Shown here: positions 1-33,981 of the stretch, one piece after another
Layout: every line of letters begins with the position of its first letter
Position numbering within the stretch: position 1 is the stretch's first letter
Assembly (NCBI RefSeq): GCF_946408925.1
Contig: NZ_CAMJUE010000017.1
Location: 1-33,981 of the forward strand
Length of the DNA: 33,981 nucleotides
Source of the DNA: an uncultured Methanobrevibacter sp.
GTDB taxonomy: Archaea; Methanobacteriota; Methanobacteria; Methanobacteriales; Methanobacteriaceae
Direction of reading: 5' to 3'
Notes under the pieces: model-generated
What the model saw: only the letters and a program-made list of their open reading frames with translations
Databases searched by the model: none
What the model was told of the DNA's origin: nothing
Made by a program: the position numbers and the translations under genes

Positions 1-15
1 TAATATAAACATTGC

Positions 16-47
16 TATTAGCATGCTAATATCATATAGATATCTAT
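16..47. promoter_or_regulatory. Tandem palindromes upstream of the HTH regulator
   Basis: A perfect 16-bp palindrome (TATTAGCATGCTAATA, 16-31) is followed after four bases by a perfect 12-bp palindrome (ATAGATATCTAT, 36-47). They lie just upstream of and against a TATA-like TATTAAAT at about 45-52. That TATA box would place transcription start close to the ATG at 76, so the regulator is probably leaderless. The position suits an operator or activator site, possibly autoregulatory. This role is inference. Confidence 0.45.
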
Positions 48-75
48 TAAATAGCAAAAATCAAAATTTGTAATC

Positions 76-357
76 ATGAGTCAAAAGGATGACATGAGCA
101 TCGTTTCATTATTAGCTCGCTCCAAAAAAAGAGTTAAAGTACTGAAATCCCTTGAAAAGGAAGATAAAATCCCTTCAAAAATCAGCAAGGAGATTAATGA
201 TAACAGCAACCATGTTTCTAAATATTTAAAAACTTTAAAGGATGCAGAACTAGTGAAATGCCTTAATGAGGAAGACAAAAGATACCGATTCTACAGCATT
301 ACCGATAAGGGAAAATATTATCTTGATAAAGTAGAAAACGATTACAACGACGATTAA
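76..357 (+). CDS. Winged-helix (ArsR/MarR-like) transcriptional regulator
   Basis: A 93-residue protein of winged-helix type. Residues about 8-35 form a first helix pair, then a helix-turn-helix (roughly residues 32-55, around ISKEINDNSNHVSKYLKTL) and a wing ending in the RFYSITDKGKYYL segment, where 'T-x-K-G' is typical of archaeal winged-helix regulators. It is expected to bind DNA as a dimer in the cytoplasm. No effector-binding domain or metal-binding cysteines are present. There is no convincing Shine-Dalgarno before the ATG, and the TATA box lies about 26 bases upstream, so the mRNA is probably leaderless. The target genes are unknown; two palindromes immediately upstream suggest autoregulation. 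Confidence 0.8.
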   Translation: MSQKDDMSIVSLLARSKKRVKVLKSLEKEDKIPSKISKEINDNSNHVSKYLKTLKDAELVKCLNEEDKRYRFYSITDKGKYYLDKVENDYNDD

Positions 358-524
358 ATCTAAAAAAAATAATCTAAAACCAGAATGAGCTTATTTATTC
401 AGGAAAAACAACTTGTGAACTATTTATTCTTCTTTTTCACCACAAGTCCATAAGTTCTAACTTGAAATCCAAAAATAAAAACTTATTTTAATCATTTGTT
501 AGCGGATTTAAGATTGATAAAAAA

Positions 525-1391
525 TCATTCGATTAAAGTTAAAAAGTCATAAATGATTTTAGCGGCCACAACGGCAGTATGGTCACCCAACTTATTGCTG
601 GCGGTTTCCACAACATCCAAACCGACAATATTCTTGCGGCACAATGTTTCAAGGATTGTTTCAAGCTCATACACAAACAAACCCCCCGGAGTCGGATTGC
701 CCACGCTTGGAGCAATTGCGGGATTTACAACATCCATATCTATTGAGATGTAAATAGGTCCATCGATATTTACAAGGTAATATTCGATTGCATCCATATG
801 CTTGTGAACATCCTTGTTTTTAAAGGTTTGAATATTGTAAGTGGACCTGACATAGTCCTCTTCCTCTTTTGATGATGATCTTATTCCAATTTGAACCAGA
901 TTAACACCCATTTCATGAGCCCTTCTCATTACAGTTGCATGTGAATATTTCTCACCGATAAACTCAAAGGCCAAATCCCTGTGGGCGTCAAGATGAACAA
1001 CAGTCAACTTCTCATGTCTTTTGGACAATGCCTTGATGGCTCCAATTGAAGCGGAGTGTTCACCGCCGATTATTATAGGCTTTAATTTCAAATCCAAAAT
1101 CTCGTCAACGGTGTCTTCAATGATGTCGCATGTCTTTTCACAGTTTCCGGGAACAACATTAACATCCCCAAAATCATAAAAATTAGCAGTTAAATCTTTA
1201 TTAAAAACAGTATTATATTTTTCAAATCCAAATGAAGCTTCACGAATAACAATTGGTCCTAAACGTGAACCTGAATGATAAGAAGTAGTGCTGTCAAATG
1301 GAACACCAACTATCCCAAATGAGTTTTCAATTATTTCATCATTTTCGCCAGAAAATGCAAATTTCCATGGTTCATAAGTGTTTAAAAGCAT
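525..1391 (-). CDS. speB: Agmatinase (arginase/ureohydrolase family)
   Basis: A 288-residue binuclear-manganese ureohydrolase that should hydrolyse agmatine to putrescine and urea. The metal ligands are visible: His112 in GGEHS, Asp135/His137/Asp139 in DAHRD, and Asp218/Asp220 in SIDMD. The family usually continues DxDxxDP; here the third acidic position is Asn223 (VVNP). It is not a metal ligand, so activity is not excluded. It follows aIF5A on the same strand with a 36-base gap that is full of U-tracts on the transcript and has no Shine-Dalgarno, so it may have partly terminated or leaderless expression. Divergent arginine decarboxylase supplies its substrate, which supports agmatinase over arginase. 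A U-tract follows the stop codon directly. Confidence 0.9.
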   Translation of the reverse strand: MLLNTYEPWKFAFSGENDEIIENSFGIVGVPFDSTTSYHSGSRLGPIVIREASFGFEKYNTVFNKDLTANFYDFGDVNVVPGNCEKTCDIIEDTVDEILDLKLKPIIIGGEHSASIGAIKALSKRHEKLTVVHLDAHRDLAFEFIGEKYSHATVMRRAHEMGVNLVQIGIRSSSKEEEDYVRSTYNIQTFKNKDVHKHMDAIEYYLVNIDGPIYISIDMDVVNPAIAPSVGNPTPGGLFVYELETILETLCRKNIVGLDVVETASNKLGDHTAVVAAKIIYDFLTLIE

Positions 1392-1427
1392 AATAAATCT
1401 AAAAAAAGGAAAATAAAAAAAGAGAAC

Positions 1428-1823
1428 TTATGATCCTCTAGTTCTCATAATTTTCATATTTCCCATAGCAACAATGTATTCCACTTCAATACCTTCAACG
1501 ATTGCATCTTTTAAATCTTCAGGCATTGGTAAGTCAATGGTATCATAGTTTTCCATATCCATGATTTGTACATTATCACCTTGGATTGAGATAACTTGTC
1601 CTAATCTTTTGTCGATGATAGGGATATCTACTTTGTTATCTACAGGTTTAACCAGACTTCTTTTTTGGTTATCGAAAACGCCTACTGCTTCAATTCTTGC
1701 TTTTGCAGCTCCGTGTTTACCAGGAGATGAAGTAGTGTAACTAATGATTTTACAAGCTTCTCCACCTAAAACAATATATTTTCCAACTTTTAATGTTTTA
1801 ATTTCTACAACTTTTGTTGACAT
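1428..1823 (-). CDS. eif5a: Translation initiation factor aIF5A
   Basis: A 131-residue archaeal IF-5A, the normal length. The N-terminal SH3-like domain carries the hypusine loop [11 protein letters not shown] with the modifiable Lys36; the C-terminal half is an OB-fold. It binds the ribosome E site and relieves stalling, for example at polyproline. Its lysine is modified with an aminobutyl group derived from polyamines, so the flanking agmatinase and arginine decarboxylase make chemical sense as neighbours. A GGAGG ribosome-binding site lies seven bases before the ATG. A 16-bp palindrome lies about 20 bases upstream of the start. Recognition is unambiguous. Confidence 0.96.
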
Positions 1824-1843
1824 TAATTTTCCTCCATTTTTTA

Positions 1844-1859
1844 TAAAAACCGGTTTTTA
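1844..1859. promoter_or_regulatory. 16-bp palindrome in aIF5A leader
   Basis: TAAAAACCGGTTTTTA is a perfect 16-bp palindrome ending 21 bases before the aIF5A ATG. TATA-like elements for this minus-strand gene lie further upstream (about 1890-1917), so the site falls at or just after the transcription start. A protein-bound operator is more likely than a hairpin, because there is no loop. This is inference from position. Confidence 0.4.
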
Positions 1860-1949
1860 ATCTTATAATAAGGAATATTATTAGATTAATATAAATTATC
1901 TTTTCCATTTTATATAAATCATTCGTTTATTCATGATGAAAAAATTCAA

Positions 1950-2001
1950 AAACACAATAATATTAAAAAAAATTTTTCAAAAATCCAGCAGTATTGTGTT
2001 T
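1950..2001. promoter_or_regulatory. Inverted repeat in the aIF5A-pdaD divergent region
   Basis: The 326-base gap between aIF5A and arginine decarboxylase is very AT-rich. It holds an inverted repeat with perfect 10-bp arms AAACACAATA (1950-1959) and TATTGTGTTT (1992-2001), separated by 32 bases. The pdaD side has a TATA-like TTTAAATATATT at about 2108-2119 and a GTGAT ribosome-binding site just before its ATG. No small gene is seen in this gap. A shared operator for the divergent polyamine genes is possible but unproven. Confidence 0.3.
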
Positions 2002-2149
2002 AAAAAAATAATTACTTTATTCCAAAAGTATTTAAAGTTTAAATGAATCTTAAAAAAAATATTTTAAAAAGAAATAAAAAAATAAAGATAAAGAAAATAA
2101 TTTCGACTATTTAAATATATTAAAATACATAATATGATTTAGTGATAAA

Positions 2150-2611
2150 ATGAAAATAGCAATCGTTTCAGGAAAAGATGAAGGACCGACAAAGTTAAAT
2201 GCATTCGATAATGCACTAAGCAAAGCTGGAATCGGAGATGTGAACCTGATTAAAGTTTCAAGCATGCTTGCAGGTAATGCAGAAATCAAAAAATTGCCGA
2301 AACTGAAAGCGGGAGCTATGGTAAACTGTGTTTTATCAGATGTTACTTCTGACAACCCCGGTGATGAAATCACTGCAGTTATAACATTAGCTATTGGAGA
2401 AGAATTAGGATGCGTAGTTGAACTTCATGGAATAAATGAAAATGTTGATGATTTGGTTCAAGAGGCCAAAGATATGGTCAAATACATGATGAACAAACGT
2501 GAAGCTGAAATTAAAGAATTACATGTGGAATATTCAACAGCAAAAGTGGAAAACATAGCATCAGTCATTTCAGCAGTAATTTATTTAAACGATGAAATTG
2601 TGGACGGATAA
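2150..2611 (+). CDS. pdaD: Pyruvoyl-dependent arginine decarboxylase
   Basis: A 153-residue proenzyme that cleaves itself between two serines, leaving a pyruvoyl group on the larger subunit, and converts arginine to agmatine. The cleavage site is visible as KVSSM, between Ser37 and Ser38. The motif GEELGCVVELHG (about residues 84-95) fits the family's active-site region. Length is close to that of archaeal homologues. A GTGAT ribosome-binding site precedes the ATG, and a TATA-like element lies about 35 bases upstream. It is divergent from aIF5A-agmatinase, the next steps of the route, and three bases separate it from the following NAD kinase fusion, so those two are probably co-transcribed. 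Confidence 0.93.
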   Translation: MKIAIVSGKDEGPTKLNAFDNALSKAGIGDVNLIKVSSMLAGNAEIKKLPKLKAGAMVNCVLSDVTSDNPGDEITAVITLAIGEELGCVVELHGINENVDDLVQEAKDMVKYMMNKREAEIKELHVEYSTAKVENIASVISAVIYLNDEIVDG

Positions 2612-2614
2612 TAT

Positions 2615-4474
2615 ATGGATGATAAAACTCGAAAAATTGCAAGAAGATTGGCAAATAAGATAATTAGAGACGTTGGACCTGCAGTTAGAGAGTACGTTGG
2701 AACAGAACTGGCAGGTACCGAAGTTAAAACAGGTGCTGACGGCACACCAACATCATTTATCGATCAGGTTGCCGAAGAAAAAATAATTAATATATTGAAA
2801 AATGCCGATGTTTATTCATACTTAGTCAGTGAAGAAATTGGAGAGTTGAAATTAGGAAAAGGAAGTAAAAGAAGCATAAATTTAACTCAGGAACTGAGAC
2901 GTACTGATTTGGATGAAGATGAAACACCAAAATTCATATTTTTAATTGATCCTGTTGACGGAACAAACAATGCAATAAAAGAAATCCCTGCATATGCAAT
3001 TTCCATAGCAATTGCCGAGGTCAATCAGGGACGTGTTGCTACAATCAATGATGTTGAACTTGGTTTTTTATATAATTTAGCTAACGGAAACTTTTTTGAA
3101 GCTGAAAAAGGAAAAGGATGCAAGTTAAATAATGAAAGCGTTAAACCGAGCAACATCATAAACGTTAACCAAATGACACTTGGAGGATTTACAAAAACCG
3201 GAACATCAGAAGCTTCCAAACTTGTCGACAGCGCACGCAGAATGAGAGTTTTAGGAAGTGTTGTTTTGGAACTTTCATATGTTGCAAGCGGAAAATACGA
3301 TGCATTTCTCGATTTAAGAGGAAGCAGAATTATAGATATTGCAGCGGGAAAACTAATCCTTGAAGAAGCGGGAGGAATTATAACCGACAAATACGGTCAG
3401 AAACTCAATAATGTATTGAGCATCTATGAAAAAACAATTGTAGTTGCAGCAAATAATGAAATAATGCATAAGGAGATTATTGATATACTGAATGACAATC
3501 AGGCTGACATCATAGGTAAAATTGGCGTCATTTCAAGAATTGACCAAAATTCCCCTATTGTATTTGCCGCAAAAATTATCGATTACCTATTTACAAACGG
3601 AAGGGAAGTGACCGTTGAAAAACAATTAGCCCATAAATTGATTGAGTTAAAAGAAAACCCAAACAGGGATGAAATAATCGAAAAAACAAAAAGAAATTAT
3701 CCCGACATTGCACACACCCTAGACGACATAAACTTCAATATAAATTATGACATCATATCTGAAAACCTTTTTGATTTTGACTGCGATATGGCCATTGTTT
3801 TAGGTGGAGACGGAACACTCCTAAGGGCACACAACAAAATGCAGGATGAAATTCCAATTTTTGGAATAAATATGGGAACAGTCGGATTTTTAACAGAAAT
3901 TGAAGTGAAACACACATTCAAAGCACTGGACGACATCTTAAGGGGAGACTACTATAAAGAAAAGAGAACCCGCCTGGTAGTGTCACATGAAAACCATAAT
4001 TTCAAAGCAATGAACGAAGTTGTTGTAATGACAGAAAAACCTGCAAAAATGCTGCACTTCCAGATACTGGTTGACAGAGAAATAATTGAAGAGGTCAGAG
4101 CTGACGGATTAATCATTTCCACACCAAGCGGTTCAACAGCTTACTCAATGTCTGCAGGAGGCCCTATTGTTGATCCTAAAGTTGGAGGATTTATAATAAA
4201 TCCTATTTGCCCATATAAATTGGGTGCAAGACCATTTGTAGTGTCAGACAATAGTGAAATTACTGTAAAATTACTTAAAAAAGGTAAAAAAGCAGTATTT
4301 GTAATGGATGGCCAAATCAATGAAGAAGCAAAATATGAAGAGGAAATCAAATTTAAAAAATCAGAAAAGGATGCACTGTTCATCAGAACTTCAACCAAAT
4401 ATTTCTATGAAAAAGTAAAAGACAAACTGAATGAAGGCGGCATTAACAACAAGCCTAGGTGCAATAATGAATAA
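2615..4474 (+). CDS. Bifunctional NADP phosphatase / NAD kinase fusion
   Basis: A 619-residue fusion of two enzymes. Residues 1 to about 285 are an inositol-monophosphatase-fold phosphatase: SEE at 72-74, the metal motif DPVDGTNN starting at Asp112, and a later GSRIIDIAAG. Residues about 300-610 are an NAD kinase: GGDGT at 397-401, NMGTVGFLTEI, and the TPSGSTAYSMSAGGP nucleotide loop. This is the architecture of the characterised Methanocaldococcus MJ0917 protein, which both makes NADP from NAD and removes the phosphate. The two opposing activities in one chain could set the NAD/NADP ratio. It is tightly linked to pdaD upstream and overlaps the next gene by eight bases. Confidence 0.92.
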   Translation: MDDKTRKIARRLANKIIRDVGPAVREYVGTELAGTEVKTGADGTPTSFIDQVAEEKIINILKNADVYSYLVSEEIGELKLGKGSKRSINLTQELRRTDLDEDETPKFIFLIDPVDGTNNAIKEIPAYAISIAIAEVNQGRVATINDVELGFLYNLANGNFFEAEKGKGCKLNNESVKPSNIINVNQMTLGGFTKTGTSEASKLVDSARRMRVLGSVVLELSYVASGKYDAFLDLRGSRIIDIAAGKLILEEAGGIITDKYGQKLNNVLSIYEKTIVVAANNEIMHKEIIDILNDNQADIIGKIGVISRIDQNSPIVFAAKIIDYLFTNGREVTVEKQLAHKLIELKENPNRDEIIEKTKRNYPDIAHTLDDINFNINYDIISENLFDFDCDMAIVLGGDGTLLRAHNKMQDEIPIFGINMGTVGFLTEIEVKHTFKALDDILRGDYYKEKRTRLVVSHENHNFKAMNEVVVMTEKPAKMLHFQILVDREIIEEVRADGLIISTPSGSTAYSMSAGGPIVDPKVGGFIINPICPYKLGARPFVVSDNSEITVKLLKKGKKAVFVMDGQINEEAKYEEEIKFKKSEKDALFIRTSTKYFYEKVKDKLNEGGINNKPRCNNE

Positions 4475-5885
4475 TCTGGTTATCGATTTAACACATGGCG
4501 GAGTGAAGATAGCCACAAGCATGGCTAAAACTGGCAAAAAAGTTCTTGCATATGATTTATACAATACATTGAAGGACAAGGATGCCGAAATGCTCCAATC
4601 TTATGATGTTGAATTGATTCAGCCGGAAGATTTAAAAGAATATGAAGGGGATATGAACATAATTTATCCTATTCATATGCCTTTATCTTTTAATGAAATA
4701 AAATCATACAATCCAAAGTTGAACTACACTTTTAAAAGCCATCATGAAATCATCTGTGAACTCCTGGAAGGTTGGGGACTGGACATTCCAAAAATTGAAG
4801 TGACAGGAGTTAAAGGAAAAACAACCTCCGTTTTTATGCTTAAAGAAATACTTATTGATGAAAATCCTTTGATATTGTCCAGTTTAGGAGCAATATTGTT
4901 CGAAAACAAAAAAGAAATCATTCTGAAAAAAGACATTTCAATAACCCCTGCAAACATCAAGGAAACGGTTGATTTAGCCTATAAAATTGCAAATCCTATC
5001 TGTGAAATATCTGAAGGAATTGTTGAAAGAACAGATAATCGAAAATACAATTCTGCAATTTTTGAATCCTCACTGGGAGTTAGTGGAATCGGAGATGTTG
5101 GGCTTTTATTGAACATTGCTGAAAATTATCCTATTGCAAAAAATAAAAGCAGCGCAAGCGAAGCTAAAAAACAAATATTCAGATGTAAATGTGTTTGCAT
5201 ACAAAAAGAAGCATTAGACAAATACTATAATGATGTCAAACATGACAAAATCAACACATTTTCACTATCAGACAGAACCTCAAATTTATATGCTGAAAAA
5301 ATCGGATATGACCTTGACCAAACACACATGGAAATCATATATAAAAATGTTAAAACAGTAAGCAACAACATAATTTCCGGAAAAATCAAACTAAACACAT
5401 TTGCTCCAGGTCCACATCATGTAAGTAATGTTTTAGGAGTTGTTTTGACTTGTCTCAGTTTAGGAATAGATCCCGACAACATAATTGATAAAATCAAAAA
5501 CTATAAAGGAATACCTGGCAGAACCAATAAAAGAACAATCAAAAATTCCATAATCATAGAGGAAATCAATCCTGGATTGAACACACAGGCAATTAAAGAA
5601 TCAATAAACATGATTGATGATTTAAAGAATTATTACATTTCAATCGGAGGAGACTATGGAATAACCTGCGAAGAAATTGACGAGGAAAAATTATCCGAAT
5701 TTTTAAACAAATTAAACACACCCATAATATTAACCGGAGATTTGGGACTTTCAATTTCTGAAAAATTAAGTAATAACTATGAATATTTAAAAAATTATTC
5801 TGATGTTTATGATTTAGCCATAAACAATAATAAAAACCTTCTTTTTATTTATCGGTCCGATTACCGAAAAGTTTCACAAAGATGA
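4467..5885 (+). CDS. cfbE: Mur ligase family protein, probable coenzyme F430 synthase CfbE
   Basis: A 472-residue Mur-ligase-type ATP-dependent ligase. The P-loop GVKGKTTS is at 114-121, and a C-terminal Mur-like domain follows (around GIPGRTNKRTI). The N-terminus, LVIDLTHGG followed by a G-x-x-V-x-x-x-D-x-Y pattern, fits CfbE, which closes the last ring of nickel coenzyme F430 for methyl-coenzyme M reductase. That assignment rests on my recall of the family and on HemC lying directly downstream. A pseudomurein-type Mur ligase is the alternative. The ATG at 4467 is preferred over an in-frame ATG at 4431 because AGGTG at 4457-4461 sits at the right distance and the extra residues do not resemble the family. 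It overlaps the preceding gene by eight bases. Confidence 0.7.
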   Translation: MNNLVIDLTHGGVKIATSMAKTGKKVLAYDLYNTLKDKDAEMLQSYDVELIQPEDLKEYEGDMNIIYPIHMPLSFNEIKSYNPKLNYTFKSHHEIICELLEGWGLDIPKIEVTGVKGKTTSVFMLKEILIDENPLILSSLGAILFENKKEIILKKDISITPANIKETVDLAYKIANPICEISEGIVERTDNRKYNSAIFESSLGVSGIGDVGLLLNIAENYPIAKNKSSASEAKKQIFRCKCVCIQKEALDKYYNDVKHDKINTFSLSDRTSNLYAEKIGYDLDQTHMEIIYKNVKTVSNNIISGKIKLNTFAPGPHHVSNVLGVVLTCLSLGIDPDNIIDKIKNYKGIPGRTNKRTIKNSIIIEEINPGLNTQAIKESINMIDDLKNYYISIGGDYGITCEEIDEEKLSEFLNKLNTPIILTGDLGLSISEKLSNNYEYLKNYSDVYDLAINNNKNLLFIYRSDYRKVSQR

Positions 5886-5945
5886 ATATTTCAAAAAATT
5901 GAAACATTTAATATATATTAATTCTAAAAATTAATAATGTAACAA

Positions 5946-5971
5946 AATCTTATATACCCTTTTATAAGATT
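5946..5971. promoter_or_regulatory. Inverted repeat over the hemC TATA box
   Basis: Perfect 9-bp arms AATCTTATA (5946-5954) and TATAAGATT (5963-5971) flank eight bases. The left arm includes the probable TATA box (CTTATATA). A regulator bound here would block TBP/TFB and so repress hemC. This is the only clear promoter between the cfbE candidate and hemC. The regulator is unknown. Confidence 0.4.
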
Positions 5972-5995
5972 AAAATTTTAAAATGGAGATAATGT

Positions 5996-6865
5996 ATGAT
6001 TGTAGGAACACGCGGTAGTCAATTAGCTTTAGCACAAACCAATCAAGTATGTGCAGATTTATCTAAAATAACCGGAGAATCAATTGATGTGGAAATTATT
6101 AAAACCAAAGGAGATAAAATTACCACATCCCAATTATATAATATGGATTCAAAAGGACTTTTTACAAAGGAATTGGATATTGCTCTTCTCGAAGAGGAAG
6201 TTGACTTTACCGTCCACAGTTTCAAAGATTTGCCCACCGAATTGGATGAAGATTTAGAAATTGTTGCTGTTCCTAAACGTGAATCTCCTAATGAAGTATT
6301 AATCTCTAAAAAAGACTGGAATGACTTGGGTCCTGGTTCAAAGCTTGGAACAAGCAGTCTTAGAAGAGAAGCTTTTTGTAATCATTACAACAAAGAATTC
6401 GAGCTCAAACCCATCAGGGGAAATATTGAAACCCGAATTAAAAAAGCTTTAGAAAGTGATTTAGATGCAACCATAATGGCTCAGGCCGGACTTAAAAGAT
6501 TGAATTTAACCAAATACATTAAAAATGTATTTCCTCTAAATTACATCACACCACCGGCAGGCCAGGGAGCATTGGCAATCATTACTCGTAAGGATAGTGA
6601 TAAAAAAGAACTTATTTCTAAATTAAATGATTACACTTCAATGCAGGAAGTACTTGCAGAAAAAAAAGTGCTTGAGGAACTTGGTGTTGGATGCCAATGG
6701 CCAATCGGTTCAATAGCACAAATGAATGATAATAAATTTAATATTTACTCAATATTATTGACCAAAGAAGGAGAAATCCTTAAAGAGCAAAGTGAAAAAG
6801 GGTCCATTAGAGATGCGGTTGAACTTGGCAGACGCATCGGAAAAATTTTCACAGATTATGTTTAA
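5996..6865 (+). CDS. hemC: Hydroxymethylbilane synthase (porphobilinogen deaminase)
   Basis: A 289-residue enzyme that polymerises four porphobilinogen units to hydroxymethylbilane, the common precursor of sirohydrochlorin, F430 and corrinoids. Family motifs are clear: GTRGSQLALAQ at the N-terminus, HSFKDLPTE, LGTSSLRR, RGNIETR, and the dipyrromethane attachment cysteine Cys233 in GVGCQWPIG. It is slightly shorter than bacterial HemC, as usual in archaea. GGAG at 5985-5988 serves the ATG; an ATG four bases earlier is out of frame. It follows the CfbE candidate, suggesting a tetrapyrrole cluster, though it has its own TATA box within an inverted repeat. Confidence 0.95.
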   Translation: MIVGTRGSQLALAQTNQVCADLSKITGESIDVEIIKTKGDKITTSQLYNMDSKGLFTKELDIALLEEEVDFTVHSFKDLPTELDEDLEIVAVPKRESPNEVLISKKDWNDLGPGSKLGTSSLRREAFCNHYNKEFELKPIRGNIETRIKKALESDLDATIMAQAGLKRLNLTKYIKNVFPLNYITPPAGQGALAIITRKDSDKKELISKLNDYTSMQEVLAEKKVLEELGVGCQWPIGSIAQMNDNKFNIYSILLTKEGEILKEQSEKGSIRDAVELGRRIGKIFTDYV

Positions 6866-6879
6866 ACGGAGGAATTGAA

Positions 6880-7836
6880 TTGAAAACTATTAACGTAGGA
6901 GTTGTAGGTGTGGGAGCGATGGGTGAAAACCATGTTCGTGTTTACCACAAAATGGAAGAAGCAAATTTAGTTGCAGTAAGTGATGTAAGTGAAAGAGCGC
7001 TTAAAAAAATTGAAAAGAAATATGGTGCCAAAGGATTTACAGATTATACTGAACTGCTTGAAAACCCCGAAATTGAAGCTGTGAGTGTATGTGTGCCAAC
7101 CACATTCCACCATTCAGTAGTTATGGAAGCAATTAAGCATGGAAAACATGTTTTAGTTGAAAAACCTATTGCATTTACTTTAAATGAAGCTGAAGAAATG
7201 ATTGCTGCTGCTAAAGAAGCTGGAGTCATCCTTGCAACCGGCCATGTTGAAAGATTCAACCCGGCAGTTCAAAAAGCTAAAGAATTGATTGATGACGGAG
7301 TTATTGGAGATATAGTATCTGCATTCGCAAAAAGAGTAGGTCCACTTCCACCTAGAATAAAGGATGTAGGTGTTTCAATTGATTTAGCTATTCACGATTT
7401 AGACATTATGAATTACTTATTTGAAGAAGAGGTTACTCAGGTTTACGGTACCATGAACAGCAGTTTCGATGACAGTGAATTTGAAGACCATGCAGAAATA
7501 ATGGTCAACTTCGATAATGAATCCACAGGTATAATTGAAGTAAACTGGCTAACCCCATATAAACGTAGAGAGTTAGAGCTTACAGGTACTGCAGGAATCA
7601 TCTCTGTAGACTACATCAAGCAAAGTATTGAAGTATACGGAAAATTTGCTCAAGATATTCAAATCAAACATGAAGAACCATTAAAAAGCGAATTAAAATC
7701 TTTCTTAAATGCAGTTTTAAATGATGAAGAACCGGAGATAACTGGTGAAGATGGACTTAAAGCTCTTAAAATGGTTATTGCTGCTAACAGATCCTCTAAA
7801 GAACATAAACCAATAAGTTTTAAAGAACTCAAATAA
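6880..7836 (+). CDS. Gfo/Idh/MocA family oxidoreductase
   Basis: A 318-residue NAD(P)-dependent dehydrogenase. The Rossmann loop [12 protein letters not shown] is at about 7-18, the signature EKP is at 94-96 ([11 protein letters not shown]), and the C-terminal alpha/beta substrate domain has the expected [11 protein letters not shown] helix with its catalytic histidine. The start is TTG at 6880, supported by GGAGG at 6868-6872 seven bases upstream. The substrate cannot be read from the sequence; sugar or inositol derivatives are typical for the family. It lies between hemC and the PyrE-like regulator, with a 10-base gap to the latter, so it is likely in one transcript with it. Confidence 0.88.
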
Positions 7837-7846
7837 AGGTGATAAA

Positions 7847-8458
7847 GTGAAACAAAAATTAATTCAAAAAGCTCAAGAGTTAAGACAACATGGATTTACC
7901 ACTGGAGAGATTGCTGATGAATTAAATGTCAGTATGGATACTGCAAGATGGTTAACACTCCAAAAAGCAACTGAAGAAAAAGCTGATGCTCCTGTTGACT
8001 TTGCCATCAACTGGAAAAGCATTGGAGGAAATTCAACCCGTTTAAATTATGTTTCAGGTGCTTTAACTGACATGGCGATAGCTCATGGAGATGTAGATAC
8101 CGTTGTTGGTGTTGCAGTAAGTGGAATTCCATTTGCAACCGTAATGGCCGATTTAGTTGAAGACATGACCGGAGAAAGTGCTTCATTAGCTATTTTCCAC
8201 CCACATAAACACAGAAAAGATGCTGATGCCAGTGATGATGAAGGTACAATCAGTACTAACTTCGGAAGTGTTGAAGGTAAAAAAGTAGTTATCGTTGATG
8301 ATGTTATTACAAGTGGAAAAACCGCAAAAGAAGCTATCCACACTGTAAAAGATTTAGGTGGAGAACCTACTTGTGTAACAGTACTGATTGACAAGACAGG
8401 ACTTTCTGAAATTGAAGGCATACCTGTTGAATCTTTAATCAAAGTTAGTAGATTATAA
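7847..8458 (+). CDS. gfcR: PyrE-like phosphoribosyltransferase with N-terminal HTH (GfcR type)
   Basis: A 203-residue protein that combines a helix-turn-helix (about residues 17-37, [20 protein letters not shown]) with a type I phosphoribosyltransferase domain whose PRPP loop [14 protein letters not shown] spans 147-160. This is the archaeal orotate-phosphoribosyltransferase-like family; the haloarchaeal member GfcR is a regulator of sugar metabolism. A DNA-binding role that senses PRPP or a nucleotide is therefore likelier than pyrimidine synthesis. The start is GTG at 7847, preceded by AGGTGAT. Its 3' end, including the stop codon, is part of a 20-bp palindrome that looks like a terminator. 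Confidence 0.85.
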
Positions 8459-8482
8459 TCTACTACCATCTTCTTCTTTTTT
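8446..8482 (+). terminator. Hairpin plus U-tract terminator after gfcR
   Basis: A perfect 20-bp palindrome at 8446-8465 contains the gfcR stop codon at 8456-8458. It is followed by a pyrimidine stretch rich in T up to 8482. This hairpin and U-tract should end the hemC-oxidoreductase-gfcR transcription unit. Confidence 0.6.
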
Positions 8483-8528
8483 AACTTTAACACCACCAAA
8501 ACAAATTTTAATACTTATTTAGGATACA

Positions 8529-10469
8529 ATGAACATATTATTGCTACAGAATATGTCAATAATATTAATTACTGCCGTAATCGTATTATTGATATTTAAC
8601 AAATTGAAACTGCCAACAATGATTGGTTTATTCATAACAGGGATTGTTTTAGGCCATGTTGTTAATGATACAAGCATCATTTCAACACTGTCCGAACTTG
8701 GAGTGATATTTTTACTTTTCATTATCGGACTTGAGTTTTCGGCAGAAAAGTTCACGGCAATTAAGCATTATGCTTTGATTGGAGGAATCCTTCAGGTAAT
8801 CATTACAACAATACTGGTTACATTGCTTGGATTTGCACTGAATCTTTCATGGAACAGTGCACTGTTTTTAGGTTTTTTAGTGGCATTTTCATCAACAGCC
8901 ATAGTTATGAAGGTAATGCAGCAAAGGCACATTACCCATTCAGTTCAGGGAAGAGTGACATTAGGTATTTTAATATTCCAAGACATTGCAGTCATTATTG
9001 TAATCTTATTAACACCAATTTTGGGAGGCGAAAGTGTTGAAACACATTTATTGCCCCAATTGATAGTTAAGGCTCTGGGCCTTGGATTAATCATATTTGC
9101 AGGTGCAAAATGGTTCATACCATTAGCCCTAAGGGATGCAGCCCGAACAAAAAACAGAGACCTGTTCCTGCTTTTAACATTATTCATCTGTATGGGAACC
9201 ACTTTTGCAACAAGTTTAATCGGTATCGGACCTGAACTTGGAGCATTCATTGCAGGACTACTTATTTCAAATACAGAATATTCCCACCAGACCTTAGGTT
9301 ACATACAGCCTTTCCAAGATGTGTTTATGAGTTTATTCTTCATCAGCATTGGTTTAATGGTTAATCTCCATTTATTCCTATCAAATATTGGAATAATCAT
9401 ATTATTAACTTTAATAATTGTTATAATCAACTTTACAGCAACTTTCATAACCGGCATGGCTTTAAAATTGCCTACAAAGATATCAGTCAGCATTGCAATT
9501 CTTTTAAGCCAAATAGGAGAATTTTCTTTTGTCCTTGCAAAGGAAGGTATGAGTTACGGTTTAATGACAAATGAATTTTTTAGCATATTTTTGGGAGTAA
9601 GCATCCTTACAATGTCCCTAACACCGTTTTTAGAAAAGGCAACACCCCAAATTGTAAAATTAATAGGTAAAATATCATACTTCCAGGTCGATGATGAATT
9701 GAAAACATTGCCTGAAGAATTGGAAGAGGAAACAAAAATTGAAGGTCATGTCATTCTTGTCGGTCTGGGCCGTAACGGCAAGCACATTGCAAAAGCATGC
9801 AGACAATTCCGCATTCCAATTCGCATTGTGGACATGAACCCGACAATTGTTGAAAACCAGCAGGCACTGGGATTGCCAATTATCTATGGAAGGGCGTCAA
9901 ATGAAAGCGTGCTTAAGGAATTGAACATCACATCCGCCCAATGTATCGTTATATCCGCTTCAACATATGAAGAGACAATGAAAACAATTGACGTTGCAAG
10001 ACGACTGAACCCGGACATCCATATTATAGTGCGTACAAGATATCTGAAAAGCATTGACGATGTTATTGAAGCAGGTGCCGATGAAGTCATTCCAAAAGAA
10101 TTTGAAACAAGTATAATGATGTTTACAAGGATTATGGATTACTACAATAAGGATGTTGATGAGATAACCGGTGCAGTGAATGATTTAAGATCAAACAATT
10201 ATGACGCATTCAGAACTGTAACCTCCGAGGATATTACAACTTATCTCAACTACAAATACACAGATTTGGAAATTGATTCCCTTAGAGTTTCTGAAAATGC
10301 ACATATTGATGATTTTCCATTTGAAGAGAATAATTTAAAGGTTACCGGAGTTGTTCGTGGAGAAGACACTTTTATTGACGTTAAATCAGATTTCAAATTC
10401 TTTGAAGATGATTTGATACTGTTCATAGGCCACAGAGAAAACATCAATAAATTCTTCGATACTATTTAA
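8529..10469 (+). CDS. KefB-type CPA2 monovalent cation:proton antiporter with TrkA-N/TrkA-C domains
   Basis: A 646-residue membrane protein. About a dozen hydrophobic segments fill residues 1-385, with CPA2 hallmarks: AFSSTAIVMK, Asp152 in LIFQDIAVI, and GPELGAFIAGLLIS. A cytoplasmic Rossmann RCK domain (TrkA-N, GHVILVGLGRNG from about 405) and a TrkA-C domain (about 560-646) follow. It should exchange K+ or Na+ for protons under nucleotide control. A downstream in-frame ATG at 8559 is an alternative start; the first ATG with AGGAT upstream is preferred. It has its own promoter region after the gfcR terminator, and the HIRAN gene follows after about 37 bases. Confidence 0.9.
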   Translation: MNILLLQNMSIILITAVIVLLIFNKLKLPTMIGLFITGIVLGHVVNDTSIISTLSELGVIFLLFIIGLEFSAEKFTAIKHYALIGGILQVIITTILVTLLGFALNLSWNSALFLGFLVAFSSTAIVMKVMQQRHITHSVQGRVTLGILIFQDIAVIIVILLTPILGGESVETHLLPQLIVKALGLGLIIFAGAKWFIPLALRDAARTKNRDLFLLLTLFICMGTTFATSLIGIGPELGAFIAGLLISNTEYSHQTLGYIQPFQDVFMSLFFISIGLMVNLHLFLSNIGIIILLTLIIVIINFTATFITGMALKLPTKISVSIAILLSQIGEFSFVLAKEGMSYGLMTNEFFSIFLGVSILTMSLTPFLEKATPQIVKLIGKISYFQVDDELKTLPEELEEETKIEGHVILVGLGRNGKHIAKACRQFRIPIRIVDMNPTIVENQQALGLPIIYGRASNESVLKELNITSAQCIVISASTYEETMKTIDVARRLNPDIHIIVRTRYLKSIDDVIEAGADEVIPKEFETSIMMFTRIMDYYNKDVDEITGAVNDLRSNNYDAFRTVTSEDITTYLNYKYTDLEIDSLRVSENAHIDDFPFEENNLKVTGVVRGEDTFIDVKSDFKFFEDDLILFIGHRENINKFFDTI

Positions 10470-10506
10470 ATACTTTAAAACACAATATATACACAAGGTG
10501 ATAATT

Positions 10507-10914
10507 TTGTACATTACTATAATTGCATTTCAAAATATGCACGGAGAAAAGCCTTTGAAATTAAATGAATTGGTCAAGCTTGTAAAAGAACCCAACAACA
10601 AATATGATACCGAAGCGATAGCCTGTGAAATGAGACATTTCGGAAAAATAGGTTATGTTGCAAACAGCACAAATACTGTAGTTAAAGGTTGCATGAGTTC
10701 AGGCAGAGTATTTGATAAGATTACTGACGAATATTTTGCTAAAATTAAATTCATACACTCCAATATGACAATAGCTAAAATATTAACTGCCGATGAATTC
10801 ATAAAGGAAGTTGAAAATCCTGAAAGTGACATTCATTATTTAAGTGAAAATCCTACAGAAATCGACATAGCATATATTCAGAAAAATTACCCTGCATGTG
10901 ATGAAAATGATTAG
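10507..10914 (+). CDS. HIRAN domain protein
   Basis: A stand-alone protein of about 135 residues. The pattern (I)IAFQNMHG, LVKEPNNKYDTEAIAC and GKIGYVANS matches the HIRAN fold, an OB-like domain known from HLTF-type helicases, where it recognises 3' DNA ends. No helicase or nuclease is fused. A GTG at 10498 is in frame, but it is part of the ribosome-binding site GGTGAT (10497-10502), so the TTG at 10507 is the better start. The next gene (ARPP-1 family) overlaps its end by 8-17 bases, so the two are translationally coupled. The role is not known; handling of unusual DNA ends is inference from the fold. Confidence 0.78.
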   Translation: MYITIIAFQNMHGEKPLKLNELVKLVKEPNNKYDTEAIACEMRHFGKIGYVANSTNTVVKGCMSSGRVFDKITDEYFAKIKFIHSNMTIAKILTADEFIKEVENPESDIHYLSENPTEIDIAYIQKNYPACDEND

Positions 10915-11851
10915 CATTGATGAGATTAAGTTAAATCCAGGTATTGAAATGCTGCAACCACAAGTGCATGAAAACATCACAATCATACCCTTAAAAACTG
11001 AAAGAATATACATTGATCTTTTAACACTTAAAAAAGGTTTGGAATTAGGTCTTGTTGAAGTTAAAGAATGTGACACATCACAGGTGAATACGGTGATTGT
11101 CAAAAATCATTCAGTAACCCCATTAATTTTAATTGACGGTGAGGAAATCATAGGGGGAGACCAGAACAGGATTGTCAACTCAACCATTTTAATTGATGCT
11201 GAAAGTGAGATGAAAATTCCCGTAAGCTGCAGTGAAAAACACAGATGGACATTTAAAAGTGAATTCAAACAGTCAGACTATATTGCCAATTACAAAACTA
11301 GACGGGCAAAGGAGTATGCTTCAAGAGTTTCAAGTTCATTCCAGGATGTGATCTGGTCATCAATTGACAGTCTGGAAATGGAACAGGACTTTGCATCACC
11401 TACCAGCGCAATGGATGGAAGCTATGAAAACATTAAAGCTGCCCACAACCAAATCATTAAACAGTTCAAAATCATTGACGGCCAAACAGGTGTTCTGATA
11501 ATGGTTGATGGACAAATCACAGGTTTTGAATTATTCCTGAACAGTGAAATTTACCGAGAGTTCCATGAAAAAATACTGAAAAGTTATTTGATTGATTCTA
11601 AAATTAAAAATACTCAATTTACAATAAATATTGAAGCTGCACAGGAAGTTATAGATAATGCATGTGACTCTTCATTTGAAAAAAAGAACATCAGCGGAAT
11701 TGAAAGCGCTTATGCCTTTGAAAATGAAGCAGGTCTTGGAACATTATACCTTTTCAAAGATAAGATTGTTCACTGGTCATATTTCAAAAAAGATGAAGAA
11801 AAAATCAGTGATGAAATTGTTTCCGACATCCCTTTAGAAACGGATATCTAA
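10907..11851 (+). CDS. ARPP-1 family (DUF6569-like) protein
   Basis: A protein of 314 residues (317 from the GTG at 10898). The central block DGEEIIGGDQNRIVNST, then MKIPVSCSEKHRWTFKSEF, matches the ARPP-1 family, named for association with ADP-ribosylglycohydrolase and rhodanese-phosphatase genes. The biochemical activity is not known to me. The ATG at 10907 is preferred because GTGAT (10898-10902) lies four bases before it; ATG 10901 and GTG 10898 overlap that site. It overlaps the HIRAN gene at its 5' end, and its 3' end overlaps the convergent HsdM-like gene by 18 bases (11834-11851), so transcription from the two sides could interfere. Confidence 0.7.
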   Translation: MISIDEIKLNPGIEMLQPQVHENITIIPLKTERIYIDLLTLKKGLELGLVEVKECDTSQVNTVIVKNHSVTPLILIDGEEIIGGDQNRIVNSTILIDAESEMKIPVSCSEKHRWTFKSEFKQSDYIANYKTRRAKEYASRVSSSFQDVIWSSIDSLEMEQDFASPTSAMDGSYENIKAAHNQIIKQFKIIDGQTGVLIMVDGQITGFELFLNSEIYREFHEKILKSYLIDSKIKNTQFTINIEAAQEVIDNACDSSFEKKNISGIESAYAFENEAGLGTLYLFKDKIVHWSYFKKDEEKISDEIVSDIPLETDI

Positions 11852-13516
11852 CTCATCCATCATTTTTTCTATTTTTAAATTCAATTCTTGAATATTAGCA
11901 TCAATTTCAGCTTTTTCCTGTTTCAAATCACTTAATCGAATGAATTTTCCTTCAAATGTATCGACATAACGTGACACTGACAGGTTAAAATCATTTTTGG
12001 CAATCTCGCTAATGGAAATCAGATTGGAAAATTTATCGATAGTTAACTTTTTGGAATAGACATCACTGATTTTATCTATGGTTTCATCTGAAAAAATCAG
12101 ATTTCTTCTAAACAGACCGGGGAATAAAATCCTGTTTTTTTGTGTTTTATAGTCATTTGAAATATCAATGAACAATATTCCCTGGTTTGATCTGTTTTTC
12201 CTGAAAACAATGATAACTTCAGGTCTTCTTCTTCCGATTTCCTCAGGCACACTAATTATTGTATCAACATAGTTTTTTTCAAATGTCAGGTATTTTCTAA
12301 GCGTCTGAAGAGAATTTTTAAAAAGGAAGTTCTGTGAAATGCTTATTGCCATGATTCCATCATATTTTAGTGATTCAATCAGATTGATTAAAAACAAGAA
12401 TTCACTGTCCTTTAGAGATTCATACTCACCTGAAAATTCAATATCAGAAGATGATTCGACATCGATTTTTTCAAGCAGGTTTTCCAGTGCACTGTTCAAT
12501 TCAGAATCCTTTGTGAATGAATCGCTGTTCATGTTAAATTCATTACGCAAGACTTTTTCAAGTTCATTTCTTTTGTTTCTCCTGATTATTTCACGGTTCT
12601 GATTTTCCTTTGATGAATAATAATTCCTTATTTTTAATGGGATTTTTGACAATATAACATCAAATGATGCACCGTCAATATCTATTGACTCAGTTGCATC
12701 CTCATTTCTAAATTCCACATAATTCAAGTTGAAATAGTTGATTAGAAATCTGGTAATGGCATAACAGTATGTTAACCTATCAGATTCCTTACCGTAATAT
12801 GTCACGCCCAATTCACATTTCTCAGATAGACTCAATAATGTATTTCCATCCATTAGAAACGGATCATAAGCATTTTTGATTGATGTTTTATCACAACTGA
12901 TTAATGTTGACAACAATTGTGAGATGTATTCAGGAGTCGGTTGGATGTGCATCAGTTTTGATGATGTCAATACCTCAAATACACTGCTGAATGGAAATTC
13001 AGTTTCGAATAAATCCAATTTGGAAATTGCATATATTATTTCCTTTATGGCTAATTTTATCTCACTTTCAAATTCATATTTGTCAATTTTTATTTCCTGA
13101 GACAGTGTTTTGAACAAGAACTCAAAATATTTCTTATCTTTGGAATCTGGGGCAAATGTGATGTTTTTTGGAAATATACTGAAAAATTCTGAGAGAAAAA
13201 ATCTGTCAGAATAGAAGTTATTTATCACTTCATCGATGAATGCATCTGGCTTTTCAATGTGAAAACCGTATAGATGCATTGAATCTTCCTTTAGAACTTC
13301 CTGATAATAATTAGATTTATAAGCCTCATCCAGAGTCATTTCCTTATCCTGAAGAGCCATTAGAAAATGATCTTTTATGCTGTCTGAGCAGTACTTGTAT
13401 AAAAAGGTGTATATTACAATGTAGTCGATTTCATCAGGCAACTTGAAGTTTCTTGATTTTGATATGAGATTTTTTAAAATAGAATAATTATCTGATTTTT
13501 TGGAGTTAGGTCTCAT
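11834..13516 (-). CDS. HsdM-like type I methylase subunit with degenerate catalytic motifs
   Basis: A 560-residue relative of HsdM. The order of family landmarks is kept: an alpha-helical N-terminal region, QPTPEYISQLLSTL (usually YTP...), motif I, a YGKESDR block (usually YGQE), FDVIL with motif IV, SLKYDGIMAISIS, and a C-terminal coiled coil for HsdS contact. The catalytic motifs are lost. Motif I reads DPFLMDGNTLL (about 218-228) instead of DPxxGSGG, and motif IV reads SKIPL (about 290-294) instead of NPPF/Y. AdoMet binding and adenine methylation are therefore unlikely. The ATG at 13516 is preferred, with GGGGTGA upstream; a GTG at 13525 lies inside that site. It overlaps the HsdS stop by 11 bases. 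No HsdR is nearby. Confidence 0.8.
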   Translation of the reverse strand: MRPNSKKSDNYSILKNLISKSRNFKLPDEIDYIVIYTFLYKYCSDSIKDHFLMALQDKEMTLDEAYKSNYYQEVLKEDSMHLYGFHIEKPDAFIDEVINNFYSDRFFLSEFFSIFPKNITFAPDSKDKKYFEFLFKTLSQEIKIDKYEFESEIKLAIKEIIYAISKLDLFETEFPFSSVFEVLTSSKLMHIQPTPEYISQLLSTLISCDKTSIKNAYDPFLMDGNTLLSLSEKCELGVTYYGKESDRLTYCYAITRFLINYFNLNYVEFRNEDATESIDIDGASFDVILSKIPLKIRNYYSSKENQNREIIRRNKRNELEKVLRNEFNMNSDSFTKDSELNSALENLLEKIDVESSSDIEFSGEYESLKDSEFLFLINLIESLKYDGIMAISISQNFLFKNSLQTLRKYLTFEKNYVDTIISVPEEIGRRRPEVIIVFRKNRSNQGILFIDISNDYKTQKNRILFPGLFRRNLIFSDETIDKISDVYSKKLTIDKFSNLISISEIAKNDFNLSVSRYVDTFEGKFIRLSDLKQEKAEIDANIQELNLKIEKMMDELDIRF

Positions 13517-14075
13517 TATCTTCACCCCATAACTCGTTGAGTATAGCCTCTTTTAGATTCCTGTCATATTCCAGCTGGCGTTGGTCTTCACGAATCTTAT
13601 CATTTATAGTATTGAGCAATTCCCCATATTTAACTTGAGTGTTAAAATCAGGTACAATTAATTCCAACTGCTTTATTTCCTTTAGGGAAGTGTGAGGGAT
13701 TTTTTCACTGCTTCCGAGTTCATGCAATTGTTTTTTTATATGAGTATTGGTGAGTAAGTGTGTGATAAAGTCAGGGTCGTAGTCTTTTTTGAGTCTGATG
13801 ATGGCTATTCGGTCACTTACGATTAGGCCTTCCTTTTTTACACATACTACATCATAGGGATAGGGCATTTTCATCAGCACATCGTTTTTTCTGGTGAAAT
13901 ATCTTTCCTTGATATTGCTTTTGAGTGTTAACTCATCGAAGTCAGATATTTCCCCGTCTTTTTTTATTGATCTTTGAACGATTACTTGGAATTTTTCGCC
14001 ATCATCATCCAGATAACGCCTGTATGACAATCCTGAAAATATTTCCGCCATATCTTCTAATTTTACTTTTTTCAT
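13506..14075 (-). CDS. Half-size HsdS-like specificity subunit (single TRD)
   Basis: A 189-residue protein with one target-recognition domain (about residues 1-145) and one C-terminal coiled coil (TQVKYGELLNTINDKI onward), the layout of half an HsdS. Full HsdS proteins carry two TRDs and are about twice as long, so this one would have to dimerise to recognise a two-part palindromic site. The ATG at 14075 is chosen because GTGAT lies four bases upstream; the in-frame GTG at 14084 is part of that ribosome-binding site. It is first in an overlapping pair with the HsdM-like gene. It is probably the DNA-reading half of that complex. Confidence 0.82.
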   Translation of the reverse strand: MKKVKLEDMAEIFSGLSYRRYLDDDGEKFQVIVQRSIKKDGEISDFDELTLKSNIKERYFTRKNDVLMKMPYPYDVVCVKKEGLIVSDRIAIIRLKKDYDPDFITHLLTNTHIKKQLHELGSSEKIPHTSLKEIKQLELIVPDFNTQVKYGELLNTINDKIREDQRQLEYDRNLKEAILNELWGEDNET

Positions 14076-14140
14076 TCTAATCACTTTAAAATGATTTTTG
14101 TGTTCAAATGTTATGTATTTACAATGGTAGTTGAATGAGC

Positions 14141-14171
14141 ATTAGTTTTTGGTGGTGTGCCAAAAACTAAT
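14141..14171 (-). terminator. 12-bp perfect hairpin after the hypothetical gene
   Basis: Arms ATTAGTTTTTGG (14141-14152) and CCAAAAACTAAT (14160-14171) pair perfectly around a 7-base loop. On the minus strand the hairpin begins at the stop codon of the preceding hypothetical gene and lies upstream of hsdS. No U-tract follows, so it may act as a 3'-protective structure, an attenuator or an operator for the HsdS-HsdM pair rather than as a simple terminator. Confidence 0.5.
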
Positions 14172-14515
14172 CATTGGTATAGTCCTGAGACATCATCAAG
14201 CAAGTGAGTTTCGTCAGGAATTTCAGAAGGGTCAACTTTTTCAGCTGAAACTCCACCTATTACCCCTACACTTTGGATGTTGTCTTTTAGAACAGCGGTT
14301 GATGTGATTCCAGGTCCTTGTGGTGAAAGGACAAATAAGTCAAGAAACAATTCATCTTCTCCAACAATAAATGCCGGTTCTATTGCTTCAGCAGATTTTG
14401 TTTGGACTTTTATTAAGATGTGTTTTGCTTCATTGTCATCTTCAATACCGATTTCCTGTCTGATTGTTTTGTCTAAATCTTTGACTTTTTCGCTCCAATT
14501 TATCTTTTGGTTCAT
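14171..14515 (-). CDS. Hypothetical protein, 114 residues
   Basis: An acidic soluble protein of unknown function. It starts at the ATG at 14515 with GAGGTAAT just before it; an ATG 39 bases further upstream has no such site. A polar N-terminal helix region (NWSEKVKDLDKTIRQEIG) is followed by a beta-rich part with GVIGGVSAEKVDPSEIP. There is no signal peptide, membrane segment or cysteine pattern. A TATA-like TTTATATATTA at about 14628-14638 drives it, with two GATGCATTTTT repeats between the likely start of transcription and the gene. A perfect hairpin follows its stop codon. Confidence 0.7.
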   Translation of the reverse strand: MNQKINWSEKVKDLDKTIRQEIGIEDDNEAKHILIKVQTKSAEAIEPAFIVGEDELFLDLFVLSPQGPGITSTAVLKDNIQSVGVIGGVSAEKVDPSEIPDETHLLDDVSGLYQ

Positions 14516-14572
14516 ATTATTACCTCTCTTATTTTTTGTCACCTTAAAAAACAATGGTGTGGATTTTAAATT

Positions 14573-14605
14573 GATGCATTTTTTTAAAGATGATGCATTT
14601 TTGCA
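14573..14605. promoter_or_regulatory. Direct repeats GATGCATTTTT
   Basis: GATGCATTTTT occurs at 14573-14583 and again at 14592-14602, 19 bases apart, followed by another TGCA (14602-14605). They lie just downstream of the expected transcription start of the minus-strand hypothetical gene, a repressor-type position. The same TGCATTTTT core recurs in the inverted repeat at 14717-14743. Confidence 0.4.
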
Positions 14606-14716
14606 ATCTTATTTTGGATTTAATAATATATAAACTTTACTGTTTAATCCATCTTTTTTAGAAAAATACATTTTTCCGACTGCAAGTTATTATATATTTG
14701 GCATAGTATATAAAGG

Positions 14717-14743
14717 TTTTGCATTTTTTAAAAAAATGCAAAA
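14717..14743. promoter_or_regulatory. Perfect inverted repeat with TGCA core
   Basis: TTTTGCATTTTTT (14717-14729) and AAAAAATGCAAAA (14731-14743) are 13-bp arms around one base. A strong TATATAAAGG element lies at about 14707-14716, so the repeat falls between it and its expected transcription start. It shares the TGCATTTTT core with the repeats at 14573-14602. Further down, CACATGTG (14749-14756) is an 8-bp palindrome. Confidence 0.45.
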
Positions 14744-14769
14744 AAACACACATGTGCAAAATCATAATG

Positions 14770-14796
14770 TTTATATGAAAGTAAGTACTTACTTAC
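14770..14796 (+). promoter_or_regulatory. tetR promoter and operator
   Basis: A TATA box TTTATAT (14770-14776) lies about 26 bases before the ATG at 14800, which predicts a leaderless or nearly leaderless mRNA; no Shine-Dalgarno is present. Between them lies GTAAGTACTTACTTAC (14781-14796), containing the perfect palindrome GTAAGTACTTAC plus a third half-site, as in many TetR-family operators. Autorepression of the TetR-YhgE operon is the likely function. Confidence 0.65.
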
Positions 14797-14799
14797 ATT

Positions 14800-15399
14800 A
14801 TGGAAGTTAAAAATGGAAGCGTTGAAGAAAGAATCATCAATGCTTCATTTCATATTCTAGAAAAAGAAGGCTTTTCAGGAGCCACAACTAAAAAAATAGC
14901 TGAAAAAGCTGGAGTAAGTGAAGTAACACTGTTTCGAAAGTTCGAAAGCAAAGAAAAACTAATCAGCATAGCAAAAGAACATTACAGTACTGATTTCATT
15001 GAAAAACTAACAGAGATATTCCAATACACTCCTGAAATAAGTGTAGAAGAATACTTAACCCAATGCTTCAATAAACTAGTTAATTTAACAGACAATGAAT
15101 TAACAATACTGAAAGTGGGAATGGAAGAAGTAAGAGACATTCCAACTGACAAAAAAGTATTTTTACGAATTAGTGAAACAATAATCGACGAATTAACTAA
15201 ATTCTTTTCATTAAAAATCGAACAAAAAGAACTAAGAGAAATAAATCCTAGCATATTAGCTTTAAATATGTTCAGTATCATGTTTGAGTCAATAATCCTT
15301 TGGAAAGTTTATGGCAAACAACCAAAATACAACATTGACCGATATACTGAAGACTTCCTAGACATAATTTTAAATGGAATAAAAAGTGATAACAAATGA
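14800..15399 (+). CDS. TetR/AcrR family transcriptional regulator
   Basis: A 199-residue TetR-family repressor. The N-terminal helix-turn-helix is clear (about residues 9-55): RIINASFHILEKEGFSGATT, then IAEKAGVSEVTLFRKFESKE. The remaining all-helical part is the ligand-binding and dimer domain, whose ligand cannot be predicted. It is probably leaderless and autoregulated through the palindrome between its TATA box and start. Its stop overlaps the start of the YhgE/Pip gene by four bases (ATGA), so it should control that membrane protein. Confidence 0.92.
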   Translation: MEVKNGSVEERIINASFHILEKEGFSGATTKKIAEKAGVSEVTLFRKFESKEKLISIAKEHYSTDFIEKLTEIFQYTPEISVEEYLTQCFNKLVNLTDNELTILKVGMEEVRDIPTDKKVFLRISETIIDELTKFFSLKIEQKELREINPSILALNMFSIMFESIILWKVYGKQPKYNIDRYTEDFLDIILNGIKSDNK

Positions 15400-17273
15400 G
15401 CGGAAGAGATATCCACAATATCGTGGAAATAATGAAAAACGATTTCAAGGCAGCTTTTCAAAACCCCATCGTGGTTATTGTATTAGTTGCACTTATAATC
15501 TTACCTTCCCTTTACGCTATCTTAAACATACAGGCATGTTGGGATCCCTATGAAAATACCAATCAAGTCCAATTTGCAATAGCCAACCTTGACAAGGGTG
15601 CTTCATACGAGAACATGACCCTGAATGTAGGTAATGAACTTACAAAAGAACTGAAAAACAATGACAAGTTTGATTGGGTTTTTGTAAGCGAAGATGAACT
15701 GAGAAAAGGTGTTGATTCAGGAAAGTATTATGCGGGGATGATAATACCCGAGGATTTGAGTAAAGATGTGATTTCAATAACAACAGACAATCCAAAATCT
15801 GCTGAAATCAAATATATCGTCAACATCAAGGCAAATCCGGTTGCAAGTAAATTAACTGACAGTGCAGCAAATTCAGTTTACCGCACAATGAATGCTAAAA
15901 TCGTTAAGTTTATCGATATTGCTGCCTACGGTAAATTGGGCGAACTGCAAGACGGTTTGGCTTCAGGATCAACCCAACTTTCATCAGGAGCATCACAATT
16001 GTCAAGCGGCGCAAGTCAAGTATCATCAGGAGCAGCCGAATTATCATCCGGTGCCGATAAGGTAACCAATGGTGCAGATAAAGTAAAAACCGGAGCATCT
16101 GATGTTAACAAAGGCGCCGATAAAGTCAAATCCGGTTCAAAAGCTGTTGATGACGGAGCAAGCAAAGTGTCAGGTTCCGCTGATCAAATCAAATCAGGTT
16201 CCCAACAGGTTCAACAGGGTGCAAGCAATTTGGAATCACAGGCAAATCCCTCATTACTTCCAAGCCCAGTAAAGGAAGTTGTTGAAGGTTCAGTTCAGCT
16301 TGCAAATTCAAGTTCACAATTGGCAAGAGGTTCCAGTGATTTGGCCGAAGGTTCAGTTCAGCTTGCAAGCAGTTCCTCAAAACTTGCAAACGGTGCAAGC
16401 GATGTTGCAGGAGGAGCCAGCAAAGTTGCAGATGGTGCGGGAGATGTTGCAGACGGTTCCAGTGAATTAGCTAAAGGAGCATTGAGTCTTGCAGCCGGCT
16501 CTGAATTATTGTCATCTTCAGCAGCACAGGCATTATTCTCTGCAGCCAGCGCATTATCAGGAGCATCAAGTTCCCTTGCAGATGTGACTGGAGTTAACGA
16601 GTCACAGATGGGAGATTACATTTACTCACCGGTTAAGCTAGACCGGGAGGAAATTTATCCTGCATCCAATTACGGTTCCAGTGTTGCGGCCTTTTATATT
16701 GTATTGTCAATGTGGGTTGGAGCGGTAATTACCTGTGTAATGATTAAGCCCGGAACAAGTACCGGAACAAAATACTCTCCTCTTGAAATGTATTTCGGTA
16801 AACTATTGCTGTTCATCATAATGAGTTTGCTTCAGGCAGGAGTTACAATATCCGGATTGTTCATACTTAGAATTGACATAGTGGAGCCATTAGTGTTTAT
16901 ATTTTCAGGACTTCTTGTGTCAATGACATTCATGGTATTGATGTATTCTTTAATATCGGCTTTGGGCCAAGTTGGAAAAGGAATTGGTGTAATATTGTTA
17001 GTGCTTCAGATTTCAGGAACTGGAGGAATATATCCTATTGAAATTATGGGAGAGCTATTCCAGGCAATATATCCTTTTATGCCAATGACATATGCAATTA
17101 ACTTAATAAGAGAATCACTGCTTGGTGTGGTATGGCATAATTATATTCCGGCACTCCTTATTTTAGCAGGTATTTCTATTGCAACAATTATTATTGCAAT
17201 TATCATTAAAGAAAAAGCGGATGATGCTTCACATTACTTTGAAGAGCGTTTAGGTGAAACTGGATTATTCTAG
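15396..17273 (+). CDS. YhgE/Pip family membrane protein
   Basis: A 625-residue membrane protein of the YhgE/phage-infection-protein family. It has one N-terminal transmembrane helix (about 25-45), an external domain (about 50-185), a long Ser/Gly/Ala-rich run of heptad-like repeats (about 189-390, units such as QLSSGAS and KVADGAG), then a five- or six-helix ABC-2-type membrane domain (about 428-610). The repeats should form a long helical stalk outside the cell. Related bacterial proteins serve as phage receptors or secretion-machine parts; the archaeal substrate is unknown. The TetR-YhgE pair, coupled by an ATGA overlap, suggests an induced envelope or export function. A hairpin terminator follows. 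Confidence 0.88.
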   Translation: MSGRDIHNIVEIMKNDFKAAFQNPIVVIVLVALIILPSLYAILNIQACWDPYENTNQVQFAIANLDKGASYENMTLNVGNELTKELKNNDKFDWVFVSEDELRKGVDSGKYYAGMIIPEDLSKDVISITTDNPKSAEIKYIVNIKANPVASKLTDSAANSVYRTMNAKIVKFIDIAAYGKLGELQDGLASGSTQLSSGASQLSSGASQVSSGAAELSSGADKVTNGADKVKTGASDVNKGADKVKSGSKAVDDGASKVSGSADQIKSGSQQVQQGASNLESQANPSLLPSPVKEVVEGSVQLANSSSQLARGSSDLAEGSVQLASSSSKLANGASDVAGGASKVADGAGDVADGSSELAKGALSLAAGSELLSSSAAQALFSAASALSGASSSLADVTGVNESQMGDYIYSPVKLDREEIYPASNYGSSVAAFYIVLSMWVGAVITCVMIKPGTSTGTKYSPLEMYFGKLLLFIIMSLLQAGVTISGLFILRIDIVEPLVFIFSGLLVSMTFMVLMYSLISALGQVGKGIGVILLVLQISGTGGIYPIEIMGELFQAIYPFMPMTYAINLIRESLLGVVWHNYIPALLILAGISIATIIIAIIIKEKADDASHYFEERLGETGLF

Positions 17274-17303
17274 TAAAAAATTTAAATTAAAAAATAAGTA
17301 AAT

Positions 17304-17345
17304 TGAGGCAAAATTATGCCTCAGCTTTTTTCTTTTTTTCTTTCT
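17304..17345. terminator. Bidirectional terminator between YhgE and mtrA
   Basis: TGAGGCA (17304-17310), six bases, then TGCCTCA (17317-17323) form a 7-bp stem. On the plus strand it is followed by runs of six, seven and three T. On the minus strand it is followed by a T-rich stretch. The hairpin includes the mtrA stop codon (17314-17316), and the plus-strand U-tract is the complement of the lysine codons at the mtrA 3' end. Confidence 0.7.
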
Positions 17346-17877
17346 TGTCAACAATGACCAATTTTTGTTCTTCTTCATCAACTTCCATGACGATAGGTTC
17401 TGCTTCAAGTGCACCCGGATCTTTTTCAACACATTCGTTGATTTTTGATTGAATTGCTCCAATGTCTTCTGTGTCGATTAAATCAACAATTTCCAATTGC
17501 TGCTGGAATCTTTCAACACCTTCAAGAGGAACATTTTCAACAAACGGAATTGCTCCGGTTGCTCCAATAATCTTCTTTTTGTCAGGGTCTGCCCCATTTT
17601 CATGCAAAGCCTTAAAACTTTGACCTGTAATGTGACCCTGCACTTCCGCACCGGCCAAAATCAAGAATCTAATGTTCGGATTAGATATGATATTTGCCAC
17701 CACTTTTTCAATACCCAAGTTTTCTGTTTTACATGGTCCTGCAATAGCCGCTCCGGTGAGTTCGGCTTCTATGTGAGAAGCAAGAGTAGTTACTGCAACT
17801 GGACTTTCTGGATCACCTACAATATAGTCACCACTGATAACGGGCCAACCATCTGCAGGAGCTTTTTTATCTGCCAT
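17314..17877 (-). CDS. mtrA: MtrA-type corrinoid protein lacking the C-terminal membrane anchor
   Basis: A 187-residue homologue of tetrahydromethanopterin S-methyltransferase subunit A, the cobamide carrier in the sodium-pumping methyl transfer of methanogenesis. The N-terminus ([20 protein letters not shown]), the [11 protein letters not shown] block with His82 as expected cobalt ligand, and the [20 protein letters not shown] block are all conserved. Complex-bound MtrA is about 240 residues and ends in a membrane helix. Here the protein ends in a lysine-rich tail ([10 protein letters not shown]) with no hydrophobic segment, and no other mtr subunit is nearby. It is therefore probably a soluble paralogue. 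AAGGAGGA precedes the ATG. Two direct repeats lie in the promoter. Confidence 0.9.
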
Positions 17878-17890
17878 ATCGATTCCTCCT

Positions 17891-17919
17891 TATTTGATAT
17901 GTTGAATTATATTTGATAT
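17891..17919. promoter_or_regulatory. Direct repeat TATTTGATAT upstream of mtrA
   Basis: TATTTGATAT occurs at 17891-17900 and 17910-17919, 19 bases apart, about two helix turns. They lie between the mtrA ribosome-binding site and a TATA-like element near 17920-17932. Such spacing suggests cooperative binding of a regulator, but the bases are AT-rich and chance cannot be excluded. Confidence 0.3.
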
Positions 17920-17937
17920 TTATTAAATATTTTTTGA

Positions 17938-18228
17938 TTAGTAGTATAATTCTGAAGGTTTTCCAATGTATTCAAAATCATCCTTATTTTCCAGATATTT
18001 AACGCCAATCACCTTGCCGTCAGGAAATTTTGTTACAACACTCATGCCATCATTAACATCGATTAAAATCAATTTAGTATTTTTTTCACCTACTGTTTCG
18101 ATTTTAATTATTTCATCATTTTGAATGATTTCACCGTCTTCAAAATCATTGCTGATGTCAGTTGAATACCAGTGCTGAGGCAATTTTACTCGAATATCTA
18201 AACTATCTAACAAATCTTTAACATGCAT
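17938..18228 (-). CDS. Hypothetical protein, 96 residues
   Basis: A small soluble protein of unknown function. The ATG has a good GGAGTGA ribosome-binding site. The composition suggests mostly beta strands (IIKIETVGEKNTKLILIDV, MSVVTKFPDGKVIGVKYL) and an aromatic C-terminus. It has no cysteines, signal peptide or membrane segment. It lies between mtrA and a nitroreductase on the same strand; the gap to mtrA (60 bases) contains mtrA's own promoter, so co-transcription is not certain. Confidence 0.7.
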   Translation of the reverse strand: MHVKDLLDSLDIRVKLPQHWYSTDISNDFEDGEIIQNDEIIKIETVGEKNTKLILIDVNDGMSVVTKFPDGKVIGVKYLENKDDFEYIGKPSELYY

Positions 18229-18310
18229 CTTTATTCACTCCCATATTATATATTAAAATTTATTTGAAATATTTATAAATATTTTGTAACTTGTTAAGGG
18301 TTAAAAGTAG

Positions 18311-18829
18311 CTAAACCAGAAAGTGGATTTTGGTCTTGTCAATATCATCCAAATTGTAAGCATCCGGAAGATCGTCAGAATGCCCCAATGCAAGAATTCC
18401 AACAATTCTGTAGTGGTCATCAATCTTTAAGATATCCCTGACAACTTCTTCAGAGTCCCGGCTATCCTTTTTTCTTAAATGAATCTGAACCCAGCAACTT
18501 CCAAGGCCCAACTCGGTTGCCATCAGATGCATATGAGTTAATGCAATTGATGAGTCTTCAATCCATGTATCTGCAATCAGACTGTCCGCAATAACAACAA
18601 TTGCCTTATCGGCCCCCTTAATCAATTCCGCACCATGGTCTTTGGATTGTGATAGTTCATCCAGTGTTTCCGTTCTTTCAACCACCATGAAATTGCATGG
18701 CTTCCTGTTCATGGAAGTTGGAGCCAGAAGAGCTGCCTGAAGAATTTTATCCAATTCATCTTTGGTTACAGGTTCATCATTGAATTTTCTTGTACTTCTT
18801 CTTTTAAGCAATACATCTATAAGATCCAT
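18311..18829 (-). CDS. Nitroreductase family protein
   Basis: A 172-residue FMN-dependent oxidoreductase of the nitroreductase fold. The FMN-binding RRSTRKF is near residues 10-16, APTSMNRKPCNFMVV follows at about 36-50, and LGLGSCWVQI is in the second half, all family landmarks. It has the short form typical of archaeal and clostridial members. The electron donor and physiological substrate are not predictable. There is no Shine-Dalgarno before the ATG, so a leaderless transcript is likely. It is not obviously in an operon with its neighbours. Confidence 0.9.
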   Translation of the reverse strand: MDLIDVLLKRRSTRKFNDEPVTKDELDKILQAALLAPTSMNRKPCNFMVVERTETLDELSQSKDHGAELIKGADKAIVVIADSLIADTWIEDSSIALTHMHLMATELGLGSCWVQIHLRKKDSRDSEEVVRDILKIDDHYRIVGILALGHSDDLPDAYNLDDIDKTKIHFLV

Positions 18830-19005
18830 AAGAATATTTTAAAAAAATAAGTAATTATATCTTGTGATATATAGTCATAAATGAAAAGAGTGTGAAAAAA
18901 TCATAATATAAAAAATTATTGGAAAAATGATGGATTAAATACGGATGAAATTTAAAAGTTAATATTTTTATTCACCATATTTACCATTAAATCAAACGAA
19001 AAAAT

Positions 19006-19425
19006 TTACAGATTATTGTAATGTTCGTCACTTACAACTTCAAGCCATTCACTGGATGTGTTTTCGCCGGGAATCTCAACAGCAATGTGGCTGAACCATG
19101 AATCCTTTTGAGCCCCATGCCAATGTTTTACACCAGGTTTAATCTCAACCACCATTCCCGGTTTCAGCTCAACTGCTTCACAGCCCTCTTCCTGATACCA
19201 TCCCCGACCTGCAATACAGATTAGCACCTGCCCGCCGCCTTTGTCTGCATGATGAATGTGCCAGTTGTTTCGACATCCAGGTTCAAATGTCACATTTGCA
19301 ATGAATGCCAAATTGTCGTTTACATCAACTAAAGGATTTAAAAATGAATCTCCAGTAAAGTACTGGTCAAATGCTTCGTTAAAAACGCCTTTTCCAAATA
19401 TATTTTCCTCATCAAAATTAGTCAT
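19006..19425 (-). CDS. Cupin domain protein
   Basis: A 139-residue single-domain cupin. The metal site is visible: WHIHHADKGGGQ (first cupin motif, with two histidines and the Gln that replaces the usual Glu in some members) and PGVKHWHGA (second motif). The LKPGMVVEIKPG stretch lies between. Related proteins are annotated as carboxymuconolactone-decarboxylase-associated cupins; no specific substrate can be assigned. The start at 19425 with GGTGGT before it is preferred over an ATG at 19521, because the longer N-terminus would be translated through an inverted repeat and does not resemble the family. Confidence 0.85.
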   Translation of the reverse strand: MTNFDEENIFGKGVFNEAFDQYFTGDSFLNPLVDVNDNLAFIANVTFEPGCRNNWHIHHADKGGGQVLICIAGRGWYQEEGCEAVELKPGMVVEIKPGVKHWHGAQKDSWFSHIAVEIPGENTSSEWLEVVSDEHYNNL

Positions 19426-19473
19426 AATACCACCATAATGTTGCGAGTAACAACAATTAAAATTCAATAAAAA

Positions 19474-19509
19474 AAATTTCGAAGCTACGGCAGTGCAACT
19501 TCGAAATTT
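19474..19509. promoter_or_regulatory. Inverted repeat upstream of the cupin gene
   Basis: AAATTTCGAAG (19474-19484) and CTTCGAAATTT (19499-19509) are perfect 11-bp arms around 14 GC-richer bases, about 50 bases upstream of the cupin start. It could be an operator (each arm itself contains the TTCGAA palindrome) or a hairpin in the mRNA leader. A TATA box was not confidently placed, so the two cannot be separated. Confidence 0.45.
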
Positions 19510-19923
19510 ATCATTTTTCACGACTTGTTAATCAGTCACTTAATAATTATTACATTCATTACATATAAATTAACTGGTTTTTGGAAAAATATTTTTACAA
19601 AAAATTCAAAATAATAATCCTTTATTACATTATACAAGACATTATAGTCATTCAAATACTTTAAAAATAAATTAAAAATTCATAAATTCTAATTCAATGA
19701 CATTAAAAGACTTAAAAAGTTTAAATCCTACAAAACACCACCCTCAAATCAATGAAAACTTCTAAAAAATTGTCCCATAATTCACAATTTTACGAGATGC
19801 AAGCAATATTGATATCACTTTAAAACAATTATAAGATGACTACAATATTGCAATTTAATTATACATAGATTTAAGAACTATAAAATTAATAAAACGTAAT
19901 TACAAAAATAATTGGTGAAAAAT
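19510..19923. other. AT-rich intergenic region with CAATATTG boxes
   Basis: No gene is seen between the cupin leader and the first TPR gene. The palindromic octamer CAATATTG occurs at 19804-19811 and 19843-19850, and again just inside the TPR gene at 19938-19945. The two upstream copies lie where a regulator of the TPR pair could bind. The rest is low-complexity AT-rich sequence. Confidence 0.35.
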
Positions 19924-20223
19924 ATGCAAGATAAAAGCAATATTGACATTGAAAATATCAAACGTATGAGTGAAATTGCACACATTTATGAAGTTACAAA
20001 ACAGAGCAAAAAATCAAAAAGATACCACATAAACATTATAAAAATCTGCGACAAACATCCTAAAGATGAAAAAATACTCCAATACAAGATTCATTCACTC
20101 AACAGACTGAATAAAACATACAAATCACTTGAAACAACAACAGAACTACTTAAAATTAATCCACATAATTTAATTGCATTATTCAACATTGCAAAACACA
20201 TAAAAGAGGGATTGAATGTTTAG
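19924..20223 (+). CDS. Small TPR-like protein
   Basis: A 99-residue helical protein with about two degenerate tetratricopeptide units (for example RLNKTYKSLETTTELLKINPHN). It begins at the ATG at 19924 with GGTGA five bases before it; the in-frame TTG and GTG at 19912 and 19915 overlap that site. It ends inside the start region of the next TPR gene, an eight-base overlap with a separate GAGGG ribosome-binding site, which suggests two coupled genes rather than one frameshifted gene. Its partner proteins are unknown. Confidence 0.7.
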   Translation: MQDKSNIDIENIKRMSEIAHIYEVTKQSKKSKRYHINIIKICDKHPKDEKILQYKIHSLNRLNKTYKSLETTTELLKINPHNLIALFNIAKHIKEGLNV

Positions 20224-21112
20224 AAGAAATACACCGGAAAAAACTATGAAAAAGGCTTTGAATTATCTGGAAGATGGAGATTTCATAAAAGCAAAAAATG
20301 AATATCTAAAAAGCTTCGCAGCTGATCCGGACAATATAGGACTCATCAACAACCTTGCCCAGATATATGCCATACTTGGAGAAGAAGACAAGTCAAAAGG
20401 ATACAATGAAATGCTTTTAAAAAAGTGTAATGAAACATTGAAATATGAAAAAAGCTTAAATTTACTGATTTTTAAATCAAATGCATTGTTATCTCTTGAA
20501 AAATATGAGGAATTTAATGAAGTGTTAGATGAAATTCTGAAAATAGACCCTGACAATACTTTGGCACTATTTCAAAAATGCCATTATCTGGAAAAAACCG
20601 GAGAACACAAAAAGGCTCTGAAATCTCTTGAAAAATTAATGCGACAAAAAAACTGCGATATTGCATTGCTTCTTTCAATGAGCAGGAATCTGATTAAAAT
20701 CAATGAATTTGAAAGGGCAGAAAGATGCTTTAAACTCGCTTTTCAGATAGAAACTAAAAACAAGGCTGCCATAAATCTGAAATCAAAAATGCTTAAAAAG
20801 AAATATAATCTGACATTGACCCCCCATGATTTCATGCTAAAGGCAGTTGAAAACTTTGAGATGGAAAATTTTGAAGCCTCAACAGATTATTTTAAAAAAG
20901 CAATTGAAATGGATTCCAGTTTTGATGAAATATGGTTTGCACAGGGAGAACTGTTTGTTAGAACTGGGCGAATTGGAGATGCAATCGATTCATTTAAAAA
21001 AGCATTTGAACTAAATCCCACAAGCGGAGGGATTGAAAAAAGAGAAGACTTTTTCAAAATGCTTAAACGTATGAAAAAAATCAACACACTTTTAGGATTT
21101 GAAAAAAGTTAA
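20216..21112 (+). CDS. TPR repeat protein
   Basis: A 298-residue soluble protein built from tetratricopeptide repeats along its length: residues about 9-40 (ALNYLEDGDFIKAKNEYLKS), 80-115, 115-150, 150-185 and 215-275 (NFEASTDYFKKAIEMDSSFD, then IGDAIDSFKKAFELNPTS). It has no signal peptide or catalytic domain. It is a protein-interaction scaffold; TPR families are expanded in Methanobrevibacter-type genomes. Translation is coupled to the upstream small TPR gene by an eight-base overlap with GAGGG as ribosome-binding site. Another, broken TPR gene lies 0.5 kb downstream on the opposite strand. Confidence 0.85.
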   Translation: MFRRNTPEKTMKKALNYLEDGDFIKAKNEYLKSFAADPDNIGLINNLAQIYAILGEEDKSKGYNEMLLKKCNETLKYEKSLNLLIFKSNALLSLEKYEEFNEVLDEILKIDPDNTLALFQKCHYLEKTGEHKKALKSLEKLMRQKNCDIALLLSMSRNLIKINEFERAERCFKLAFQIETKNKAAINLKSKMLKKKYNLTLTPHDFMLKAVENFEMENFEASTDYFKKAIEMDSSFDEIWFAQGELFVRTGRIGDAIDSFKKAFELNPTSGGIEKREDFFKMLKRMKKINTLLGFEKS

Positions 21113-21151
21113 TTTCGGAGTTTTTAGAAACTCCCAATTTATTTTTATAAG

Positions 21152-21550
21152 TTATAACTTGAAACCGGTTCCAACGAACTGAGCAACATCCCTGCCGGTA
21201 TCATCAGAGACATTAACAATAACTATTGAAGAACTGCGTCCGCTTTTACGGCAGGTTGCCTCTGCAATTAGCTTTTCTCCCTTAGGTGCTGAGAGGTAAT
21301 TTATACTCACCTGCTGGGCTACAGTCAGCTGATGGATTTGATTTGACAAAACTGCAAATGAAAAATCAGCCAATGTAAAAATCACACCCCCCATCACACC
21401 ACCATAAGCGTTTTTATGATTATCGTTTAATTCCAAACTGCAAATTGCCTTGTCTTCTGTTAGTTCATCTAAAGTTATTCCTGTATCTACTGCGAATTTA
21501 TCCTGATAGAAAAATTCTCTTGCACTTTCTATATCATTAAAATTGACCAT
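21152..21550 (-). CDS. PaaI family hotdog-fold thioesterase
   Basis: A 132-residue single hotdog domain. The signature NAYGGVMGGVIFTLADFSF (about residues 42-60) corresponds to the PaaI motif with the GG-x-x-GG active-site loop and the TLAD helix; YLSAPKGEKLIAEA and SGRSSSIVIVNVSD follow, as expected. It should hydrolyse an acyl- or aryl-CoA thioester as a homotetramer. The substrate is unknown. TTGGTG precedes the ATG. It stands alone between the TPR gene and the TPR pseudogene. Confidence 0.9.
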   Translation of the reverse strand: MVNFNDIESAREFFYQDKFAVDTGITLDELTEDKAICSLELNDNHKNAYGGVMGGVIFTLADFSFAVLSNQIHQLTVAQQVSINYLSAPKGEKLIAEATCRKSGRSSSIVIVNVSDDTGRDVAQFVGTGFKL

Positions 21551-21608
21551 ATTTTACACCAATTATCTATTTAATTGTCATGACTTAAAAAAATTAAGGT
21601 TCAGTTTT

Positions 21609-23032
21609 TTAAATATCCTCATCCTCAATGAAATCTTCTAGAAGATACACAACTGACGGATCCAATTCGCATGCTTTGTTAATGCATTTCTCAAATTTTT
21701 CTGTTTGATCCTGAAATCCATAAATAAACGCCTTGTAAACCCAAAACATAGGGTTTTCATCATCTATTTCAATACATTTATCCCAGTATTCAATTGATTT
21801 TTCAAAATCCTTTTTATTCATCGCCAATTGTGCAACTGCAGTCAGATATTCCAAATCATGGTCATCAATTTTTGACTCCTCATCAAGGTATTCCTGAGCC
21901 AAATCAAAATCATCCCTTGCAATGCAGACATTAACCTTACCTATTATGGGATGAATTTCACCGGGACTTAACTCACATGCCTTTTCATAACATTCAAATG
22001 ATTTATCGAATTTCTCATTTTCAAGATACATGAAACATTTATTGGCTCAGATTATTGAATCGGTTGGATTCAGTTTAAGTGCCTTATTGAAACATTTTTC
22101 AGCTTTGCTGATGTGATTTAATCTGGTTAAAAAGTTGCCTTTATCATTCCAGAATCTGTCATCATTTGAATCGATTTTAATAGCCTTGTCAATTACCTCC
22201 AATGCCTTTTTAAATTCATTTAAATTAGCTAAAGACAATGATTTATAATATAATGTTTCGGCGTCATTTGGTCTGATTTTAAGTGATGCATCGAAAAATT
22301 GAAGAGCTTCCACATTATCATCCATATTATACCAGAAAAGACCCGCTGCAAACAACTCATCAGGGTCATCATAATCCATATCATCATCAGGAATGCCTGA
22401 AAAATCCTCTCCAAACTCTGCAGATAATGCCTGATTGAGAAGGTCATCTGCAGAATCCTCATCACATGATGCACCTAAAATCATTGCCTTGTAGAACAAT
22501 GCCCTGCCATATTCAGGACTGTTTTCATCGACAGCGTCAAGTTTGGATAATGCCTCATCGATTTTGCCCTCTTCAAACAAGTAACTGACATCATCAAAAA
22601 ACTCATCTGCATCAGAAGCTGGAACTATCATCCCTGAATCTTCATCAATAAGATATGTTGGAGTTCCAGAAATCACATGTTCTGTTGAAAATTCCTTATC
22701 AAAATGATTTAAATCAAACATTTCCCTGATTACACGTGCCTTATTGGAAACTGTTGATTTTTTAGTGCCGAAATAATCACATATTTCATCAGCAGTTGAA
22801 TATGGTTCGAAGGATTTATCAAAAAGAAAATTGATTTGGCCTAATGCATAGATTACTGCACTTGCCCATATTTAAGTTTCCCCCGTTTAAACGGCACATC
22901 ATGTTTTCTTCCCATTTTTTCTATCAGATTTATGCTTAACTGCCTGTATTCATCATCGAGCTTGTCATCACAAAACGAGGAGACCATTTCGATTAGCTGT
23001 TCCTATTTGATTTTTGTCTTTTCATCCTTCAT
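21609..23032 (-). pseudogene. Decayed DUF6398-TPR protein gene with three lesions
   Basis: One ancestral gene, now broken three times. Start ATG 23032 (GTGAT four bases upstream, TATA box at 23071-23078) opens a DUF6398-like domain. It meets an in-frame TAG at 23003-23005. A one-base deletion in an A-run near 22871-22873 then shifts the frame: before it FKRGKLK is read, after it WASAVIYALGQINFLFDKS and YFGTKKSTVSNKA continue the same domain. From there one frame runs into a TPR region to a TGA at 22047-22049, and the same frame goes on to 21609 with more TPR units. The TGA sits where TPRs usually have Trp. ORF callers would report only two fragments (22047-22721 and 21609-22031). The intact promoter and ribosome-binding site suggest recent loss. 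Sequencing error could explain the deletion but hardly two stops. Confidence 0.85.
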
Positions 23033-23133
23033 AAGCATCACTAATTTAAGTATATCTTTTGATATTGAAATATTTATACACACGATTTAAATTCAACAAA
23101 ATACATATTAGACAATAATTTCATAATAGGCTT

Positions 23134-23613
23134 ATGGAAAATTTAACTTTTAAGATAGCTGAAAGAAGTGACGCGGGATTAATTCTCGATTATATCAAAA
23201 AACTTGCCGATTACGAACACCGCCTGGACGAGGTTACTGCAAGTGAAAGTGACATTGAAAAATGGGTTTTTGATGAAAATCAGGCTGAAGTGATATTTGC
23301 ATACTTAAACAATGAAGTCATAGGCTTTGCATTATACTTCCTGAGCTTCTCCACTTATATTGGCAATGTGAATATGCATTTGGAGGATCTGTTCATAGAA
23401 CCTGAATATCGTGGAAAAGGCTATGGAAAGGCACTTCTAAAAGAACTTGGAAAAATCGCACTTGATAGAGGTTATGGCAGAATGGAGTGGACATGCCTTT
23501 CATGGAATCAGTCAAGCATTGATTTTTACTTAAAAATCGGTGCCGATATGAAGAATTGGGAGCTGTTCCACTTTAAAGGGAAATCACTGGAAAAATTTGT
23601 TAATGACCATTAG
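23134..23613 (+). CDS. GNAT N-acetyltransferase, diamine-acetyltransferase-like
   Basis: A 159-residue GNAT enzyme. The acetyl-CoA loop is PEYRGKGYGKALL (about residues 89-101), preceded by HLEDLFIEPEYRG and followed by GRMEWTCLSWNQSSIDFYLKIG. These blocks are characteristic of the spermidine/spermine or thialysine acetyltransferase subgroup. Acetylation of a polyamine or an amine-bearing small molecule is a reasonable guess, and the polyamine genes at the window start make it relevant, but the substrate is not proven. There is no Shine-Dalgarno before the ATG, so it is probably leaderless. It is divergent from the TPR pseudogene and convergent with glutamate dehydrogenase. Confidence 0.85.
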   Translation: MENLTFKIAERSDAGLILDYIKKLADYEHRLDEVTASESDIEKWVFDENQAEVIFAYLNNEVIGFALYFLSFSTYIGNVNMHLEDLFIEPEYRGKGYGKALLKELGKIALDRGYGRMEWTCLSWNQSSIDFYLKIGADMKNWELFHFKGKSLEKFVNDH

Positions 23614-23656
23614 AAGAGTTCTATTAAACTAAAAAAAAAGAAAAAAACAGGGAAAT

Positions 23657-25084
<1,428 letters not shown>

Positions 25085-25237
25085 TCAATTTTTAATAAAA
25101 ATTAATCGATATCATTCATAAAAATTAAGATAAATATTATACAAATTATAAAAAATGATAAAAAATTTATTTATTTTTTAACTCTTTTTTAATATTTTAT
25201 CTACAATTGACAATAAAAATTATCAAATCATAAACAA

Positions 25238-25371
25238 ATGTCGGAAAGTATCTTCCACCCAAAGTTTTCCGAAGATTTGAAAAGTAAAAATGTTCGGACA
25301 TGACAGAAATAGACGCCCAAAAACCGAACAAACGAGACAAAATTAGAAAAATTTTAAACAAAATAATATAG
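25238..25371 (+). other. Two overlapping tiny ORFs in a GC-richer intergenic patch
   Basis: The 475-base gap 24992-25466 is very AT-rich except for about 25235-25345. Inside lie a 21-codon ORF (25238-25303, MSESIFHPKFSEDLKSKNVR...) and a 23-codon ORF (25300-25371, MTEIDAQKPNKRDKIRKILN...) that overlap by ATGA. The same patch has two 7-bp inverted repeats, TCGGAAA/TTTCCGA and TGTTCGG/CCGAACA. Three readings are open: coupled microproteins, one 43-codon gene broken by a frameshift, or a structured non-coding RNA. No ribosome-binding site is seen before the first ATG. The flanking parts of the gap hold only promoters for gdhA and the downstream gene. Confidence 0.35.
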
Positions 25372-25466
25372 AATTTTAAAAAGCATATTCCTTTATATAC
25401 TATAATCTATATATTAATATTAAAAATACAGTTAAAATAAATTTTTAATAAACAAAGTGATAAAAA

Positions 25467-25703
25467 ATGATAAGCAAAAGTCAATATGAAAACCTTAAGG
25501 AAAACTACTTGACCAAAAACAGATCAATGCACTCATTATATGTGGAGCTCAACAAAGAAAAGGAAGTTCCAAAACAAGTATTTTTCAATCTTATAAATCA
25601 GATAAGGCAGGAAGAAGGCCTAAACAAATTCTATACAAAAAAAGAAAAAAGAAAAAGTAATATTATAACACATTTGGACAAGTCTCCAAACTGTTATAAT
25701 TAA
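25467..25703 (+). CDS. Small basic hypothetical protein, 78 residues
   Basis: A short, predicted helical and strongly basic protein with an AGTGAT ribosome-binding site and a TATA box (TTTATATA, about 25392-25399) in the right places, so it is likely expressed. Residues about 5-50 ([20 protein letters not shown], then [17 protein letters not shown]) could form a helix-turn-helix-like unit, and the KKEKRKS stretch is suitable for nucleic-acid binding. No family is recognised. It is convergent with aRF1 and overlaps its end by four bases. Confidence 0.65.
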
Positions 25704-26944
25704 TAATCAACATAATACCTTAAAACTGCTGCAATTCCACCAAATGCTCTGAAAATCTGCATTCCCTCTTCTGTTTCAGTGGAGATGAACTCAACATCAG
25801 TGTTCATTTCTTCAGCAAGTTCAACAAATTCATCATCCAAATCAATAGATTCCTGTTCTTTTAAATTTTCACCACAGTTAGGACATTTCTTGTGCAGGTT
25901 ATCCGCTTCGGCTTGTGTTTTTACAGTGATATTCTCTTCATGACCACAACCCTGACAGACGAATTTCTTGCGCATGCTGGTTAAATCTTCAGATAAAAGC
26001 AAAATGTCGACCGCACCCATAATAAGGTTACGTCTAACCTCATCCTCACCATATGAGGCAAGGCCTTTTTCCTTGATCAGTTCCTTGATAAATCTCTGAA
26101 CAAGTTTTTTCTCGTGCATTACATCAAGGTTTTCCAAATCGTCAGCTGATTTTGTGATGACCTCACGGATACCTTCCTCACCGGTGTATGAAGTGTCAAC
26201 AATGGAGATGACTTTGTCTTTCAATTCATATTGAAGATAATCTCCATCATAAAAATCCTTTTTGGTGAAACCCGGTCCTCCAAGAATGATTCCCTTCAAG
26301 TCATCCTTAAGCGGAAGATATGCCTCGTTCATATGATCTCCGATACGTTTTAAAAATTGATGAGCCAAATCTTCAATTACACGGTCAAACCTTCTCTGGG
26401 ACTGACCTCCAGCCTTGTGTTTTCCAGGAACACCACTTGTCAAATGACCAAGAATGGTTTCCTTTTTACCTTTCAAAGTACCATAAGTTGCTTCATTTCT
26501 GTCAATTACCGCAACACCGTAAACATCATGCTCCTCAATCATGTATTCAAGAGGTTCAACGAAGAATTCATTGTTACATTTGTACCAGTATGTCTGAACA
26601 GGTTCAGGTGGCTCCAGTACATATTTTTCCATCTTCTCAGTACCCGGACCGCCTTTAGGAATCATACCCACAAATAGAACCAAACCGTTTTCAGGAGGTT
26701 GTCTGTATAACTTGATACTTTCTAAAATAACTGCAATAGCAGACTGTACGTTTTTCCTTGTCTGTTTACTTTTAATGTTAGCACTCTGACCCATTTCATC
26801 TCTCATGTGCTTACCAACATCACTCAATTGTTTGGTTGGTGGAATGTAAACGGAAACAAGCTCGGTACCTCTGCCTCTTTTATTAGCCAATTCTTTTAAT
26901 GTCTTTTTAAATTCATATAATTCTTTTGATGATACGCTAGCCAT
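25700..26944 (-). CDS. prf1: Peptide chain release factor aRF1
   Basis: A 414-residue archaeal class I release factor that reads all three stop codons and triggers peptide release. Stop-codon recognition motifs are the NIKS loop at 56-59 and YxCxxxF at 121-127 (YKCNNEF). The catalytic GGQ is at 179-181 ([14 protein letters not shown]). The C-terminal domain carries a four-cysteine zinc ribbon (CQGCG ... CPNCG, about 331-360). Length is normal. It has its own promoter region upstream of the ATG and overlaps the small basic protein gene by four bases at the 3' end. Confidence 0.97.
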
Positions 26945-27052
26945 GTTATCCCAATAATAATTAAATTAATATAATAGATATAATTATATAATTACAAATA
27001 TAAATAAGTAATGAAAAAAACACTAAAATTCAGCATAATTTAAAGTGACACT

Positions 27053-28030
27053 ATGAAATGGAAAATTGGAAATGTGAAAATCGAAAATCAGGTGGTGCTT
27101 GCGCCCATGGCGGGAATCAGCGATTCGGCATTCAGAAGAATAGCCAAGGACATGGGCTGCGGATTATTGTCCACCGAAATGGTGTCAGACAAGGCATTGA
27201 TGTATAACAACTGGAAAACAAAAACTATGCTTTACATGACAGAAGCGGAAAGACCAATTTCCCAGCAGATTTTCGGAGCGGAAGCTGAATCATTCAAGAT
27301 AGCTGCAAGATACATTGAAGAGAACATGAAACCGGACATCATTGACATAAACATGGGATGTCCAGTCACCAAGGTTGCTGTCAAGGCAAATGCCGGAAGC
27401 GCACTTCTAAAACATCCTGATAAAGTGAAAGACATTGTTAGTGCAGTTGTCGATACTGTTGACCTGCCGGTAACGGTTAAAATCCGTAGCGGCTGGGACA
27501 ATCGCCACATAAATGCCCTTGAGATAGCAAAAATCATTGAAGATTGCGGCGCATCTGCAATAACGGTTCATCCCCGCACACGTGAGGACAGATATGGAGT
27601 AAAATCAAACTGGTCAATCATAAAAAAAATCAAGGACACCGTGTCAATACCTGTAATTGGAAACGGCGACATTTTCACATGCCATGACGCAAAGCGAATG
27701 ATTGATGAGACCGATTGTGATGCAATAATGATTGGCAGAGGAGTTCTTGGAAATCCCTGGCTGATTAAACAGTGCGTTGAGTATCTGGATGATGGAATCG
27801 AACCTGAAAAGATAAGCCTTGAAGAGAAAATTGAAATGATAAAAAGGCATGCTGAACTTTTAAGTGAAATCAGACCTGAAAAGGTGGCAATACATAAAAT
27901 GAGAACACATGCCGCATACTACCTGAAAGGACAGTACCGCAGTGTTGAAATAAAACCGAAACTGTTTAAAATGAATACAAAAGAGGAACTGTTCAGCCTG
28001 CTTGATGAGTATGTTGAGCTAATCAGCTAG
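27053..28030 (+). CDS. dus: tRNA-dihydrouridine synthase
   Basis: A 325-residue TIM-barrel flavoenzyme that reduces uridines in tRNA D-loops. Motifs are LAPMAGISDSAFRRI at the N-terminus, the catalytic Cys103 in DINMGCPVTKV, KIRSGW, the phosphate-binding VIGNGDIF, and IMIGRGVLGNPWL. The C-terminal helical RNA-binding domain follows (residues about 245-325). AGTGA precedes the ATG. It is divergent from aRF1, and its end overlaps the convergent gene by 12 bases. It resembles bacterial DusB in length and motif spacing; the exact modified position cannot be read. Confidence 0.93.
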   Translation: MKWKIGNVKIENQVVLAPMAGISDSAFRRIAKDMGCGLLSTEMVSDKALMYNNWKTKTMLYMTEAERPISQQIFGAEAESFKIAARYIEENMKPDIIDINMGCPVTKVAVKANAGSALLKHPDKVKDIVSAVVDTVDLPVTVKIRSGWDNRHINALEIAKIIEDCGASAITVHPRTREDRYGVKSNWSIIKKIKDTVSIPVIGNGDIFTCHDAKRMIDETDCDAIMIGRGVLGNPWLIKQCVEYLDDGIEPEKISLEEKIEMIKRHAELLSEIRPEKVAIHKMRTHAAYYLKGQYRSVEIKPKLFKMNTKEELFSLLDEYVELIS

Positions 28031-28987
28031 TTTCTCCCCGCCATACTTTTCAAACAGTTCCAAATCACCATCGGCAATCGTATTTATCTCAAGCAAATCC
28101 ATATCCGTTATATCCATTATCTCACGTGCCAGATGAACATAAGTGTCGGGATAGTCATTATATCCGAATATGTGCCATATGACATCATTTTCAAAAACCA
28201 TCTCCAAATACCAGTCATAACCTTCCAAATCATCGGGATCACGTTCATTTGACTTTTTGTGGTATTCATCAAAAATCCACATGTAGACATGGTATTTTCC
28301 AAGCAGTTTTAAAATCAATTCCCTATTTTCGCCGTCCAAATCCTTTTCAATATATCCGTGAATTGAATTATCCGAAAAATTAACTATCAATCTTGGATTT
28401 GGAAGTTCATAGGGATAAGTCTGATAGTGTCCGAATTCAATGGATTTGATATCCAATTTCCCATCAGCATAAACCCCGTCCGGGCGAATGTCATAATATA
28501 AAGGTGTTGCCAAATGCCTTTGATGATTCAGATGCAGTACGTCAAATTTGAACAGATTCTTTAAAATCTCTCCAAATTGAATCCATTTTTGAGGATAATT
28601 GTTTTTGAAGCTGTATTCCTCATAATTGTCTGTCGAATAAATTATGACATTGCAGGAGTATATCCGGTCAATCTTTTCAAAATAGGAAAATTCCTCAGAT
28701 TCAAAATCCCTGAACAGTTCCAGATTGTTAAAGTCATGCAGAAACCGGTCAATATCGCCATCAGACATCCTATGAATCTGACTGGTCATCCTGCGCCTCA
28801 AATCAACAAGTATATCAATCCATGAATCATCACACAGAGGACTTTCACTTAAAAACTTATCACCACTTCCGCGCTCGGAAATCTTATAATAAGCATTCCT
28901 GTTGACCAGATCTATTGTGAAACATTCATAATGGCGGTTCAACCGTTTGAAATTGAATCTTTGGGTGATTTCTATTTTTTCAATCAT
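28019..28987 (-). CDS. Uncharacterised protein with apparent internal duplication
   Basis: A 322-residue soluble acidic protein I do not recognise. Two halves look alike: residues about 115-155 (YSTDNYEEYSFKNNYPQKW, then a helix ending FKFDVL) and about 265-300 (ENDVIWHIFGYNDYPDTYV, then a helix ending TDMDLL). In both, two beta strands, an N-x-YP turn and a helix follow one another, and a longer helical part precedes each. This suggests two copies of an alpha/beta domain. There are no catalytic motifs, signal peptide or membrane helices. A TATA-like TATATTAA lies at about 29011-29018, with no Shine-Dalgarno, so it is probably leaderless. It is convergent with dus, with a 12-base overlap. Confidence 0.7.
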   Translation of the reverse strand: MIEKIEITQRFNFKRLNRHYECFTIDLVNRNAYYKISERGSGDKFLSESPLCDDSWIDILVDLRRRMTSQIHRMSDGDIDRFLHDFNNLELFRDFESEEFSYFEKIDRIYSCNVIIYSTDNYEEYSFKNNYPQKWIQFGEILKNLFKFDVLHLNHQRHLATPLYYDIRPDGVYADGKLDIKSIEFGHYQTYPYELPNPRLIVNFSDNSIHGYIEKDLDGENRELILKLLGKYHVYMWIFDEYHKKSNERDPDDLEGYDWYLEMVFENDVIWHIFGYNDYPDTYVHLAREIMDITDMDLLEINTIADGDLELFEKYGGEKLAD

Positions 28988-29082
28988 TAATTAAAATATT
29001 GTTTACAAGTTTAATATATCTTCGTGAAAATTTTAAAAACATTTATTAATAATCATTTGTAATTATTAAAGTAAGTGATAGT

Positions 29083-29607
29083 ATGATTAGAAGATGCCCA
29101 CAATGTGGTAGTGCAAGTGACGATATGTATGGTTTTTGTATAAAATGCGGATATGAATTTCCAAAAATAGAAAACAGTGCAGATGCCTGTCCGTTATGCG
29201 GATTCAATAATCCTGATGAAGCAGATTATTGTGTTAAATGCGGCACTCCATTGGTTTTTAGAAAACAGTTTCAGGGAGACCCGAACAGCAACATGAATCC
29301 GATTGTCATTAAAAAGGAAATTTCAAGCAATGCTACAGAATACAATCAGAACAGAACTAGCCGATGGCTAATAATATTCGGTTACCTCTTCTCAATTCTT
29401 GGAGGAATTCTTGGACTGATCATTGCGATTTATTTATCAACCAGAAAAGATCCCGTTGCAAGAAAACACGGACATATCCAACTGGCGATTTTCATATTCT
29501 ACATAGCCCTGATTGCAATTCTTTTTGCAACCGGAAATATCCCATCAGATGCACTCGCACAATACAATCAGCTATTGTCCGGAAATCTTACCGCGCTTAA
29601 TAGGTAA
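29083..29607 (+). CDS. Double zinc-ribbon membrane protein
   Basis: A 174-residue protein with two N-terminal zinc ribbons: Cys5/Cys8/Cys19/Cys22 and Cys36/Cys39/Cys50/Cys53, each a CxxC...CxxC unit. A polar linker follows, then two membrane helices (about 94-118 and 129-151). Zinc ribbons at the N-terminus of small membrane proteins are frequent in methanogens; the function is unknown. AAGTGAT precedes the ATG. Its last 36 bases overlap the end of the convergent RimI-like gene. Confidence 0.85.
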   Translation: MIRRCPQCGSASDDMYGFCIKCGYEFPKIENSADACPLCGFNNPDEADYCVKCGTPLVFRKQFQGDPNSNMNPIVIKKEISSNATEYNQNRTSRWLIIFGYLFSILGGILGLIIAIYLSTRKDPVARKHGHIQLAIFIFYIALIAILFATGNIPSDALAQYNQLLSGNLTALNR

Positions 29608-30027
29608 ATACATTATCATGGCCCCATCACCATCCTCGTAATACCCTGGAACCACTCGGTCGATTATAAAGTTGAATGTCTTATAAAATTCAATCGCAGC
29701 GGTGTTATTCTCATTTACTTCCAAATAAATTGCATCGATTTTAAGCATTGACAGAATGGAGATTGCCTTGACCAAAAGGTGTGTTCCGGCTTTAAGACGT
29801 CGGTAATTTTTATCAACAGCGATTGATATGATATGTCCCTGATTTTCGTATTTAATCCAGAAAATCACATATCCGATAACATAGCCATCATCTTCAGCCA
29901 CCAGAAAACCCACACCCATCTCATATAACTGCTGAAACATGTTAATGCCATATGATTGGTTGAATGACATGTTTTCAATTTCATAGACTCTTTTTAAATC
30001 GGTGGGTTTGAATTTTCTAATAATCAT
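29572..30027 (-). CDS. rimI: RimI-like GNAT N-acetyltransferase
   Basis: A 151-residue GNAT enzyme close to archaeal RimI/Ard1, which acetylate protein N-termini. MIIRKFKPTDLKRVYEIENMSF is the usual start, followed by GYVIGYVIFWIKYENQGHIISIAVD, a slightly altered acetyl-CoA loop NYRRLKAGTHLLVKA (the family has R/Q-x-x-G-x-G/A), and YLEVNENNTAAIEFYKTFNF. The start at 30027 gives this N-terminus; an ATG 24 bases upstream is less likely. No Shine-Dalgarno is visible, suggesting a leaderless mRNA. The 3' end overlaps the zinc-ribbon gene by 36 bases. Confidence 0.85.
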   Translation of the reverse strand: MIIRKFKPTDLKRVYEIENMSFNQSYGINMFQQLYEMGVGFLVAEDDGYVIGYVIFWIKYENQGHIISIAVDKNYRRLKAGTHLLVKAISILSMLKIDAIYLEVNENNTAAIEFYKTFNFIIDRVVPGYYEDGDGAMIMYLPIKRGKISGQ

Positions 30028-30108
30028 ACTAAAATAAATTATAAAACACAATATATTTAAAAGTTAAGATATATTCTAAATTTTTAACTAAACTTTTTAT
30101 AAAGAGTG

Positions 30109-30516
30109 ATGACGAATATTAATAATATGTGGGATGATTTTGCAGACTATATTTTAAATGAAGTTGGAGACAATGAAGTTAAAATTGCCGAGATTGGAGT
30201 GGGCAAATTTGACAGGATTGCTGAAAAACTATCCAGTAAAGAAAATATCACATTAATTAAAACCGACATACTCCCAAAGGACTCAAGCGTAGTTAAAGAT
30301 GATATCACAAATCCGAATTTGAGCCTGTATGAAAACACAGACATCATCTATTCAATAAGACCTCCAAGCGAACTTCAGCCATATCTGGTCAATCTGGCAA
30401 GAAAAATCGGCTCACAGCTAATCATAAAGCCCCTGACCAATGAAGATTTAAATACTCCAAAAGTTAATATGAAATTAAAAAATCATAACAGGGCGAGTTT
30501 CTATATTCTGAAGTGA
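30109..30516 (+). CDS. UPF0146 family protein
   Basis: A protein of about 135 residues in a methanogen-conserved family. It has a truncated methyltransferase-like Rossmann core: EIGVGKFDRIAEKL corresponds to the AdoMet glycine loop, KTDILPKD and VKDDITNP follow, then IYSIRPPSELQPYL. The activity is not known. The start is uncertain: GTG 30106 and ATG 30109 overlap a GTGAT ribosome-binding site, and ATG 30127 would fit a leaderless mRNA from a TATA box at about 30094-30101. Four bases separate it from the P-type ATPase, so it is in one transcript with it and probably with cobK. Confidence 0.82.
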   Translation: MTNINNMWDDFADYILNEVGDNEVKIAEIGVGKFDRIAEKLSSKENITLIKTDILPKDSSVVKDDITNPNLSLYENTDIIYSIRPPSELQPYLVNLARKIGSQLIIKPLTNEDLNTPKVNMKLKNHNRASFYILK

Positions 30517-30520
30517 TCAT

Positions 30521-32929
30521 ATGAGCAGTGAAATACAAGGTCTGACAACACAGGAAGCCATTGAAAGGCAAAATAAATACGGTTTAAACAAGCTTGATGA
30601 GAAAAAACCGACACCGTTAATTGTTCTGTTCCTATCCCAATTTGTAGACATTCTAATCGGACTTTTGCTGGTTGCAGCAGTTGCAGCATATGCAATTGGT
30701 GATGTCATTGATGCAGGAGTCATCATTCTTGCAGTGCTGCTGAATGTGATAATGGGATTCATTCAGGAATACCGTTCCAGAAAGGCAATGGAAAGCCTTA
30801 AAAGCCTAATCGTTAAAACGGCAGTAGTTAAAAGGGACGGTGAAATCACAGAAATCAACTCAGAGGAGCTGACCGTTGATGATATTGTGATTCTGGATGA
30901 AGGAAACAAGGTGCCTGCAGATTTATTATTGATTGAAGTCAATGATTTAAGTTGTGATGAATCCTCACTTACCGGAGAATCAGAGGCAATAAGAAAAGAA
31001 GTTGATGATGAAGTCTATATGGATTCCAACATCATTTCAGGAAACGCAGTAGGAATTGTCAAAAGCATTGGAATGCAGACAGAAATCGGAAAAATTGCTC
31101 AGATTGTCCAGGAGGAGGATGAAGACACTCCCCTTAAAACAAAGGTGGGAAACCTTGGAAAGACATTGTCCATAATTGCAATAATCGTCTGTATTGCGAT
31201 TTTTGCATTGGAGCTGTTTAAGGGAATTCCTCTTGTTGAAACATTCATGACTGCAGTATCCCTTGCGGTTGCAGCCATTCCGGAAGGCCTTCCTGCAGTT
31301 TTGACACTGACACTTGCACTTGGAATGTCACAGATGGCAAAATCAAATGCACTGGTTCGCAAATTGCTGTCTGTCGAAACCCTGGGATCATGTACAATAA
31401 TCTGCAGTGACAAGACAGGTACCCTAACCGAAAACAGAATGACTGTGGTTGACAGTTTTTACAGCAATGAGTCAAAAACCTTGGAGATAGGAAAACTGTG
31501 CAACAATGCCGTCATCAACAATGGCGAAGTTATAGGCGATCAGACTGACGGTGCGATTCTAAAGTTCTGCAAATCATCTGAAATTGAGCTTGAAAGAATT
31601 GATGAAATTCCACTTGACAGCAATCGTAAAATGATGACTACCATACATATCCTAAATGATGAATCCAATATTGTTTTGACAAAAGGTGCACCAGAAATAA
31701 TTCTGGACAAATGTAAACACATAGATAATAATGGAAGTATAAATATTCTTGATGCTGAAAACAAGGAAATGATACTTGAAAAAATTGATGAAATGAGTGA
31801 CAATGCATTGAGAGTGATAGGATTTGCATACAAAATTGAAGATGACAGTGACCCTGAGGAAAATCTGATTTTCACCGGACTGCTCGGACTGATAGATCCT
31901 CCAAAAGAAGGTGCTAAAGAGGCTGTAAGAGACTGCCTAAAAGCCGGAATCAAAGTTAAAATGATTACCGGAGACTATGAAAAGACAGCCAATGCAATTG
32001 CAAAAGACCTTGGAATCCTAACCAACGGAAGAACAATTACCGGAGAGGAATTGAGCAGACTTTCAAAAGAGGAATACCTTGAAATCGCTGATGACATTCA
32101 AGTATATGCAAGAGTGAAACCGACACAGAAAATGAGAATTGTCGAAGCCCTCAAAGAGTCAGACAACATTGTTGCCATGACAGGCGATGGTGTGAATGAT
32201 GCTCCGGCACTTAAAAAGGCATCAATTGGTGTGGCAATGGGTGACGGAACAGATGTTGCCAAAGAATCCGCAGACATGATTCTTCAGGACAACGATTTTA
32301 CAACAATAGTTAAAGCAGTGAAAGAAGGCCGTAAAATCTATGACAACATCAAAAGATTTGTCAAGTTTCAGGTTTCAACAAATGTCGGCGCAATATTGAC
32401 CATTATTGGAACTTCACTACTGAACCTTCCGCTTCCGTTCAATCCGGTGCAACTGTTATGGTTAAATATCGTAATGGACGGACCGCCGGCACAGACATTG
32501 GGCATAGAAGGTGCCGAAAAGGACTTGATGCATCGTCCACCTGAAACAGGAGATATTTTAACCAGAAAAACATTGACTGAAATACTGCTTTCAGGAATTG
32601 TGATGGCAATCGGAACCATAATTGTGTTTTTCTATGAATTAAACGCAGCACACTCAGAGCAAAAAGCTATGACCGTTGCATTTACACTGTTTGTAATGTA
32701 TCAGTTATTTAATGCATATAACAGAAAAGCGAATTCCGATGAGTCAAGCAGATCCCTGTACATAGCGATTTTGATTTCATTTGCCTTGCAGGTTTTAATC
32801 ATATATATCCCACAGCTGCAAATCATATTCAGAACAACCTCAATCAATTTATTTGACTGGGCGATAATTATAATTGTATCATTTACCATTGTGATTGCAG
32901 ATAAGTTAATGAAAAAAGTGATAAAATGA
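30521..32929 (+). CDS. P-type cation ATPase, Ca2+-transporting type
   Basis: An 802-residue P2-type ATPase. The actuator motif is TGES (151-154), M4 has PEGLP (254-258), the phosphorylated aspartate is Asp297 in DKTGT, and the hinge is GDGVNDAP from 555. M6 carries Asn649 and Asp653 (NIVMDGPPAQTLG), matching the calcium site II residues of SERCA and PMCA. The M5 region (RFVKFQVSTNVGAI) lacks the SERCA site I glutamate, so one Ca2+ per ATP, or another cation such as Mn2+, is likely. Ten membrane helices are expected. It begins four bases after UPF0146 (GTGATC upstream) and overlaps cobK by ATGA, so the three genes form an operon. Confidence 0.92.
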   Translation: MSSEIQGLTTQEAIERQNKYGLNKLDEKKPTPLIVLFLSQFVDILIGLLLVAAVAAYAIGDVIDAGVIILAVLLNVIMGFIQEYRSRKAMESLKSLIVKTAVVKRDGEITEINSEELTVDDIVILDEGNKVPADLLLIEVNDLSCDESSLTGESEAIRKEVDDEVYMDSNIISGNAVGIVKSIGMQTEIGKIAQIVQEEDEDTPLKTKVGNLGKTLSIIAIIVCIAIFALELFKGIPLVETFMTAVSLAVAAIPEGLPAVLTLTLALGMSQMAKSNALVRKLLSVETLGSCTIICSDKTGTLTENRMTVVDSFYSNESKTLEIGKLCNNAVINNGEVIGDQTDGAILKFCKSSEIELERIDEIPLDSNRKMMTTIHILNDESNIVLTKGAPEIILDKCKHIDNNGSINILDAENKEMILEKIDEMSDNALRVIGFAYKIEDDSDPEENLIFTGLLGLIDPPKEGAKEAVRDCLKAGIKVKMITGDYEKTANAIAKDLGILTNGRTITGEELSRLSKEEYLEIADDIQVYARVKPTQKMRIVEALKESDNIVAMTGDGVNDAPALKKASIGVAMGDGTDVAKESADMILQDNDFTTIVKAVKEGRKIYDNIKRFVKFQVSTNVGAILTIIGTSLLNLPLPFNPVQLLWLNIVMDGPPAQTLGIEGAEKDLMHRPPETGDILTRKTLTEILLSGIVMAIGTIIVFFYELNAAHSEQKAMTVAFTLFVMYQLFNAYNRKANSDESSRSLYIAILISFALQVLIIYIPQLQIIFRTTSINLFDWAIIIIVSFTIVIADKLMKKVIK

Positions 32930-33711
32930 AGATATTTTTGCTTGGCGGAACAAAAGATTCCATAAATATAATAGACCACATCAAAAAAAATTATGAGAGT
33001 TATATTTTAACAACAACCACCACAGAATATGGTGCAAAATTGGCAATTGAAGGTGGAAGCGATGAAACAATCGCACGTCCACTTCCAAAAGATGAAATAA
33101 TCAAAATTATAACTGAAAATAGCTTTGATATTTTAATTGATGCCACACATCCTTTTGCATCACACATCACCCAAACCAGCGTAAGCATTGCACATGAGTT
33201 GAAAATACCATATATGCGCTTTGAAAGGCCTGCCACAAACCTGAAAAATATAGAAACATCCCATATACACTACGTAAACTCATTTGACGAAGCGGGAAAA
33301 TTGATCAGAAATGAGTTTCTTAGCGGAAATATACTGCATTTTGCAGGAGCAAACACAATGGAAGAAATATTAAAATATGTTTCAGTTGACAGATTCTACC
33401 CAAGAATCCTGAAGGTGGAAAGCTCAATAGAAAAATGCAAAAAACTTGGAATTGATCCGTCACACATAATACCTATGAACGGTGCGGCAAGCCTTGAAGA
33501 AAACATCAAACTGATGGAGAAATATGATGCCAGTGTAATGATTACCAAGGAAAGCGGCGAAGTGGGTGGAGTAATTGAAAAAATTGAAGCTGCAAATGAG
33601 AGTAATGTTGCTGTGGTAATGATACAAAGACCAAAAATTGATGAATTGAAGAAAAATGATATTGTATCCAATCTTGATGAATTGGATATTAAATTAAAAA
33701 ACTTTTTTTAA
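32926..33711 (+). CDS. cobK: Precorrin-6A / cobalt-precorrin-6A reductase
   Basis: A 261-residue reductase of corrin ring synthesis, CobK/CbiJ family. The N-terminus KIFLLGGTKDS is the NADPH loop, followed by TTTTTEYGAKLA and the diagnostic DATHPFASHITQT and PYMRFERP blocks; the C-terminal half has MITKESGEVGGVIEKIEAA. It reduces the macrocycle in the anaerobic pathway that supplies the corrinoid of MtrA-type proteins. The start codon overlaps the ATPase stop (ATGA), so expression is coupled to that gene, although no metabolic link between them is evident. Confidence 0.93.
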   Translation: MKIFLLGGTKDSINIIDHIKKNYESYILTTTTTEYGAKLAIEGGSDETIARPLPKDEIIKIITENSFDILIDATHPFASHITQTSVSIAHELKIPYMRFERPATNLKNIETSHIHYVNSFDEAGKLIRNEFLSGNILHFAGANTMEEILKYVSVDRFYPRILKVESSIEKCKKLGIDPSHIIPMNGAASLEENIKLMEKYDASVMITKESGEVGGVIEKIEAANESNVAVVMIQRPKIDELKKNDIVSNLDELDIKLKNFF

Positions 33712-33720
33712 AATATATTA

Positions 33721-33804
33721 CGCCGAGACTGGGATTTGAACCCAGGCGAGGATAACCTCACAGGATTTCAAGTCCTGCGCCTTACCAGACTAGACTATCT
33801 CGGC
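33721..33804 (-). tRNA. tRNA-Ser(UGA), copy 1
   Basis: An 84-base serine tRNA. Acceptor GCCGAGA pairs with TCTCGGC, and the discriminator base is G. The anticodon arm is CAGGA-CTTGAAA-TCCTG with anticodon TGA, the T arm contains GGTTCAAATCC, and a long variable arm GAGG-TTAT-CCTC is typical of type II serine tRNAs. CCA is not encoded. It reads UCA codons. The upstream flank TCATAT is shared with copy 2. Confidence 0.95.
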
Positions 33805-33891
33805 ATATGAAAAGGAATATTTAATTAAAATTAATGCAAAAATAGAAAATTACATTAAACAACTTTTTTTAAAAATAGATTTAAAGATAAA

Positions 33892-33975
33892 CGCCGAGAC
33901 TGGGATTTGAACCCAGGCGAGGGAACCCTCACAGGATTTCAAGTCCTGCGCCTTACCAGACTAGACTATCTCGGC
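33892..33975 (-). tRNA. tRNA-Ser(UGA), copy 2
   Basis: A second 84-base tRNA-Ser with the same acceptor, D, anticodon and T arms as copy 1, 171 bases away. The only differences are in the variable arm, GAGG-GTTC-CCTC instead of GAGG-TTAT-CCTC. The anticodon is TGA. CCA is not encoded. The window ends six bases upstream of it, within the flank shared with copy 1, so further copies beyond the window cannot be excluded. Confidence 0.95.
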
Positions 33976-33981
33976 ATATGA

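Follow-up and report, generated by a model that had tools for sequence, protein, structure and literature searches.

In Methanobrevibacter, a gene pair derived from a restriction system and kept at one chromosomal site without its methylating and cutting parts has probably become, to judge from sequence comparisons, a DNA-binding control factor. The pair (Table 1) lies in a stretch of 33,981 nucleotides, hereafter the window, and associates a half-size HsdS (half-S) with an HsdM-like protein deprived of catalytic motifs (dead M). Both proteins are homologous to type I subunits, M has lost its motifs, the pair is confined to one clade and one locus, it is under purifying selection, and half-S is nearly frozen. 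As to its function, a role as regulator or architectural factor would be the first choice; a helper of active restriction systems, a decoy and a ligand switch are the rivals.

Table 1. Position of the pair, of its altered motifs and of the upstream gene in the window
Feature	Coordinates	Strand	Remarks
Dead M	11834..13516	-	HsdM-like protein without catalytic motifs; 560 aa from ATG, 563 aa from upstream GTG
Motif IV position	12635..12649	-	SKIPL instead of NPP[FY]
Motif II position	12785..12793	-	GKE; Lys replaces Gln of intact relatives
Motif I position	12836..12865	-	DPFLMDGNTL in place of DPxxGxG; residues 218-227 (560-aa form)
Half-S	13506..14075	-	189 aa; one recognition domain and one long helix
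c2-hsdS gap	14085..14170	-	Predicted hairpin (11-bp stem) just after c2; nearest relatives only
c2	14171..14515	-	114-aa protein; upstream of the pair at 40/40 loci

Identity of the two proteins

Against Pfam, dead M matches N6_Mtase (E 1.1e-29) and half-S matches Methylase_S (E 3.3e-08). M has an HsdM-like fold along its chain; with the NCBIfam hsdM model it scores 57 bits, under the cut-off of 243. The 11-base overlap and the intact frames announced in a preliminary description of this DNA were borne out, and plausible ribosome-binding sites, as also claimed there, are AAAGTGATTAGA upstream of S and GGGGTGAAGATA upstream of M. The isoelectric point is 8.5 for the recognition domain of S and 5.7 for the whole protein, the latter value counting against the DNA-binding reading.

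Loss of the catalytic motifs

The sequences initially quoted for motifs I and IV proved exact, and their coordinates were checked. The protein search with dead M gave 372 matches among 8000 candidates scored; the counts below refer to the 120 matches listed, all at least 52% identical to it, and to the 40 loci where the pair was found. The alteration is conserved: [NDS]PP[FYW] is absent from 120/120 listed homologues and from 40/40 loci, and motif loss is therefore a family trait, not a sequence error. The combination of an intact NPPF with an adjacent hsdR in the same subfamily, which the preliminary description had named as incompatible with its reading, was not found: none of the 120 proteins and none of the 40 loci keeps the catalytic motif, and none of the 40 loci has an HsdR-like gene. 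DPxxGxG is retained in 22 of the 120 homologues and at 1 of the 40 loci, and an Asn is present at the motif IV site in 2 of the 120, as SNIP.

The position of the catalytic Asn is occupied at the 40 loci by K (19), R (18), E (2) or H (1). At motif II, K is found at all 40 loci versus Q in 35/35 intact relatives. Motif I varies within the window family; its Asp persists at 23/40 loci, and an acidic residue follows the motif II Lys at 24/40. This gain of positive charge around the former pocket would speak against AdoMet and in favour of the DNA backbone or of another anionic ligand. A third candidate site of gained positive charge was rejected: intact enzymes have an Arg there. Since the catalytic motif that defines the orphan DNA methyltransferases is absent, the pair would appear to fall outside that category.

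Inheritance and selection

Full-length relatives of M (40-100% identity) were found in 40 genomes, all of them among the 67 of Methanobrevibacter that were covered; outside Methanobrevibacter the listed matches do not exceed 43% and are mostly to the C-terminal third. Thirty-one named pair loci are Methanobrevibacter metagenome records (2 filed as M. thaueri, several from ruminant gut samples). The arrangement is constant: c2, half-S and M occur together at 40/40 loci, with S directly upstream of M in each, and flanking gene families recur across loci (e.g. at 27 to 37 of the 40). When mapped on a tree built from five neighbour proteins (57 rows), the distribution of the pair takes five changes, for which a single gain followed by four losses is the simplest account, all within one clade of 38 rows of which 34 carry the pair; the four apparent losses mean that it is dispensable, which counts against the reading as a binding factor. 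Over 34 loci, core distances are correlated with those of S (0.45) and of M (0.54), none of 2000 permutations being as high, and the distances of S and M are correlated with each other (0.83). An origin from a mobile element was rejected: viral contigs hold no S relative and 2 weak M relatives (23-29% identity). Matches of M were found in 33 phage and 2088 plasmid records, all below 60% identity, and matches of S in 5 plasmid records.

The M frames are open, with 552-569 aa, at 40/40 loci. Among the 12 pairs sampled, M gave dN/dS ratios of 0.07-0.13 where dS was below 2 (three pairs) and of 0.04-0.17, as rough values, where dS was 2.1-3.0 (six pairs); saturation of dS left 3 pairs without a value. 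Together with synteny and inheritance within one clade, these low ratios support the earlier statement that the pair is maintained rather than decaying. M diverges faster than the neighbouring core proteins (mean distance 0.53 versus 0.17), a point against the binding-factor reading.

Half-S, with its single recognition domain and its 186-215 aa at 40/40 loci, is conserved. It is better conserved than M in all of the 661 tabulated pairs (of 780), with identities from 55 to 95%. For the long HsdS (Slong) of 18 motif-bearing loci, in contrast, both halves are about 30% identical, even in the 4 pairs whose M proteins exceed 90% identity; an intermediate position between the window half-S and Slong is taken by the upstream half-S of 12 motif-bearing loci. 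The surface of half-S that matters is thus far more fixed here than in the relatives.

The upstream gene and the neighbourhood

The c2 protein, whose gene the preliminary description leaves unmentioned, is acidic, with identities of 71-100% across 44 Methanobrevibacter genomes and of 39-42% in two of another genus, and shows no match to Pfam up to E 1. A protein search with c2 gave 277 matches; among the 120 listed, all those with an organism name are from Methanobrevibacter. In 4 further Methanobrevibacter genomes c2 is present at the same chromosomal place without the pair, and the pair was not seen at this site in 20 neighbourhoods, some cut by contig ends, of the 23 Methanobrevibacter genomes without c2. 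An extra small protein (123-160 aa) lies between c2 and half-S at 14/40 loci (e.g. L074, positions 6990-7388); Pfam gave no match for the single example scanned. Alignment of the c2-S gap and of the 250 bases before c2 revealed, in near relatives, the hairpin, a CACC-N12-GGTG repeat and a couple of TATA-like boxes. The hairpin was not seen in deeper lineages and nothing marks a common site; no shared DNA target near the pair is therefore proposed, a point against the binding-factor reading.

Other neighbours were recorded. HIRAN-domain and ARPP-1 proteins, of families each present at 27/40 loci, are encoded at positions 10498-11851 of the window, convergent with dead M (18-base overlap). A TetR-type regulator and a YhgE/Pip-like protein, the latter of a family found at 8/40 loci, are encoded at positions 14800-17273, between c2 and an MtrA-like gene. 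Two adjacent tRNA-Ser(TGA) genes occupy positions 33720-33976.

Restriction genes in the carrier genomes

Dead M and half-S are the sole HsdM- and HsdS-like genes at the 40 loci. A profile built up from a single HsdR gave no match among the ORFs of the 40 pair neighbourhoods (some cut by contig ends), in agreement with the lack of HsdR claimed at the outset. The genome from which the window comes has one hsdR, away from the window contig, on contig C25, where it belongs to an intact type I locus (HsdM of 665 aa with NPPY, HsdS of 431 aa and HsdR of 969 aa). In 8 of the 40 carriers (G046, G056, G070, G075, G082, G087, G091 and G092; completeness 82-94%), PF02384 was matched once each, by the pair's own M, and HSDR_N was not matched.

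Recurrence of dead pairs

A second dead pair exists in the same genome, on C25, directly before the intact type I locus (L080, positions 6601-8536). It consists of a half-S of 186 aa and an HsdM of 457 aa with DPFTDEATLL and SIPPF as motifs, and has one 77% relative, in G079. Altogether 68 other HsdMs of the family were compared, i.e. 62 of 63 matches to a dead-paralogue query, one neighbouring HsdM and 5 of 16 matches from a second search; L194 (match cut by a contig end) and L245 (a 979-aa protein) were dropped before the count. The motif IV variants were [SC][QE]IPF (9, in another genus), SHPPF (4), KPPF (3), SIPPF (2), QPPF (2), NPPA (1) and NPTY (1).

An upstream half-S alone (no downstream HsdS and no HsdR found) accompanies 19 of 22 motif-less versus 2 of 46 motif-bearing HsdMs, in neighbourhood stretches often cut by contig ends; the former figure, otherwise 18/22, includes the C25 pair, the HsdR of which was assigned by hand to the intact neighbour. 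The exceptions are L189 and L226, motif-bearing with only an upstream half-S, and three dead HsdMs with another layout: L183 (close to an HsdR and to another HsdM, which has the motif), L190 (downstream S) and L193 (no S found). The Fisher test of this association gave p 8.5e-12 with kinship ignored; a kinship-aware test, limited to 5 pairs (on average 3.6 in the same direction, 0 in the opposite one and 1.4 without difference), was not significant (p 0.125). The HsdM tree requires six state changes, five of them forced by well-supported branches; it includes 14 of the 40 window-family loci, and the deep placement of that family, on long branches, is unsure.

The nine [SC][QE]IPF loci of the other genus (L235-L239, L241-L243 and L191) combine a half-S with an HsdM of 563-640 aa in which YTP of motif X and the greater part of motif I are preserved; AdoMet may therefore still bind there. 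Their neighbourhood is mostly common, with genes resembling those of geranylgeranyl diphosphate synthase and RNase J on one side (5-6 loci) and a pyrophosphatase-like gene on the other side in 8, these names being read from sequence. Because most of the nine share this neighbourhood, a dead pair may have become established at a core locus on two occasions. Tentatively, and with more doubt than confidence, we suggest that type I methyltransferase cores of methanogens have repeatedly turned into non-enzymatic DNA-binding regulators with an unchanging target, two of them at core loci of different genera.

Proposed role and alternative explanations

We lean, with modest confidence, towards the view that the pair is the Sshort-M core taken over from a type I RM system and that it forms an M2S2 clamp which would bind a host site without methylating it. 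The source would have been an hsdR-Sshort-M-Slong system, recruited a single time near the base of a large Methanobrevibacter clade; the pair now lacks HsdR and the two-domain HsdS, and its HsdM has lost the AdoMet loop and the catalytic Asn. Two half-S chains would pair via their long helices, with one M on each, and the resulting clamp would recognize a fixed two-part site of the host chromosome. Once bound, it could act as a repressor, a roadblock or an architectural factor, perhaps with c2. The preliminary description had spoken of a non-methylating DNA-binding machine that could be a gene regulator, a roadblock or a sensor of foreign or methylated DNA: the DNA-binding part is favoured by the frozen half-S and by persistence in the 8/40 carriers with neither another PF02384 match nor HSDR_N. 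The foreign-DNA sensor fits less well, given the core-locus inheritance, the small amount of change in half-S and the viral contigs, with no S and two weak M relatives.

The pair could instead help or modulate an active type I system, half-S and dead M replacing or joining the active subunits and altering specificity. The S. xylosus hsdRSMS system without hsdS_short has a changed motif and lower modification scores, according to the available text of PMC10030836; 13 motif-bearing loci of our set also have an upstream half-S, and the window genome has its intact locus on C25. The 8/40 carriers just mentioned and the lack of other HsdM- or HsdS-like genes at the 40 loci argue against such a role and make it unlikely. 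Quite unlikely too is a conserved decoy or sensor that would mimic a type I enzyme so as to trap the anti-restriction proteins of viruses (Ocr, ArdA or paratox-like ones), c2 serving as its signal or effector. The top fold match of S, Esub1, was indeed solved with Prx, PDB titles pair EcoR124I with Ocr and ArdA, and none of the 40 loci lacks c2; against this, the pair is inherited at a core locus, its S evolves slowly and dN/dS is low, all of which is unlike an arms-race protein, and c2 is found without the pair in 4 Methanobrevibacter genomes.

We give little credence to a switch sensing AdoMet or a nucleotide, in which the old cofactor pocket would bind another ligand and thereby set DNA binding. 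It would account for the Lys at the motif II Gln (40/40) and for K or R at the motif IV Asn (37/40), and the second dead family, [SC][QE]IPF, keeps YTP and most of motif I; the charge argument is derived only from alignments, and motif I is variable in the window family. A residual or altered methyltransferase activity via non-canonical motifs, in favour of which stand the acidic residues of motifs I and II (23/40 and 24/40) and the DPxxGxG (22/120) and SNIP (2/120) of some homologues, is very improbable in view of the general absence of [NDS]PP[FYW] and of the absence of DPxxGxG at 39/40 loci. A gradual decay of what was once a restriction system, suggested by the speed of M relative to core genes and by the four apparent losses, is barely credible and already largely refuted by frames open at 40/40 loci, dN/dS of 0.04-0.17 where computable and S identities of 55-95% (661 pairs).

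If the more tentative reading of repeated conversion is right, dead HsdM and half-HsdS would represent a novel type of transcription or chromatin factor in archaea. The Methanobrevibacter family is testable and comes with a comparison set, in which a single module occurs both intact and dead within one archaeal family. Where they are named, these genes are labelled as methylases or restriction subunits, labels that would lead surveys of methylomes and of defence astray.

Comparison with known systems

Restriction systems have been reused as epigenetic methylators. No account of dead HsdM/half-HsdS pairs, or of repeated reuse as a catalysis-free binding complex, was found in searches of open-licence papers. 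As far as their available text goes, a survey of archaeal RM systems reports persistent methylases, none of them at the level of the entire class Methanobacteria, and the term 'inactive' does not occur in it (PMC10609329); hsdM is named in two Methanobrevibacter genome papers, neither of which analyses its motifs (PMC3746419, PMC7772410); and a BREX survey describes inactive domains of other kinds (PMC12839542).

An R, half-S, M, long S order on one strand was found at several motif-bearing loci (e.g. L218). With the S profile of the window family, the upstream half-S of motif-bearing Methanobacteriaceae loci scored 68.5-124 bits (13/13) and the downstream S 3.5-35.2 bits (34/34). The hsdRSMS order is that of Staphylococcus xylosus, where, in the available text of PMC10030836, hsdS_short is conserved along its length and thought unlikely to set specificity; a conserved half-S may therefore mean a conserved protein contact instead. 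As here, the S. xylosus half-S (191 aa) is directly upstream of M (about 520 aa); there, M has NPPY and DPTCGSG and is accompanied by hsdR and a long hsdS, whereas here R, Slong and the motifs are gone. The same S profile gives 12.5 bits with hsdS_short and 12.7 with hsdS_long, i.e. no better with the short form, so that hsdS_short of S. xylosus is only remotely like the present S. Among the best 15 listed plasmid matches of window M, 6 are hsdRSMS plasmids from Table 2 of PMC10030836 (available part), with about 25% identity over 94%. Record CP066727.1 has the R-S-M-S order.

What characterizes type I RM systems, namely an AdoMet loop with NPP[FY], an HsdR and a two-domain, strain-variable HsdS, is missing from the pair. 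It shares with hsdRSMS systems a half-S upstream of hsdM and an S homologous to the upstream half-S; hsdR, the long hsdS and the motifs are absent. Dead M differs from the solved type I HsdMs and PacII M in its motifs: motif I (DATMGSGS in 3lkd) and motif IV (NPPY in EcoR124I) are both lost. Esub1 (PDB 8vsq and 8vsr, solved with Prx) differs from S in sequence, with 15% identity; we take Esub1 to be a Streptococcus pyogenes protein and Prx to be the phage protein paratox. Finally, half-S is like the half-HsdS of NgoAV, EcoDXXI and truncated EcoR124I in having one recognition domain per chain; these systems, set beside it by their description in the available text of PMC10030836, where palindromic motifs are reported for them, are methylating ones, unlike the pair.
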